DNA of 64,000 bases from an uncultured Halobacteriovorax sp. (lineage in GTDB: Bacteria > Bdellovibrionota > Bacteriovoracia > Bacteriovoracales > Bacteriovoracaceae): assembly GCA_913061265.1 (NCBI GenBank), contig CAJXVS010000007.1, positions 1 to 64,000 on the forward strand. Reading direction: 5' to 3'. Both the position numbers and the translations under genes were made by a program. Position 1 is the stretch's first letter. Every line of letters begins with the position of its first letter. The notes under the pieces were generated by a model. That model was not told where the DNA came from. It did no database searches and worked only from the letters and a program-made list of their open reading frames with translations. This document shows positions 1-64,000 of this stretch, piece by piece.

Positions 1-3000
1 TGGGTTATGCTAATGCAGAACTTATCACCCTAGTTGGCGGCGCCACTATGGTTGATCCTGCTGGAAACCTTCTTGATTTAAACACTCCTGATAATGGATC
101 TACTGACTCACTATCAGATCAGAACAATATTACCATTGATACTTTAGAGCCTACGATTACAAATGTTACGACAACTTCTGGCGATGGTCCTTTTAATAAT
201 CCAGATATTGTTACTATCGTAATGACGGCCTCTGAGAATATTACAATTACTGGAAACCCTGAGTTTACTCTCGACGTTGGTAAGGCAGTCTACGCTAGTG
301 GAACGGGAAGTACCTCGCTGACTTTTGAATACACTGTGGCCGATGGTCATAATGCAACTGATCTAGGTTATGCCAATGCTACCTTAGTGACTCTTGCTGG
401 TGGCTCTACTATGGTGGACCCTGCTGGAAATCTTTTAGATCTAAATACTCCTGATAATGGATCTACGGATTCATTATCAGATCAAAATAATATTACGATT
501 GATACGACTGAGCCTACCATAACAAACGTAACTTCTACGACAGGGGATGGACCATTTAATAATCCAGATGTTGTCACTATCGTGATGACTGCTTCAGAGA
601 ATATTACCGTTACTGGGAACCCTGAGTTTACTCTAGATGTTGGTAAGGCAGTCTTTACTTCAGGTACTGGGTCAACTTCACTGACCTTTCAATATACAGT
701 AGCAGATGGTCATAATTCAACGGATCTTGGGTATGCTAATGCTACCCTTATCACTCTTGTGGGCGGCGCTACTATGCTAGATCCTGCAGGGAACCTTTTA
801 GATCTTAACACTCCAGATAATGGATCGACTGATTCTCTAAGTGATCAAAACAATATCGTCATCGATACTGACGAAGCTTATATTACTAATATTGATTCAA
901 ACACGGCGGATGGAACTTATAAAGATCCAGAGCTTATTGATATTGTCGTTACTTGGTCTGAAGCGGTAACTGTTGCTGTCTCTAATCCAGAGCTTACTTT
1001 AAACACTACTGGTAAAGCGGTTTATACTTCTGGTTCTGGATCAAGCATCTTAACCTTTCAGTACACAGTGGCTGATGGTGAGAACACAACTGAACTTGGT
1101 TACGCGGCCCTTGAGGATATCACTCTCGCTGGTGGATCAACGATTGTTGATAATGCTGGAAACAATTCACTCCTTCCTACTCCTGATGATGGGGGAGCGC
1201 TTGATTCACTTTTAGATAATAGAGATATTGCTATTGATACTACTGAGCCTACGGTAACAAACGTTACAACGACTTCAGGTGATGGCCCTCATAATAACCC
1301 TGATGTTTTAGATATTGTTTTTACAATATCTGAAGCAGTCTCAGTGACGGGTAACCCTGAATTTACTCTTGATGTTGGAAAAGCGGTGTATACTTCTGGA
1401 TCAGCTTCAACGAGCCTAACTTTTCAGTACACAGTTCTTGATGGTCAAAACGCTACTAATTTAGGTTACGCCAACGCAGAGCTTATCACTCTTGTTGGCG
1501 GCGCCACTATCCGTGATATTGCTAACAATCTTTTAGATCTTAACACTCCTGATAACGGATCGACTGATTCCTTATCAGATCAAAATAATATTACGATTGA
1601 TACTTTAGAGCCTACAATTTCAAACGTAACAACAACTTCAGGAGATGGTCCTCATAATAATCCTGATGTTGTCACAATTGTTATGACAGCGACTGAGAAT
1701 ATAACAGTCACAGGTAACCCTGAGTTTACTCTCGACGTTGGTAAAGCGGTCTTCACAAGTGGAACAGGTTCTACAACACTAACTTTTGAATACACAGTAG
1801 CTGACGGTCATAATGCAACTGACCTGGGTTATGCTAATGCAGAACTTATCACCCTAGTTGGCGGCGCCACTATGGTTGACCCTGCTGGAAACCTTCTTGA
1901 TTTGAATACTCCTGATAATGGATCAACTGATTCACTATCAGATCAAAATAATATTACGATTGATACGACTGAGCCTACGATTACAAATGTAACTTCTACG
2001 ACAGGGGACGGACCTTTTAATAATCCTGATGTAGTCACTATCGTGATGACGGCCTCAGAGAATATTACTGTTACAGGGAATCCTGAGTTTACTCTAGACG
2101 TCGGTAAGGCGGTCTTTACTTCTGGATCTGGAACCACTGCATTGACCTTTGATTACACAGTAGCTGATGGTCATAATTCAACTGATCTAGGGTATGCCAA
2201 CGCTACTCTTATCACTCTTGTGGGCGGCGCTACTATGCTAGACCCTGCAGGGAATCTTTTAGATCTTAACACTCCTGATAATGGATCAACTGATTCATTA
2301 TCAGATCAAAACCAGATCGTTATTGATACGACTGAGCCTACTATTACAAATGTTTCTTCTTCAACAGATGATGGAACTTATACTAATCCTCAAGTGATCG
2401 ATATCGTCTTCACAGCAAGTGAAGCGGTTAGTGTGACTAATAACCCAGAGTTCACTCTTAATACGGGCGGGAAAGCGGTTTATACTTCTGGAACCGGATC
2501 AACTCTTCTTACTTTTCAATACACCATTAGTGATGGAGAGAATACGACGGATCTTGCTTACTCTGATGCTGAATTAATCGTTCTTGCCGGAGCTTCTACT
2601 ATTAAAGATGCTGCTGGAAATGATCTAGATCTTGATACACCAGATGATGGAACCGGGAATTCTCTTAAAGAGCAGAAGGCCCTTGTTATTGATACGGCAG
2701 AGCCTACGGTTACTAATATTACTTCAAACGTGAATAACGGCGCTTATAATAATCCTGATGTGATCGATCTTGTCTTTACTTGGGATGAGGCCGTAAGTGT
2801 TACGAATAGTCCTGAATTTACTTTAAATGTTGGTAAGGCCATTTATGCAAGTGGGTCTGGGTCTACGAGCCTGACTTTTACTTATACAGTTAGTGATGGG
2901 GATAATATCTCTGTACTTGGTTATTCTGATGCTGAATTGATCACTCTTGCAGGCGCTTCGACTATTAAAGATTCTGGTCTTAACGACGCCAACCTTACGA

Positions 3001-6000
3001 CTCCTGATAACTTATCAGGGAATTCATTATCAGATCAAAAGACTATTGAGATCGATACTACGGAGCCTACTGTAACGAATGTAACAACAACTTCTGGTGA
3101 TGGGCCTCATAATAACCCTGATGTTTTAGATATTGTTTTTACGATCTCTGAAGCAGTTTCAGTGACTAACACTCCTGAGTTTACTCTTGATGTTGGTAAA
3201 GCGGTTTATACTTCTGGATCAGCTTCAACAAGTCTAACTTTTCAGTACACCGTTCTTGATGGTCATAACGCCACTAACTTAGGCTATGCGAACGCAGAAC
3301 TCATCACTCTTGTTGGCGGCGCCACTATGCGCGATGTTGCTGATAACTTATTAGATCTTAACACTCCTGATAATGGATCGACTGATTCTCTATCAGATCA
3401 GAACAATATTACAATTGATACGAGTGAACCTACCATCTCAAGCATTGATGCTAGTAATGGTGACGGCGCCTTTAATGATACGGTTGTGATCAGTCTTGTT
3501 ATGACAGCGACTGAGAATATAACTGTTACAGGAAACCCTGAACTTACACTGAATGTAGGAAAAGCGGTTTATGCAAGTGGGTCTGGAACAACTCTTTTAA
3601 CCTTTGATTATACAATTAGTGATGGAGATAATACTGGGGAGCTTACTTACTTAGATGCGGCCCTTATCACTCTTGCTGGCGGCTCTACTATGGTGGACCC
3701 TGCTGGAAACCTCCTAGATCTTAATACTCCAGATAACTTATCTGGAAACTCTTTAAGTGATCTTAGAAATATTGAAATTGATACGGCCCACCCAAGTGTT
3801 GAGCTGGTTAAGTCCACGACTAATACTGGTTTTTACGGACAAGGCACTGTGATTGATATCTTAGTTGATTTCTCTGAAACAGTTGTGGCCTCAGCGACTC
3901 CGCATTTAACTTTAAATGTCTCTCCTGGTTATACAGTTGATTACTCTAGTGGAACAGGATCTGATACTCTTACTTTTCAGTACACAGTAGGGGCCGGACA
4001 TGATTCAAATGATCTTGATTATACTAATACTACTTCTCTTCAGTTAAATGGCGGAAGCATCAATGATCCTGCTGGGAATAACTCAAGCCTAACTCTGGCC
4101 ACTCCTGGCTTTGCGAACTCAATTTCTTTTTCTAAAGATATTGATATTGATACGACTAAACCAAATATTACTAATATCACTTCAACAAATGGAGACGGAA
4201 CTTATACCAATCCTTCAGTGCTTGATGTGGTGATTAGTTTTGACGAAATTGTAAACGTAGCTGTTAGTAACCCAGAGTTTACTCTGAATACTGGTGGTAA
4301 AGCTGTTTATACTTCTGGAACTGGTTCGATGGCCCTTACTTTTCAATACACTATTAGTGATGGAGAGAACACAACTGATCTTGGTTACTCTGACGCTGAA
4401 CTTATTGTTCTCGCCGGCGGGTCTACTCTTAAAGATGATGCAGGAAATGATACTAACTTAGATACTCCAGATAACCTGAGCGGGAATTCTCTTTCAGATC
4501 AAAAAGCTATCAGAGTTGATACGGCTGAGCCTACTATAACTAATGTTAGTTCAAGCACAGCGGATGGAACTTATAATAACCCTGATATCATTGACATCGT
4601 CTTCACTATCTCTGAGCCGGTCTCAGTGACAGGGAACCCTGAGTTTACTTTAGATACAGGTGGAAAAGCTGTTTATTCAAGTGGAACAACTTCTACTCTT
4701 TTAACCTTTCAGTACACAGTAGCTGACGGGGAGAATTCAACTGATCTTAGATACTCTGATGCTGAGCTTGTTGTTCTTGCTGGTGGAACTCTTAAAGATA
4801 TCGCCGGGAATGATACGGCCCTTGATACGCCAGATAATACGACAGGGAATTCTCTGTTTGAACAAAAAGATATTGTCATCGATACTGATGAGCCGACCAT
4901 TACTGATATTGACTCAGCGACAATTGACGGAACTTATAATAACCCAACGGTGATTGATCTTGTCTTTACTATGAGTGAAGCGGTCTCTGTTACTGGGAAC
5001 CCTGAACTTACCTTAAATGTTGGTAAGGCCATCTATACTAGTGGTAGTGGTTCAGCGAGCCTGACTTTTAATTATACAGTGAGCGATGGTGATAATACGA
5101 CAGAGCTTACATACTCAGATGCTGCCCTTGTGACTTTAGTTGGTGGCGCTACGATGATTGATGCTGGGGAGAATGATCTTGATCTGAATACTCCTGATAA
5201 TACTGGCGCTGTTGATTCATTAAGTGAGCATAGAGATATTGCTATTGATACTTTAGAGCCTACTATTACTAATGTTTCTTCAAGCACAGGAGACGGTCCT
5301 TTTAATAACCCTGATGTGGTTGATATCGTCTTTACGGCGACTGAGGATATTACCGTTACTGGAAATCCTGAGTTTACTTTAAGCACCGGAGGAAAGGCCG
5401 TCTATACAAGTGGCTCTGGTTCAACTCTTCTTACTTTTCAATACACAGTTGTTGATGGGCATGATTCAACTGATCTAAGCTACTCGGATGCTGAGTTAAT
5501 TGTTCTTGCTGGTGGATCTACTTTAAAAGACCCAGGAAGTAATGATCTTGCGCTTGATACGCCTGATAATTTAAGCGGGAATTCACTCTCTGATCAAAAC
5601 GCTATTGTTATTGATACGACAGAGCCTAGTATTACAAATGTTAGTTCCACTAATGGTGACGGTGTTTATACTAACCCAGCTGTTATTGATGTTCTTTTAA
5701 CTTTTGATGAAGTCATGACTGTGACTGGGAATCCTGAGTTAACTCTTGATGTTGGAAAAGCTATCTATTCTTCTGGTACGGGATCAACTGTCTTAACTTT
5801 TCAGTACACGGTTAGTGATGGAGATAATGATACAAGATTAGGCTATTCAAATGCTGAGCAAGTTACTCTGGCTGGTGGTTCAACTATTCTTGACCCTGCC
5901 TCTAACCCAACAGACTTAGACACTCCAGATAATGGCGGCGTCTCTGACTCACTCTTTGATCAAAAAGATATTGAGATTGATACTCAAGAGCCATCTGTAA

Positions 6001-9000
6001 CGAGCATTGCTTCAAATACTGATAATGGATCTTATACTAATCCTACTGTGATTGATGTTGTGATCACTTTTGACGAAGCGGTTAGTGTAACAAATAACCC
6101 AGAGCTTACTCTTGACGTTGGTAAAGCGGTTTATGCCAGTGGTAGTGGATCCGCGAATCTTACTTTTAATTATACAATCCTTGATGGTCATAATGATGCG
6201 GATCTTAGTTACTCTAATGCTGAGTTAATCACTCTTGCAGGAGCGTCAACAATTGAAGATGCGGCCACGAATAATGCTAATCTTGATACTCCTGATAATG
6301 GATCGACGAATTCACTAGGGGATAATAAAGATATTGAGATTGATACGGCAGAGCCATTTGTCACAAATATCTCATCGCCTAACCCTGATGCTACTTATAC
6401 CAATCCTCAAGTGATTGATGTCGCTATTACTTTTAACGAAGCGGTATCTGTTACAAATAATCCTGAGTTAACTCTTGATGTTGGTAAAGCTATTTATACT
6501 TCTGGAACAGGATCAACTGTCCTTACATTTCAATACACAATTAGTGATGGGGATATTGATACAGATCTTGGTTATTCTGATGCAGAGTTAATCACTCTTG
6601 TTGGTGGATCTACTATTGTAGATGCTCCAGGGAATAATGCGACTCTCGATACTCCTGATAACTTAGGGCCTTTAGATTCACTTGCAGATCAAAAACAAAT
6701 TGTTATTGATACGGCAGATCCAGTGGTTGATAGCATCACTTCATCAACTCCAGATGGAGCTTATAATAATCCTGATGTGATCAATGTTGAGGTTACTTTT
6801 AGTAAGATTGTTAATGTAGCGGTTGGAACACCAGAGCTTACTCTTGATGTTGGTAAGGCGATTTATACTTCTGGAACAGGATCTACAGTTCTTACCTTTC
6901 AGTACACAGTTGCTGACGGTCATAACGATACAGATCTTGGTTATTCAAATGCTGAACTTATCACTCTTGTTGGGGGCGCGACTATTAAAGATGTGGCGAC
7001 TAACGATGCTGATCTTAATACGCCTGATAATGGATCAACTAATTCACTAGCGGATCAAAAAGATATTATTATCGATACTCAAGAAGCAACGGTGACTGAT
7101 ATTAATTCTTTTTCAGGAAATGGACCTTTTAATAACCCAGATGTTGTAGAGATCGTGATGACCTTTGATGAGGCCGTAAGCGTGACTAATAATCCTGAAC
7201 TTACACTGAATGTTGGTAAAGCGGTTTATACTTCTGGATCAGCATCAACGAGCTTAACCTTTCAATACACAGTCATCGATGGTCATAATACGACTGAGCT
7301 TACTTATAGTGATGCAGAGTTAATCACTCTTGCAGGTGCTTCTACTATTATTGATCAGGCCGAAAACAATGCAAACCTTGATACTCCTGATAATGCAGGA
7401 GCTGTGGATTCACTAAGTGATCATACTGATATCGTTATTGATACTCAGGAGCCATCAGTGACTATTGTCTCTTCAAGTACTGATGATGGAACTTATACTA
7501 ATCCAAATGTGATTGATATCACGGTTACCTTTGATGAAGCGGTTTCAGTGACGAATAACCCAGAGCTTACTCTTGATGTTGGTAAAGCGGTTTATACTAG
7601 TGGAACTGGATCTAGCGTTCTTACTTTTCAATACACAGTTCTTGATGGTCATAATGATATAGATCTTGGCTATTCAGATGCAGAGTTAATTACTCTTGCT
7701 GGGGCCTCTACTATCGTGGACGCTGCTGGAAATAATGCCAATCTTGATACGCCTGATAATACTTCTGGAAACTCATTATCAGAGTTAAAAGATATCGCTA
7801 TCGATACCCAGGAAGCTTCTGTGACTAGTGTAGATTCAAGCACAGGGGATGGAACTTTTAATAATCCGGATGTAATTACTATTGAACTTACTTTTGATGA
7901 AGCGGTTAGTGTAACTAATAATCCAGAGCTTACTCTTGATGTTGGTAAGGCGGTTTATACAAGTGGAACAGGATCTGCCGTTCTTACTTTTCAGTACACA
8001 GTAGCTGATGGTCATAATGATCTTGACCTGACTTACTCAAATGCAGAACTTATCACTCTTGCTGGCGCTTCAACAATTGTTGATGCTGGCGGAAATAATG
8101 CCAATCTTGATACACCAGATAATGGATCAACGAACTCATTAGGGGATAATAGAGATATCGTTATTGATACTCAGGAAGCAACAGTCACCAATATTACGTC
8201 TAATACGATTGATGGATCTTACACCAATCCAACAGTGATTGATATTGTGATCACTTATGATGAAGCGGTATCAGTTACGAATAACCCTGAGCTTACTTTA
8301 AATATCGGTAAGGCCATCTACGCAAGTGGAACGGGGACAGCGAATCTAACCTTTAACTATACAATTAGTGATGGTGATAATGTAGCTGAGCTTAATTACT
8401 CTGATGCTGAACTGATCACTCTTGCTGGCGCTTCAACAATCATTGATGCAGGGGAAAACAACGCTAACCTTGATACTCCTGATAACGCGGGAGCGGTTGA
8501 TTCATTAGAAGATAATAAAGATCTTCAGATCGATACGGCAGAGCCATTTATTACTGATGTCGATTCAAGCACAGGTAATGGGACTTATAATAACCCAGAT
8601 ACCATTGATATCGAGATTACTTTTAATGAAGCGGTTTCAGTTACTAATAATCCTGAACTTACTCTGAACGTTGGAAAAGCGGTTTATATCTCTGGAACGG
8701 GAACAAATACTCTTGGCTTTAGATATACAGTTCTTGATGGTCATAATACGACTGAACTTGAATACTCTGATGCTGAGCTAGTTACTCTGGCAGGAGCTTC
8801 AACAATTAAAGATGCTGCTGGAAATGATGCAGCTCTTGATACTCCTGATAATTTAAGCGGGAACTCATTAAAAGATCATAGAGATATCGTGATTGATACT
8901 CAAGAAGCTTCCGTGACCGATGTTGATTCAAGTACTGGGGATGGAATCTATACCAATCCTTCTGTTATTAATATCGAGATCACTTTTGACGAAGCCGTTA

Positions 9001-10765
9001 GCGTGACTAATAACCCAGAACTTACTCTTGATGTTGGTAAGGCGGTTTATACAAGTGGAACGGGATCTACCGTTCTTACTTTTCAGTATACGATTGCTGA
9101 CGGTCATAACGATGCTGATCTAAGTTATAGCGATGCCGAGCTTATTACTCTTGCTGGTGCCTCGACTATTGTTGATGCTGGTGGAAATAATGCAAACCTA
9201 GACACTCCCGATAATACTTCAGGAAGCTCTCTTGGTGAAAACCGTGATATCGAAATTGATACTCTAGAGCCTCTTGTGACTAATATTACTTCTACGAAAC
9301 CTAATGGTTATTATAGAGACCCTGAAGTAATTGACGTTATTATTACCTTTAATGATGTTGTAAATGTTGCTGTTAGTAACCCAGAGCTTACTCTTGATGT
9401 TGGTAAAGCGGTTTATACTTCTGGATCTGGATCTAGCGTTCTTACTTTTCAATACGTAGTGGCAGATGGTCATGATGATACAGACCTAGGTTATGGGGAC
9501 GCGGAAGCGATCACTCTAGCTGGTGGATCAACTCTTAAAGATAATGTTGGTAACGATGTGGTTCTTGATACGCCAGATAATGGTGGGGCTCTTGATTCTC
9601 TAGCCGATCAAAAAGCTATTGTTATTGATACAACAGAGCCTGTTCTTCAGTTTGTTACTTCTTCTACTGCAAGTGGAACTTACTCTAATCCATTGGTTAT
9701 GAATGTGCAGGTTGTCTACGATGAAGATATGGTTGTCTCTGGAGCGAATCCGATTATCACTCTTGAAACAGGCGCGGCTGATGGAACGGCGACTTTCTCT
9801 GGAACGACGACTAGTACACTTGAATTTAACTATACAATTGCTGATGGGCATAACTCAACGGATCTAACTTATAATAACGGTGAGAATATTAATCTTAATG
9901 GCGCTACCTTAGTTGATCTTGCCGGTAATGCACCAGCTAGTCTTGCTCTGCCTAATAGTGGTGGAGGGGATTCTCTTGCTGAGAGAGCTCAATTAATTAT
10001 TGATACTGATGAGCCTGCGGTGGCAAGAGTGTCAGCTGCTGAAGCAAATGGTGTCTTTAAATTAGGAGATACTGTTAATGTTCAAGTGATCTTTGATGAA
10101 ACAGTAACAGTTAATGGCGGAATACCAGTTCTTACTCTCGAGACAGGAACTACGGATCGCGCTGTTGTTTATTCAGGTGGATCACCTTCAGACACTCTTA
10201 CTTTTGCTTATACAGTGGGAGTTGGGGATGACAATGCGAATCTTGATTATGTGGCGACTAACTCTCTTGTAACTGGAGGGGCAACTATTAGAGATGCTGG
10301 TGGGAACGATTCAGCGATAGTTCTAGATACTCCTCTTACTGGTGGAAATTCTCTTACTGTGCAAAAAGATATCAGTGTTGATGGTATTGTTCCTACTGTA
10401 ACAGACGTTAGTGTTAATGAGCTTGATGGTGAGTACGGTAGAAATAAGCCTTTTGAAATCTGGGTTAAATTTAGTGAAGCGGTTTCAGCAACAGGTTCTC
10501 CTGTTCTTACAATGGACTTAGATGGAACTCCTGCAACCTTTAATGCTACTTTCACTGGTGGGAATGGAACTTCAACCCTAAGCTTTAATTATACAACCGG
10601 AGCCAGTGGTCACGAGGCCGCAGATTTAGATTACTTAAATACAACTTCTCTAACCGCTGGGACCTCTATTCAAGATAGCCATGGAAATGATGCTGATAGA
10701 ACTCTTGCTGTTCCTGGCAATGATGCTGAATCAATTTCTTTTGATCAAGATATCGAAGTCAAAGA
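1..10765 (+). repeat. Coding tandem repeat, ~363-bp unit, about 29.5 copies
   Basis: The period is about 363 bp (121 codons), with small length changes of 1-3 codons where VAVSNP replaces VTGNP or NTGGK replaces DVGK. Neighbouring units vary, but units four or five apart can be close to identical in DNA: bases 1-55 are identical to 1825-1879. The last three units, from about 9,630, are clearly more divergent. Confidence 0.9.
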
Positions 10766-12962
10766 TATTGGGCCTCCTCCTGCTATTGATGACCTAGCTA
10801 CTGCTGGTCGCTCTAAAACATCTGTTGAGTTAAACTGGACTGAGCCTGCGGGAAGTACACCGGCGATTACGGATTATAGAGTTTATTATAAACTAAATGG
10901 CGCTCTAAGCTGGACTCTCTTTAATGATGGTGTCTCCCTTGATCTAAATGTAACTGTTACAGGGCTGACGGTAAGTACGGATTATACATTTATGGTTCAA
11001 GCTTATAATGGGGTTTTTGCTTCCGTCGATTCAAACGAAGTTAATGAAAGCACCTTTCCTAACGATCCTTTCTTTGATGCTGATACTTATCAAGCTTATA
11101 ACTTGGCCGGAACCACTGAATCTCAGGCAGTCTCGTTTGTTGATAATAATATTCTTTCAGTTGATGGAACGCCTATTCTTACTCTTAATGCTGGGGAGAC
11201 AGGTAGAGTGACAGCGCCACAAGGTAAAGTCCTTGTTGGTACGGGAGCTTTCTATGTCGCTGGTAGGCTTCATAATGGTGGTGGTACTTCTAATCAAGAG
11301 GAAGGAAATGTTGTTTGGCAATCGGCAGATTGGTCTGGAAAAGATTTCTATTTTAATGGAAGTCGTAGTGCTGAACATAAAGTGATCTTTAGAGCTTTTG
11401 AAGGAACCGGAACGGCACTTGATACTGTTACCATCTTTAATGGGGCGACTCAGGAAGCTCAGCAAGTTAATATTACTGCTGGTGATACCTTTGAGCTTCT
11501 TGTTCCTGGAACAGGCTCTTTTAGAATCACTTCATCGGTGACAGTGTTAGCTTATCAGTATTCAACTAATGGGAGCCCTGGTCTTAGAGTAGAGGATCCT
11601 CAGCCAGTCCTTCCTAAAGCCTTGAAGCTCATCGGGATTCCTTCGAACTCCGCCTATGTTTCTCCGGATACGGACGGGACTCTTAACTACTGGGCCTCCA
11701 GTACAAATACTGGAACGGACCCAACTCATGCTGTTGTTGTAGGTAATGATAATAACTTAACTATTGGCGGTACCAATACAAGTTATCAAGGTGATGCCAT
11801 TGTTATTCAGCATCCGACAATTAGTGTCTCTGCTAGATCAACAGCTGATTCAGATGGTAACTGTTCATCTTCTTTTGTTTCAACGGCTAGGATGAGACGA
11901 AGTTTTGGTATCAATGTTAACTCTCATTGGGTTAAGTTTGCTTCAATTTATCCTGCGACGGTATTTCAATATAATCCGGATGGTACGGTAGTGACTTTTA
12001 CATTATCTAGAACTGGAACGAATGCTAATGCTCCTTATGATCACTACCTAGGAGGAGATGATACTGCTCCAAGCATCGCTAACGGTACTATGGAAGGAAC
12101 GATCTTCTATTCAACAGCTCGTATGCAAGCGTGGTATGAGCCAGATCTAGATTCTAATAATGGTTTTGCTAACTCAGCGAATGATGATGAAACCGTCATG
12201 TTTGGTTGGGACGCGCCTACACCTAACCTACAAACTATTAGCTCTAAGCTTTATGCTTGGTATGATTTTGATAATAAGAACTATATGTTCACGGACGCTT
12301 CTTGTACTGATGGCAATCAAACAACTGCTAACGGCGATAGAGTCCGCTGTGTTCGAGATCTCTCTGGAAATGGAAAAGACGCTAGTACAACGGTAGCAGC
12401 GGAGAGACCGACTCTTAATACAGGAGTTACTGAATTTGGCGGTAAGAATGGATTAACCTTTGATGCTAGTAATAACTTATTAGACTTTGATATTAGCGGT
12501 CTTAGAAATTCTAATTATACGATCTGCGCGGCAGTTCTAAGAAGAAACAGTACGGCTGATAGCTATTTAATTGGAACAGAATCGACAACCTCAAATGAAG
12601 GGCTACACTTTGGTTACTCAAGTGATACTAACCTTAGGCTAAGCCATGATAATACAGATTTAGATAGGACTGTACTTGCTTATAACGATGCAGCAGTAAC
12701 ACCAGCTGTTGTCTGCGCTGAAGTTGATGGGGCAGGTAGGTATATCGTTGAGAAACGTGATGGGGCCATTAGAACAGGAACTGATACAACGGCCACTCAA
12801 TTAAGTGGTACCGCTCAAGGAGTTATCGGAATGGGTAATAATGGATCAGGCTTTGATGGAGAGATTGGTGAGATGCTTATCTTTCATGAAGATATGACCG
12901 ACGCTGAAAGGCTAGAAATTGAAAACTACCTTATCAAGAAGTGGGGAGTGACTGGCTTTTAA
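1..12962 (+). CDS. Giant repeat adhesin, 3' part (5' end outside window)
   Basis: The open frame runs from base 3, so the start lies upstream and at least 4,319 residues are present. It contains a partial unit and then 29 complete tandem units of about 121 residues, each ending in a (D/E)I-x-IDT-like motif and carrying NNPD, GNPE-T-L-D-VGKAVY-SG, LTFQYTV and DTPDN blocks. This is the Ig-like repeat type known from very large bacterial surface adhesins. An FN3 domain follows (about 10,770-11,055), then a beta-rich region of no recognised family, then a LamG/concanavalin-like domain (about 12,240-12,962) ending in ENYLIKKWG. The repeat part has no cysteine; five cysteines occur after it. No membrane anchor or sortase signal is visible at the C-terminus. 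Likely cell-surface or secreted adhesin; binding partner and export route are not shown here. Confidence 0.85.
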   Translation, partial: GYANAELITLVGGATMVDPAGNLLDLNTPDNGSTDSLSDQNNITIDTLEPTITNVTTTSGDGPFNNPDIVTIVMTASENITITGNPEFTLDVGKAVYASGTGSTSLTFEYTVADGHNATDLGYANATLVTLAGGSTMVDPAGNLLDLNTPDNGSTDSLSDQNNITIDTTEPTITNVTSTTGDGPFNNPDVVTIVMTASENITVTGNPEFTLDVGKAVFTSGTGSTSLTFQYTVADGHNSTDLGYANATLITLVGGATMLDPAGNLLDLNTPDNGSTDSLSDQNNIVIDTDEAYITNIDSNTADGTYKDPELIDIVVTWSEAVTVAVSNPELTLNTTGKAVYTSGSGSSILTFQYTVADGENTTELGYAALEDITLAGGSTIVDNAGNNSLLPTPDDGGALDSLLDNRDIAIDTTEPTVTNVTTTSGDGPHNNPDVLDIVFTISEAVSVTGNPEFTLDVGKAVYTSGSASTSLTFQYTVLDGQNATNLGYANAELITLVGGATIRDIANNLLDLNTPDNGSTDSLSDQNNITIDTLEPTISNVTTTSGDGPHNNPDVVTIVMTATENITVTGNPEFTLDVGKAVFTSGTGSTTLTFEYTVADGHNATDLGYANAELITLVGGATMVDPAGNLLDLNTPDNGSTDSLSDQNNITIDTTEPTITNVTSTTGDGPFNNPDVVTIVMTASENITVTGNPEFTLDVGKAVFTSGSGTTALTFDYTVADGHNSTDLGYANATLITLVGGATMLDPAGNLLDLNTPDNGSTDSLSDQNQIVIDTTEPTITNVSSSTDDGTYTNPQVIDIVFTASEAVSVTNNPEFTLNTGGKAVYTSGTGSTLLTFQYTISDGENTTDLAYSDAELIVLAGASTIKDAAGNDLDLDTPDDGTGNSLKEQKALVIDTAEPTVTNITSNVNNGAYNNPDVIDLVFTWDEAVSVTNSPEFTLNVGKAIYASGSGSTSLTFTYTVSDGDNISVLGYSDAELITLAGASTIKDSGLNDANLTTPDNLSGNSLSDQKTIEIDTTEPTVTNVTTTSGDGPHNNPDVLDIVFTISEAVSVTNTPEFTLDVGKAVYTSGSASTSLTFQYTVLDGHNATNLGYANAELITLVGGATMRDVADNLLDLNTPDNGSTDSLSDQNNITIDTSEPTISSIDASNGDGAFNDTVVISLVMTATENITVTGNPELTLNVGKAVYASGSGTTLLTFDYTISDGDNTGELTYLDAALITLAGGSTMVDPAGNLLDLNTPDNLSGNSLSDLRNIEIDTAHPSVELVKSTTNTGFYGQGTVIDILVDFSETVVASATPHLTLNVSPGYTVDYSSGTGSDTLTFQYTVGAGHDSNDLDYTNTTSLQLNGGSINDPAGNNSSLTLATPGFANSISFSKDIDIDTTKPNITNITSTNGDGTYTNPSVLDVVISFDEIVNVAVSNPEFTLNTGGKAVYTSGTGSMALTFQYTISDGENTTDLGYSDAELIVLAGGSTLKDDAGNDTNLDTPDNLSGNSLSDQKAIRVDTAEPTITNVSSSTADGTYNNPDIIDIVFTISEPVSVTGNPEFTLDTGGKAVYSSGTTSTLLTFQYTVADGENSTDLRYSDAELVVLAGGTLKDIAGNDTALDTPDNTTGNSLFEQKDIVIDTDEPTITDIDSATIDGTYNNPTVIDLVFTMSEAVSVTGNPELTLNVGKAIYTSGSGSASLTFNYTVSDGDNTTELTYSDAALVTLVGGATMIDAGENDLDLNTPDNTGAVDSLSEHRDIAIDTLEPTITNVSSSTGDGPFNNPDVVDIVFTATEDITVTGNPEFTLSTGGKAVYTSGSGSTLLTFQYTVVDGHDSTDLSYSDAELIVLAGGSTLKDPGSNDLALDTPDNLSGNSLSDQNAIVIDTTEPSITNVSSTNGDGVYTNPAVIDVLLTFDEVMTVTGNPELTLDVGKAIYSSGTGSTVLTFQYTVSDGDNDTRLGYSNAEQVTLAGGSTILDPASNPTDLDTPDNGGVSDSLFDQKDIEIDTQEPSVTSIASNTDNGSYTNPTVIDVVITFDEAVSVTNNPELTLDVGKAVYASGSGSANLTFNYTILDGHNDADLSYSNAELITLAGASTIEDAATNNANLDTPDNGSTNSLGDNKDIEIDTAEPFVTNISSPNPDATYTNPQVIDVAITFNEAVSVTNNPELTLDVGKAIYTSGTGSTVLTFQYTISDGDIDTDLGYSDAELITLVGGSTIVDAPGNNATLDTPDNLGPLDSLADQKQIVIDTADPVVDSITSSTPDGAYNNPDVINVEVTFSKIVNVAVGTPELTLDVGKAIYTSGTGSTVLTFQYTVADGHNDTDLGYSNAELITLVGGATIKDVATNDADLNTPDNGSTNSLADQKDIIIDTQEATVTDINSFSGNGPFNNPDVVEIVMTFDEAVSVTNNPELTLNVGKAVYTSGSASTSLTFQYTVIDGHNTTELTYSDAELITLAGASTIIDQAENNANLDTPDNAGAVDSLSDHTDIVIDTQEPSVTIVSSSTDDGTYTNPNVIDITVTFDEAVSVTNNPELTLDVGKAVYTSGTGSSVLTFQYTVLDGHNDIDLGYSDAELITLAGASTIVDAAGNNANLDTPDNTSGNSLSELKDIAIDTQEASVTSVDSSTGDGTFNNPDVITIELTFDEAVSVTNNPELTLDVGKAVYTSGTGSAVLTFQYTVADGHNDLDLTYSNAELITLAGASTIVDAGGNNANLDTPDNGSTNSLGDNRDIVIDTQEATVTNITSNTIDGSYTNPTVIDIVITYDEAVSVTNNPELTLNIGKAIYASGTGTANLTFNYTISDGDNVAELNYSDAELITLAGASTIIDAGENNANLDTPDNAGAVDSLEDNKDLQIDTAEPFITDVDSSTGNGTYNNPDTIDIEITFNEAVSVTNNPELTLNVGKAVYISGTGTNTLGFRYTVLDGHNTTELEYSDAELVTLAGASTIKDAAGNDAALDTPDNLSGNSLKDHRDIVIDTQEASVTDVDSSTGDGIYTNPSVINIEITFDEAVSVTNNPELTLDVGKAVYTSGTGSTVLTFQYTIADGHNDADLSYSDAELITLAGASTIVDAGGNNANLDTPDNTSGSSLGENRDIEIDTLEPLVTNITSTKPNGYYRDPEVIDVIITFNDVVNVAVSNPELTLDVGKAVYTSGSGSSVLTFQYVVADGHDDTDLGYGDAEAITLAGGSTLKDNVGNDVVLDTPDNGGALDSLADQKAIVIDTTEPVLQFVTSSTASGTYSNPLVMNVQVVYDEDMVVSGANPIITLETGAADGTATFSGTTTSTLEFNYTIADGHNSTDLTYNNGENINLNGATLVDLAGNAPASLALPNSGGGDSLAERAQLIIDTDEPAVARVSAAEANGVFKLGDTVNVQVIFDETVTVNGGIPVLTLETGTTDRAVVYSGGSPSDTLTFAYTVGVGDDNANLDYVATNSLVTGGATIRDAGGNDSAIVLDTPLTGGNSLTVQKDISVDGIVPTVTDVSVNELDGEYGRNKPFEIWVKFSEAVSATGSPVLTMDLDGTPATFNATFTGGNGTSTLSFNYTTGASGHEAADLDYLNTTSLTAGTSIQDSHGNDADRTLAVPGNDAESISFDQDIEVKDIGPPPAIDDLATAGRSKTSVELNWTEPAGSTPAITDYRVYYKLNGALSWTLFNDGVSLDLNVTVTGLTVSTDYTFMVQAYNGVFASVDSNEVNESTFPNDPFFDADTYQAYNLAGTTESQAVSFVDNNILSVDGTPILTLNAGETGRVTAPQGKVLVGTGAFYVAGRLHNGGGTSNQEEGNVVWQSADWSGKDFYFNGSRSAEHKVIFRAFEGTGTALDTVTIFNGATQEAQQVNITAGDTFELLVPGTGSFRITSSVTVLAYQYSTNGSPGLRVEDPQPVLPKALKLIGIPSNSAYVSPDTDGTLNYWASSTNTGTDPTHAVVVGNDNNLTIGGTNTSYQGDAIVIQHPTISVSARSTADSDGNCSSSFVSTARMRRSFGINVNSHWVKFASIYPATVFQYNPDGTVVTFTLSRTGTNANAPYDHYLGGDDTAPSIANGTMEGTIFYSTARMQAWYEPDLDSNNGFANSANDDETVMFGWDAPTPNLQTISSKLYAWYDFDNKNYMFTDASCTDGNQTTANGDRVRCVRDLSGNGKDASTTVAAERPTLNTGVTEFGGKNGLTFDASNNLLDFDISGLRNSNYTICAAVLRRNSTADSYLIGTESTTSNEGLHFGYSSDTNLRLSHDNTDLDRTVLAYNDAAVTPAVVCAEVDGAGRYIVEKRDGAIRTGTDTTATQLSGTAQGVIGMGNNGSGFDGEIGEMLIFHEDMTDAERLEIENYLIKKWGVTGF

Positions 12963-13048
12963 TAGGTTACTGTTCTGCTCAACCAATAATAATATTAAAG
13001 AGAAAGTTTCCTCTTTCGGGCAAAACGAAAATCATTTATTATGTAAGA

Positions 13049-13423
13049 ATGAATATTTTTGTTCTTGAAGACGATTCAGAAGTTCTCGATGTGATTAAGC
13101 TTTATCTTGAAGATATCAAAGCAGATAAACACTTCTTTTTAGACTCTCACGAGGCTCTAGAAGTGGCTGAAAAGAAGAAGGTAGACTTACTTATCACGGA
13201 TATCTTTATGCCTAAGATGAATGGTCTAGAGGTCATAAGTACCTTTCGAGAGAAGCATCCCGAATGTAAGATCATCGCTATTAGTGCCGGTGGAGAAAGC
13301 GGAGGCTTTGTTAAGTCTCTTGTCCTTGATGAGGCCTTAACTCAAGGAGCCAGCTGCGCCATTAAGAAGCCTTTTTTACAGGCCGATTTAATCTGTGAAA
13401 TAGAGAGACTCTTTACTCTTTAG
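13049..13423 (+). CDS. Single-domain response regulator (CheY-like receiver)
   Basis: The protein has 124 residues and is a receiver domain with no output domain. Visible landmarks are the acidic pocket EDD (residues 7-9), the phospho-acceptor Asp51 in LLITDIFMPKMNG, the conserved switch serine in AISA, and the KKPF lysine near the end. ATG 13049 was chosen because MNIFVLEDD is the usual receiver N-terminus; an upstream in-frame start would add unrelated residues and overlap the adhesin gene. It probably relays a phosphoryl signal from a kinase not in this window; the partner is unknown. Its end overlaps the convergent gene at 13413 by 11 bp. Confidence 0.88.
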   Translation: MNIFVLEDDSEVLDVIKLYLEDIKADKHFFLDSHEALEVAEKKKVDLLITDIFMPKMNGLEVISTFREKHPECKIIAISAGGESGGFVKSLVLDEALTQGASCAIKKPFLQADLICEIERLFTL

Positions 13424-13691
13424 CTATCAATTTGGTTTTCGATCGAATGGGGTGAAGTCCTAGGATCATCAAGACCGTTGTTAAGAGCGCCCAATTCCAT
13501 GCCAGGACAAAGAATAGGCCAACAATAATAAGAACGATCATAAACCAGTAGATTTCAGGAGCTGTGTTCTCGGATCTGCCGCGTCCCTTTTTTATATTAA
13601 GAAGATCTCTAGAAAAGCAAAAAGCGATGCCTAAGAATCCGATGATAATAAGAGGGTAGGAAATAAGAAGAATTGTTTTTGGGTCTATCAC
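13413..13691 (-). CDS. Small two- to three-helix membrane protein, unknown function
   Basis: The protein has 92 residues. Hydrophobic segments lie at about residues 6-26 and 47-80, separated by a basic, soluble linker (NIKKGRGRS). I do not recognise the family. The gene starts 1 bp after the end of the alkaline-phosphatase-fold gene at 13693, so the two are almost certainly cotranscribed and this may be its membrane partner. The C-terminus is basic (RSKTKLIAKE). Confidence 0.6.
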   Translation of the reverse strand: MIDPKTILLISYPLIIIGFLGIAFCFSRDLLNIKKGRGRSENTAPEIYWFMIVLIIVGLFFVLAWNWALLTTVLMILGLHPIRSKTKLIAKE

Positions 13692-13692
13692 A

Positions 13693-14757
13693 TTAATACC
13701 AGAAATTTATACTATCATCAGCCGTAGCGATTGATCTTCCTTTTTCTTTAGGTTTTTCTGTTTTAATTCTTAAGAGGTTTAGAGATTGTCTGTGAATGAT
13801 GGTTGAAGAGGGGAGTCCACTTTCTTCATCCGCGAACTGACTTGTTGATTGAAAGTTTAAAGCAGGTCCCGAAACGATTAAAGGAACTTTTATTTTGTTT
13901 TTATTTTGACTCACAAGTTTAGATCCTCTTGAGTAATATGAAGTAATCATTATATTTAAGCTCTTATCTAATTTAAATTTATTAAGAAGGCTGAAAACAG
14001 AGCCAAGCATTTGATCAAGGCGTTTTAGGTTATCTCTATATTCTTCAGTAATCCCAGATCTATTTCCAATCTCAGAAGGGGATTTTAGGTTTAAGAAGCT
14101 ATACCTAGGAAGGGCGTTCACTTCTTGCTTTGAAGCTAGTCTTTGCCTAAATATTTGATAGGTTTGAAGAAACTTTCCCGAGTCGCTATGAACAAATAAG
14201 GAGCCTTCTTCGTTAAAGGTTCTATAAGTCTCTAATCTATAATCTAGTTCAGGGGTTATATAAGAAAGGAATCTAACAACGCGGGTAAAGTCGTTTGCTA
14301 GGGGATCACTATCGGTTAGAAGTTCACCAATGGGTATGCCTTGAACCTTGCTAGCCTTGTAGTATTCAAAGGAGTCTAAGTGAGAATAGATATCTGGAAT
14401 CTTTGATAGATCTTCCGTATCAGGATGAACACCTTTTAAGATAGGAGCGAAGCTAGGCTTTTCCTTTTTCGAGATGACTCCCTCTAAAGGCATATAGACC
14501 CCCTTAGGAATACCGCGAGTATTCTTCTTTAAAAGCTTTTCTAAATTCGGAAGTTCCCCAGCTTCAAGCATTGTAGAGAACTCAGCCTCATCAAGTCCTT
14601 CTATAAGAATGACTAAGAGTTTCTCGCCTGATTCTAGGCCTTGCTGTTTGCTTGTTTGTCTTTCTCCAAAAACATCCTGAGGGTTAATCTTCCATAAGAT
14701 TAAACTAAGACTTGAAAAAAGGAGGAGGGAGAAGGTCCATGCCCATAAGTTTTTCAT
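13693..14757 (-). CDS. Membrane-anchored alkaline-phosphatase-fold protein, probably degenerate
   Basis: The protein has 354 residues with an N-terminal membrane anchor (about residues 5-24). LLVILIEGLDEAEF followed by ELPNLEKLL matches the start of the type I phosphodiesterase/sulfatase (alkaline phosphatase) superfamily, and YRDNLKRLDQMLGSVFSLL matches the late helix of that fold. The metal-binding Asp of the usual xxxDG motif is Glu here (IEG), and the usual SDHG metal site appears as SYYSRG, with neither Asp nor His. Catalytic loss is therefore likely, though this is inferred from family knowledge. It heads an operon with the small membrane protein downstream. A sigma-28-like -10 element lies only 6 bp before the ATG and no clear Shine-Dalgarno is present. 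Confidence 0.6.
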   Translation of the reverse strand: MKNLWAWTFSLLLFSSLSLILWKINPQDVFGERQTSKQQGLESGEKLLVILIEGLDEAEFSTMLEAGELPNLEKLLKKNTRGIPKGVYMPLEGVISKKEKPSFAPILKGVHPDTEDLSKIPDIYSHLDSFEYYKASKVQGIPIGELLTDSDPLANDFTRVVRFLSYITPELDYRLETYRTFNEEGSLFVHSDSGKFLQTYQIFRQRLASKQEVNALPRYSFLNLKSPSEIGNRSGITEEYRDNLKRLDQMLGSVFSLLNKFKLDKSLNIMITSYYSRGSKLVSQNKNKIKVPLIVSGPALNFQSTSQFADEESGLPSSTIIHRQSLNLLRIKTEKPKEKGRSIATADDSINFWY

Positions 14758-14763
14758 AGTATC

Positions 14764-14791
14764 TTATCGGTAATAGTTGATAAAAACTGTA
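14764..14791 (-). promoter_or_regulatory. Sigma-28 (FliA)-like promoter candidate
   Basis: On the minus strand TACAGTTT is followed after 12 bp by ACCGATAA; the FliA consensus is TAAAGTTT-N11-GCCGATAA. The -10 element ends 6 bp before the start codon at 14757, so a transcript would begin at or next to the ATG (leaderless). Confidence 0.45.
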
Positions 14792-14818
14792 GAGTAATGT
14801 TGAAGTAAAATTAGCTAC

Positions 14819-17800
14819 TTAAGGGAAAACTCCAGCTTCAAAAGAAGCATCTGGGCCTTCGCTCCAGCCTGGTTCAAGCTCACCTTCATAGATATGCCAG
14901 TCAGCAGTGACTGAGTAGGGGTCATCGAGGCTTGTCTCTGGGAATTGGTGTATATCCCAGCTTGTAGTGGCCACGTCTGAGGAGGTCGATACGAGGTTCT
15001 CAATGACATAGCCTTGGTTTTCAAAATGCCTAATACTTCCAGCGGCATCAAGGCCTATGGCTTCAGCATATCCGTCACCGGTTAAGTCGGTAGCATCAAC
15101 AACAGCGCAGCCCGTGCAATTATAAATACTACTTTGTTCAAAGTAGGGAGTTCCAGTGCCTTTGATCGCTTCAACTTCACCAGTAGAAGAGTTTACTATA
15201 AGGACATCTAGGTAAGTATCCCCATTTGTATCTCTAATCTTAATATCATCGGCGCCACTAAATCTATAGCTTCCAGCAAAGTTCCCCGCGCCATCACCAA
15301 GCATGATCATCGATTCACCTGCGCCAGGAATAACAACAGCTAGGTCAAGGAAACCATCTTCATTGATATCGCCTAAATCAATCTCAGCGGCACCATTTGT
15401 AGAGCCAGTCGTACTGTTAATAGCGGTGTTCCAGGTGGCGGCAGATGCTGTAGTGACACTAGCATTTTTTATAAATTTGACTTGGTCAAAGGATCCTTCA
15501 GAGACAACGACATCGATCAATCCATCATTATCAAAGTCTCCTGAGACGAAATCTACGCCATCAGAAAAGGAAGCAATAGTTGAGTTACTAAAGCTTTGTG
15601 CTCCATCGTTATCAAGGAGATCAATACTCGCACCTAAAAGAACGGCAACGTCTAGTGTTCCATCACCATTATAATCGGCTACATCAACCTTCTTCATCGC
15701 TCCAGTCGTGGTAAAGATATCTGCTGAAGTAAAGGTTCCAGCGCCATCTGTATTTTCTAGCCAAATGACTTTGGGAGATCCGAGGGACATAGTTCCTACG
15801 ACAACATCTTGATCTCCGTCACCATCTAGATCAACAACTTTTAAATCAATGGCATCTTTACCAGGAGTGATTAAATTAGTGTCTGCCTTTGCATTAAAAG
15901 CATCTGTTCCACTATTATATATAAAGACACTGATAGTCTGATTGGTATCATTAGCAACTACCATATCTTGGAAACCATCACCATCGATGTCTCCAAAGTC
16001 AACAGCTCGAGCTCCTGCATTTGCAGTAGGAGATACGGGTGAAAAGAGGGCCATGGCCTTGGTCGTGGAAAAGGTTGGAGCACTTGATTGAAGAGCGCAT
16101 GCTAGGGGAGTAGAAAAAGCATTTGAGGTATACTCAGTACAGAAAAGATCATCCGCTGTTCCCGTATTTGTTCCATAGGTAGAGCCAGTAGCAATTCCCA
16201 TAGTATGATCTGAATAAGAGTTTGAAGCTACAAGCCTCTCTATATCATTGCCTGAAGTATTATCTCCAAACATAAGATAGTTATTAAAAGAGCCACTTGA
16301 AATATTATTTAAATTAAAGGTTCCCTCTAACATGATATCGCTGATGGAACCATTATTCGTTCCAAAACCAAGAGTCGCGTAAATATTTGAGGGATTATTG
16401 TTGTTAACTCCAACGCCCATTCTTGAATGAACCTTTTCAATGGTTCCATTATTGATATTATTGATACTGCTAAAGATTACGCCGTCTCTTGAATCATTAC
16501 TTGCTGTCGTGGAGAAAAGCTCTATATAGCCACTAACAACGGCTTCGCTAATGAGGCCATCATTTTGAAAAACTAAGCCACTAACATTAAAAGTATCAGT
16601 TGCATTTACGTTTGAGAGGTTAGAATCTTGAACTCTAATATCAGCTTCAACTTCGGTTCCTTGGATGACACCTGTTACTCCATTAAAAGGAGTAAGGCCG
16701 GCTATAGCGACTGAGTCTGTTGCAGGGTGGAAATAAGAGGAGTTAAACCCAATACTGGCTCCTTCAATTTCAACGCCTGAAATAGTCCCTAAGTTTGATC
16801 CCGTGAGAAGACCAATATTGAGGTCTCCCGATGGAGTCCCTGAGACTGCAATATCAAAGTTAGCGATGAAAAGATCTTCAATAACACTACTTGTAGCTAG
16901 TGCCTGAAAGAGCCCAACGTATCCAGAAGGACTAGCTAGACCAATATTATAGTTCATGATGGACTTACCATTACCGTCTAGAAAATAAGTACCTACAGTA
17001 AACAAGGATCCTGTTCCCGAGGCCTGATCGGTAAGGTCAATATCTTTAGAGAGGGAGTAATAAGTATTGGTGCTCATAGCTAAAAATTGAGCGACGGTAC
17101 AGACTTGATAGGGGTCTGCTTCTATTCCACTTCCGCTCATAGAGGCATAATTACCAGTACAAGGTCTTTGAAGATAGGGAACTTCGTCTTCAACAGGAAC
17201 TCCTGTCTCAGGGTTTGCTTTTAATTCCCAGCTAAGCCTCGGATGATCTTCTCCATCTTCTGAAGCTAGGTGAACCCAAGTTTGAGTTAGGTCTGTGAAG
17301 CTAATATTTCCAGTCCACGAGCCACTGGCGTAAGTTGAAGAGGAGTGAAGTTGAACTAAGGTTTTACTGATTCCGCAGCCGTCAGTTCCAGAATTATCAT
17401 TTCCTGTAAAGTAGGCGTCTGTAGGTGCGCAACCGTTCTTTCCGACAGCTCCGCCTAAGTTATTAAGGTTGCCCCCTTGAGTGCTGCCTCGCTGATAACC
17501 AGAAGTAGCAAAAGAGCGGGTGATATTCATTGAATTTAATGTGCCTGTTGATTCTCCAACAAGACCTCCTGCTCTGTGATCTGTTCCACCTGTATAGTGA
17601 CGTGAAAGTATGGATGCTGTTGAGTAACTATCAACAATATTTAAGGCAGTTGGCGTGAATCCTACAATACCTCCAAGGGCCTGATTGCCTTGAATGATTC
17701 CTTTAGAAAAAGATTCTGAAATAGTCGCTGTAGCAGCACCTGTAATCCCTCCAACGAGTCCACCAACTTTAGCAACGCCAAAGAGGTTTGAGTGGATATC

Positions 17801-19306
17801 AACATTAGCGGATGACTTAGCAATAAAAGCCGGGTTAGTCGGGGCATTGGCCGTTCCAACTAATCCTCCTACATATTGGTTTCCGTCAGCAGAGATGAAA
17901 GCATGGGAGTTATTTATAGTAAAACTTGCTCCGCCACCGCTTAGGTTTCCAACGAGACCACCTACATTATCTTCACCTTTTGCGTGACCATGAACCTTAA
18001 TATTATCTATAACTGTTCCGACTGAGTTTCCAATGAGAAGAGCAACATTATTAGCAGCTCCACCATTTAAATCTGATTCAATAATAGTGCTATTTAGGGT
18101 GAGGTTTTTTATAAAGCCGCCACCCATCTTACGGATAAAACCAAGGTCACTGACATCACTTTCTTGAATGAAGGCACCTTCTACTTTGTGGTTTCTTCCT
18201 TCGTAATTACCAGTAAAGGTAGTGGTTGAAACACTATTCGCTTCAATATCGTCCCCAATAGGAACAAAAGGATCAAAGGGGTTAAAGACATAGCTTAGAT
18301 CGGCCACTTGTTCGAAGTTTGATGCATTATAAGAAGGAAAATTCTCTCCAATTGAGTTTAACTGCTCTTCAGTACAGATTGTATAAGGGCGAAAGTCGCC
18401 TCTACCTGAAGCGAAGGGTGAAGAGCCTGGAATGGTTTCAAGGCGTTGATCTTGGCAAATATCAAGTTCGGTTGTGAGTTGATGAAAACGAATAGATTCA
18501 ACAGTACTATTATCCCAGCGAACGGCCACTTGGTTTTGATTAAGACCTAAAGGGAAGTAATCGTCGATATAACCTTTTTCTGGATTAGAAGTTCCACAAT
18601 CAGTAGAATCAAGCCACGCTCGAACAATAACGCCAAAAGGATTACTTCCATTTCCTGGTACTGGTAGAGAGTTAAATAGGGCCGTTGGATTAGCATCAGT
18701 ATTTGGGACGACTTGGCAATCACTGGCGAGTTCTACTCCGGTAAAAGCATCCCCATTATATTCAGGATAAACAATCTCATAAGAGAGGGCGTAGCCTTTT
18801 TTTCCAGCTGCGTAAGAGCACTCTGAAGTGTGGTGAGTCTCATCTGTTATTCCAGAGAGTTGATTACAACTAACAATATCAATAACAGGAAATGTTTTAG
18901 ATCCTGTTACTCCGTTCATAGCTTGAATAGAAAAATCAGAGGCTTCGCAATTTGCGTTTGAAAGGCTTAATTCAACAGCAGCATCTCCACCATCAAAGTT
19001 AGCATTGGCAATGGCGCATTTTGGGATACTATCCATATTATAGGTAGTGCTCTGCCAGGCAACGGCCCAGAAGGTCCATGTCCCATTAGAGACTTCAAAG
19101 CTTAAACTTGGGGCAGAGGTATCAACGACGCGAGCAAAGTCTTCACCAGGACCGCGGCCCCAAAGCATAAGACCACCATCGGCGTCAGTTCCTATTCCCG
19201 CAATACTAGACTTAAAGAAGCTAATCTTAGCGGTCGTCTTTCCGGCCTTTCCCCCACAGGAGGCTAGGCAAAGAGCTAGGGTGAATAAAGATAGTATTTT
19301 AAGCAT
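14819..19306 (-). CDS. Large lipoprotein with GLUG and FG-GAP/VCBS repeats
   Basis: The protein has 1,495 residues. A signal peptide with lipobox LASC (Cys17) marks it as a lipoprotein, and GAGG before the ATG is a good ribosome site. The middle (about residues 445-585) has at least five GLUG-type GGLVG repeats with short beta-helical spacing. The C-terminal third (about 1,090-1,420) has seven FG-GAP/VCBS calcium-loop motifs such as DIDGDGFQD, DLDGDGDQD and DYNGDGTLD, which would form a beta-propeller. The N-terminal 350 residues are rich in paired cysteines and are not recognised. Likely an outer-membrane-attached binding or adhesion protein. Function is inferred from repeat type only. Confidence 0.8.
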   Translation of the reverse strand: MLKILSLFTLALCLASCGGKAGKTTAKISFFKSSIAGIGTDADGGLMLWGRGPGEDFARVVDTSAPSLSFEVSNGTWTFWAVAWQSTTYNMDSIPKCAIANANFDGGDAAVELSLSNANCEASDFSIQAMNGVTGSKTFPVIDIVSCNQLSGITDETHHTSECSYAAGKKGYALSYEIVYPEYNGDAFTGVELASDCQVVPNTDANPTALFNSLPVPGNGSNPFGVIVRAWLDSTDCGTSNPEKGYIDDYFPLGLNQNQVAVRWDNSTVESIRFHQLTTELDICQDQRLETIPGSSPFASGRGDFRPYTICTEEQLNSIGENFPSYNASNFEQVADLSYVFNPFDPFVPIGDDIEANSVSTTTFTGNYEGRNHKVEGAFIQESDVSDLGFIRKMGGGFIKNLTLNSTIIESDLNGGAANNVALLIGNSVGTVIDNIKVHGHAKGEDNVGGLVGNLSGGGASFTINNSHAFISADGNQYVGGLVGTANAPTNPAFIAKSSANVDIHSNLFGVAKVGGLVGGITGAATATISESFSKGIIQGNQALGGIVGFTPTALNIVDSYSTASILSRHYTGGTDHRAGGLVGESTGTLNSMNITRSFATSGYQRGSTQGGNLNNLGGAVGKNGCAPTDAYFTGNDNSGTDGCGISKTLVQLHSSSTYASGSWTGNISFTDLTQTWVHLASEDGEDHPRLSWELKANPETGVPVEDEVPYLQRPCTGNYASMSGSGIEADPYQVCTVAQFLAMSTNTYYSLSKDIDLTDQASGTGSLFTVGTYFLDGNGKSIMNYNIGLASPSGYVGLFQALATSSVIEDLFIANFDIAVSGTPSGDLNIGLLTGSNLGTISGVEIEGASIGFNSSYFHPATDSVAIAGLTPFNGVTGVIQGTEVEADIRVQDSNLSNVNATDTFNVSGLVFQNDGLISEAVVSGYIELFSTTASNDSRDGVIFSSINNINNGTIEKVHSRMGVGVNNNNPSNIYATLGFGTNNGSISDIMLEGTFNLNNISSGSFNNYLMFGDNTSGNDIERLVASNSYSDHTMGIATGSTYGTNTGTADDLFCTEYTSNAFSTPLACALQSSAPTFSTTKAMALFSPVSPTANAGARAVDFGDIDGDGFQDMVVANDTNQTISVFIYNSGTDAFNAKADTNLITPGKDAIDLKVVDLDGDGDQDVVVGTMSLGSPKVIWLENTDGAGTFTSADIFTTTGAMKKVDVADYNGDGTLDVAVLLGASIDLLDNDGAQSFSNSTIASFSDGVDFVSGDFDNDGLIDVVVSEGSFDQVKFIKNASVTTASAATWNTAINSTTGSTNGAAEIDLGDINEDGFLDLAVVIPGAGESMIMLGDGAGNFAGSYRFSGADDIKIRDTNGDTYLDVLIVNSSTGEVEAIKGTGTPYFEQSSIYNCTGCAVVDATDLTGDGYAEAIGLDAAGSIRHFENQGYVIENLVSTSSDVATTSWDIHQFPETSLDDPYSVTADWHIYEGELEPGWSEGPDASFEAGVFP

Positions 19307-19325
19307 TTTTTAATCCTCAAATAAC

Positions 19326-19333
19326 TTATCGGT
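19326..19333 (-). promoter_or_regulatory. ACCGATAA element upstream of the 1495-residue lipoprotein gene
   Basis: The minus strand reads ACCGATAA 19 bp before the start codon, identical to the -10-like elements at 14764 and 46215. No matching -35 is visible at 11 or 12 bp spacing, so it could be chance. Confidence 0.25.
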
Positions 19334-19516
19334 GCCACTCTATTTTAAATGAGGTTCGGGAATAGAAATTATGATTTTTTGGGAACAATAAAAGGGCTGT
19401 AATTACAGATGGTTATAGCTCTTGATCGTTTTTCTAAGGTAAGGAGTGTTCTCAAATCCGACTAATTTTATTGGCTAAAAGCTAAGTAAAAGCAGCTAAA
19501 TTACCGAAAAGTAGCT

Positions 19517-20698
19517 GTGAAATTCTATCTTCTTCTATTCACGTTGCTAGTCAGTTGCAGCAGCATTCCTCCTTTAACGGAAAAGCGCGTAAGCACTAAG
19601 CGTACTCCTGCTAGTAGTTTTCATTGTAGAGAATTACTGGAGAGTGTCCTTGAAGGAAGAGGGTTAAAAGATGAAAAGGCCTACCTTAGAGGCCTTAGGA
19701 AACGGATTGGAAGATCAGAGTTAAGCCTTAAAGATCAAGATTATCTAAAACAAAAGATACCCTTTGTTATTCAGGAGCTTAAGGCCAGAAGAGTTTATCT
19801 CAAGGCCTTAAAGAGAAAGCTTCAAAGCTTAAGGCATGAGTATATTTATAAAGAAGCTTATTATCTTGAGTCGCTTTTAATGGGAGCGCCTAGTTTTCAA
19901 AAACTAAACTCTTTAAACGCTGCGGTCCTAGATGGGGGAGTGCTTAGCAATTCTCAAAAGAACTGGACTTACTCATTTGTTCAATACCTTCAAGAGAACT
20001 TAAATCAGGTTAGGATAAAAAAGATTGGTAAACAGACGCCTCAAAACTCCCAATTAGCGGGAGCACAATATCCACCATCGAGATTAACATCTCATTTAGC
20101 ACAAAAATACCCAATGGGAGTTTGGTTTGACGAAGCTGGCTTTCCTAATTTTTCAATCTACGCGTCGAAAATAGTAGATGTTAAGATCACAGGGGCCGGT
20201 CGGTTTGATTTTGCTAGAGCGAACATGGCCGCAGGGCTTGAGAGGGTTCCAGATGATATGACATGGCATCATCATCAAGATGGAAAGACGATGCTATTGA
20301 TTCCAAAAGATATCCACGACGCTGTTAAGCATAGCGGTGGAGTTGCCTTAAGGACTTTGAAGATCAAAAGAATCAATGGTGTCTTACCGGCAGGTACAGA
20401 GTGGGCAGGGGGGATCTATCCTATAGAGAATTGGAGTTTTCGATTAAGGGCAAAGTACCCTAAGGGCGTTAAGATAAAAGTTAATGGACATGCAAACTTA
20501 AACCCTTATTCCAAATTAAAAGTTGAGATCACTTCAAGTGGAAAAAGAAAGATCGATTTTGCTAGGGCCAACGAAGAAGCGGGATTTGACCGACTCCCTA
20601 GAGGCCATACTTGGCATATGCACGAAGATGGGAGGTCAATGCAGCTTGTTCCAAGAGATCTTCTTAGGGCGATTCCTGTTACAACACCTTGGAACTAA
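19517..20698 (+). CDS. Lipoprotein with two tandem WHH-type HNH/Endo VII nuclease domains
   Basis: The protein has 393 residues. A short signal peptide with lipobox LVSC is followed by a charged helical region (about residues 40-175). Domain 1 carries the polymorphic-toxin WHH nuclease pattern: YPMGVWFDEAGFPNFS-type lead-in, ARANMAAGLE, then W250-H251-H252, and H267 and H272 in DIHDAVKHSGG. Domain 2 repeats the pattern (ARANEEAGFDRLP, then W366-H367-M368-H369, QLVP) but lacks the second motif His and the later His pair, so it looks degenerate. WHH domains are normally C-terminal toxin modules of secreted effectors, so anchoring two on a lipoprotein is unusual. No immunity gene is adjacent. 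Role in degrading prey or competitor nucleic acid is inference. The end overlaps the convergent lpxR-like gene by 4 bp. Confidence 0.75.
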   Translation: MKFYLLLFTLLVSCSSIPPLTEKRVSTKRTPASSFHCRELLESVLEGRGLKDEKAYLRGLRKRIGRSELSLKDQDYLKQKIPFVIQELKARRVYLKALKRKLQSLRHEYIYKEAYYLESLLMGAPSFQKLNSLNAAVLDGGVLSNSQKNWTYSFVQYLQENLNQVRIKKIGKQTPQNSQLAGAQYPPSRLTSHLAQKYPMGVWFDEAGFPNFSIYASKIVDVKITGAGRFDFARANMAAGLERVPDDMTWHHHQDGKTMLLIPKDIHDAVKHSGGVALRTLKIKRINGVLPAGTEWAGGIYPIENWSFRLRAKYPKGVKIKVNGHANLNPYSKLKVEITSSGKRKIDFARANEEAGFDRLPRGHTWHMHEDGRSMQLVPRDLLRAIPVTTPWN

Positions 20699-21600
20699 AA
20701 ATTAAAAAGAAGGCTTAGTTTTCCATAAGAATGTTTTTCCCCAGAGTTAAACTCTCTACTCATCCAGACCTGTGAATATTCAATAGCAAAACTTTTTATC
20801 CCCAAGTGAATTCCTGTCTCTAGTGTTGAGGCGTAATCTTTAACTTCCTTTGAGGAAAGTTTATAAGGAGAGTTTCTGCTTAAGATTCCTCCTTGCAAAG
20901 AAGCGTCGAAGTAGACTCTCGTGAGAGAAGGGCTTAGAAAAACATAGGCTGAGCTTGCTTTCTTTATAGACATAATTTCTTCAAGGAAGCCCATCTTGAT
21001 CTTTGCGGCAATGGCCTGTCTTATCCTCCAAGAACCTAGCTCTAATTCAACCCCACCTTGAAGTTGTAGGTAGTTTTTAAAGAATGAGAAGTGTTTGATT
21101 AAATGAACTTCAAAGCTTAAGAGGAGGTCATTCTTAATTTGATTATCCCATCCTCTTGGTAGCTTGTTCCCCGTGGCCTTATGAATACTCTTATGAACAA
21201 ACTCCCCGCCAGTGAGTCTACCTATGGCGCCTATCTTATAAGTAGAACTAATTTGAATCATTGATTTTTTAAGAAGGGAATCTGTGCTTCCTGAGAAAAG
21301 CATGACATTGGCAAACGGCCTATCTCCAAGTTGAATCTCGGGTGGGTAGGCGTCTTTAGGGGTAAAGCCAAAGTAATCTAGTGAAATGGAAAACTCTGTC
21401 CTTAGGATTTTTTCTTTTTTAATTAGTAGAGGAGTATCCGGAAGGATTTTTTTTAACGAGTCACTCTTATAGTCGAGTTCAATCCCTTGGCTAAAGTATT
21501 GATCTGTCCCAGTAAAGAAATCATTGGAGTACTCAAACTTAAAACCAGCAAAAGCATAAGGGGCGAATAAGAAATTTGAGATAATAAAAATTCTAAGCAT
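20695..21600 (-). CDS. lpxR: LpxR-family outer-membrane lipid A 3'-O-deacylase
   Basis: The protein has 301 residues with a signal peptide cut near AFA-G. The LpxR (DUF2219) marks are an early Asn-Asp pair (N26-D27, near mature positions 8-9), GDRPFAN in place of the usual DRPYAGW, and HKATGNKLPRGWDNQ, which supplies the catalytic-region His and Gln. The alternating pattern and terminal SLLFNF fit a 12-strand outer-membrane barrel. LpxR removes the 3'-acyloxyacyl group from lipid A in the outer leaflet. Here it could remodel the cell's own envelope; a role towards prey envelope is speculation. Length is normal for the family. Confidence 0.78.
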   Translation of the reverse strand: MLRIFIISNFLFAPYAFAGFKFEYSNDFFTGTDQYFSQGIELDYKSDSLKKILPDTPLLIKKEKILRTEFSISLDYFGFTPKDAYPPEIQLGDRPFANVMLFSGSTDSLLKKSMIQISSTYKIGAIGRLTGGEFVHKSIHKATGNKLPRGWDNQIKNDLLLSFEVHLIKHFSFFKNYLQLQGGVELELGSWRIRQAIAAKIKMGFLEEIMSIKKASSAYVFLSPSLTRVYFDASLQGGILSRNSPYKLSSKEVKDYASTLETGIHLGIKSFAIEYSQVWMSREFNSGEKHSYGKLSLLFNF

Positions 21601-21609
21601 AGATTAATC

Positions 21610-21617
21610 TTATCGTA
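21610..21617 (-). promoter_or_regulatory. TACGATAA element upstream of lpxR
   Basis: The minus strand reads TACGATAA 9 bp before the start codon, one or two bases from the sigma-28 -10 box. No acceptable -35 was found, so support is weak. Confidence 0.2.
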
Positions 21618-21796
21618 AATATTTAGAAAATGTTCTCGGGGTCAAAGAGCACCTGAGGACATTTAGGGCCTAGGCATTATTTTGTCCTGATCAATTTACT
21701 CAACTACTTGACGCGGCTCTATGGCTCATCAAGTCGTGGCACCGGTATTGCTCATAAGGGAAAAAACAATCTATTAATATAAATGGGGAGAGAGAA

Positions 21797-23977
21797 ATGG
21801 ACAAAGGGACACCGGCAAAGATGCTGGTCTTAATGCTTGCGCTTTTATTTGGATCTATTAACGCTGATGAATTCTTATCAAAAAAAGAGATTCATTTTAC
21901 GGGACAAGAAACTGAAAGTTTTAGCCTTAAGAATCAATTAAACGAAACACGTTATAGAACTGAGACAAGGGATACAACTTGCTATAGAGAAGTTCCTTAT
22001 CAAGACCAAGAATGTGAGATGGTCCCAGAGTACGACCGGGTTTGTAGAACAATTCCAGGAAGAGAGGACTGCCGGACTGAATATGATCGGCAGTGCCGAA
22101 CGGAGACTGACTATAGAAGAGAGTGTAACCGCTCCCCGGATCGTGAAAGATGTAGTAATGAAACCCGTTATAGAAAAGAATGCGAGCGCGGGCCTTCTAG
22201 ACGAGAATGCCGAAATGAAAGGCGTACGAGACAAGAATGTCATATGGACAACTCTAACCGTCAGTGCCGAACGGAGCCTGCTAGAGAGCAATGCCGAACC
22301 AATAGCGCTGGGCAAAGAAGATGCCGCACAATTCCTGCTAGAGAGATTTGCACAAATAAGCCTGAAAGAGTTTGTAGAGACGTCTCTTATAACGAACAAG
22401 TTTGTAATACAGTTCCAGGAGAGCTTCAATGCCGTCAGGTCTCTTATCAAGAGAGAGTCTGTCATACCATTCCTGGAGAGGAGACATGTCGTAATGTTCC
22501 TTACTCAAATGAAGTCTGTGAAGATGTTCCAAGACAAGCTTGTGAGTGGATTCCTAGTCGTGAGGACTGTCAGACTATTCAAATTGGGGAAAATCAAGTT
22601 TGCCGTGATGTAACAAGATACAGAACAGAATCTTATGCTTGTACTGAAGACATCCAAGTTCCTTATACGGTTACTCTTAAGAACTTTCTTTTAAACTCAA
22701 ATCTTAAGTTTGAAGTTGAAGAGGGTTATCAGGCTGATTTTATCTTATCAACTGAGCTGTTGGCGAAAGGGAAGACTACTTTCGTTTTAAAAGACACGCG
22801 TGAGACAAACCCTATGGCCTTTAAGAATCAAACTGAAGAGCGCACTGTAAATGGTAAAGAAGTCACCATCACTGGTACTTATGATATTGAAGTCTTAAAT
22901 GCGAAAAGGGTGAAAGAAGAGCTTGGAGAGATCTCAAAGGTTGAGTTAACAAAAAACAATCTTAAGTTTGAGGTTAAGTCTCATGATCTTGTTTCGGGCT
23001 TTGTTTACTTTCTTAAATTGAGTAAAGGCGACAATACTCTTATCTCTCGCGCTTTAACTGAAAGTGAAGTGCTTATTAAGGCTGATGGAGGAAGGCTTTT
23101 GGCCATGGTTGATTTCAAGACCTTAGGTCTAAACCTAGAAAAACTTCAGAAATATACTTATAAGATTGGAGTCTTACCTAAATTTAAGAAAGACTTGGCC
23201 TTTCCAAAAGTAGAGACTTTTAGAAGCACAAAATCTGGAAGCGCTTATACTTTTGAAGCTGAAGACCTTCAAAGGTTAAAGAATCAATTAGATAAGCTCT
23301 CTGATTTCTCGCTTAGTACCGAGAAACTAGGTTTTAGTTTTCCTAATCACGATTTTATCAGTGATGCGAAGATTTCTCTTAAGACCGCTGAATTTGACCG
23401 AGTGCTTACAAAAGATGAGTACAATTGGAATATAGGAAGTGAAAAGGTCTTAGTGGATATCAATATGGAAGAACTTGAGATTGATCTTAGCGTTCTAAAG
23501 AAAAACCAAGTTCAAATCAAGGTTGAGTACTTCTTCAATGATGATGCTCCATTACCAACAGATTTTACTTATTCTACTGGCCTATCAAGATCAGAAAAAG
23601 CAGAGCTTGGAGCTAGAGCAAAAGCTAAGATTGGAGAAGATGCTAACTTCTTAGAGAATGTAGAGCTTTATAAGTATTCACTAAAGTTTAAGCTAAAGAA
23701 GAATGAGCTCATCTCGAACTTTAAGTTAAAGCTTCATATCTCTAAGAAAGGAAAAGTGAAGATTGATAAACACTTTACTAAAGCAGACCTCAGAGTTGAG
23801 GAGAAGGGAGAGTTTCTAGAGGTCAAAGTTGATTTTAAGAAGTTTGATGGAAAGGTCTCAAAGTTTGGAAAGCATGATGTTCGCATTCAAATAGAACATG
23901 AGCTTCACACAGATCTTAGAAATACTAGAGGGGTTAATCTTGATCATCAGGTTAATCTTAATCTAGGAGCAAAATAG
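21797..23977 (+). CDS. Secreted protein with Cys/Arg/Glu-rich repeat region, unknown family
   Basis: The protein has 726 residues. An N-terminal signal peptide (hydrophobic to about residue 22, SINADE) follows a strong GGGGAGAG ribosome site. About residues 60-300 hold 24 cysteines spaced roughly 8-12 residues apart in short units of the form Y-x3-VC-x-x-(V/I)PG-x2-x-C, with very high Arg and Glu. The even number and spacing suggest disulfide-linked ladders, which implies export to the periplasm or outside. The remaining 420 residues have no cysteine and consist of Lys/Glu-rich beta-type segments in which a pattern like LKF-E/K-V-x-N-E/D-L-I-S recurs about four times. I do not recognise either part. 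Confidence 0.72.
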   Translation: MDKGTPAKMLVLMLALLFGSINADEFLSKKEIHFTGQETESFSLKNQLNETRYRTETRDTTCYREVPYQDQECEMVPEYDRVCRTIPGREDCRTEYDRQCRTETDYRRECNRSPDRERCSNETRYRKECERGPSRRECRNERRTRQECHMDNSNRQCRTEPAREQCRTNSAGQRRCRTIPAREICTNKPERVCRDVSYNEQVCNTVPGELQCRQVSYQERVCHTIPGEETCRNVPYSNEVCEDVPRQACEWIPSREDCQTIQIGENQVCRDVTRYRTESYACTEDIQVPYTVTLKNFLLNSNLKFEVEEGYQADFILSTELLAKGKTTFVLKDTRETNPMAFKNQTEERTVNGKEVTITGTYDIEVLNAKRVKEELGEISKVELTKNNLKFEVKSHDLVSGFVYFLKLSKGDNTLISRALTESEVLIKADGGRLLAMVDFKTLGLNLEKLQKYTYKIGVLPKFKKDLAFPKVETFRSTKSGSAYTFEAEDLQRLKNQLDKLSDFSLSTEKLGFSFPNHDFISDAKISLKTAEFDRVLTKDEYNWNIGSEKVLVDINMEELEIDLSVLKKNQVQIKVEYFFNDDAPLPTDFTYSTGLSRSEKAELGARAKAKIGEDANFLENVELYKYSLKFKLKKNELISNFKLKLHISKKGKVKIDKHFTKADLRVEEKGEFLEVKVDFKKFDGKVSKFGKHDVRIQIEHELHTDLRNTRGVNLDHQVNLNLGAK

Positions 23978-23986
23978 AATTTAATG

Positions 23987-24018
23987 AAGGCTTCGCAGTA
24001 AAAAGCGAAGCCTTTTTT
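23987..24018 (+). terminator. Rho-independent terminator after the Cys-rich gene
   Basis: A perfect 10-bp stem AAGGCTTCGC / GCGAAGCCTT (23987-23996 and 24005-24014) with an 8-nt loop is followed by a run of six T. It sits just before the stop of the convergent ccsA gene. Confidence 0.9.
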
Positions 24019-24019
24019 A

Positions 24020-25525
24020 TTAGGCTTCAGCTTTCTTTGAAGTTAGATCAAAAGAAGTCCAAGTAAGTAAAGAGAAGGTAATCTGGATGGCAAAAAAGCT
24101 GCCAAGAAAGATGGCTCCACCTTCACTAAAGCCATAAGAGTGAAGTCCCGTAGCTAAGATATAATTCACTCCAAACCAGGCCATCATGACAGACATAAAG
24201 GCCAAGGCAACTAGAGGAATAAAGCGCTTATTTGGAATCCAAGCTGTGTATCTTCCATGAAGAATCGCCATATAAAGACAAAGAACGATTAAAGACCAAG
24301 TCTCTTTAGGATCCCAGCCCCAAAAACGTCCCCATGAATAATCAGCCCAAACTCCACCAAGAAGAACGCCTCCTGCGAGAAGAACTGTACCTACTTTTAA
24401 ACATGAATAGATATGATCTGCGTAATACCTTTCATCCTGGGCATCTAGCTTACCAAGTTTCTTTTTAAATAAAACGGTATTGGCCAAGACCCAGCTTAAG
24501 GCGAGGGCCCCATAGCTTAAGATAATCATCGTTACGTGAGTAGAGAGCCAAAAGTTGTCTCGAAGAACGGGAACAAGAGGACTAATAGAGTCACTAAGCA
24601 TTCCTACCGAAAAGTTCATCATAAAAAGACTTAAGATATTATAGGCCAATCCCACGAAGACAAAGGTCTTATCTTTTTTAAAGTGTCCAAGGATGAGGGC
24701 GATTAAAAGAGCGCCATAACCGGAGAAAAGAACAGTCTCGTACATATTTGTAATAGGAGCTCTACCTGAAAGGTAGATCCTCGAGATGATAAGCCCTGTT
24801 TGAATCAGCATTGTAAGAGCGCTGAGGCCGAGGGCAAGATTGAATTTCTTAAATAAAGTAAGTGCGGCAAGGGCCAAAAGGGCAACAAGCATTGATACAT
24901 AAGGGAGCTTCATCTTAGCGTAAGTTAATTCAAATTTATGCTTAGAATCAGGTTTTGCTATATCATAACTTTCCCCAGCTCTCTCAAGCCCTGATTTTAA
25001 TTGATCACCACTTTCAAAGGGGGCAGTAGCAATAGGAACCCAATTGATCGCTTTATCCATGACCATTGGTACAAGCCAGTTCTTTCCTAGTGTAAGCTCT
25101 TCATAAAGATGGGCCCGAGAGAAGAGTCTTGTTAAGGATTTCTTATAAGAGCTCTCGTCTTTTTGTTTCATGATCTCTACGCGAAGCTCTGACTTCATCG
25201 CGACCACATCATCCGCTAGGATTCTTGATTTTTCTAAATCCATTTCTAGGAATTTCTTAAGATCAACATGTTCAGCAGGAAGTTCGATATCTGTGATTTT
25301 TTTAATCCCATAGCGAGGAGCAAGGGAGAGTTTGCAATAAGTAATGACTGGGTCTTCACCATTAAAACTACTTTTCCCTGTGAGGTGCTTAATAGTCTCT
25401 CTAGCGTGAACATAAAGAGGCTTAACGCGGCCTCCTTGTTGAATCGCCATGCTACTAAAATCGCTAACACAAACTTCAGCTTGCAAGGTAGCGCTAACAA
25501 GCAAAAGAGCTAGTATTTTGATCAT
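24020..25525 (-). CDS. ccsA: System II cytochrome c synthase subunit CcsA/ResC
   Basis: The protein has 501 residues. A signal peptide and a roughly 190-residue periplasmic domain precede about eight membrane helices. The haem-handling tryptophan-rich motif WGRFWGWDPKETWS lies at about residues 393-407, with flanking conserved His residues at about 328 (STHVT) and 462 (LHSYG). With ResB it exports haem and attaches it to CxxCH motifs of apocytochromes outside the inner membrane. Its start overlaps the end of resB by 4 bp (ATGA), showing translational coupling. The N-terminal periplasmic extension is longer than in the minimal CcsA and is common in the ResB-ResC type of proteobacteria-like groups. 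Confidence 0.88.
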   Translation of the reverse strand: MIKILALLLVSATLQAEVCVSDFSSMAIQQGGRVKPLYVHARETIKHLTGKSSFNGEDPVITYCKLSLAPRYGIKKITDIELPAEHVDLKKFLEMDLEKSRILADDVVAMKSELRVEIMKQKDESSYKKSLTRLFSRAHLYEELTLGKNWLVPMVMDKAINWVPIATAPFESGDQLKSGLERAGESYDIAKPDSKHKFELTYAKMKLPYVSMLVALLALAALTLFKKFNLALGLSALTMLIQTGLIISRIYLSGRAPITNMYETVLFSGYGALLIALILGHFKKDKTFVFVGLAYNILSLFMMNFSVGMLSDSISPLVPVLRDNFWLSTHVTMIILSYGALALSWVLANTVLFKKKLGKLDAQDERYYADHIYSCLKVGTVLLAGGVLLGGVWADYSWGRFWGWDPKETWSLIVLCLYMAILHGRYTAWIPNKRFIPLVALAFMSVMMAWFGVNYILATGLHSYGFSEGGAIFLGSFFAIQITFSLLTWTSFDLTSKKAEA

Positions 25526-27153
25526 GTGGTCTCCATTAAGTTTGATTGAGATTCTTTACCCGGCTTCACTTTCTTTCTATTGAGAAGATAATGAGCAAAG
25601 GCACCAAAGACGAGAAGAAGAGAGCCTAAGTATTTAATAGGTCTTCCTTGGTCCACATTGGCGCTAAAGGTTGATGAGTATTGACCTTGTCCAAGGTCAG
25701 AATAAGAGGCTTGATAAAAGGTAAAGCCTTGGGTCTTTAAAGGATTGTTCATAAAGACATGATGATTTGAGGGCCCATCTTCTTCGTGAAGCCTAACAAA
25801 GGATTCATAAGAAGCAGGGTTATTGGTTCCTGGGTCTTTATCCATCTTAAAATCAGTAAGAACAAATTCAAACGGAAGGGTGATGCTTTTCTTAGTTAGA
25901 AAGATCTTAACTTGCCTTCCTTCAACCAAAAGATTGAGAGGCTTATTATCAGTTACCCAATAAGTTTCCCCTTTAATATCTAAACGAACTGCTTTTGTTC
26001 CACCTTTAACCAAGGTATTTCCCATTTGCTTAGGAAAGGCAGCCTTTGGTGTTAGGTTAGGAGTCTTATTTGTATAGAAATCGAGCATGAAAAGTTCGAA
26101 GCCCATCCAAGGCAGATCCACGGGCTTATTCTTCTCTAACTTAACAGTGCTCCAGAGCCCATCTGATTTATCGTAAAAAGAAGCATGATCCCCTAAAAGA
26201 AAGAGAGTAGCTTTTTCTTGAAAGAGTGCTTGGTTAAAGAGCCTGATAGGAGAGTCCTTCATGACCTTTAATTCTTTATTCATAGGCCAGGGACTAAAAT
26301 CTGGAAAGAAGCTAATAGGGCCTAGGTCTTTATCGTTAAGAACTAAGAATCTATTTCCTTGGCTGGTTCTTTTAATATCTGATTTCCATTTCTCAGGAGT
26401 GCTACAAGAATTATCCCTCTTATCCCAAAAGATAAGTCCGCTAGTGCTGCCTGCGATCATGCAAGGAACTAGAGTAGAGGGAAGATAGTGAATATCTAAA
26501 AGACCCATGCTTAGAGTTGAATCAAAATCGGTAGCGTTTGGGCTTAAGGAGAGAGTAAAGTCTTGGCTTACATTGGGGTTTGAAACCATGTACTGGCCAG
26601 AGTTGTATTCCTTATCGCCAGGCTTATTGTCCTTCCACGTAAAATCTAAATCTGCATAAGGATAATACTCTAAGACTTTGACGTCTTGAAATTCAAAATC
26701 CATGTCAGTGGGAAAGGCCGTATAGGGAAGACTTAAGTGTCCACCAGCATTCTCTTGAGTATAGCTTAGGTAGAGTTGGTCTTCATTTAAGATAATAGTT
26801 CTTGCTGGGCTATTGGGCATGAGTTGAATAGAGCCATCAATGCCAGCGTAAAAGGTGATAAAAGAGCCGCAGCCTAACAGCACCAGACCAGAGTGAATGG
26901 CGTAAAAACCATAGAGTCTTTTCTTTGGAGGAAGCCTTAAGAAAGCGGCGAAGAAGATACTGATGACCATAAGAAATTGCACAAGCATAAAAGGCCAGCG
27001 CTTATAGATCAGTCTATTGGCCAAGTCTGCACCACCACTACTTTCAATAAAGGTTCCGGCGATCATCATGGCCGTAAAGATGAGAATAACGATGACGGCA
27101 AATTTTAAACCGCCTAAGCTCTTTTCAATCTTTTGAATATTGATTTTTGACAT
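25522..27153 (-). CDS. resB: System II cytochrome c biogenesis protein ResB (Ccs1)
   Basis: The protein has 543 residues. ResB features are three N-terminal helices (about 18-36, 53-70, 83-105), a large periplasmic domain, and one helix close to the C-terminus (PIKYLGSLLLVFGAFAHY). The FYQASYSD segment before the last helix is typical of the family. It is the partner of CcsA in System II maturation and is first in the operon. A c-type cytochrome with a CVACH motif lies about 3.8 kb away and is a plausible client. Confidence 0.87.
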   Translation of the reverse strand: MSKINIQKIEKSLGGLKFAVIVILIFTAMMIAGTFIESSGGADLANRLIYKRWPFMLVQFLMVISIFFAAFLRLPPKKRLYGFYAIHSGLVLLGCGSFITFYAGIDGSIQLMPNSPARTIILNEDQLYLSYTQENAGGHLSLPYTAFPTDMDFEFQDVKVLEYYPYADLDFTWKDNKPGDKEYNSGQYMVSNPNVSQDFTLSLSPNATDFDSTLSMGLLDIHYLPSTLVPCMIAGSTSGLIFWDKRDNSCSTPEKWKSDIKRTSQGNRFLVLNDKDLGPISFFPDFSPWPMNKELKVMKDSPIRLFNQALFQEKATLFLLGDHASFYDKSDGLWSTVKLEKNKPVDLPWMGFELFMLDFYTNKTPNLTPKAAFPKQMGNTLVKGGTKAVRLDIKGETYWVTDNKPLNLLVEGRQVKIFLTKKSITLPFEFVLTDFKMDKDPGTNNPASYESFVRLHEEDGPSNHHVFMNNPLKTQGFTFYQASYSDLGQGQYSSTFSANVDQGRPIKYLGSLLLVFGAFAHYLLNRKKVKPGKESQSNLMETT

Positions 27154-27189
27154 AAGCCCTCGAGATTAGAGGGAGAAAATACCATGGAG

Positions 27190-27885
27190 CTACAGCATCG
27201 TAAACTTATACAAGAGCCAACTAAGGGCATAGAGAATGGGTTGGTGAAGCATATAAATAAGAAGGCTTTTGAGTCCTAAGTATTCTAATGAATTAAGCAG
27301 GAAATTTCTTTTTGGGTTGAGCTTATGCCAGTCTTGATGCGTTGCAAAGACTCCTAGGAGAACCACCCCTAACCATGGAAAAGGAGGGATATAGTCCATA
27401 GACTTATGTGACATTAGGATCCAAGGAATGCTTTTTCCGAAGATTAAATGAGGAGTGATAAGGAGAATCGCTACAATCAAAGAGAGCTTAGGCCTAGTTA
27501 TAAAAGCTAGGGCCATTAATGAAGTAAGAGCAATGCAGTGTAGAGTTCCGAAATAAACCCAAGCGCTAGGAAAAGCAAAGTAGGTTCCAATTGTTATAGC
27601 AACCGCGCAAACAGCAATCTTTCTGAAGCGTTTCCAGAAGGGGCTCCACTTGATTCCGTCTTTATGAGCAAGAGTAAGGCCGCAGCCCATGGAAAAGAGA
27701 AAAAGAAAGACGATGACTCTAGGAAAGACATACCAAAGCCTGTCCTCGCTAAAGTCGATATCTAAGAATCCAAACAAAGTTAAATCATAAGCACCATGAA
27801 AGATGATCATAAGAACGATGGCAACGCCGCGAAGGTAATCTACTAATGGGTAGCGGGGTTTAGAATTTGGCAAGTTGTTTGGCAT
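27190..27885 (-). CDS. DUF1624 multi-pass membrane protein
   Basis: The protein has 231 residues with six to seven helices. The N-terminal YPLVDYLRGVAIVLMIIFH and the LFLFSMGCGLTL motif match DUF1624, related to the heparan-alpha-glucosaminide acetyltransferase catalytic domain and acyltransferase-3-like proteins. Substrate unknown. It is 36 bp upstream of resB on the same strand, so it may lead that operon. No clear Shine-Dalgarno precedes the ATG, and only 17 bp separate it from the divergent start at 27903. Confidence 0.75.
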   Translation of the reverse strand: MPNNLPNSKPRYPLVDYLRGVAIVLMIIFHGAYDLTLFGFLDIDFSEDRLWYVFPRVIVFLFLFSMGCGLTLAHKDGIKWSPFWKRFRKIAVCAVAITIGTYFAFPSAWVYFGTLHCIALTSLMALAFITRPKLSLIVAILLITPHLIFGKSIPWILMSHKSMDYIPPFPWLGVVLLGVFATHQDWHKLNPKRNFLLNSLEYLGLKSLLIYMLHQPILYALSWLLYKFTML

Positions 27886-27902
27886 AGACTTATTGTATAG
27901 GG

Positions 27903-30257
27903 ATGAAGAAAAAAATAATAGTTACAATTGGATCTTTCTCCCTCTTCTTAGCAGTGGGAGCCTGTCTTTTTACTTATAACGCCCTTGAAAAAGTGGTGCC
28001 CCAAGTTAAGGGAGAGCTTTTCTTAAAAGGCCTATCAAAAGAAGTTAAGATATACCGAGATGATAAAGGTATTCCTCATATTGAAGCCGAAAATGAACTT
28101 GATATGTATATGGCCCTAGGCTTTGTTCATGCAAGTGAGAGGCTTTTTCAGTTAGATCTTTATAGACGGGCGGCAAGAGGACAATTATCTGAAGTTTTAG
28201 GCCCTGATCTTTTAAAACGAGATCAACTTTCACGAACCCTTTTATTTGAATCTCCTCTAGATCACCCACAAAGAGTACCATTATCCATAAGGGCCTCTAG
28301 CCGCATGGAGGCTTATCTCGGTGGGCTTAACGCCTTTATTGAAACAGGTTTACTACCTTTTGAGTTTACTTTATTAGGTTATATTCCCGCAAAATTTAAA
28401 CTCAGAGATGTTTACGCCTTTACTGGTTATATGGCCTTCTTGTTTGGTAACGCTCCAAAGCAAGACCCTCTCTTACAAAAGTTCACAAAGATCTACGAAG
28501 CGGAGACAGTGGCGCTCATGGGAAATGAAGAAACCCTGCCGCCTAGTGAAGCGGTTACTGGTTTTCCTGTTAACTTAGGGCCTCTTTATTTTTCAAAACA
28601 CATCTCCTTACCCGAAGTGGACGGAAGCAATGCTTGGGTTTTATCTGGATCAAAAACCGCTAGCGGTAAAGCTCTTTTGGCCAATGACCCTCACGTGGGG
28701 ATCAGTCAGCCAGGCCTTTGGTTTGAAGCCCATTTAAAGAGCCCGGGATTTGAAACCTATGGACATTTTCTTCCTCTAATACCATTTGCCGCGATTGGGC
28801 ATAACGAGAAGAAAGCATGGGGACTCACGATTAGCTATATCGATGATATGGATTTTTACGAAGAAAAGGTCGATCTCACTAAAGGGACCATCTCCTATCT
28901 TGGAGAGTCAAGGCCATTGATAAAAAAGACGCATCTTATAAAGGTTAAAGGTAAACAAGATCAAGAGTTCACCTCTTGGGTAGGCCCTCATGGTCCGCTT
29001 CTTGGTTCTCGTTTTGAAGAAGATTTAACTAAGCCCGAGTACGCTCTTCAGTGGACATATCATCATAAAGATAACCGGCCAATTGAAGCCTTCTATAGCT
29101 TATCTTACGCCAAGAATATGGATGAAATGCGCCTGGCGACTACTTTAGGGACGGCGCCGGGATTAAATATTGTTTACGCGGATGCTGAAGGGAATATTGC
29201 TTGGTGGATGTATGGCGCTATTCCAAAAAGGCCTCGCGGCATGGAAGGGGACCGAGTTTATCCTGGAGAGTCTGGGGATTATGATTGGCTCGGGCATTTT
29301 GATGCAGATGAGAAGCCACAGATGGAAAACCCGCCTTCTGGGATTATTGTCTCTGCTAATGGCAAACCTCCTGGAGCTTCAACAAAAGTGAAAGGTTATT
29401 GGCAGCCTCAAGACCGCGCTGTGACGATCTATGAAGCCTTGGCCCGGAAAGATAACTGGACTGATCTAGAGGTTTCAAGGCTTCAGAACTCAAACTTTAA
29501 TTCAAAAGCGCTTCCTTATACTTCAAGCTTAATAAGATTAATAAAAGGCCGGTTAGAGACTAAAATTGAAAAAGAAGCCGCCCAGTTTCTAGAGAATTGG
29601 GATGGTAAGAGTGAACTTGATTCGGTGGGGGCGTATTTGTATCACGAGCTGACAAATACACTTATGAGAGAGCTTTTTGATGAATTACCTAACAAGGACT
29701 TTAATAAATACTGCAGGGTTAATGCTAGTTGGCGCTCGCTTTATCGCTTTAGTGAGTTACCAGAACATATTATCTGGGATTTAAAGAAGACGCCTTCAAT
29801 TGAGACGATGGAGGATGTTGTTCTTTTAAGTTTTAGGAAAGCTGTTAACAAACTTCAAAGAACTCGAGGTGCTTCTGTGAAGACCTGGGTTTGGGGCAAG
29901 GCCCATCAAGTTAGCTTTTCACATCCTCTTGGCTCAAAAGGTGGAGTTCTTGAAACTCTTCTTAACTTGGGTCCATATCCTGTTTCTGGCGCTTATAATT
30001 CTATTAATAACTTTAGAAAGCTTGGTTGTGAGAGCGGTTTTTCCGTTAAGGCCGGGCCATCGACGAGAGTCGTGGTTGATTTTCAAGATACTAAGAATAC
30101 TTTAGGTGGGCTTCCTCTTGGAATTTCGGCCCATAGAATGAGTCCTTACTTTTCAAATGAAAGAAAAGACTTTTTAGAGGGAACTTCGAGAAAACAATTG
30201 ATGGATTGGAATCAAATTAAGAGTCATTCGTCTTTAGTAATGAGACCAGCTCCATAG
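27903..30257 (+). CDS. Penicillin-acylase-family Ntn hydrolase
   Basis: The protein has 784 residues with an N-terminal signal or anchor (about 5-26). The IYRDDKGIPHIEAENELD and GFVHASERLFQLDLYRRAARGQLSE blocks are typical of the alpha chain, and the autocatalytic beta-chain start is Ser242 in DGSNAWVLSG. LLANDPHVG and GLTISYIDD supply further conserved substrate-pocket positions. Members cleave amide bonds of acylated compounds (beta-lactams, acyl-homoserine lactones); the substrate here is not known. Export to the periplasm is likely. The 3' end overlaps the convergent thiamine-kinase-like gene by 34 bp. The start has no usual ribosome site. Confidence 0.88.
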   Translation: MKKKIIVTIGSFSLFLAVGACLFTYNALEKVVPQVKGELFLKGLSKEVKIYRDDKGIPHIEAENELDMYMALGFVHASERLFQLDLYRRAARGQLSEVLGPDLLKRDQLSRTLLFESPLDHPQRVPLSIRASSRMEAYLGGLNAFIETGLLPFEFTLLGYIPAKFKLRDVYAFTGYMAFLFGNAPKQDPLLQKFTKIYEAETVALMGNEETLPPSEAVTGFPVNLGPLYFSKHISLPEVDGSNAWVLSGSKTASGKALLANDPHVGISQPGLWFEAHLKSPGFETYGHFLPLIPFAAIGHNEKKAWGLTISYIDDMDFYEEKVDLTKGTISYLGESRPLIKKTHLIKVKGKQDQEFTSWVGPHGPLLGSRFEEDLTKPEYALQWTYHHKDNRPIEAFYSLSYAKNMDEMRLATTLGTAPGLNIVYADAEGNIAWWMYGAIPKRPRGMEGDRVYPGESGDYDWLGHFDADEKPQMENPPSGIIVSANGKPPGASTKVKGYWQPQDRAVTIYEALARKDNWTDLEVSRLQNSNFNSKALPYTSSLIRLIKGRLETKIEKEAAQFLENWDGKSELDSVGAYLYHELTNTLMRELFDELPNKDFNKYCRVNASWRSLYRFSELPEHIIWDLKKTPSIETMEDVVLLSFRKAVNKLQRTRGASVKTWVWGKAHQVSFSHPLGSKGGVLETLLNLGPYPVSGAYNSINNFRKLGCESGFSVKAGPSTRVVVDFQDTKNTLGGLPLGISAHRMSPYFSNERKDFLEGTSRKQLMDWNQIKSHSSLVMRPAP

Positions 30258-30874
30258 AGAAAGATGGGGGATCTTGTTTGAAGCTTAACTTCCCCTGTGG
30301 CTTCATTAGAGAGGCCGTGACTAGAGAATGCTTTGATAGTAGTAAAGTGTTCAAGTTCGTAGGCTGCGTGGCCTGTAAGCCTAATCTCGGAGTCCTCAAA
30401 GGATATAAGGGAGAAGTTGCCTTGATGAGAAAATTTCCAATCACCAGAACTTAGAGCGGTCACCTCAGGCCCAAGATAAACCTTCGCAAGATTCTTTTTC
30501 TTCTTTAAAAAATGAAAAACTTCTCCAAAGTTACAAAGTTCGTGATCAGATCTTCCGCCTAAAAAGCCTAAGAGTTCTATAGATTCTACTTCTTCAGGGA
30601 GTATTGAAAGAGCATAAGCTAAGTCTGAATAGTCTTTTTCTACGGGAAGAACTTCATCTAGGCTAAGCCTTGAACTATCTCCATCACCGACACTAAAACA
30701 GCTTCTATCTAGGTCTAGACTATACTTTAAGGCTAAATCCAATCCGCCATCAACGAGGAGAAGAGGAGAGTTTTTAATTAAAGGGAGCTCCTCTTTTTTT
30801 AAAAGAGGGCCTACTAGCACGGCGCTTCTACTTTCTTTAATGAGTTTTAAAAATAGGTCTTTCTTATCTTTCAT
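30224..30874 (-). CDS. Thiamine pyrophosphokinase-like protein
   Basis: With the ATG at 30874 the protein has 216 residues, the usual length. Family marks are LLLVDGGLDLAL, VGDGDSS (usual GDxDS), KDYSDLAYAL (usual D-TD-AL) and LLGFLGGRSDHELCNFG (usual GGR-DH-L-N). These are ATP/Mg and thiamine-binding positions. It would convert thiamine to thiamine diphosphate in the cytoplasm. A longer form from a GTG at 30952 is possible but would overlap the ribosome site of the divergent cytochrome gene. An AGGAG lies 13 nt before the chosen ATG, which is somewhat far. Confidence 0.72.
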   Translation of the reverse strand: MKDKKDLFLKLIKESRSAVLVGPLLKKEELPLIKNSPLLLVDGGLDLALKYSLDLDRSCFSVGDGDSSRLSLDEVLPVEKDYSDLAYALSILPEEVESIELLGFLGGRSDHELCNFGEVFHFLKKKKNLAKVYLGPEVTALSSGDWKFSHQGNFSLISFEDSEIRLTGHAAYELEHFTTIKAFSSHGLSNEATGEVKLQTRSPIFLYGAGLITKDE

Positions 30875-30954
30875 TAACTTGATGATACTCCTCTTGCTTC
30901 CCTGTAAGCAATTCGTTAGAATTTTAAAAAATTTCGAATGAAGAGGTAACACAC

Positions 30955-31251
30955 ATGAAAGTCATCGCCTTTGTAATGACCGTATCTATTTTAATCTTTG
31001 CCAGTAAAGCTAAGGCTCAGGATTCAGCAAAGGGAGCTCAGTTATATTCAGCTTCTTGTGTTGCTTGCCATGGTCAAAATGCTGCCGGTAACGAAGAAAT
31101 GAAAGCTCCAAGATTAGCCGGACAGCACGACTGGTACCTTGTGACAGCTCTTAATGACTTTAAAAAAGGGGCGAGAAATCACCCTTATAAGAAGGCTCTT
31201 TCGCAAAAAGACATGGAAGACTTAGCCGCCCATATCAGCAGGCTGAAGTAA
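30955..31251 (+). CDS. Small soluble c-type cytochrome
   Basis: The protein has 98 residues. A signal peptide ends near AKA-Q, and one haem-binding motif CVACHG follows at about residues 34-39. APRLAGQHDWYLVTAL and F-KKGAR match class I cytochromes of the c4/c553 type. In those, the distal methionine follows the G-R segment; here that place reads ARNHPYKKALS with no Met, so the distal ligand may be different. It is a periplasmic electron carrier matured by the ResB/CcsA system encoded nearby. GAGGTAACACAC before the ATG is a good ribosome site. The next gene follows after 1 bp. Confidence 0.85.
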   Translation: MKVIAFVMTVSILIFASKAKAQDSAKGAQLYSASCVACHGQNAAGNEEMKAPRLAGQHDWYLVTALNDFKKGARNHPYKKALSQKDMEDLAAHISRLK

Positions 31252-31252
31252 T

Positions 31253-31702
31253 ATGAGCGTAACTTTAGAATTCAATCAAGCTGTAAAAGATAAAGAAATT
31301 CAAGCAGTCTACGATCACAATATCGATGCTTTTAGTGATTCACCGGACTTTAAATGGAATCTCGAAGAAATTAAAAATGAAATTAAAGGTGGATGGCAGC
31401 TTTTTAGTGTCTCTGCAGGTGATGAAATTGTAGCGGCACTCTTTTTAAGTGTTGTTGATAACGGGCTTTATACTAAGAATACCGGGCTCAAGATGCATCA
31501 CCAAGGTAGTGGATTCTCCCATGAAATTAAGGAGTTCTACGAGAAAGAGGCCAGAACGAGGAAGCTTGAGAAGGTTGTTCATTACTGCCGAATTGATAAC
31601 TTTCGCATGTATTCTCTTAATGAAAGTCATGGTTATAGAAAGACGGAAAAGCCAATTGATGAAGATGGTCTCGTCGTAGAATGGACGAAAATTTTAAAAT
31701 AG
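31253..31702 (+). CDS. GNAT-family N-acetyltransferase
   Basis: The protein has 149 residues. The late-fold pattern CRIDNFRMYSLNESHGYRKTE is the usual GNAT ending (N-x-M-x-x-L-N-x-x-x-GY/F). A GNAT acetyl-CoA loop (R/Q-x-x-G-x-G/A) is only weakly present as MHHQGSGFSHE. Substrate unknown. It is cotranscribed with the cytochrome gene (1-bp gap). Confidence 0.68.
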   Translation: MSVTLEFNQAVKDKEIQAVYDHNIDAFSDSPDFKWNLEEIKNEIKGGWQLFSVSAGDEIVAALFLSVVDNGLYTKNTGLKMHHQGSGFSHEIKEFYEKEARTRKLEKVVHYCRIDNFRMYSLNESHGYRKTEKPIDEDGLVVEWTKILK

Positions 31703-31805
31703 TTGATTTTTTTCATTTACTTTTGCTAGGCAGAACTAAATAATCGATAAAAGCATAAAATTAAATAGTATTAATAATCATAAATATTCTTATTCGGAGG
31801 AATAC

Positions 31806-32190
31806 ATGGCTAAGAAAAAAGCTGCTAAGAAAAAAGCAACAAAGAAAAAAGCAACTAAGAAAGTTGCAAAGAAAGCAACAAAGAAAAAAGTAGCTAAGAA
31901 AAAAGTAGCTAAGAAAGCTACAAAGAAAAAAGCTACTAAGAAAAAAGCCACTAAGAAAAAGGCTAAGAAAAAAGTAGCAAAGAAAAAGGCTAAGAAAAAA
32001 GTAGCTAAGAAGAAAGCTACTAAGAAAAAAGCCAAGAAGAAAGCTAAGAAGAAAGTAGCAAAGAAGAAAACAACAAAGAAAAAAGCTACTAAGAAGAAAG
32101 CTACAAAGAAAAAAGCAAAGAAAAAAGTAGCTAAGAAAAAAGCTACGAAGAAAAAAGCTACTAAGAAGAAAGCTGCTCCTAAGAAAAAGA
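31806..32190 (+). repeat. Low-complexity A/G-rich coding repeat
   Basis: Irregular units of 9-15 bp (AAGAAAAAAGC-type) encode the Lys/Ala run. The plus strand is almost free of C except in GCT/GCA/ACT/ACA codons. Confidence 0.8.
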
Positions 32191-32195
32191 AGTAA
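31806..32195 (+). CDS. Lysine/alanine-rich histone H1-like protein
   Basis: The protein has 129 residues built from only six amino acids (Met, Ala, Lys, Thr, Val, Pro) in overlapping KKKAT, KKVAK and KKKAK units. This is the H1-like C-terminal-tail composition seen in bacterial nucleoid proteins such as the Hc1/AlgP type, with no globular domain. It probably binds DNA without sequence specificity and helps compact the nucleoid, as could suit a small dormant or attack-phase cell. A strong CGGAGG ribosome site stands 6 nt before the ATG. A terminator follows directly. The coding DNA is itself a low-complexity A/G-rich repeat. Confidence 0.85.
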   Translation: MAKKKAAKKKATKKKATKKVAKKATKKKVAKKKVAKKATKKKATKKKATKKKAKKKVAKKKAKKKVAKKKATKKKAKKKAKKKVAKKKTTKKKATKKKATKKKAKKKVAKKKATKKKATKKKAAPKKKK

Positions 32196-32230
32196 TCTTT
32201 CTTTAAAGTCTTAAAGAATTTTTCTCCAAA

Positions 32231-32257
32231 AAGGCTCCGCAAGGAGCCTTTTTTTTT
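32231..32257 (+). terminator. Rho-independent terminator of the H1-like gene
   Basis: An 8-bp stem AAGGCTCC / GGAGCCTT with a GCAA tetraloop (32231-32250) is followed by nine T in total. Confidence 0.93.
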
Positions 32258-32305
32258 GGAGGAAGCATTTAGCAGGATGCTAAATGAATCCGAGCAACGC
32301 AGAGT

Positions 32306-32359
32306 AGGCCAGGATGGCCGGATCAGTGACCGACTTTTTTAATTAACCACTTTATTTAT
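32306..32359 (+). repeat. 54-bp direct repeat, copy 1
   Basis: It matches 32410-32463 at about 50 of 54 positions, offset 104 bp. Each copy has the GGCC hairpin, then GGATCAGTGACC, a run of T, and ACCACTTTATTTAT. Confidence 0.8.
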
Positions 32360-32409
32360 CCAGAATTCGCAGGAGCCGAGAGCGGGCGATCTTCGCAAAC
32401 TAGAAAACC

Positions 32410-32463
32410 AGGCCAGAATGGCCGGATCAGTGACCAACCTTTTTAATAAACCACTTTATTTAT
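32410..32463 (+). repeat. 54-bp direct repeat, copy 2
   Basis: Second copy of the repeat at 32306-32359. The hairpin loop is GAA instead of GGA, and the T run is five rather than six. Confidence 0.8.
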
Positions 32464-32514
32464 TTAGATAATCAGGATGATTTCTCCTGCAAGCCCCCAG
32501 GAGACTAAACAAAA

Positions 32515-32828
32515 TCAATCGACCCATTCTCTACGAGCCTCTCAGTTCAATTTCCATGTCAAAAAACTCAAAAACCTCAGCCCAATACCTCTCAAAAATA
32601 CCCATTTTTTCAAGAAAAATCAATAACTTAGACCCTGTTTACCAGGCGACCCTTCGCATTTTCCGCGATTTAAAGCACTCTAGGCTTTTGAGCGACATAG
32701 CTAATCTATAAGGCCCCTAAAAAAAAACAGCACAGAGGCTTATTTACAGTACTTAATCATATTGGTAGGTTATCGCACCTTTTAAAGACATCGCCAGATT
32801 TAAAAACTGGAGCGATGGGAGAATTATT
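32515..32828. other. Non-coding leader region before miaB
   Basis: No open frame of note is seen. About 32511-32640 is very poor in G on the plus strand (roughly 9 G in 130 bases). The remainder is the miaB leader, with a hairpin at 32789-32817. Confidence 0.5.
32789..32817 (+). promoter_or_regulatory. Hairpin directly before the miaB ribosome site
   Basis: Stem CATCGC / GCGATG (6 bp) plus inner CAG / CTG with a 2-nt bulge and a 9-nt A-rich loop. The last base of the stem touches the GGGAG ribosome site of miaB, so it could affect initiation. Confidence 0.4.
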
Positions 32829-34310
32829 ATGTCGACAGGCCTTGGGGTTCGAAACCCAGAAGTTCCAAAAGAACAAAGTTCAATTAATCCTATTACCGGA
32901 CAAAAAGTAGTTAAGATGGGAGACCTTGAGTTTCCTCCTAGAAAAGTTTGGATGAAAACTTTTGGCTGCCAGATGAATTACCATGATTCGGAAAGAATCC
33001 TCTCACATCTAACAGATCTTAATTTCACAAAAGCTTCTAGTGTTGATGAAGCGGATATGGTTCTTTTTAATACCTGTGCTATTAGAGATCTTTCCAACAA
33101 TAAATTCTATTCACAGCTTGGTGAGATGAAGCATGCTAAGGCCAAGAAGGAAGATCTTGTTGTTGGTATTGGTGGCTGCGTTGCTCAGACTGAAGGGAAA
33201 GAGTTAGTTAAGAAATATAAGCACCTCGATTTTGCTTTCGGTACAGATGTTATCGATCAGATCAACGATATGGTTTTTAGAACTTATTCAGGTGATAACA
33301 AGTTCACGATCAACTCATGGGACCGTAGCGAGAACTTTAGTATAGAAACTAAGATCACGCATGGATCTCCTCAAGCTTTTGTAAATATCATCAAAGGCTG
33401 TAACAAATATTGCACCTACTGCATCGTTCCTTATACAAGAGGAAAAGAGAGAAGCCGCAAAAAAGCTGAGGTAGTTGAAGATGTGAGAAAGCTTGTTGAG
33501 TATCAAGGTATTCAAGAAGTCACTCTGCTTGGTCAGAACGTAAATAGCTATGGTCATGATAATGGAGAGACACTTTCAGAACTTATCATGGAGCTTGATC
33601 AGATTAATGGTTTAGAGATGATCCGTTATACGACTTCCCATCCTTATGATGTAAGTGATGAGTTAGTTCAGGTTCACGGCAGTGCTAAGAAGCTATCAAA
33701 TCATTTACACCTTCCTGTTCAGTCAGGTTCTGATGAAGTTCTAAAAAGAATGCATAGAGAGTACTCAATTGAGCACTACCTTGGACTTCTCGCAAAACTT
33801 AGAAAATCAAACCCAGAGATCGTTCTCTCAACTGATATCATCGCTGGATTTGTTAACGAGACTGACGAAGAACATAAAATGACTTTGGACTTCTTAGAAG
33901 AAGCTAAATATGACTTTATTTATTCTTATGCTTATTCCATGAGAAATAATACGAGAGCTTCAAAGATGGTGGATCTCCTCACTGATGATATCCGTGGCGA
34001 GAGGCTTCGCGAGATTCAAAAGCATCAACTAGGCATTCAAGCAAAGCTTCGTGAGAAGATGATTGGTAATAGCTACCGCATCTTAGTTGAAGGTTATGGA
34101 AACATGGGCGGCATCAAGAAGTGGAAGGGAAGGACTAATTGTAATCGTATTGTTCATTTCCTACCTGAAAATGATGAGCAGGACTTAACTTGGAACTGGG
34201 TAGATGCGAAGGTAACTTCGGCTACGGCCCTTTCTTGCCAAGGGGAAATGCTGAACAACTATGGTCGGAGATTGCCGGCACATAGCGAACGCGCACCTGG
34301 AATCAAGTAA
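32829..34310 (+). CDS. miaB: tRNA-2-methylthio-N6-dimethylallyladenosine synthase MiaB
   Basis: The protein has 493 residues. The N-terminal UPF0004 domain has the auxiliary 4Fe-4S cysteines C47 (TFGCQMN), C83 (NTCAIRD) and C117 (GGCVAQ). The radical-SAM motif C191-x3-C195-x2-C198 lies in GCNKYCTYCIVPYTRG, and a TRAM-like segment follows near the end. The enzyme adds a methylthio group to i6A37 of tRNAs reading UNN codons. Length is slightly greater than usual because of about 35 extra N-terminal residues before VWMKTFGCQMN. The ATG at 32829 has GGGAGA upstream. Confidence 0.95.
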   Translation: MSTGLGVRNPEVPKEQSSINPITGQKVVKMGDLEFPPRKVWMKTFGCQMNYHDSERILSHLTDLNFTKASSVDEADMVLFNTCAIRDLSNNKFYSQLGEMKHAKAKKEDLVVGIGGCVAQTEGKELVKKYKHLDFAFGTDVIDQINDMVFRTYSGDNKFTINSWDRSENFSIETKITHGSPQAFVNIIKGCNKYCTYCIVPYTRGKERSRKKAEVVEDVRKLVEYQGIQEVTLLGQNVNSYGHDNGETLSELIMELDQINGLEMIRYTTSHPYDVSDELVQVHGSAKKLSNHLHLPVQSGSDEVLKRMHREYSIEHYLGLLAKLRKSNPEIVLSTDIIAGFVNETDEEHKMTLDFLEEAKYDFIYSYAYSMRNNTRASKMVDLLTDDIRGERLREIQKHQLGIQAKLREKMIGNSYRILVEGYGNMGGIKKWKGRTNCNRIVHFLPENDEQDLTWNWVDAKVTSATALSCQGEMLNNYGRRLPAHSERAPGIK

Positions 34311-34386
34311 TTAGAGACGGATAGAATTGCCTGTCCTCACAATGATTACCTAAAACTTGGTAAAATTGATGAGGAAAGGCGGATTT

Positions 34387-35007
34387 ATGTCCAAATTGAA
34401 AACGATATTTTTTCTTACAATTCTTTTTATCAGTTCTAATTCCTATGCACTCATGGAAATGGGTGTGGATTATAGTTACTCTCGAAAGGTCTACGGATCA
34501 AATCGGGAGAACAATACTAAGTCCACAACTTACTCAGGATCTTGGGCCATCTACTTTTTAACCTTAACAGCTTTAGAATTAAGCTTTGGGCAAACCGAAG
34601 AGACAACTGTTGAGAAGAGTAGCATTGCTATTGATGGTTCAACCATTACGGTGACTGGATTTAAAACAATAGTTGATTCAAAAATGTTTGGTATTGGAAT
34701 AAAACAGGCGCTTGGACCAAAGAAGGCGCGCCTTAGGCCGGCTATTAGTATTGGCTATGCTAGACAGTTTGTAGAAGATAAAACATTTATTAATTATAGT
34801 GATAGCGCTTCAGGTATCTCTGGCTCTCTTCAAGATAGTGAATCTAGTGCCAGGTATGACTCTGTTCAGGCTTCATTCTCTCTTCAGTTTTTTCTAAGCC
34901 AGCGCTTTTCCTTAAAAGGATCTGTTCGTACTATCTTTCCTGCTTTTGATTTTGATAAGGCCTCCGATGATCTAAGATATTCAATTGGGTTGTCTTGGTT
35001 TCTATAA
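34387..35007 (+). CDS. Small outer-membrane beta-barrel protein
   Basis: With the ATG at 34387 the protein has 206 residues with a signal peptide ending near SYA-L. Alternating hydrophobic strands and the terminal YSIGLSWFL (C-terminal aromatic, then Leu) fit an eight-strand outer-membrane barrel. No specific family is recognised. The chosen start has GAGGAAAGG upstream, and the leader from here is a clean signal peptide; an earlier in-frame ATG at 34357 would add a charged stretch. The end overlaps the next gene by 13 bp. Confidence 0.65.
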   Translation: MSKLKTIFFLTILFISSNSYALMEMGVDYSYSRKVYGSNRENNTKSTTYSGSWAIYFLTLTALELSFGQTEETTVEKSSIAIDGSTITVTGFKTIVDSKMFGIGIKQALGPKKARLRPAISIGYARQFVEDKTFINYSDSASGISGSLQDSESSARYDSVQASFSLQFFLSQRFSLKGSVRTIFPAFDFDKASDDLRYSIGLSWFL

Positions 35008-36047
35008 AGCTCGCTTTCTTATGTCTTCTCCTTTTGAGTTCCTGTGCCAAGGTTGGTTATGTCTTCGAACAAGGTGTGGGGCAGTTCTCTTTACTCATGA
35101 GTGGAGTCGATAATGAGAAGATGCTTAAAGACCCCAAAGTAAAGGTTGAGCATAAAGAAAAGATTAAGAAAATTGTGAAATATAAGAAGTACTTCTACGA
35201 CTACTTTGAACAAGAGACTACGGATATTTATTCTGAGACGACGATCCTCAAAGATAAGGCCGTGACTTACCTCGTGATCTCATCTCCCTTTGATAAAATA
35301 GAAGCTTTAGAAGAATGTTTTATCTTTGCTGGATGTTTTCCTTACTTAGGGTTCTTTAAAGAGAATTCGGCGAAGGAGTTTGCAGAAGATCAAGAGAGTG
35401 ATGGGTTGGTCACCTATGTTAGGCCCGTTTATGCTTACTCAACTCTTGGAAACTTTGAAGACAATATCCTTTCTTCCTTTTTTTATTACGATGACGTCGG
35501 TTTGGCCGAACTTGTTTTTCATGAACTCTTTCACACCATCTTCTTTGCCAAAGACGAAGTGGACTTAAATGAGAACTTAGCCAACTATTTTGGACAGGAA
35601 ATGGTTATTGATTTCTTCAAGATGGATAAAGAACAACAGGAAAAAAGAAAAGCTTCAAGAGAATCGAGTTCTAACCTCAGCATGGAAGTTGTAAAACAGG
35701 CGAATCTCCTTCAAGAGCTTTATAAAACTAAAGCACCAAAGTCTAAAGCAGACTCAGAAAGCATTCTTAAAGAGTTCTTAGAGGTTAACTTTAAGCCTTC
35801 AGTTAAAAAGAAGTGTCTAGAACTTGGGATTGAGCTTGCGAGATGCTTTCCTTTGAAGAGGAAGTGGAACAATGCCTCCTTAGCGGCATTTCTGACTTAC
35901 GAGAAGAGTATGGATAAGATTCATAGCATTCGAGACTCAAAGGGACTTTCACTTAAGGACTTTTTTGGCTATATAGAAAAAGAATATAATTCTTATAAGG
36001 ATTCAAGCAGCAAGGACAGCTTTGAGGTTTGGTTTCTGAATAAATAA
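34995..36047 (+). CDS. Zinc aminopeptidase-like lipoprotein (DUF2265/COG4324 type)
   Basis: The protein has 350 residues from a TTG start that overlaps the previous gene. Lipobox LSSC is at about residue 17. The zinc motif is HELFH (H176, E177, H180) and is followed by VDLNENLANYFG, whose Glu is the likely third zinc ligand. This is the arrangement of the putative aminopeptidase family DUF2265. It would act on peptides at the outer membrane or in the periplasm. Peptide specificity is unknown. The overlap with the barrel gene implies coupled translation. Confidence 0.75.
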   Translation: MVSIKLAFLCLLLLSSCAKVGYVFEQGVGQFSLLMSGVDNEKMLKDPKVKVEHKEKIKKIVKYKKYFYDYFEQETTDIYSETTILKDKAVTYLVISSPFDKIEALEECFIFAGCFPYLGFFKENSAKEFAEDQESDGLVTYVRPVYAYSTLGNFEDNILSSFFYYDDVGLAELVFHELFHTIFFAKDEVDLNENLANYFGQEMVIDFFKMDKEQQEKRKASRESSSNLSMEVVKQANLLQELYKTKAPKSKADSESILKEFLEVNFKPSVKKKCLELGIELARCFPLKRKWNNASLAAFLTYEKSMDKIHSIRDSKGLSLKDFFGYIEKEYNSYKDSSSKDSFEVWFLNK

Positions 36048-36062
36048 TATTAGGCGGGCCAA

Positions 36063-37022
36063 ATGAGGCATATTCTTTTTATCGATCCACTTGAAAAATT
36101 AACCATCAAAAAAGATTCAACACTCTTTTTCGCCCATGCTTTAAAAGAGCAAGGCCATGAAGTGTTTATGCTCTTTGAGAAAGACTTTCATTTTATCAAC
36201 AGAGGGAAGGCTGAGCTTAGCTGTTACCCTTTTGAAAGCTCGATGGTGAAAGATAGTTACTATATTAAAGAATTTAAGTTAGGCGGCGCCCTACGGCTTG
36301 ATATCAGCAAGAATGATATTCTTCATATGCGCTTAGATCCACCTTTTGATACTCGTTATTTAAGATATCTATGGATGTTAAAAGCTATGCGGACTGCTAT
36401 TGGAGTTCAGGTTCTTAATAATCCTGATGGAATCTTGCTTTATAACGAAAAACTAGCCGCTTTAGAGAAGCCTTCAAGCTTAGAAACTTTTGTTGGAAGC
36501 GGAGCTAATGACTTCGTTAAATTTGTAGAACGCTTAAAGAGTCAGAATATAACGTCAGCCATTCTAAAACCACTCGACCTATATCAAGGCATAGGTGTAG
36601 AAAAAATTGAGCTTAAAACGGATATAAACGACTTAAAAGAACATTTTTTAAAACGAGCTAATGAATTTCAAGGACCAGTTATTATTCAACCCTTCGATGA
36701 AAAAGTTCTTGAAGGGGAAATCAGAAGTATCTTTTTTAAAGGTGTTGAAATTGGATCAATTGTTAAAGTGCCACCAAAGGGGAGTTTCTTAGCGAATATC
36801 GCCCAAGGAGCAACCTATTCTGTGGCCGAATTAAATGCCGTTCAAAAGAAGAACTGCGCTGTTCTTTGTGAAGAGTTAAGTCTTGTAGGAGCCGATTGGC
36901 TCGCTTTTGATATCTTAGGTGATAATATTTCTGAAGTGAACGTTACCTGTCCTGGACTCTTAGTTGAAGTATCAGATGCTATGAAAAAGAACTTGGCCCA
37001 GGAAATCCTAAGCCTTATGTAG
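36063..37022 (+). CDS. gshB: Glutathione synthetase (ATP-grasp)
   Basis: The protein has 319 residues, the normal length. GshB signatures are MRLDPPFDTRYL, KPLDLYQGIGV (usual KPLDGMGG), EGEIRSIFFKG (usual GDKR), LANIAQGATY (usual RGNLAAGG) and SEVNVTCPG (usual EINVTSPTG). It joins gamma-glutamylcysteine and glycine. Several normally invariant Gly and Arg positions are changed, so activity may be altered. No gshA is in the window. It follows the lipoprotein gene by 15 bp with a weak GGCGGG site. Confidence 0.82.
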   Translation: MRHILFIDPLEKLTIKKDSTLFFAHALKEQGHEVFMLFEKDFHFINRGKAELSCYPFESSMVKDSYYIKEFKLGGALRLDISKNDILHMRLDPPFDTRYLRYLWMLKAMRTAIGVQVLNNPDGILLYNEKLAALEKPSSLETFVGSGANDFVKFVERLKSQNITSAILKPLDLYQGIGVEKIELKTDINDLKEHFLKRANEFQGPVIIQPFDEKVLEGEIRSIFFKGVEIGSIVKVPPKGSFLANIAQGATYSVAELNAVQKKNCAVLCEELSLVGADWLAFDILGDNISEVNVTCPGLLVEVSDAMKKNLAQEILSLM

Positions 37023-37028
37023 TTGAAA

Positions 37029-37904
37029 TTAGTTGGTTCTTTCCCCAACAATGTCTTTTGTTCCATCTGTTGCGAACTGAAGTTCTACGCCAACACATTC
37101 TGTTGTCCAAACTTTTGCCCATGGACAAGATCCAGGAACATCACAATAGTTTTGAGTTTCATATTCGTAACAAGAATAATCCCATTCGATATTTAAAACT
37201 TCGATGACAAGTGGAGCTGAAGATCCTTGAGGTACTGGAAATTCGTGAACTCTTGAAGCTTTATTCAAAGGAACACCATCACCTTGACCGTTATTATCTA
37301 GATCAACACTACCAAAAGTAAAAATATAGCCGCTCGATAGATCAGCTCTTCTGACTCTCACTGTAACTTTTAGTTTTTGATAAGGTCTTGGAGTATAAGC
37401 ACAACTTTGACCTGTTCTCGTATCGGTAGCACCTTGTTGAATCGCTCTTGGAACAACTCGAATATTCATTCTTTGATCTGTAAAGAAAACAGACTGCGGA
37501 ATACTAGGTGAAAGATCTGTTTGCGAAGACCATTGAACAACACCGGTACCTGTTCCGTGAGCAATGATCAGTGGATCATTCACTTTGTAGTACTCAATTG
37601 TTTGAGCAGGAGTTGCATCAGCGTAACCCGCTTCATTACCAGTTCCGTAACCAACGCCGCCGCCTTCCATTCCTGAATTAGCACCACACTGATTACTTTG
37701 ATAAGGGTCAGGGTGAGTAACAATGGGGTCCGCAGCTGGTGGTGTAGGATAACCAGGCAAAGTGCCAGTTCCAGTACCAGTTCCAAACGGATTGTTGGTC
37801 GCCGTAGTAGTGGCCTTTGATACCTTGTTCGTTTTCGGGGCACAGCCCGAAATTGAAAGGGATAGACCAATAAAAATAATCGTTAAAAAGGGAAGCCTTT
37901 TCAT
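37029..37904 (-). CDS. Gly/Thr/Pro-rich lipoprotein, unknown function
   Basis: The protein has 291 residues. The signal peptide ends in lipobox ISGC (Cys21). A low-complexity linker (GTGTGTG, PGYPTPP) covers about residues 40-70, and the C-terminal 150 residues form a beta-type domain with four to six cysteines (CYEYETQNYCDVPGSC). I do not recognise the domain. AGGAG stands before the ATG. A near-consensus sigma-28 promoter lies upstream, so expression may be linked to motility. Confidence 0.65.
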   Translation of the reverse strand: MKRLPFLTIIFIGLSLSISGCAPKTNKVSKATTTATNNPFGTGTGTGTLPGYPTPPAADPIVTHPDPYQSNQCGANSGMEGGGVGYGTGNEAGYADATPAQTIEYYKVNDPLIIAHGTGTGVVQWSSQTDLSPSIPQSVFFTDQRMNIRVVPRAIQQGATDTRTGQSCAYTPRPYQKLKVTVRVRRADLSSGYIFTFGSVDLDNNGQGDGVPLNKASRVHEFPVPQGSSAPLVIEVLNIEWDYSCYEYETQNYCDVPGSCPWAKVWTTECVGVELQFATDGTKDIVGERTN

Positions 37905-37927
37905 TTCAAACTCCTGTTCTTCAATAC

Positions 37928-37955
37928 TTATCGGCCTGTTCTTAAAAAATCTTTA
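37928..37955 (-). promoter_or_regulatory. Sigma-28 (FliA)-like promoter, strong match
   Basis: The minus strand reads TAAAGATT, 12 bp, GCCGATAA. The -10 box is a full match to the FliA consensus and the -35 matches 7 of 8. The spacer is 12 bp instead of the usual 11. The start codon is 23 bp downstream of the -10, which leaves room for a leader containing AGGAG. Confidence 0.6.
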
Positions 37956-38042
37956 GCTATAGGGAACTAAAAAACTCACCTATAACCGCTCGAAATCCTT
38001 GGGTTCTTGCCAGTACAAGGAAGGAAGGGATAAAATAAGAGC

Positions 38043-38525
38043 ATGAAACTCAGGGATATAGAGATCTATTTAAACCGCCAGCAAGCCGACTTTTTTCAGT
38101 TTGCAATGTGCTTAAGCGCCGATGAAGATATCAGCGAAAAGATCATCATCGACTCAGAATTCCTTCTTTTATCTGAACAAAGAGATGAAATTTCTCTTCA
38201 GCTTGGATCAAATCAAGATAACGCTGGAGCATTTCTTCGTTATTGCAGGCGTTTTATCTTTAGCTCTGTTTTTAGAATCGCTAGAAAAAATAATCTTTAC
38301 CAAAAGCCGTACGCGAAAAGAACTGAGGAGAGTGCCTATTGGACTCTTCCTATGGAGCAACGAGCGGTCTTATGCTTAAGACATAAATTAAAACTTAATA
38401 AAGATGAAATAACTGAAATCCTAAGTTTAACGGGGACTGAGTACTTCAACCTTTTAAACTTGGCCAGAGAGTCTATCTTAAAAACAGCTGGATCTAGGGA
38501 ACATGATCTAAGGGAAACTTTTTAA
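38043..38525 (+). CDS. ECF-sigma-like protein, divergent
   Basis: The protein has 160 residues. The C-terminal half, TLPMEQRAVLCLRHKLKLNKDEI-to-SIL, has the sigma region-4 pattern (LP-x-x-QR-x-V-L-x-L, then EI-x-x-IL and a recognition-helix-like segment). Region 2 is poorly conserved (FLRYCRRFIFSSVFRIARKNN). It is followed without a gap by a ZAS anti-sigma-like gene, which supports the sigma call. Target promoters unknown. Confidence 0.6.
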   Translation: MKLRDIEIYLNRQQADFFQFAMCLSADEDISEKIIIDSEFLLLSEQRDEISLQLGSNQDNAGAFLRYCRRFIFSSVFRIARKNNLYQKPYAKRTEESAYWTLPMEQRAVLCLRHKLKLNKDEITEILSLTGTEYFNLLNLARESILKTAGSREHDLRETF

Positions 38526-38990
38526 ATGGAGCAACCTGACTCAGTTTATCTTTATTCAAAAGATCAAAAACCACTTTATGATAATGTTTTAAAAGAACTT
38601 GAATCTAAAAGTTGTCCTCATACTCATACTGTTTACGCTTTAATGGATGTAGAGGAAGCAGATATTCCAAAAAATATGGCCGACCATGTTTCAAGGTGTA
38701 AAGAATGCCAAAAAACAGTCTTACTTAATCAGGCTATCATGGGAAGGATCAATCAATTACTTCCTGAGTTTCAATCTCTGACACCAAAGGTGTTGGCAAA
38801 GAATAGTCAGAATCTTCTTAGGAGAAGTGAGTTTTCCGGAAGGGTCAAAGCTAAGAAAATGGGACTAGGGGTCTTAAAAGAAAGTAGAGCTTCTCTTCTA
38901 GACGTCTTTTCTGTTCTTTTAAGTGTAAAGATGGGTCTTACTTATCTAGTGGCTACTTTGATGGCACTTTTACTGAACTGGGTTCTCTAG
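38526..38990 (+). CDS. Membrane-bound zinc-finger anti-sigma-factor-like protein
   Basis: The protein has 154 residues. The ZAS motif H54-x3-C58-x2-C61 (DHVSRCKEC) is typical of anti-sigma factors. The C-terminal hydrophobic segment (about residues 128-152) is one membrane helix, which places the zinc domain in the cytoplasm. Its ATG follows directly after the TAA of the sigma-like gene, a translationally coupled pair. The signal sensed is unknown. Confidence 0.65.
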   Translation: MEQPDSVYLYSKDQKPLYDNVLKELESKSCPHTHTVYALMDVEEADIPKNMADHVSRCKECQKTVLLNQAIMGRINQLLPEFQSLTPKVLAKNSQNLLRRSEFSGRVKAKKMGLGVLKESRASLLDVFSVLLSVKMGLTYLVATLMALLLNWVL

Positions 38991-39934
38991 TTAATATTTA
39001 ATTGATAATAAATAGTGAATTGACCCTTTTTTGAAAGCAGGTCTTTTGGTGGGTTAGGAAGTTTTCTAATATCAGTTAAAGTATCTTCAAATAACTTATG
39101 AATATCATCACTATGTGAAGACCTTAAGATCTTTATACTAACGATATGTCCCTCGGCATCGAAAATAACCCGGGCGGTAAGCCTATGGAGGTCATTTTCA
39201 ATAGTTGGTTTCACTGATGGCCTGTTTAATAAAACTTGCCGATAAGTTTTCAAAAAAGATCCTACATAACTTTGGAAGGTTCTTTTTTGAAAGCTATAAA
39301 AGATCTTCTCCATTGAATTTAATTCATCTTGGGAGATTCCCTCTGGAGGTTCAAGCTGCATATTGAAACCAGTCTTGCGAAGAATGGTAGCGTTGTCTGG
39401 AGAGTTGGCCAATTGTTTAAGAACATCCATTTGAAGTTCTCTTCTATTTTGTCGGCTCACTTCTTTGTTCGTTGTTATTTCTAGATTCGTTTTCTTCTCA
39501 GCTTCTTTTAAAGGTTTTACCGGTTGAATTATTTTTGCCGCTTCAATCTTTTCTGAATTTACTCTTAAAGAATTTAAAGAAATCTCTTTTTTACCTACTT
39601 TTGTCTGAGTGGGCTTAGGTTTTGTGCTTGGCCTGATTTGGATAACTGGTTTGGTTTTTGGTGCAGGTTCCGCTGTATTTTCTTTTTTTATGGGTACAGA
39701 AAAGTTTTTTTTCCCATTCTTGATCCCAACAGTCCGGTACTTTTTAAGGTCTTCTCGGGAGATACTTTTGATTTTTATGGGTTTGTTCTTCTCTATAAAG
39801 GAGGTCTTAGGCTTTGAGAAAATATTTTTAGGGAGAAATTCCAATAACTTAAGAGACAGTAGGTGAAGAATCAAACTTGCGACTATGGGGAGGATTAATT
39901 TGTTTTGATTCAATTGTGTTGGCATAAACCTCAA
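38987..39934 (-). CDS. TonB-like energy-transducer or periplasm-spanning protein
   Basis: The protein has 315 residues. One N-terminal helix (about 13-33) is followed by a Lys/Pro-rich stretch (KTKPVIQIRPSTKPKPTQTK) and a C-terminal TonB-like domain (LTARVIFDAEGHIVSIKILRSS to QFTIYYQLNI). TonB couples inner-membrane proton force to outer-membrane receptors. No ExbB or ExbD is nearby, so it may be an accessory or structural paralogue. The end overlaps the anti-sigma gene by 4 bp, convergently. Confidence 0.7.
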   Translation of the reverse strand: MRFMPTQLNQNKLILPIVASLILHLLSLKLLEFLPKNIFSKPKTSFIEKNKPIKIKSISREDLKKYRTVGIKNGKKNFSVPIKKENTAEPAPKTKPVIQIRPSTKPKPTQTKVGKKEISLNSLRVNSEKIEAAKIIQPVKPLKEAEKKTNLEITTNKEVSRQNRRELQMDVLKQLANSPDNATILRKTGFNMQLEPPEGISQDELNSMEKIFYSFQKRTFQSYVGSFLKTYRQVLLNRPSVKPTIENDLHRLTARVIFDAEGHIVSIKILRSSHSDDIHKLFEDTLTDIRKLPNPPKDLLSKKGQFTIYYQLNIN

Positions 39935-40065
39935 ATACGTCCCTGCGTCATCTACTAGGGGGTTTTTTCCTATTCTTGACTATTATGTTGCGTCTTGTAA
40001 AGATTAATATAGGGGGCTTTTGTTCCCCATATTACAATGATTGTAATGAGAGAAGGCTATTAACC

Positions 40066-41499
40066 ATGAAGGTGAATCCTGTGAATTTTTTTAAAAACAA
40101 AAAGGCCTTAGCGGGCATGTTATGTGTCGGTCTACTTGTGACTGCTTCATTCTTTATTCAAAACTTAAGTAATCGAATCAGACAGATTACAGTTTTAGGA
40201 GAAGGGGTTCAGACATGTTACCAAAGAATTCATCAGTCCTATACCGCAAGAGTCTTAGGCGATCTTTCAGCTCCATACTTAGAACAAAGCTTTTTAACTT
40301 CAACTGGTGATTGCCTCGCAGATACGATGTCTTTTTACGAAGCTAATCTTGATGGCTTTTTAACTGGCGGAGTTACGCTCTTAAATGAAGTGAATTCTCT
40401 TACAGATGACTTTCACAATAAGCTTGGTGGACTTGAAGGGAATCCTGAAAATATTGTCGCCTCTGTTCTTGGAAGGCGATTTGAAAAACTTGAAACAAGA
40501 AAAGATGATTTCCTAGAGAAGCTTGAAGCCGTAAGCGGAAAAGCGATGGCGAGTTACTCATCGTTAAAATGGTCTTTCTTTTTATTAATTGGATTAGTTA
40601 GTTTCTTCTTCTTAGGAGAGCTTTGGAATTCATGGAACCTTTTACAGGCCAACAATGAACTAGAAGTTCAAGCTGAAGATATGCTTCAAGACCCTGGAGC
40701 TAGTGCTCAGAATGTCGAAGCACTTATCACTTCTGCTCTTGAGTTAAACGGACTCCCAAAGACGGCCCTCTTAGTTAATGGAAGTGCTCGCATAGAGAAT
40801 GAAGTCTTACCAACTGAAAAATTAAGAAATGATGTGGCCGGAAAGGCCATTCCAGTAATAGGTCAAAATAAAGAAGCTATCAACGCTCAGATTGACGCTA
40901 TCTGGAACCAACCGGCTCAGCCAGGACTTCCTAAGGGAGCCCCTCAAGTCGCCACTAACGAGCCTGATTCAGTCTCTCTTGATGATATTCTTTCAAGTAC
41001 GTTAGAGCTTCTGAGCAGTCGTTTTGTGACCTCTGCTATCACTGTTGATATGAATATCTCTGAAGAGTTAAAAGTCTACGGAGAAGAAGAGGAGATCCAG
41101 CAAGTGATCTATCTTCTTTTGAATCAAAATATTAGAAGCTGTGAAGGTCTCGACTCTGGAACTAGAGCGCATCTTTCACTGAATGCTAAGATCCTAGGAA
41201 ATAGTACCTTCTTAAGCCTCTTTGACTCAGGAAAAGGATTTTCAAAAGAGTTCTTAGACTTCAATAGAGGACTAACTTCAGCTTGTCCTGATGAGTATAA
41301 AGATCTTCTTATTGTTAAAGAATTTGCGAAGTCCTTAAAAGCAGACCTAACTTTTGAGAACTTACTTGGTAGTGATGGGAATATCGCTGGTGGGAAGACT
41401 CAGATTGCCTTTAGAGCCCCTGGATTAGCTCTTCCAAAGAAGAGGCTTATCTCTTTGAGAAAGGGTAAGAAAAGAGACCTAGAAGCTTCTTTTTCTTAA
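40066..41499 (+). CDS. Histidine-kinase-like membrane protein lacking a phospho-histidine domain
   Basis: With the ATG at 40066 the protein has 477 residues. Two helices (about 14-32 and 171-190) enclose a periplasmic region of about 135 residues. The C-terminal domain resembles HATPase_c: EEEEIQQVIYLLLNQN (N box), SLFDSGKGFSKEF (DxGxGF, G1 box) and a late LIVKEFAKSL. No H box is visible, the GLGL glycine box is replaced by YKDLLIV, and there is no receiver. It is probably a pseudo-kinase or divergent sensor. The chosen start has AGAAGG upstream and gives the first helix directly; a longer start at 39976 is less likely. Confidence 0.6.
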   Translation: MKVNPVNFFKNKKALAGMLCVGLLVTASFFIQNLSNRIRQITVLGEGVQTCYQRIHQSYTARVLGDLSAPYLEQSFLTSTGDCLADTMSFYEANLDGFLTGGVTLLNEVNSLTDDFHNKLGGLEGNPENIVASVLGRRFEKLETRKDDFLEKLEAVSGKAMASYSSLKWSFFLLIGLVSFFFLGELWNSWNLLQANNELEVQAEDMLQDPGASAQNVEALITSALELNGLPKTALLVNGSARIENEVLPTEKLRNDVAGKAIPVIGQNKEAINAQIDAIWNQPAQPGLPKGAPQVATNEPDSVSLDDILSSTLELLSSRFVTSAITVDMNISEELKVYGEEEEIQQVIYLLLNQNIRSCEGLDSGTRAHLSLNAKILGNSTFLSLFDSGKGFSKEFLDFNRGLTSACPDEYKDLLIVKEFAKSLKADLTFENLLGSDGNIAGGKTQIAFRAPGLALPKKRLISLRKGKKRDLEASFS

Positions 41500-43092
41500 G
41501 TCTTTATAAGTTTCCCCAGGCAAGATCAAGTTGGTGAAAACCATAAAATTATCTAAACTTGCCTGGCTCATAAAGAGCCGCTCTTTGATTTCTTCATATT
41601 GTAAAAGTAACTTCTTCTCATTAAAGATCCTGAGATAGAGAACCTCTCCTAAGAACTTTCCTAAAAAGCGACCCACATAAAAAAGAGTAATACTATCGTG
41701 ACCGTCTAAGAGTTTCTTTAACTCTTCAGGGTTTTCTTTCTCTTTTAAGATAGAGAGAAAGAGTTTTGCATTTTTCTTTTCGTTTGATCCCTCAAGAGCG
41801 TCTTGAAAGGTCTTTTCAATATTTTCGAACATATCGGTTTTGCGGTAGGGGTTGATCAATTTTGATGAGAAGTAACCAATGAGGTTCTGCTGACAAAACC
41901 TTAAAAAGAAATTGATCCTATCTTCAGAGATTACAGTAAGGTTAGTTTTGTCTTTTTGGACAGTTTCAAAAAGATGAAGGCCTGCCAAGAAAGACAAACG
42001 GTTCATACTATAATTAGAGCAGTACAAATAATTAGTCCCAGGCAAATGAAAGCTCTTACCTCTAGCAATCAAAGTCTTATAGAACTCAACTAGCTCTTTA
42101 GATTCAAGCTTCTCAATCTTCTCTACAATTATGGGGATCTGACTATGATCAACAAGGTTAAAGTCTTCGAGGCTTTCTTCGTCTAAGTTTAAGATCAGGG
42201 ACTGAGAAAGCTCTTGGCATAAGTAGTGAAAATTCTCAGGAACATTTGAGTTAAGCGCCAGAGTGCCTGATCCCATTAGATACTGATGAAGGTCAAAATC
42301 AGGATCTTCGCAAAGGTTCTCAAACCAATAAACCATACTTTCATACTTTACCCATGGGGGAGAAGTCTGCAGACAGAACTCTCTGTCGGTAAACTTAACC
42401 ACTTCATCGTCTTGCTCTTTAAGCTTCCAATACACTTCATCTAAGTTCTGGTGAATAATGGTTTGCTTAACATCTGGAAGAAGGGCCTTAACTCTATGAG
42501 GAAGTTTATTAGGAGCAATATGAAGTTCACCAAAGAAAACGATCAGCTTAGACTCTGGATTATCATCAAGGATTTTAGAGATCTTAAATGCTGCATTAGC
42601 ATCCCTTTCATCTAGGCTTCCTTTAGAGTTCAATGCAAATATTTCAACTTTCTTCTTTCTCGCCATTTCAAAGAAGGGCTTATAGGCATGCCAAGGAAAC
42701 CGCCAGGATTCGGAGTAGTTGATCATCTCTAAAAATTCCATGGCCGTGATGGCCTGGTCACTAAAGAGCTCTATGGCCTCTTGTTTATCTTGTTGAACAA
42801 ACTCGACACCTAACATGATGGATTCATTTTCCGTCATCCAGCGCATAAGCCTGGTTAGGTTTCGACTTTGTTGATCAAAAGTATGAAAGTCTCCGAGAAA
42901 GACTAGCCTTGAGTCCTCAATAGACTTGAGAAGGTCTTCGATGGCGCATTCTTCAAAGTCTCTAGAGGCCATGTTCGTTTGATTTTTCTTAAAACTCTCT
43001 AATAAGGGAGATTCCTCAACTTCAAATTCTGAAGCCTTCTTTTTCATGTAATCAAATAGGCCTTTTTGAAGACCGAGGATTTCACTCGCCAA
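41479..43092 (-). CDS. ChaN/haem-uptake Tiki-superfamily protein with C-terminal extension
   Basis: The protein has 537 residues. The first 230 carry the ChaN (DUF399) pattern: LVFLGDFHTFDQQS with an early GDFH His, GVEFVQQDKQEAI, and later VFFGELHIAP with a second His. The rest is an unrecognised alpha-rich region. There is no signal peptide, unlike the iron-regulated lipoprotein ChaN. ChaN binds haem and belongs to the EreA/ChaN-like (Tiki) fold. Function here is uncertain. The end overlaps the kinase-like gene by 21 bp. Confidence 0.65.
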   Translation of the reverse strand: MASEILGLQKGLFDYMKKKASEFEVEESPLLESFKKNQTNMASRDFEECAIEDLLKSIEDSRLVFLGDFHTFDQQSRNLTRLMRWMTENESIMLGVEFVQQDKQEAIELFSDQAITAMEFLEMINYSESWRFPWHAYKPFFEMARKKKVEIFALNSKGSLDERDANAAFKISKILDDNPESKLIVFFGELHIAPNKLPHRVKALLPDVKQTIIHQNLDEVYWKLKEQDDEVVKFTDREFCLQTSPPWVKYESMVYWFENLCEDPDFDLHQYLMGSGTLALNSNVPENFHYLCQELSQSLILNLDEESLEDFNLVDHSQIPIIVEKIEKLESKELVEFYKTLIARGKSFHLPGTNYLYCSNYSMNRLSFLAGLHLFETVQKDKTNLTVISEDRINFFLRFCQQNLIGYFSSKLINPYRKTDMFENIEKTFQDALEGSNEKKNAKLFLSILKEKENPEELKKLLDGHDSITLFYVGRFLGKFLGEVLYLRIFNEKKLLLQYEEIKERLFMSQASLDNFMVFTNLILPGETYKDLRKRSF

Positions 43093-43150
43093 TTGGTTTT
43101 CCTAACTATGGTTTCTCATAGTTTAACATGAATTCGAAAAAAGCTATGGA

Positions 43151-46015
43151 TTACAGTAGGATTTGATTCTTAATAATTTGAGAAAGAAGAGTTTGAGTCT
43201 TAGTCTTTACGGCCTCAATCTCTCCACTGAGTTCTGAGTATTCGCTAAGTACCTTTTTAAATTCAGCCACACGAGGAAGCTTAATCTTAGTAAGAAGCTG
43301 ACTAATTGGTCTACCAGTTCCAGAGCTTAGAATGAACTTAGCGAACTTGAGAAGATCTTCGTCTGAATAGATCTTAACGATGACATCATCTTCACTTAAA
43401 AGAGCAAGGAAGTGATTACTTCCCTCAACACCAGCTTTAACTTCTGAAAGTGGAAGGTGGATGTCTTGATTAGAAGAGATATTAAAATCTAGGAAAGCAT
43501 CTTCATTTCTAGGAAATAAAGAAAAGCTTTTAAGCTGAATAAGTTTTTCTATTATAAGAGGGTTTTGAAAATCAAAGATGTTTCCAGAAATTTGCTTACC
43601 CTTCATTGTATTGATGACTTCATCAACGTTGAATTTAAAATGAGAAAGAAGACCTGAAACATACCAAGGGTACTTATCACCCATTGAGAGGGCCCATGAA
43701 TCCATATTGTAAGTAATCTTAGAGAACTCTTTAGGATCCATAGAAAGAATCTGATCTTTAGTTAACTTAAGTGGGCTAAGGCATTGCTCTAAATTCTCTG
43801 GAGGTAGAGTGTTTTCTTTGAAAAAAGAAGGAATCAATAATGACCTAAGCTTTGGCTTTAACTTTGTCGTTCCACCAGAGAGAGAAAGCTGAATAACCTG
43901 ATGTCCCATAGGATGGTTAAAGTACTCTCTGAATAAGTTAATATTTAAGGGGGAGGTCTTAGGTGTCAGTCCAAAGTAATGATAGTAGGCTGTTCCATAG
44001 TTCTCAAGAGTGGCGCGGTAAGACTTAGCATCAATGATTTCAATATGAATATCTGTAGGGTTGCTAAAGTTTGCGACTAAAATATTTCTATACTTAAACT
44101 CTGGTTGGTATTGAAGACCAAGTAAGCTCTCAGACACTGATTGCGAGTCATTGCTATAAGACTCTTGCATATTCGAATGAGGCGCAATGGCCTGAATATG
44201 AAAAAAGGTATCAAAAGGAAGACTGGAGTTTGTAAGGCACTTAAAGAACCTTGGATGCGTGATCTTCTCTTTATCTTTAGACATAGAACTCATCATTTTC
44301 CCATCCATGATGGCGTCCTGATGAAACTCAAAGACTAAGCCTTCGTCTAATTCTTTTAAGAAGAGTGGAGTCGTCGTAGGGGTCTTATCTTTTAAGAAGT
44401 TTGAAAATTCTTTAGAGAGAGCATTGAACATCTTAAAGTGCTTAAGCTCTCCGCTCCATGTAAATGAGAAGCAATGCTCTTTATCTTCACTTTGGCTTAA
44501 TTCTTGATCCCCTAGAAATGGGTGAAGAGGAAGGGCGCCGCCACGCTTTGTGAAAATATAAAGATGGCCTGGGATTTCTCCTCGCCACTTAAGATTAGAG
44601 AAATCAAATGAGACCTCTAACTTCGCTAATTTCGTTAACTGTTTAACTCTTTCAGATTGGCTAGGAACAAAGAGGTTCTGATTGGTCATAACAAAAAGAA
44701 GTCCACCAACTTCAACTTCTTCAAGTTGATTAGTTATCTGACTAATTAAAGCAAAGTGTGGGTTTCTCTTTGGTAGTTCTGGAATATTTAAAACGACTCG
44801 CTCATAAATAAGCTCATTAGAAGTTTCCATACTTCCTAGAAATGAGGCCTGACCATTGTTTTCAATAGATTGCCTAGCATTCTTATCTTTGAAGGTTTTG
44901 CAGATGAGTTGAATAGGGTTCTCTTTTCTACTTTTTGAAACTTGAATAAGAAAACTTAAGAATAGAAGTTCCTGGCAAATCTTAGAGAATTTTCCAGAAA
45001 GAAACTCTGTCCCTTCAAAGTCAGGACAAATGATCTTTGACCAATCAGGGTTTAGATTATTTTCCTGAGCGAGTCTATGAGCAAGACTAAGTGAGGAGAG
45101 CTTTTGCCCAGTAAACTTAGTATTAAGAACCTCAAGAGATCCGCTTATCTTTTTAAATTTATAACTGCTGCCTTTGTTGTCTTTATGATTATCAATCCAA
45201 TCAGGTAAGTAGACTAAAAGGCTATTGAGAAAAAGCCCGAAGCTTAAGTGGCTCAGACTATGAGAATAATCTTTATCTTCGTGGTTTAAGAGACCACTGC
45301 ATTTAGCACCTTCTCTATAGGTGAAGACCTTCATAAGTTCAGTGATATTGATCTCTTCAAAAGAAGAACCAAGCTCCATGAGCTTCTCACTAAATTCTCT
45401 ACCTGGTCTGTACCAGCTGTAAGGAGAACTTTGTAGGGACTCACATCTTAATTCTGTTGAGCCTCCACCTTGAAAGATCTTCACAAGGAAGCTGGTAGGG
45501 TTGAGAAGGTTTTCTTTTGTATAATGAATCTCTAAAGATGAAGAAAGAGAAGTTAGGAACTTTATCTTTAGGAGGTACTTAACGACTGCTCTAAAAGAGT
45601 AATGCTTTTGGAACTCTTCAAGCTCCGCTTTATAAGGAGAGTTTTCATCTTTAAAGTGTTGAACGAAGACGGAAACATTATCTAAAGAAAAGTGAAGCTC
45701 TTTGAATTGAGCCCAGTCGATGAATTCATTATAAAGATTGAGAAGGTGACTCTTACCACCTTGAATAGTTTTAAGTTGTTCACAAGCATCGGCTGATAAT
45801 AATGGAATAAGATTGTTGAGGAGAATAGCCGGCTTTGAAAGAAGGCTTGATCCATTCCATCCAGGAATAAAGTGTGAGCTAGGGTCAAATTGTTCCGGCG
45901 AAAAATCTTCTCTGTAAGATTTTGCCATTACTTGAGCTCTTTCGGCGGTTACCGAATGATTCAAAGGACCTGTAGACTGAAGCCATGAAGAGGCTTCAAA
46001 ACTATGCCTGCTCAA
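43151..46015 (-). CDS. 954-residue protein resembling a degenerate N6-DNA methyltransferase
   Basis: The TTG start has GGAG 7 nt upstream. About residues 310-490 have the sequence order of the HsdM/TaqI-like N6-methylase fold: ICPDFEGTEFL where DPACGSGTFL is expected, then VVLNIPELP where an NPPY motif is expected, then ISQITNQLEEVEVGGLLFVMTNQNLF and LYIFTKRGG. The SAM-binding and catalytic residues are missing. The last 60 residues form a coiled coil like those at the end of specificity domains. It is likely a non-catalytic relative. No restriction gene is close. The relation is inferred from weak pattern similarity. Confidence 0.45.
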   Translation of the reverse strand: MSRHSFEASSWLQSTGPLNHSVTAERAQVMAKSYREDFSPEQFDPSSHFIPGWNGSSLLSKPAILLNNLIPLLSADACEQLKTIQGGKSHLLNLYNEFIDWAQFKELHFSLDNVSVFVQHFKDENSPYKAELEEFQKHYSFRAVVKYLLKIKFLTSLSSSLEIHYTKENLLNPTSFLVKIFQGGGSTELRCESLQSSPYSWYRPGREFSEKLMELGSSFEEINITELMKVFTYREGAKCSGLLNHEDKDYSHSLSHLSFGLFLNSLLVYLPDWIDNHKDNKGSSYKFKKISGSLEVLNTKFTGQKLSSLSLAHRLAQENNLNPDWSKIICPDFEGTEFLSGKFSKICQELLFLSFLIQVSKSRKENPIQLICKTFKDKNARQSIENNGQASFLGSMETSNELIYERVVLNIPELPKRNPHFALISQITNQLEEVEVGGLLFVMTNQNLFVPSQSERVKQLTKLAKLEVSFDFSNLKWRGEIPGHLYIFTKRGGALPLHPFLGDQELSQSEDKEHCFSFTWSGELKHFKMFNALSKEFSNFLKDKTPTTTPLFLKELDEGLVFEFHQDAIMDGKMMSSMSKDKEKITHPRFFKCLTNSSLPFDTFFHIQAIAPHSNMQESYSNDSQSVSESLLGLQYQPEFKYRNILVANFSNPTDIHIEIIDAKSYRATLENYGTAYYHYFGLTPKTSPLNINLFREYFNHPMGHQVIQLSLSGGTTKLKPKLRSLLIPSFFKENTLPPENLEQCLSPLKLTKDQILSMDPKEFSKITYNMDSWALSMGDKYPWYVSGLLSHFKFNVDEVINTMKGKQISGNIFDFQNPLIIEKLIQLKSFSLFPRNEDAFLDFNISSNQDIHLPLSEVKAGVEGSNHFLALLSEDDVIVKIYSDEDLLKFAKFILSSGTGRPISQLLTKIKLPRVAEFKKVLSEYSELSGEIEAVKTKTQTLLSQIIKNQILL

Positions 46016-46195
46016 CGATGAACTCCAGTTAAGTGTTTAATATATTTCAACTTATATCTCTAAATTTGTTAGTTTAATGTGAGGGGAATTTTTACCGAAA
46101 AGCCGTCCATGAGTCAAAAGAACTAATTGAAAATAAAGTTACAGCTCACTTGTAAGAATACTATAACCGACTATTTTTATTAATTGAGAAAAGAC

Positions 46196-46222
46196 TAAAT
46201 AGCTGAATGCACCTACCGATAA
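46196..46222 (+). promoter_or_regulatory. Sigma-28 (FliA)-like promoter candidate
   Basis: TAAATAGC, 11 bp, ACCGATAA. The spacer is the canonical 11 bp. The start codon of the downstream gene is 52 bp past the -10. The rest of 46016-46274 shows no gene. Confidence 0.45.
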
Positions 46223-46274
46223 GCTTATTAGTAAAAGCCAATAAAAGTGGCAACGCAATGCACAGGAGTTAGCA

Positions 46275-46733
46275 ATGGCGAACAAGAAAGAACAAGGTTT
46301 TAATGATGCTGAGCTTCAAGACATCATGAGCGAGATTGAAAACCTCGAACGTGAGTATGAAGACGACGCACCAGTCTCAAAAGAAACGGAAGTTGAGGTT
46401 GTTGTTCAAGAAGACTCTATTGAAGAGACTGCCTCAGAAACGACTGAAGATAATGTTGTTAGCTTTGAGCAAAAATCAAAAACAACGTCACATACAAGCA
46501 ATGGTGAACAACAAGTTGAATTTCAAGGATCAGGACAAATGAACTTTGCCATGAACTTTGAAGTAGCTGGTCAAACAGCTCATCTTGAAATCACAGAAGC
46601 TGGTCTTGTTGTTAGCTTAGATGGCATGCATTTATCAGTAAATGAAAACGATGGTTGCACAGTTGAGATGGATGGGGGAGTTAAGTTCTCTGTACCAATG
46701 ACAACTAAGGCGAAAAGTTCTAAGGCAGCTTAG
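46275..46733 (+). CDS. Acidic two-part protein of unknown function
   Basis: The protein has 152 residues. The N-terminal 75 are a Glu-rich, disordered coil (MSEIENLEREYEDD). The C-terminal 65 form a beta-rich domain (FAMNFEVAGQTAHLEITEAGLVVSLDG). No signal peptide is present, so it is probably cytoplasmic. No known family. GGAG lies 10 nt before the ATG. It lies divergent to the methylase-like gene and 20 bp before rsmD. A sigma-28-like promoter precedes it. Confidence 0.65.
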   Translation: MANKKEQGFNDAELQDIMSEIENLEREYEDDAPVSKETEVEVVVQEDSIEETASETTEDNVVSFEQKSKTTSHTSNGEQQVEFQGSGQMNFAMNFEVAGQTAHLEITEAGLVVSLDGMHLSVNENDGCTVEMDGGVKFSVPMTTKAKSSKAA

Positions 46734-46753
46734 AGCTCACCTTCGGATTACCT

Positions 46754-47368
46754 ATGGCTATCAAAATCTTAGGCGGAATGGCCAAGGGCTATACTTTACA
46801 AACTCCCAAGGGAGATTTGATAAGGCCCACCTCCGCAATCCTACGTAGAAAGGCATTCGATACATACCAAGACTGGGACGGCTGGATCTTTATAGATGGC
46901 TGTGCCGGGACTGGTGCCGTTGGAATTGAAGCTTGGTCAAGAGGCTGTAAAAAAGCCTACTTCATCGAGAAGCATAGAAAGGTCTTTCCCATTTTAGAAG
47001 CAAACCTAAACAAAATAAAAGAATCCTATAAGAAAGAGATGGAGGCAGATACCTTCAAGGCCTCAAATCAACCCATTGAGAAGTGGTTGATCGGCTTTCA
47101 AAAAACATATGAAAGCCTAGACGAGGAAAGCCAAAGTAAATGCCTTCTCTTTCTAGACCCTCCCTATCACTTGAGGGAGGTCTATCAAAAGGTCATCTTT
47201 AAAAGACTGATAGGAGAGAAATGGTTTAAGGGCTGGCTTTGGATAGAGTCTGATGAAAAGAAAGGAATCTCTTCAATTGAGCTACAAAAACAAGGGATTA
47301 GCTTTTATGACCTTATCGCGCAGGGCGACAGTTTTCTTGGAATCGTAAAGATAACTGAACATCAATAA
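46754..47368 (+). CDS. rsmD: 16S rRNA (guanine-966-N2)-methyltransferase RsmD
   Basis: The protein has 204 residues, a little longer than usual. ILGGMAKGYTL, RPTSAILRRKAFD, SAM motif I FIDGCAGTGAVGIEAWSRG, and catalytic D135-P-P-Y138 identify RsmD. The enzyme methylates G966 of 16S rRNA in assembled 30S subunits. Downstream coaD is the usual partner in many genomes, which supports the call. Confidence 0.9.
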   Translation: MAIKILGGMAKGYTLQTPKGDLIRPTSAILRRKAFDTYQDWDGWIFIDGCAGTGAVGIEAWSRGCKKAYFIEKHRKVFPILEANLNKIKESYKKEMEADTFKASNQPIEKWLIGFQKTYESLDEESQSKCLLFLDPPYHLREVYQKVIFKRLIGEKWFKGWLWIESDEKKGISSIELQKQGISFYDLIAQGDSFLGIVKITEHQ

Positions 47369-47417
47369 CTTTCCCTTCCTAGTGGCCTTCGATAGAATAA
47401 TCAAGTCGGAGGAATTC

Positions 47418-47912
47418 ATGACAAAAGAAAAGAAGCGGGCCCTTTATGCAGGGACTTTTGATCCATTTACTAATGGTCATGAAGATATCGTCAACAGGGC
47501 CTTAGGGGTTTTTGATGAGATCACGATCCTTATTGCCATCTCTCCTAGTAAAGAGCCTTTGTTCACTAAAGATGAAAGAGTTGCCATGCTTGAAGAGCAC
47601 TTCTCGAGCAATAAGAATATCGTTATCGATACTTGGGATGGGCTTGTTGTTGAGTATGCGAGAAAAAAAGGAATTGGAAATTTGATCCGTGGTTTAAGAC
47701 CAACAGGGGATTTTGAAAGCGAATTTCAAATGGCCGCTATGAATACAAAGCTTCACCCTGAAATTGAAACTTATTTTTTAATGACGGCAGGTAAGCATTA
47801 CTTTATTTCTTCCACTATGGTGAGAGAAGTCTATGGGCATGGCGGAGATATTATTCCCTTTGTGCCAAACACAGTTGGAAAATACTTAGATAAAAAAAGA
47901 AAGGACGTTTAA
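47418..47912 (+). CDS. coaD: Phosphopantetheine adenylyltransferase CoaD
   Basis: The protein has 164 residues. AGTFDPFTNGH contains the nucleotidyltransferase T18-N-G-H21 motif; LIRGLRPTGDFE and ISSTMVREV complete the family pattern. It transfers AMP to 4'-phosphopantetheine, the fourth step of CoA synthesis. ATG 47418 is chosen because GGAGGA sits 6 nt upstream and the family normally starts 5-10 residues before the GTFDP motif; a GTG 36 nt upstream is rejected. The stop overlaps the start of the aminotransferase gene by 1 bp. Confidence 0.95.
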   Translation: MTKEKKRALYAGTFDPFTNGHEDIVNRALGVFDEITILIAISPSKEPLFTKDERVAMLEEHFSSNKNIVIDTWDGLVVEYARKKGIGNLIRGLRPTGDFESEFQMAAMNTKLHPEIETYFLMTAGKHYFISSTMVREVYGHGGDIIPFVPNTVGKYLDKKRKDV

Positions 47913-49132
47913 TGAATATTAGTTCAAGAGTTAGTGAGATTTCTGAATCAATCACCCTTAAGTTAAACGCGAAGGCCGTTGAAATGGCTGAAAGTGGAAA
48001 ACATATCTATAACCTAACAGCTGGGCAGTTACCGTTTCGTCCACTGCCTGAGTTTAGTGCACTTATTCGGGATGAATTAGACTTTATTAGAAGTTATCAA
48101 TATAGCCCTGTTAATGGGTACCCAGAGTTACGCTCTAAGATTCTAAAGAACTGGGAGAAGACCAGAGGCATGGAACTAGGTGAGGACTTTGATTGTGTTG
48201 TTACTAATGGTGGAAAGCATGCCGTTTCTAATATCATGGGAACTCTTTTAGATCATGGGGACGAAGTCATTGTTCTCGCTCCTTATTGGGTGACTTACCC
48301 AGAGATCATTAAGTTCTGTAAGGGTGTGCCGAAGATTGTTTATTCTTCGCCTTTTGATGTGTTCACACCATCGATCGATCAGATCAAGAAAGAAATCTCA
48401 CCAAGAACTAAGGCCATCATTGTTAATAGCCCTAATAATCCCACAGGAACACATTATTCTGATCAGTGGATGAGTGATTTTGCCGCCTTAATGATTGAAA
48501 ACCCTCACGTAAATATTATTTGTGACGAAATCTATTTTCAGCTTTTTTACTATGACCCGAAGCCAACCTTTTACTATCAAAAGAACCCAGAGCTTTTAGC
48601 TAGAACTATCATCGTTGATGGGATCTCAAAGACCTTGGCCTCTACTGGTTTAAGATTAGGTTGGGTGATTGCTCCAAAGAAGTTAACCAAAGCGATTACA
48701 AAGCTTCAGGGGCAAACTACTTCAGGGGCGAACTCTCTTGTTCAAAGAGCCCTTGTTAACTTCGATTTTGACCTCATTGAATCTTATCTAGAACCTATTA
48801 AAAAACACCTTAGAGATAATGCTCAAACCCTTCGAGAAGTCTTTAAAGAAAATGACCTCTCCCATACTTGGTATCAATCAAGCTCTGCTTTTTATTATCT
48901 TATCGACTTTAGTCATACTCCGGTAATCGAAAAGTTTAAGACATCTGAAAATGATATCACTGACCACTCGCCAGAGATTTGTGAAGCTCTTTTAGAATCC
49001 AAAGGGGTTGCCACTGTTCCAGGTGTTGCTTTTGGAATGGATAATTCAGCGAGAATGAGTTTGGTTATGGAGAAGGAGCCTTTTAAAGAGGCCTTAGAGA
49101 TTATCGTTAGTTTTTTAAATTCTAAAGACTAA
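47912..49132 (+). CDS. Class I/II PLP-dependent aminotransferase (aspartate-aminotransferase type)
   Basis: The protein has 406 residues. The PLP-binding Lys240 is in VDGISKTLASTGLRLGW; NSPNNPTGT and CDEIYFQLFYY give the cofactor Asn and Asp-Tyr. Substrate range is not readable. It overlaps coaD by 1 bp and so is cotranslated with it. It ends 4 bp into the convergent barrel gene. The symbol is withheld because several aminotransferases share these marks. Confidence 0.88.
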   Translation: MNISSRVSEISESITLKLNAKAVEMAESGKHIYNLTAGQLPFRPLPEFSALIRDELDFIRSYQYSPVNGYPELRSKILKNWEKTRGMELGEDFDCVVTNGGKHAVSNIMGTLLDHGDEVIVLAPYWVTYPEIIKFCKGVPKIVYSSPFDVFTPSIDQIKKEISPRTKAIIVNSPNNPTGTHYSDQWMSDFAALMIENPHVNIICDEIYFQLFYYDPKPTFYYQKNPELLARTIIVDGISKTLASTGLRLGWVIAPKKLTKAITKLQGQTTSGANSLVQRALVNFDFDLIESYLEPIKKHLRDNAQTLREVFKENDLSHTWYQSSSAFYYLIDFSHTPVIEKFKTSENDITDHSPEICEALLESKGVATVPGVAFGMDNSARMSLVMEKEPFKEALEIIVSFLNSKD

Positions 49133-50265
49133 GGTTCAAAACCAATATCTAGGAGGTTGAGAGTAAAGACGATTCTTTCAGCCTCTAAGTCTCTAAACTC
49201 TCGACCAGACTCGATGCCATAGAAACCGACGTTTAACTTCACAATAAATAAGTCTAGCCCGATACCATAAGACCAATAGCCACCATTGATTCCCATTAGA
49301 AATTCAAAGCCAGGTACTGAAGCCTTAAAGCCAAGCTTAAGCTTTGTTAAAAAATCGGTTTGAGGATCTAGGATAGGTGAGAAGTCCATTGAGACGGTAT
49401 AATCAAAGAGTCCATACTCTTGAGAAAATGCGGCGCCAAAGTTGGTGGACATTTTTTGATCAGGAATATCATCTAATCCCTCGTCGGTACTAAAGCTAGT
49501 CCCACCTATATCTAAGATTGAAAGCCCCATAACAATAGTTGTAGGTCCTGCTGAATAGACTTGTTCAATACCGACGTCAAAACCAAAGCCTGAACCTTTA
49601 GAATAACCAAGACTTCGGCGGATATCCTTGTAGCTATCAGAGTTTTCAATGATCTCTAAAAGCTCAGTTCCAAAGAGATCAAAATCCCCTTGAAGAGAGC
49701 TTCGGTCGATCTTCTTTAAAGTAAAACCGCCGGAGAGTTTCTTCATCGACTTATCACCACCACCTCCAAGGAGAGGGAAGGCAGCTCCTAATAAGAAGCC
49801 TCTGTCATAACGATAGTTCATATCTAGTGTTGGGTGGGTTGCGTTTCTCAGCGTTAAATCAGTAGTAGAGGAGCTAAGCCAAGTGAAAGCAAAGTTTTCA
49901 AACTTCATGGTAGGCGCTATTGAGGCCCCTAAGTGAAGAGGGGTTCCTAAGATTCTATCCACGATGCCAACTGGTTCTTTTGGCCAATTCTCATACCTAC
50001 CATCAACTGAAAACTTAAGCCTACCAAGATTCTTTGAGAGAATATCGGGAAGCTCAACTTTGGGGTTGATGGAGGAGATATGAATACCTTTGTGCCTACC
50101 AAGGGCGGCTGGGTTATAAAAGAGAGTGTACTCATCATCTGCCACCGCCGTATAGGCGTCGCCCATTAGCAAAGCCTTTGGACTTCTGGCCAAGTAGCGA
50201 AACTCTTTAGCGAGTAGCTCTTGGCAAAAAATGAATAGTGTTAAGACTATAAATATTTTCATCAC
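49129..50265 (-). CDS. Outer-membrane beta-barrel, PorV/UPF0164-like
   Basis: The protein has 378 residues with a signal peptide. RSPKALLMGDAYTAVADDEYTLFYNPAALGR is the typical N-terminal plug-type motif of FadL/PorV-like barrels. Strand-like stretches (VGFYGIESGREF, IVFTLNLLDIGFEP) run to an aromatic-acid end. Transported substance unknown. It overlaps the upstream lipoprotein gene by 4 bp, suggesting they form one envelope unit. Confidence 0.68.
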   Translation of the reverse strand: MMKIFIVLTLFIFCQELLAKEFRYLARSPKALLMGDAYTAVADDEYTLFYNPAALGRHKGIHISSINPKVELPDILSKNLGRLKFSVDGRYENWPKEPVGIVDRILGTPLHLGASIAPTMKFENFAFTWLSSSTTDLTLRNATHPTLDMNYRYDRGFLLGAAFPLLGGGGDKSMKKLSGGFTLKKIDRSSLQGDFDLFGTELLEIIENSDSYKDIRRSLGYSKGSGFGFDVGIEQVYSAGPTTIVMGLSILDIGGTSFSTDEGLDDIPDQKMSTNFGAAFSQEYGLFDYTVSMDFSPILDPQTDFLTKLKLGFKASVPGFEFLMGINGGYWSYGIGLDLFIVKLNVGFYGIESGREFRDLEAERIVFTLNLLDIGFEP

Positions 50266-51209
50266 TGGTGCATGTTCTCGAAGATGACGGAGTAATAAAG
50301 TTCAAATTGAACGTCAGTTATATTAGTGGTGTCGGAAATACAGCTTGAAACAGTTTTAGTGGTACATGTTTCTGTCGTAATTCCCGGAATAGAAGTACAG
50401 GTATTGGTTATTGATTTAAGGCTATTTAAATCTCCTGAATTGGATCCTGAGAAGGTTAGATTAGCTATAATATCTATGAAGTTATTAAAAAGAACGATCC
50501 CTTCACAGGCACGGGCCCTTGTATCGGTATTAGCCGGTAGAACTAAGCTTGTATGACCAGTCGTAGAACCTGGGTGATCGCAAGCACCAGAGGATGAAGC
50601 ACTAACAGCCGCTACAGCTGTTACGTTTGTGTAATTAAAGTAACAAACATTTGGCAGCCCTCCAGCACCTTTAATACCTGTTGAATCATCAGCATTCCCA
50701 TAGAAGTTTAAAAACTTACCTAGCTCAACTAGGATTGTATAAAGGGCAAAGACACTAATATTATTGTTTTTAGTTGCTCCTAGTGCAGCAGTTCTTGCGG
50801 CGTAAGAAGCATCTGTTAATCCACCAGCAAGAGTCAAAGTATCGATTGCATTAAAAATATTTTGATAGTTTGAACTATTAGTAACAGTCATATTACTCGT
50901 TGAGAAAGTAGCAAGAGATCCTAGGAATGCTGTTTGAGAAGTGCCAAGTTTTGAAAGATCAGAGTCGAAAAAAACGGTCGTATTATATCCACCTAAGCAA
51001 GCCTGCCCAGAGGCAAGAGTTTTAAGGTAAGTAGCATTACTAGGTTGGTAGGGAACTTTTAAAAGAACCTCTAAGGCTTCGGCGCATTGACCGTTGGTGA
51101 GAAGTTGTTGAGCGTTAAAAATAGCATCTTCTATTTCTTCCTCATCTGTTGCTCCACAAGAGATAAAAAGTGTGAGAATAATTGCGAGAAAGAGAAAGTT
51201 TTTAAGCAT
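50262..51209 (-). CDS. Lipoprotein coupled to the barrel gene
   Basis: With the ATG at 51209 the protein has 315 residues and begins with a clean signal peptide and lipobox FISC. The region just after (DEEEIEDAIFNAQQLLTNGQCAEALEVLLKVPYQP) looks like a TPR-type helix pair, then Ser/Thr/Asn-rich repeats with about ten cysteines. No known family. A longer start 126 nt upstream would put 42 non-signal residues before the lipobox and is rejected. Confidence 0.7.
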   Translation of the reverse strand: MLKNFLFLAIILTLFISCGATDEEEIEDAIFNAQQLLTNGQCAEALEVLLKVPYQPSNATYLKTLASGQACLGGYNTTVFFDSDLSKLGTSQTAFLGSLATFSTSNMTVTNSSNYQNIFNAIDTLTLAGGLTDASYAARTAALGATKNNNISVFALYTILVELGKFLNFYGNADDSTGIKGAGGLPNVCYFNYTNVTAVAAVSASSSGACDHPGSTTGHTSLVLPANTDTRARACEGIVLFNNFIDIIANLTFSGSNSGDLNSLKSITNTCTSIPGITTETCTTKTVSSCISDTTNITDVQFELYYSVIFENMHQ

Positions 51210-51420
51210 ACCTGATTTAATCCCTCGGACAATTGCGTCCGCATCTTTATAGTCACTCCCTTTAATTTTAACTAATAAGGGGGTTTCATGGGTAGAGAGC
51301 AAATCTAACCACTTTGTATTTATGAGGCTTTCCAATGAGTCTCGAATAACCCTATAATAAATAAGTATTTGAAACTATGTGGTTTTCACCGGACCTCTTT
51401 AGTCAGCTATAAGTCCATAA

Positions 51421-51434
51421 TCCCAAGGATGGGA
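51421..51434 (+). promoter_or_regulatory. GGA-loop hairpin over the phoH ribosome site (CsrA-like site)
   Basis: Stem TCCCA / TGGGA closes a loop AGGA, and CAAGGATGG matches 8 of 9 positions of the CsrA consensus core CARGGATGU. It lies 8 bp before the TTG start and its 3' arm adjoins the GGAGGT ribosome site. Confidence 0.45.
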
Positions 51435-51442
51435 GGTCATAT

Positions 51443-52759
51443 TTGAGTAAAACATTTGTTCTAGACACCAACGTTCTTTTATTTGATCCATTATCTATTT
51501 TTAAATTCGATGAGAATAAAGTCTTTATTCCTCTTATCGTTGTTGAAGAAGTTGATCGGTTTAAAAAAGATCAAAACGAAAATGGTCGAAACGCCAGACA
51601 TTTTTCTCGTCTCGTTGATGACTTAAGAAAAAAAGGTTCCGTTGCAGACGGGGTTAAGATGGATAACGGCGGTACGCTGGTTATTTCGATTGATCTTAAA
51701 CCTAAAACTGCGGCAGACGTTATTGATTTAACTCTTCCTGATAATAAAATCTTGGCCTCAGCCATTGCTTTGAAAGAAGCTGGCTCTGAGACTATTTTAG
51801 TATCAAAAGATATCAACCTTAGGCTTAAGGCAGATATTTTTGGAATTGTTGCAGAAGACTATGGGAAGAAAGATGTTTCCCTAGACGAAATCTACACGGG
51901 ACAAAGGCTTCACGAAGTTTCCCCTGAAGAAGTAACTGCTTTTGAGAAAGACCGTTTCTTAGCTATTGATGATGAATACGCAAAGATGGAAGCTATCCAT
52001 CCGAATGAGTATTTGATTGTTTGTGAAAAAGGAAATGATCGAAGGCGAGCTCTAGGAAGATACAACAAAGCCAAGAAAGGCGTCGTGCCTTTAATTCCTC
52101 TACGCGAAGGTGTTTGGGGAATCTATCCAAAGAATATGGAACAACAATTTGCTCTAGATGCTCTTCTTAATGAAGAGATAAAACTAGTAACTCTTGTTGG
52201 TAAAGCAGGGACAGGTAAAACTCTACTTGCTATTGCTGCAGGCCTTGAGATGACAATTGGTCGAGAAAAGTACAATAGACTTTTAGTTTCTCGTCCGGTT
52301 CAACCTATGGGAAAAGACATTGGTTTTTTACCAGGGGATGTTAACGAGAAGCTTGGTCCTTGGATGCAGCCGATCTTTGATAATATGGACTTTCTTTTTG
52401 GAGTTCATAGAGGTCCTGGAACCGCGAACTATGATGAATTGATTAACGAAGGACTTCTTCATATTGAGCCTCTTACATATATCAGAGGGCGTTCAATTGC
52501 AGGTCAGTACTTAATTGTTGATGAGGCTCAAAACTTATCGCCTCACGAAGTTAAAACAATTATTACGAGAGCTGGTGAAGGAACCAAGATCGTTCTAACT
52601 GGAGATTGTCAGCAGATTGATAGTCCTTATTTAGATGAAGTTAACAATGGTTTGATCTATTGCTTAGATAGATTAAAAACTGAAGATATTGTTTCTCATA
52701 CTATTTTAAAGGTTGGAGAGAGATCTGCTTTATCCGAGGTAGCTTCAAGGCACCTATAA
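51443..52759 (+). CDS. PIN-PhoH ATPase (PhoH2 type)
   Basis: The protein has 438 residues from a TTG start with a GGGAGGT site. N-terminal PIN nuclease domain: FVLDTNVLL with Asp8, VVEEVD, then the usual later acidic residues. C-terminal PhoH ATPase: Walker A G253-KAGTGKT, Walker B YLIVDEAQN, and the RPVQPMGKDIGFLPG block. The PIN-PhoH fusion couples RNA-unwinding ATPase and ribonuclease activity in related proteins. It is followed after 2 bp by a PilZ gene. Confidence 0.92.
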   Translation: MSKTFVLDTNVLLFDPLSIFKFDENKVFIPLIVVEEVDRFKKDQNENGRNARHFSRLVDDLRKKGSVADGVKMDNGGTLVISIDLKPKTAADVIDLTLPDNKILASAIALKEAGSETILVSKDINLRLKADIFGIVAEDYGKKDVSLDEIYTGQRLHEVSPEEVTAFEKDRFLAIDDEYAKMEAIHPNEYLIVCEKGNDRRRALGRYNKAKKGVVPLIPLREGVWGIYPKNMEQQFALDALLNEEIKLVTLVGKAGTGKTLLAIAAGLEMTIGREKYNRLLVSRPVQPMGKDIGFLPGDVNEKLGPWMQPIFDNMDFLFGVHRGPGTANYDELINEGLLHIEPLTYIRGRSIAGQYLIVDEAQNLSPHEVKTIITRAGEGTKIVLTGDCQQIDSPYLDEVNNGLIYCLDRLKTEDIVSHTILKVGERSALSEVASRHL

Positions 52760-52761
52760 AG

Positions 52762-53316
52762 ATGAGTAGATTTCAAAGAGTTTTTTTAAGAGCCCCCATC
52801 AAAACTGAAGTCTTGTTTCAGGATGATGACTTTGTTTTGAAGGCAAGGCTCTTAAATATATCTGAAGGGGGAGTGTTGTTAGAGAACCTCCCTCATGTTC
52901 CAGAAGTACCGGCCATTCCTTTGGTCTTAGACCTACCGAAGATTCCCGATCTCTTAAGCTTGCCAAAAACACAGCTGCTGCATTTAAAACTCGAAGATCT
53001 TCCTAGAGAGATCGTAAGAGTTAAGGCCCGTTTGGTTAGACGTTTTGAGGGAGAATCCGAAATCGATGCTCTCTTTGTGACTAAGGTGGGCTGCGAGTTT
53101 GTAAAAGCTGACGAAGAAGATAAGGCCATCATAAGAGAATATGTCGCCCGCTTTACTAAGAATATTGTCTACCTTTTGAATCAATTTGAATCCTCCCGCA
53201 AAGACGTGGCCGTCCTTAGAAAGACTGCTGATATTCTAGGCTATGACGGTGAAGAGCAAATGGCCTTTTTGCGCCAAAAGATCCTTCATGACTATCAAAG
53301 TTTAGAGTCCCTTTAA
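52762..53316 (+). CDS. PilZ-domain protein (cyclic-di-GMP receptor candidate)
   Basis: The protein has 184 residues. The ligand motif R6-VFL-R10 and the later NISEGG (D/N-x-S-x-x-G) match PilZ, with an atypically long spacer of basic and hydrophobic residues between the second motif and the C-terminal helical tail. Cyclic-di-GMP binding is expected from both motifs. It shares an operon with the PhoH gene. Output partner unknown. Confidence 0.82.
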   Translation: MSRFQRVFLRAPIKTEVLFQDDDFVLKARLLNISEGGVLLENLPHVPEVPAIPLVLDLPKIPDLLSLPKTQLLHLKLEDLPREIVRVKARLVRRFEGESEIDALFVTKVGCEFVKADEEDKAIIREYVARFTKNIVYLLNQFESSRKDVAVLRKTADILGYDGEEQMAFLRQKILHDYQSLESL

Positions 53317-53422
53317 AACCTAGTCTTTTCGGACAGTTAGGATCAATGTAAATTTTTTAAAGACCAACAAAATTTATTAATAAAGTGTATTGTGCCGCGT
53401 TGTTAATATTTTTTGGAATCTT

Positions 53423-54199
53423 ATGAGCTACTTCTGGTCTAAATTTAGAACAAATCCTTATTTCTTATTAAGGTATTTCGCTCTTCAAAGCTTTGTGGTC
53501 TTATCCGTTATTTTTCTCGTTATAAAATTCTCCTTAGGCCTCGATATAAATTTTGAATCAACACCTTATTACTTACTGCCCATCGCTTTATTTATCGGAA
53601 TCAAGGTTCCGACTATGATGCATAATTGTTTTCATAAGAACTTTAAGAGTTTTAATTTTTTCATTGGAGAATTAACTTCTTCTTTCGTACTCATGGGTTT
53701 CGGTATCATGTGCGTGAATCATACTTTTCATCACAGCTTTGCCGATACAGATTCAGACCCGCATAACCCTGAAGGAAAGAGTTTTTCTATGTTTTTCTTA
53801 ACCGCCATCTTTGGGGGAATCGGAATTATAGAGCAGAAGCATCTCGAGTTTCACGGCGCTACTTTAAAAAATCGTTTGATCTTTAAACTAAATATCTTTT
53901 TACATTTTTCGGGGATACCTCTGCGCATCGCTGCTTGGTACTACTTATTAGGAAATGAGTTATTCCTTTATCTTTATATTCCTTCTTTTATCTTCTACCT
54001 CTTCTCTTTTGCTCACGTGAACTATGTTACTCACGAAACCAATTCAGAAGGAGAGTCCATTATTTTAAATAAGAATTCAAATGCTTGGTATCAGTTTGTT
54101 AACTTTGTTGGGGATGGGGTCTATTTTCATAAAAACCATCATCATAATCCAAGTCTATATAACCCAAAACACTTTGAAGTAGGACTTACAAATGATTAG
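53423..54199 (+). CDS. Membrane fatty acid desaturase/hydroxylase, copy 1
   Basis: With the ATG at 53423 the protein has 258 residues with four hydrophobic segments. Three histidine boxes for the di-iron centre are present: H67-NCF-H71, H100-TF-HH104, and H236-KN-HHH241. This is the membrane desaturase pattern. The substrate, perhaps an acyl chain of membrane lipid, is not readable. The gene overlaps the next, related gene by 8 bp. Confidence 0.85.
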   Translation: MSYFWSKFRTNPYFLLRYFALQSFVVLSVIFLVIKFSLGLDINFESTPYYLLPIALFIGIKVPTMMHNCFHKNFKSFNFFIGELTSSFVLMGFGIMCVNHTFHHSFADTDSDPHNPEGKSFSMFFLTAIFGGIGIIEQKHLEFHGATLKNRLIFKLNIFLHFSGIPLRIAAWYYLLGNELFLYLYIPSFIFYLFSFAHVNYVTHETNSEGESIILNKNSNAWYQFVNFVGDGVYFHKNHHHNPSLYNPKHFEVGLTND

Positions 54200-54986
54200 T
54201 CACTGGCGAAAATTTAGAACTGATAGGCTTTATCTTATTAAGTACTTCGTAGTCTCGTTAATATTGACTTCATTGACTCTTAGTATTCAATTAAGCTTTA
54301 TCGACCTTTCCACTTTCTTTGATTTTGAATTATCGTGGGCTGGCATTATTCTGCTTCCTTTAGGGCTTATCATTGGAGTCAAAGCCCCAGTGATCATTCA
54401 TAATTGTGTTCATGGGAATCTAAAACCACCTTTTCTCAATCAAATCGCTGGTGAACTCGCTGGTGTCTATGTTCTTTTAGGCATGGCGGCTTTTGAGATT
54501 AATCATAGAATGCATCATGTTCATTCTGATAGCGATCTTGATCCACATAATCCTAAGGATAAGAAATTTCTTCCTTTTTTCTTTGCCAATAATTTTGGAG
54601 GGACAGAACCTGTTTTACATAAGTACCTTGAGTACCATGGTGATACGAGGCAGAACCGACTTCTCTTTAATCTTATCGTCTTTCTTCATTTTGTTGGCGT
54701 ACCCCTAAGGATTTTCTTTTGGGTTTTTCTTTTAGGGCCAAATCTTTTCTTAACTTTCTTCATCCCTTCTTATCTCTTTCATATGTTTGTCTTTGCTCAT
54801 ATCAACTTCAAGACACATAAGACTACTGAAGATGGTGAGACCCATATCTATAATCTAAATAATAACTTGTATTATAAGTTCGTGAACTACTTTGGTAGCG
54901 GTGTTTACTTTCACAAGAATCATCATATCAACCCGAACTTCTATAATCCGAGGATGGGAGCTTCTACTAGCTGGCTTTTTAGGTAG
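54192..54986 (+). CDS. Membrane fatty acid desaturase/hydroxylase, copy 2
   Basis: The protein has 264 residues and is a clear paralogue of copy 1 along its whole length. Boxes are H70-NCV-H74, H105-RM-HH109, and H241-KN-HH245. The 8-bp overlap with copy 1 suggests coupled expression and perhaps a heteromeric or sequential action. A family resemblance to carotenoid or sphingolipid hydroxylases cannot be excluded. Confidence 0.85.
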   Translation: MISHWRKFRTDRLYLIKYFVVSLILTSLTLSIQLSFIDLSTFFDFELSWAGIILLPLGLIIGVKAPVIIHNCVHGNLKPPFLNQIAGELAGVYVLLGMAAFEINHRMHHVHSDSDLDPHNPKDKKFLPFFFANNFGGTEPVLHKYLEYHGDTRQNRLLFNLIVFLHFVGVPLRIFFWVFLLGPNLFLTFFIPSYLFHMFVFAHINFKTHKTTEDGETHIYNLNNNLYYKFVNYFGSGVYFHKNHHINPNFYNPRMGASTSWLFR

Positions 54987-54987
54987 G

Positions 54988-55647
54988 CTAAGGAAGTTTC
55001 TTTATTCTTAAAAGGATATTGTCAGCGTAGTCTACACCGATGAACTTGGCCGTAATCAATCGCCCTATGAATGTTCTTAACCTAGAGAAGGGTCCTTGTT
55101 TCTTTTTATCAAAACAGATCCTATAGCAAGAAACATCAAATTCTAGTGCCTTAAAGTAACTATAAAGATCGCCTATATTATAGAGCTGCTTATGAGTCAT
55201 ATCAGAGCCTAGGTGGTTTCTAATACAACGTCCATTAGGAGTCTGTAAGACTAGTTCTCCCCCCGGATTAAGCTTCTCTAGGAGGTCCATAGTGAGCTTA
55301 AGCCCAGCTTCAAGGTCTAGGTGCTCGATTACATCAATAAATAAAATGGTATCAAACTTTCTGTCGATAATTGAGAAATCACTAAAGCTATAATTAAATT
55401 CAGAACCACTATCAAAGGAGAAATATTCTCCTTTGTAATCTTTGCGCTTTAACCTTTCTTTTACTTTTAGATTACCCGCTCCAAAATCCAAAACCGATTT
55501 ACCACTTAAGGCGCATTCATCGATAAGATTCTCAGAAGGAGAGTCTATAGCATCAACCCAGAAGCTGATTCTTTGAGTTGGTACGGTCTGACTATTGAAC
55601 TCTTTACGCTTCCAATAATTAAGATAGGCTATTTCTTGATTTGACAT
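54988..55647 (-). CDS. Class I SAM-dependent methyltransferase
   Basis: The protein has 219 residues. Motif I is SVLDFGAGNLKVKERL, and the acidic post-I strand is YFSFDS; DTILFIDVIEHLDLE and LNPGGELVLQTPN complete the UbiE/type-11 methyltransferase pattern. Substrate unknown. Convergent to the desaturases with a 1-bp gap. Confidence 0.85.
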   Translation of the reverse strand: MSNQEIAYLNYWKRKEFNSQTVPTQRISFWVDAIDSPSENLIDECALSGKSVLDFGAGNLKVKERLKRKDYKGEYFSFDSGSEFNYSFSDFSIIDRKFDTILFIDVIEHLDLEAGLKLTMDLLEKLNPGGELVLQTPNGRCIRNHLGSDMTHKQLYNIGDLYSYFKALEFDVSCYRICFDKKKQGPFSRLRTFIGRLITAKFIGVDYADNILLRIKKLP

Positions 55648-55777
55648 GAGTTAATTCTAACCAATGGATCGAAAAAAGGCCCTCAATTTCGTGACTTTAA
55701 GGCCTAAGACTCTATTGGAGAGATAGCTAAGGAAGAATGAAAGAAGTTATTTAAAAAGATACTTTAGAAAATAGAGG

Positions 55778-55796
55778 GAGGCATAGTGCCCCCTTA
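55778..55796 (-). terminator. Probable rho-independent terminator after the 55799 gene
   Basis: Stem GGAGGCA / TGCCCCC (one G-U on the minus strand) with a 3-nt loop, then TATTTTC in the minus direction. Confidence 0.5.
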
Positions 55797-55798
55797 AT

Positions 55799-56221
55799 TT
55801 AGATTCTGTTATTTAGATCAATTATCTTATCTTCGATTCTCTTTCTCATGTCTGAAAAAGTATCAGCTACTTCTTTAGACTCACCACCTAATCTTTTACT
55901 GAATTGACTAAGAAGGATCTTACTCTTCATCGTGATCTCAGTAGAGATAGGACGGTGGTTTAATTCCTTAATTATATCTGTTGATTCGTTGATCAACTCT
56001 GAAAAGCTTAAGATATTAAAGTAGTCGCTAAATTGTTTCTCGGCGTTTTTTTCCGTTGAACTCTCTGGAGACCAGTCTGCAAGAGAAGCTTCTTTAAGCT
56101 TCTTCCAATCGTCCATTGAGACAACATTTTCGTTTTTGTTGTTTTCCCTCATCCCTTTTGACCCTCCCCAAGGTCTTAGTAATTTCCCCATATCAGGGGT
56201 TATGTCGCTTATTTTTATCAT
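55799..56221 (-). CDS. Conserved-looking hypothetical protein
   Basis: The protein has 140 residues, is soluble and mostly helical, with no signal peptide. VVSMDDWKKLKEA and a C-terminal charged coil (MRKRIEDKIIDLNNRI) are notable. No family recognised. A stretch of 205 bp without genes separates it from the SGNH gene; I see nothing definite there. Confidence 0.55.
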   Translation of the reverse strand: MIKISDITPDMGKLLRPWGGSKGMRENNKNENVVSMDDWKKLKEASLADWSPESSTEKNAEKQFSDYFNILSFSELINESTDIIKELNHRPISTEITMKSKILLSQFSKRLGGESKEVADTFSDMRKRIEDKIIDLNNRI

Positions 56222-56426
56222 GGGATAGTTATGCTGTAGGGATTCCCTAACGACAACCGCTGACTCTATGCCACTATACTATTTACAGGCTGGTGGTAGG
56301 TCTTACATGGTATTAACTACTTAATATCATTGAGACTAAACAGGTCTAGTCTAACTTCTTCTTGCAGAGCCAAGGTAAGATGAAAATATGAAAGCATTTT
56401 AAGATAGTTTTTATTAAAGGGACTAA

Positions 56427-57563
56427 CTAATGAGAGGAGATCTTGCTTAGTATCTCTTTTGTTAAGAGTGAGACTCCTAGAGCGTTGTAATGGCAGCAGG
56501 AATCAGAATAGACGGTTTCTTTAATATCTGAAAAAAGAGGTGTTAGGTCATAGGTCTTGATTTTGTCAGTCTTTAATCGTTGATAGAGCTCTATTGCGTG
56601 TGGGTACCATGCAGAAACTTCAGGCTGCTCTTTATAAAGATCGGCTTCCTCGGGAGTCAGCAAGTTCTTTCTTTTTAAAGAGATATTAGGCTGTAGGAAG
56701 TAGTAGGATTTAACTTTATGATGCTTTGTTATCAAATCTTGCATTCTGGTGTACTTCTCCCAAATCTTAATCCTATCCTCAAATTGAAATTCATCATCTA
56801 TGAACCTAGCTCCAAGAGTGTTTATCAGCTCGAAGTCCCACTTCGTCTCTAATCTTTCCATAGAGATGGCCATGAGGGTAGAGAAGAGATTCGCGCTATA
56901 GCTAAAATCCAGGTTATTAAAAACTAAGCTTAGGTACCTAGAAGTCATTATTAAGAGAGACCTTGTTTCATAGAGGTTCTTATACTTATCTGTTTCTCTA
57001 TAATGAAGATGAGAGAGGTGAGGATACTCTAAAGGAATATTCTTGACCATCGGACGCATGGACTCATTAAAGCCTTCGAGGTTAAAGACTAAATCGAGCT
57101 TTTCTATAAAGTGCGCTGCCACTGTAAATTGCTGAGGCTGTTTTGATCCAGAGATCGCTAAGTTAAAGAAACGAATATTCTTATCTTTAAGTTCTGGATT
57201 ATTTTTAATCAGGGTGCTTTTGAATTCAGAGAGTTCTTTTTCGATATAAAGGCCGACTTGAACCGCAACAGAGCCACCTAGTATGGCGACGTTATAATCA
57301 TTTTCTTTCTTTTCTAGAGTGTAGAGGTCATTGATAGCGAAGTTCTTATTATGTTTTTCAGAGTAACCAAAATAAGGGTGAGGGTGAAGAGACTTGTAAA
57401 GAGAGTCTCCTTCTTTAGAAGCAACAACACCTTTATAGAGTAAGTAAGAGGGATCCTTTTCACCTATGGGAGTAAGAGTCAGTATGAGATAAGAAAATAT
57501 TTCTATGGCGAAGATGAAGACAATAAAGGTGCCTAGCCAAAGGAATTTCTTTTGGTTCTTCAT
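56427..57563 (-). CDS. Membrane-anchored SGNH/GDSL-like hydrolase
   Basis: The protein has 378 residues with one N-terminal helix (about 8-30). SGNH blocks appear in order: block I LGGSVAV near residue 95 (Ser), block II NLAISGSKQPQ, block III NLEGFNE (G-x-N), and block V DSCCHYNALG (D-x-x-H). Such enzymes are esterases or O-acetyl transferases of glycans. Located 4 bp downstream of a DedA gene, so likely cotranscribed. Confidence 0.7.
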   Translation of the reverse strand: MKNQKKFLWLGTFIVFIFAIEIFSYLILTLTPIGEKDPSYLLYKGVVASKEGDSLYKSLHPHPYFGYSEKHNKNFAINDLYTLEKKENDYNVAILGGSVAVQVGLYIEKELSEFKSTLIKNNPELKDKNIRFFNLAISGSKQPQQFTVAAHFIEKLDLVFNLEGFNESMRPMVKNIPLEYPHLSHLHYRETDKYKNLYETRSLLIMTSRYLSLVFNNLDFSYSANLFSTLMAISMERLETKWDFELINTLGARFIDDEFQFEDRIKIWEKYTRMQDLITKHHKVKSYYFLQPNISLKRKNLLTPEEADLYKEQPEVSAWYPHAIELYQRLKTDKIKTYDLTPLFSDIKETVYSDSCCHYNALGVSLLTKEILSKISSH

Positions 57564-57567
57564 AGAG

Positions 57568-58191
57568 TTAACCAGTAAAGTTCTCTTGGCGCTTTTTCTT
57601 TCGAAGGTAGATGATAATCCCTACGGTCGCTGCAACGGCAAAGATAATCACGTTGAACTTCTTTACGTACTCAATCACTGATTCCCCAAAGGTATAGTAA
57701 AGGGTAAAGAAGCATAAACAAGAGATAATGCAGGCGATAAAATCAGCGACACAAAATTTAACAGCATTCATCTTTCCAAGTCCCGCTGTTAAAAACAAAG
57801 CGTTTCTAACACCAAAAGGAATAAAGCGACCAAGAATTAAAGTGATGATGCCGTACTTGGAGTAGAACTGGTTTATCTTCTCTATTTTCTCAGGAGGGGC
57901 CATGGACTTTAAGAACTTGTTTCTAAAGATCTTCTCTCCTAAAAACCTACCCATAAAAGCGTAACAAATAACATCGCTAATATAAGCGCCAGCAAAGACG
58001 GCAAAGAAAAGAGGGTAGAGGAGGTCTGGGTTTTTTGCTGCCAGTAAGGCAGAGGTAAAAAGCATAACGTCTTCAGAGACTGGAATATTAAACCCGGCTA
58101 AAAGTAGGAGCCCAAAGATAATATAAGGAGCGTTTGCCGCATTTGCGTTTATATATTCTAAAGCAGCTTCCAAATCAGTCTCCAGTTCCAT
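57568..58191 (-). CDS. DedA-family membrane protein
   Basis: The protein has 207 residues and five to six helices. FNIPVSEDVMLF and GRFIPFGVRNALFLTAGLG carry the conserved DedA acidic and arginine residues. DedA proteins scramble or flip undecaprenyl phosphate or phospholipids across the inner membrane. It heads the operon with the SGNH protein. Confidence 0.85.
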   Translation of the reverse strand: MELETDLEAALEYINANAANAPYIIFGLLLLAGFNIPVSEDVMLFTSALLAAKNPDLLYPLFFAVFAGAYISDVICYAFMGRFLGEKIFRNKFLKSMAPPEKIEKINQFYSKYGIITLILGRFIPFGVRNALFLTAGLGKMNAVKFCVADFIACIISCLCFFTLYYTFGESVIEYVKKFNVIIFAVAATVGIIIYLRKKKRQENFTG

Positions 58192-58197
58192 AAGAAA

Positions 58198-58216
58198 GGG
58201 CCCCGAATTGGAGCCC
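58198..58216 (-). terminator. Probable terminator of the peroxiredoxin gene
   Basis: On the minus strand GGGCTCC and GGGGCCC pair around AATTC with one G-U, followed by TTTCTT. The hairpin lies directly in front of the dedA start, in its leader. Confidence 0.5.
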
Positions 58217-58250
58217 TAACTTATTCTAACTTAATTTTAGATTGAGTAAA

Positions 58251-58856
58251 TTACTTAATTTTCCCAAAGTACTCTTGAGACCCAGTAGGATCAGGCTTCA
58301 TAGAATCAGCGCCTTTAGTCCAGTTAGCAGGACAAACTTCACCGTGCTTAGCTGTGTACTGGAAAGCTTCTACAAGTCTTAGGTACTCATCAACATTACG
58401 CCCAACACCTAGTTGATTAACTGAAGAATGTTGAATCACATCGTTTTCATCGATGATGAAAGTTCCACGAAGAGCAACTCCGCCACCTTCAAGAAGAACA
58501 CCGTAGTCTTTAGCGATCTCTTTAGTCATATCTGCAAGTAGTGGGATTTGAAGCTCACCAAGACCACCTTGGTTTCTTGGTTGCTTGCTCCACGCTAAGT
58601 GAGAGAATTTTGAATCAACTGAACAACCGATAACTTGGCAGTTAAGAGCAGCAAATTTCTCTGATGCATCGTTGAATGCAGTAATTTCAGTAGGACAAAC
58701 AAAAGTAAAATCTAATGGGTAAAAGAAAAGTACTTTCCACTTTCCTTTGAAATCAGCTAGTGAAAGGTTTTTGAAGTCTCCACCAACAAGGGCATCAGCT
58801 TTAAAATCTGGTGCTGCGTTACCAACAAGACGTGTAGGGTAAGTTTTTTCTGACAT
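58251..58856 (-). CDS. Typical 2-Cys peroxiredoxin (AhpC/Prx1 type)
   Basis: The protein has 201 residues. The peroxidatic cysteine is C54 in DFTFVCPTE, the resolving cysteine C175 in GEVCPANW. Both GGLG and the C-terminal YF motif are present, which in this family mark enzymes that are sensitive to over-oxidation. It reduces hydrogen peroxide and alkyl peroxides with thioredoxin or AhpF. No reductase gene is adjacent. GGAG precedes the ATG. Confidence 0.94.
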
Positions 58857-59005
58857 AGTATTCTCCTCGAATTAAAACAGGCTAAATTTGTCTTAGTTAA
58901 ATCAGGCAAAAGATAAAGCTTATAAAGGATATAATCAAGACATATTCGGCCATCAAAGGCTTGCCTAAAAGACTCAGGATTGACTCATATAGCCTTTTTA
59001 CGCGG

Positions 59006-59011
59006 TATAAT
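59006..59011 (+). promoter_or_regulatory. TATAAT -10 candidate upstream of clpP
   Basis: A perfect TATAAT lies 125 bp before clpP. TTGACT lies 21 bp upstream of it, which is too far for a normal -35, so support is partial. Confidence 0.3.
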
Positions 59012-59136
59012 GGCCCTTTGAACCTTGTTTAAAATTTCTAAAATCCGTATGCTTTAAACCTAAAGTTCGGCGCCTAAGTCCCCGAAAAGAAAATAGTAAC
59101 ACTTAAATTAATCAGGCTATCGAACGGAGAAATTCA

Positions 59137-59754
59137 ATGACTGACACTAAAATGCACATTCCTAACCCTATTGTTATCGAGCAGACTGCTCGTGGCGAGA
59201 GACAATATGATATTTATTCGCGTCTTTTATTAGATAGAATTGTCTTCTTAGGGACACAAGTTAACGACACAGTGGCCAACTTACTGGTAGCTCAGATGCT
59301 ATTTCTAGAGCAGAGTGACCCAGATGCTCCTATCCATTTTTATATTAATAGCCCAGGTGGATCTGTTTATGCAGGCCTTGGGATCTACGATATTATGCAA
59401 TACATCTCTTGCCCGGTTCATACTTACTGCCTAGGAATGGCAGCTTCAATGGGATCGCTTTTACTAACAGCTGGAGAAGCGGGACATCGTTACGCTCTTC
59501 CTCATAGTAGAATCATGATTCACCAACCTCTTGGTGGAGCGCGAGGACAATGTTCTGATATTCAAATTCAGGCAACTGAGATTCAAGAACTGAAAGATCA
59601 ATTAAACAATATCTATATCCAGCATTCATCAATTGATATGACGATGGATAAGATTGTTGCTGAAACAGATAGAGATAACTACCTCTCACCTGATAAAGCA
59701 ATTGCACTTGGATTGATTGATAACAAGATCGAAAAGAAAACTAAAGTTAGCTAG
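59137..59754 (+). CDS. clpP: ATP-dependent Clp protease proteolytic subunit ClpP
   Basis: The protein has 205 residues. The catalytic triad is Ser104 (GMAASMGS), His129 (MIHQP) and Asp178 (ETDRDNYLS). It forms a 14-subunit chamber and degrades unfolded substrates delivered by ClpX, encoded 14 bp downstream. GGAGAAATTCA precedes the ATG. Confidence 0.97.
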
Positions 59755-59768
59755 ATAAGGGAAGTTTT

Positions 59769-61079
59769 ATGACAAAAGAAAAAGGAAGCTACGGAAGTAC
59801 CCTTCACTGTAATTTTTGCGGGAAATCGCAAAAAGAAGTTAAGAAACTGATAGCTGGTCCCGGTTGTTACATTTGTGACGAATGTATCGAACTTTGTAAT
59901 GATATTATTTTCGAAGACTCGCAAAAGACCACGTCTAAAGCGGCCCTTGATAATGTACCGAAGCCACATGAGATTAAAGAGCATCTTGACTCTTATGTGA
60001 TCGGTCAATCACGAGCAAAGAAGATTATCTCTGTTGCTGTTCATAATCATTATAAGAGAATTGCCCATAGTGGTAATGCTCGTAAAGATGATGGAGTTGA
60101 ACTAGCTAAGTCTAATATTCTTCTTGCTGGACCTACTGGATCGGGAAAGACTCTTATCGCTCAATCATTAGCAAAATACCTTAATGTTCCTTTCGCTATT
60201 GCAGACGCCACTTCACTTACTGAAGCTGGTTATGTTGGTGAGGACGTTGAAAATATCATCTTAAACCTTCTTCAAAGTTGTGATTACGATATTGAAAGAG
60301 CAGAGAGAGGAATCATCTATATTGATGAGATCGATAAGATTGCGAGAAAGTCTGAAAACCCATCAATCACAAGAGATGTCTCTGGTGAAGGTGTTCAGCA
60401 AGCACTTCTTAAACTCGTTGAAGGAACAGTCGCTTCTGTGCCACCAAAAGGTGGGCGTAAGCATCCTCAACAAGAGTTCTTGCAAGTAAATACAAAGAAC
60501 ATCCTCTTTATAGTAGCTGGAGCCTTTGTTGGGCTTGATAAGATTATCGAAAAAAGAATGACTAAGAAGCCTATGGGATTCGCTGTTGGTGAGACTAATA
60601 AAGATGTCGAGCAATCAGTGGTTGAAAAACTAGGTGGAATTGAATCAGAAGATTTATCAAAGTTTGGTCTAATCCCAGAGTTCATCGGTAGGTTACCTGT
60701 GAACGCTTTATTAGAGGAACTTGACGAGAAAGCTCTTGTATCAATTCTTACAGAACCAAAGAATGCTATTACTAAACAATACGAAAAGCTCTTTGAGTTT
60801 GACGGTATTGAATTAAGCTTCGAACCAGAGGCCCTTAATGAAGTAGCAAGAATCGCTCTTGCTAAGAAAACTGGGGCAAGGGGACTTCGCGCAATCTTAG
60901 AGCAGACTATGCTCGATGTTATGTACGATATTCCTAGCAACGATAAGATTGCTAAGGTTCTGGTCACTCATGACTCAATTCTTGGGAAAGAGAATCCTAA
61001 GCTGATTGAAGGTGAGAAGAAGTTCAAAGAGACAAAATCGACTTTGAAGTCTAAAAAAGACATCGAGACGGCCTCTTAA
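59769..61079 (+). CDS. clpX: ClpXP ATPase subunit ClpX
   Basis: The protein has 436 residues. N-terminal zinc-binding cysteines are C14, C17, C36 and C39, the AAA+ Walker A is G121-PTGSGKT128, and Walker B is [19 protein letters not shown] is the sensor-2 Arg region and RMTKKPMGF the pore-loop neighbourhood. It unfolds substrates and feeds them to ClpP. Confidence 0.97.
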
Positions 61080-61105
61080 ACTAACCAAAAAAAATATCAA
61101 CTTAA

Positions 61106-61134
61106 AAAAGCTGTCATTACGACAGCTTTTTTTT
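61106..61134 (+). terminator. Rho-independent terminator after clpX
   Basis: A 10-bp stem AAAAGCTGTC / GACAGCTTTT with an ATTAC loop, followed by eight T in all. Confidence 0.92.
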
Positions 61135-61171
61135 GGTCCTCCAAGACGCCCATTAATAGGGGGTTAGGACC
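61135..61171. repeat. Inverted repeat between clpX and lon
   Basis: GGTCCT (61135-61140) and AGGACC (61166-61171) flank an inner pairing of GCCC with GGG(G). It lies directly after the clpX terminator and may be part of the lon control region or a second hairpin. Function unknown. Confidence 0.45.
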
Positions 61172-61218
61172 ATTCTAAACACCAATTCTTTATTGTTGTC
61201 TCACTTCGTCGGGAAATA

Positions 61219-61245
61219 TTGACCGAAAAAAAAAGCTCCCATAAT
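61219..61245 (+). promoter_or_regulatory. Sigma-70-type promoter candidate for lon
   Basis: TTGACC (61219-61224), 15 bp, CATAAT (61240-61245), with a run of nine A in the spacer. About 100 bp lie between it and the lon start. A classical heat-shock promoter was not recognised. Confidence 0.35.
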
Positions 61246-61343
61246 TTCCTAACTTAGGGTTAAAATAGAGTATACGGTTCTTCCGATTGGACAAGATGTC
61301 CTATATATCTGGAAGACAAACCCTAAGTAGTACAGGAGGTACT

Positions 61344-63761
61344 ATGTCGGAGTCTAAGTCTGAAACATCAAAACGATTTCCTCTTCTTCCTCTTAGAGAC
61401 GTCATCATCTTTCCTCACATGGTTGTTCCACTTTTCGTCGGTAGAGAAAAGTCGATAGCAGCCCTTGAAGAAGCGGCCAAGAATAATAATGAATTATTCC
61501 TTGTTACCCAAAAAGATGCCAGCGTTCTAAACCCTGATAGGGAAGATGTTTACGACGTAGGAACTGTCGTTAATATTATTCAAATGCTGCGTCTGCCAGA
61601 TAATACGGTAAAAGTATTAATCGAAGGTAAGTACAGAGCGAACGTATCTGAATTTCATTCAAGTAATGAAGGCTACTGGGCTGACGTTACTAAATGTAAG
61701 CCAGCTGTTAAGGATCAAGTGAATCTTGAAGCTACAATGAGAAGCATCAAGAGTATCTTTGAGCAGTACGTGAAACTTAATAAGAGAATCCCACCGGAAC
61801 TTCTTATGAGTATTTCATCTATTACTGACCCTTCACGTCTAGCTGATATCATAGTTGCTCACCTAACAATGAAGATACCTGAGAAGCAAGAGATTCTTGA
61901 AGCTGTAGAAGTAGAGAAGAGGCTACATCTATTACTAGAGAAGATGCAGGGTGAAATTGAAATCATCAATGTAGAAAGAAGAATAAGATCACGTGTTAAA
62001 ACTCAAATGGAGAAGTCTCAAAAAGAGTACTACCTTAATGAGCAGATGAACGCGATCCAAAAAGAACTTGGTCAAAAAGACGATGGTAAGACTGACATCC
62101 AAGAGATGGAAGAGAAGCTTGAAGCTAAGAATATGCCTGAAGAAGCCAAACTTAAGACGGCTAAAGAGATCAAGAAGTTAAAGTCTATGTCACCAATGTC
62201 AGCTGAGGCTGCCGTTGTCAGAAACTATATCGATTGGATGATTAATCTTCCATGGAATGAGTACACTGAAGACAATAATTCTGTGGCCCACGCAAGAGAA
62301 GTTCTTGATAACGGTCATTACGGAATGAAAGATGTAAAAGATAGAATTGTTGAATACCTTGCGGTTAGATCATTACTAACTGAAGAGGGTAGAGGAACAA
62401 TTCTTTGTCTTGCAGGTCCTCCAGGTGTTGGTAAAACATCTATCGCGAAGTCCCTAGCAGAATCCCTTGGAAGAGAATTCCAAAGAATCTCTCTTGGTGG
62501 TGTTCGTGATGAGTCTGAGATTAGAGGACATAGAAGAACTTATGTTGGTGCCATGCCAGGTAAGATTGTTAACGCTCTTAAGAAAGCGGGAACATCAAAC
62601 CCACTTATCCTTTTAGATGAAATCGATAAAATGAGCTCTGATATGAGAGGGGATCCAGCTTCAGCTATGCTTGAAGTCCTTGATCCTGAGCAAAATAAAA
62701 ACTTTGGCGATCATTATATTGAAGTTGAGTACGACCTCTCTAAAGTAATGTTCGTTATGACAGCAAATGATCTAGGAGCAATCCCAGGACCACTTCGCGA
62801 TAGAATGGAAATCATCCATGTTTCTGGATACACACCTTCAGAGAAAATGCAGATTGGTAAACGCTACCTTTTAAAGAAAGCAACTAAAGGTAACGGACTT
62901 TACGATTATAAAGTCACTATCAATGACAATGTTATGGAAGAGATCGTTCGTGGCTATACTAGAGAAGCAGGAGTTCGTGAGTTCGAAAGACTTATCAACA
63001 CTGTTTGTAGAAAGATTGCCACTGAAGTCGTTGAGAAAGATCATGAAAAAGGAAAGAAGTTCAACGTAACTTCAAAGCAACTTCCAAAATATCTTGGACC
63101 TAAGAAAAGAGACGGGAAAGAGATTGAAGATACGCCACAAATTGGACTGGTTAACGGTCTAGCTTGGACTTCAGTTGGTGGAGAGATCCTCAATATTGAA
63201 GTTATTACTGTTCCTGGAAATGGGAAGATTCAGACAACAGGTAAATTAGGCGATGTGATGCAAGAATCAGCGAAAGCTGCACTAACGTATGTGAGATCAA
63301 TTAGCCCTCAGCTCGGAATCGATGCAGAGTGGTACTCCAAGAATGATATCCATGTACATGTGCCTGAAGGGGCAACACCAAAAGATGGTCCTTCAGCTGG
63401 TATTACAATGACGACGGCACTTGTTTCTGCGATTACTGGGATTCCAGTATTCCAAACAGTTGCTATGACTGGTGAAGTAACCTTGAGGGGAAGGGTACTT
63501 CCAATTGGTGGACTAAAAGAGAAGATGCTCGCTGCTAAACAAGCAGGTGTTGAAACGATTATTATTCCACAGCAAAACGCTAAAGACTTAATTGAAATTC
63601 CAGAAGAAATTAAATCAGGTCTAACTATTCACCCAGTATCTCATGTTGATGATGTGCTCAAATTAGCCCTTGAGTTAACAGAACCAGAGAAGTTCATGAA
63701 GGTTGTAGGCCTTAAAGTTCTTAAAGATGAGACAGCCGGTGAAATGGGTGTTGCAAACTAA
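61344..63761 (+). CDS. lon: ATP-dependent serine protease Lon
   Basis: With the ATG at 61344 the protein has 805 residues, normal for LonA. The N-terminal LAN domain starts with FPLLPLRDVIIFPHMVVPLF; Walker A is GPPGVGKTS, and the proteolytic Ser684-Lys727 pair is in KDGPSAG and LKEKMLAAKQ. It degrades misfolded and regulatory proteins and is often stress induced. AGGAGGT 3-10 nt upstream decides this start; a TTG 57 nt earlier is rejected. Confidence 0.96.
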   Translation: MSESKSETSKRFPLLPLRDVIIFPHMVVPLFVGREKSIAALEEAAKNNNELFLVTQKDASVLNPDREDVYDVGTVVNIIQMLRLPDNTVKVLIEGKYRANVSEFHSSNEGYWADVTKCKPAVKDQVNLEATMRSIKSIFEQYVKLNKRIPPELLMSISSITDPSRLADIIVAHLTMKIPEKQEILEAVEVEKRLHLLLEKMQGEIEIINVERRIRSRVKTQMEKSQKEYYLNEQMNAIQKELGQKDDGKTDIQEMEEKLEAKNMPEEAKLKTAKEIKKLKSMSPMSAEAAVVRNYIDWMINLPWNEYTEDNNSVAHAREVLDNGHYGMKDVKDRIVEYLAVRSLLTEEGRGTILCLAGPPGVGKTSIAKSLAESLGREFQRISLGGVRDESEIRGHRRTYVGAMPGKIVNALKKAGTSNPLILLDEIDKMSSDMRGDPASAMLEVLDPEQNKNFGDHYIEVEYDLSKVMFVMTANDLGAIPGPLRDRMEIIHVSGYTPSEKMQIGKRYLLKKATKGNGLYDYKVTINDNVMEEIVRGYTREAGVREFERLINTVCRKIATEVVEKDHEKGKKFNVTSKQLPKYLGPKKRDGKEIEDTPQIGLVNGLAWTSVGGEILNIEVITVPGNGKIQTTGKLGDVMQESAKAALTYVRSISPQLGIDAEWYSKNDIHVHVPEGATPKDGPSAGITMTTALVSAITGIPVFQTVAMTGEVTLRGRVLPIGGLKEKMLAAKQAGVETIIIPQQNAKDLIEIPEEIKSGLTIHPVSHVDDVLKLALELTEPEKFMKVVGLKVLKDETAGEMGVAN

Positions 63762-63791
63762 AACAGTTTTTTAAATTTAACGAATAACTAG

Positions 63792-63814
63792 GGCCCTCTA
63801 TATGAGGGCCTTTT
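63792..63814 (+). terminator. Rho-independent terminator after lon
   Basis: A 7-bp GGCCCTC / GAGGGCC stem with a TATAT loop and TTTT. Confidence 0.7.
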
Positions 63815-63871
63815 AATTGTTCAGAATCCTAAGTAGTGTTAAAATATCTTTAAGCTTAAAAAGGATGATCT

Positions 63872-64000
63872 ATGCAGGAAGTTAACGATAGTAAGTTTAA
63901 TATGTGGCGTGCCTCGATGGCCGTTATTTACTTAGATGGAAGGGTGACGAAGGAAGAAGAGGCCTGGGCTGAATCGAAGATTCAAGATCTACCTTTTTCT
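63872..64000 (+). CDS. 5' end of a TerB-like gene (runs out of window)
   Basis: The first 43 residues are present, from an ATG with AAGGA upstream. MWRASMAVIYLDGRVTKEE resembles the start of the tellurite-resistance TerB-like helical domain, which often has ADG-x-(V/I)-xx-E-E, here LDGRVTKEEE. The remainder is outside, so the call is tentative. Confidence 0.5.
   Translation, partial: MQEVNDSKFNMWRASMAVIYLDGRVTKEEEAWAESKIQDLPFS

Follow-up and report, generated by a model that had tools for sequence, protein, structure and literature searches.

The locus and its hairpin array

The window, which is the whole stretch of 64,000 nucleotides analyzed in this study, contains a gene for a lysine-rich histone-H1-like protein of 129 aa (31806..32195, + strand), for which no Pfam match was found. 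The gene is followed on the same strand by an intrinsic terminator (32228..32257), which comprises an 11-bp stem (32228-32238 paired with 32243-32253) and a T9 run (32249-32257), and the H1-like gene terminator placed upstream of the array in the preliminary description is real. Downstream of the array, a MiaB-like radical-SAM protein is encoded on the + strand (32829..34310; Pfam UPF0004 and Radical_SAM). The loci closest to the window were from Halobacteriovorax and Bacteriovoracaceae MAGs (MiaB 90%). In two of these, L006 and L037, the MiaB-like protein was 90% identical and the gene order at the H1-like gene was the same. In L006 and L037, conservation of the segment upstream of the MiaB-like gene (32616-32828) was about 75%. 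This segment terminates in a hairpin adjoining a Shine-Dalgarno-like GGGAG and may be a regulated leader.

Four perfect hairpins with 3-nt loops (three GGA and one GAA) were found on the + strand within 217 nt, all at the layout originally described. They are located at 32266-32286 (stem of 9, GGA loop), 32307-32319 (stem of 5, GGA loop), 32411-32423 (stem of 5, GAA loop), and 32470-32482 (AATCAGGATGATT, stem of 5, the last GGA loop). The last of these shows a weak likeness to hairpin 1 of the type A elements described below. The CAGGATG core, reported earlier for three hairpins, was confirmed and is common to all three GGA hairpins. Among 5000 dinucleotide-preserving shuffles of the array region, none contained three GGA triloops on stems of 5 or more. 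When the whole 64-kb window was shuffled 200 times, the best 240-nt span contained a maximum of two (once), compared with the three observed. The array also carries a direct repeat of 54 nt (92.6% identity, 104 nt apart, both copies on the + strand). Copy 1 (32306..32359) corresponds to the latter half of a type B unit with an AT-rich tail, and copy 2 (32410..32463) contains the GAA-loop hairpin.

The first ~80 nt of the array constitute a unit, termed type B, that was present in four genomes. On the + strand of the window, it consists of hairpin 1 (32261..32291; GGA loop, core at 32266-32286), which has an orthologous unit in G012:C79 (L256), G092, and G011, and hairpin 2 (32298..32328; GGA loop, core at 32307-32319), whose 3' end is the conserved ATCAGTGA; both hairpins exhibited covariation. 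A degenerate type A element follows on the + strand (32337..32391), in which hairpin 1 is deleted and the hairpin 2 core GCAGGAGCCGAGAGCGG is retained at 32369-32385. It scored 10.2 bits to the type A model R2 with filters off, and its exact pattern is common to intact type A copies. The region 32463-32506 was likewise a weak type A match (R2, 12.1 bits, filters off). At normal thresholds, the type A models R1 and R2 did not retrieve the array. The Rfam search of the window and the plasmid search using the array as a query retrieved no match. Taken together, the array may well be a composite of a type B unit, a truncated type A element, a duplicated half of type B, and an extra GGA hairpin.

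The orthologous site was occupied by a canonical type A element in the sister genome G002, and the array was lost in the sister L037, leaving a remnant; the array is not conserved in place among the sisters. This, together with the sequence preceding the array, bears on whether 32258-32514 is transcribed from its own promoter as a dedicated CsrA-sequestering RNA. Such an RNA would account for three CsrB-type hairpins occurring far beyond chance in a genome that encodes csrA, and the 84-nt type B unit of the window folded better than 200 of 200 shuffles (z -3.3). However, the array begins only 9 nt past the T run, and the promoter scan of the sequence, which gave three sites in 2 kb versus 3.9 expected, detected no promoter-like site from the terminator to the array. 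With the array also absent in place from the sisters, with the GGA loops lost from the type B relatives, and with a separate small RNA in the same genome showing all the expected features (see below), we consider a dedicated RNA at this site highly improbable.

Type A and type B elements in Bacteriovoracaceae

The type B layout in G012 comprises TTTTTTTTTGGAGG, CATTTA.CAGGATG.TAAATGA, CCGA.CAACGCAGA, CCAGGATGG, and ATCAGTGA, and the layout was as in the window in G012, in G011, and in five copies in G092. The type B stems covaried, with seven pairs altered on both sides, a value matched by 1 of 500 shuffles, and the folding of the G012 unit reached a z of -7.2. The loops were not retained as GGA: they are ACGA/ACGA in G011, and the second loop is ATGAA in G092, with the stems retained in both. 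The preliminary description had named exactly such a loss of the loops but not of the stems as evidence against a CsrA-sequestering RNA. Given the loss of GGA in the type B relatives, the copy in the window is probably weak or a relic. Two further hairpins, GCGCC-NGAAGGA-GGCGC with GGA in the loop, were observed behind the type B unit of G012 (L256, about 450-530).

Type A elements were found by searching the relatives for GCAGGAGCCGAGAGCGG, and a covariance model was then built from seven copies. Their layout consists of TTTTTAT, a hairpin NNNCA-GGA-TGNNN, a GTATG linker, and a 6-bp stem enclosing the hairpin GGC-AGGA-GCC, and the two GGA loops are about 27 nt apart. The covariance-model search located type A in 51 of 129 Bacteriovoracaceae genomes with up to 25 copies per genome, the counts for the source genome of the window (G000) being from model searches only, and in none of 369 genomes of the phylum outside Bacteriovoracaceae at E <= 1e-4. 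Two of the G000 copies (L231; G000:C9:157919 and 161245), which are 3.3 kb apart, have a common upstream GAGATACTCCGCG in place of a terminator.

In the alignment of 89 type A copies, which was fitted to the model, both sides were altered in 12 of 14 pairs and 95.9% of the cells were paired; none of 500 shuffles reached the observed values. Template-switch correction of short palindromes can mimic covariation without selection on RNA. Neither this correction nor model fitting explains the constancy of the type A loops, as the first loop was GGA in 85 of the 89 copies and the second loop likewise in 85, and the stem columns varied freely. Stems that drift freely around a constant GGA in both loops suggest that a protein recognizes the loops. 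Some copies have CGA as the first loop, among them the ones that follow the small RNA in G045 and G049. In the relatives, where a covariance search had been suggested earlier, the stems of both type A and type B covaried, and the array appears to be assembled from dispersed repeats, with the type B GGA loops lost.

The 5' side of type A adjoined a perfect terminator stem in 59 of 89 copies, compared with one of 89 for the shuffled upstream sequence and one of 89 on the 3' side. Both element families, type A and type B, recurred directly behind unrelated intrinsic terminators, in the terminator orientation, in other Bacteriovoracaceae. The upstream gene was mostly on the same strand as the element (56:17), and the strand of the downstream gene was random (36:35), which rules out a 5'-leader or riboswitch role for type A. 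The copies were more similar within than between genomes, with unrelated flanks, and tandem copies occurred. The within-genome likeness, the tandem copies, and the strand bias therefore indicate that type A is a spreading element, linked to the transcript upstream of it rather than to the gene downstream.

The position and orientation of the elements relative to the terminators could also suit a 3'-end or insulation element, which would block read-through, stabilize 3' ends, or serve as an RNase or Rho landmark, with a loop reader other than CsrA. We consider this improbable, because it alone would not require GGA in both loops at 95% and most terminators have no element.

Alternatively, the elements could be mobile REP-like or MITE-like DNA repeats that insert behind terminators and whose loops are recombinase or transposase signals, with no RNA function. 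We regard this as possible, although doubtful. The elements are dispersed, tandemly duplicated, and restricted to the family, they show intragenomic similarity with unrelated flanks, and the array was lost in the sister L037. In addition, one copy of the source genome (L259, G000:C3:93272) sits between two tRNA 3'-end-like stretches (GTGTTCAAGTCACCGATGTCCCACCATTTT), as if a tRNA gene had been the site of integration or duplication. However, the Y1/REP-type transposase (PF01797) was found in 35 of 51 genomes carrying the element versus 51 of 78 lacking it, and two high-copy genomes, G135 (16 copies) and G012 (11 copies), had no PF01797 match. Moreover, the small RNA and two element families unrelated to each other have loops that converge on the CsrB motif. 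Identity with REP/RAYT was rejected, since type A is dispersed, palindromic, and extragenic but lacks the Y1 transposase association. G028, which belongs to a different family of the phylum, has 101 pairs of CAGGATGACG-type repeats, in CTTCGCTCAGGATGACG arrays, on many contigs (e.g., L105); these high-copy, dispersed repeats are apparently unrelated to type A and type B.

CsrA, FliW, and a separate candidate small RNA

The genome of the window was searched for csrA and fliW. As the preliminary description had proposed to check, csrA is present: a single canonical gene of 76 aa (91 bits to PF02599) in the order flagellin-N protein, csrA, and fliW. CsrA is a known reader of the GGA loop motif. 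CsrB presents its repeat, CAGGA(U/A/C)G, in loops, and two sites separated by 10-63 nt can be bridged by a single CsrA dimer (PMC7652899).

Using the pattern CAGGATG-N-CAGGATG, which matched at G000:C12:18467, we found a candidate small RNA of about 85 nt (L261/L277) outside the window in the same genome, at G000:C12:18453-18537. It has a TATAAT box, the hairpins GAACA-GGA-TGTTC and GGCA-GGA-TGCC, and a terminator with the loop TTTGCAGG. Its model matched 117 of 129 Bacteriovoracaceae genomes at E <= 0.001 and 108 of 129 at E <= 1e-8. GGA was present in both loops of all 30 aligned copies, and covariation was present. The 30 copies have in common the -10 box and an upstream box near GTGGAAAACTTTACC. 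This box, which lies about 45-60 nt upstream of the RNA start, is possibly an activator site. The same small gene was located divergently upstream in 25 of the 30 loci, and in three genomes (G045, G049, and G136), the terminator of this small RNA has a type A element directly 3' of it. Outside Bacteriovoracaceae, seven weak matches to the small-RNA model were fetched and proved to be terminator look-alikes, with no GGA hairpins in the six that were aligned. The small RNA belonged to no Rfam family at the gathering threshold; its homologue L293 matched PrrB_RsmZ, the nearest sponge family, at 24.9 bits (E 0.04), which is below gathering.

Judged by these sequence features, the small RNA on C12 appears to be a much better CsrB/RsmZ-like candidate than the window array, and it is more likely than the array to be the dedicated CsrA antagonist RNA of Bacteriovoracaceae. 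The literature describes FliW and sponge RNA as mutually exclusive CsrA antagonists (PMC7366521). The presence of fliW together with a sponge-type RNA would, should the RNA turn out to bind CsrA, contradict this exclusivity.

From the observed sequence, structure, position, and distribution of the elements, we infer that type A and type B may act as RNA, being transcribed by polymerase read-through of the upstream terminator, and that the paired GGA loops of type A may bind CsrA, their spacing falling within the 10-63 nt reach of the dimer. In that case, the type A copies would serve as auxiliary CsrA sites at scattered loci, because their sequence has the CsrB motif and spacing and RrB offers a precedent for read-through. 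The window array is plausibly a partly decayed copy of such dispersed, structured post-terminator hairpin elements and not a dedicated CsrB-type gene; read-through into it would be low, as a strong terminator precedes it. A composite post-terminator element, with a CsrA-site role for type A, is our best overall explanation, which we hold with moderate confidence.

If CsrA does bind, many loci could titrate it through their read-through RNA, rather than one small RNA alone. Such distributed titration, by dozens of co-opted post-terminator GGA elements and a dedicated RsmZ-like small RNA in genomes that also have FliW, is proposed tentatively. Bacteriovoracaceae include predatory genera, in which a CsrA switch could bear on the lifestyle change.

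Comparison with known systems

We found no paper on these hairpin elements or on Bacteriovorax small RNAs in the literature, and Rfam searches of the window, type A, type B, and small-RNA loci at gathering and relaxed thresholds yielded no convincing family. The TwoAYGGAY motif has two hairpins with GGA-type loops, as do the Bacteriovoracaceae elements. It is a known Rfam RNA motif (Weinberg 2010, PMC2864571), and none of these loci matched it at any listed threshold.

Like REP/BIME and comparable dispersed extragenic hairpins, the Bacteriovoracaceae elements are short, palindromic, multi-copy, and intergenic, and form tandem arrays; unlike REP/BIME, they have a fixed orientation behind terminators and conserved GGA loops, with no link to a Y1 transposase. 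In E. coli, RrA, RrB, and RrF are CsrA-binding RNAs with GGA loops that lie behind rRNA operon terminators and are reached by terminator read-through (PMC8144298). These are three near-identical copies in rRNA operons, each between two terminators (PMC8144298), whereas the Bacteriovoracaceae elements are many diverged copies behind unrelated genes, with a second terminator not defined.

The window array is similar to CsrB/CsrC and RsmX/Y/Z of Gammaproteobacteria in its repeated CAGGA(U/A/C)G hairpin loops (PMC7652899) and in the csrA of its genome. The sponge-like layout originally proposed for it therefore stands with respect to the GGA hairpins, the CsrB loop motif, and csrA, but not with respect to an own promoter, in-place conservation, or the GGA loops of type B. 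In contrast to CsrB/RsmZ, the array is built of dispersed repeats, has no Rfam match, and is not conserved in place, and no promoter of its own was found. The small RNA on C12 resembles CsrB/RsmZ in having a promoter, two GGA hairpins, and a terminator, and differs from them in that it is shorter and its host genome also has FliW.
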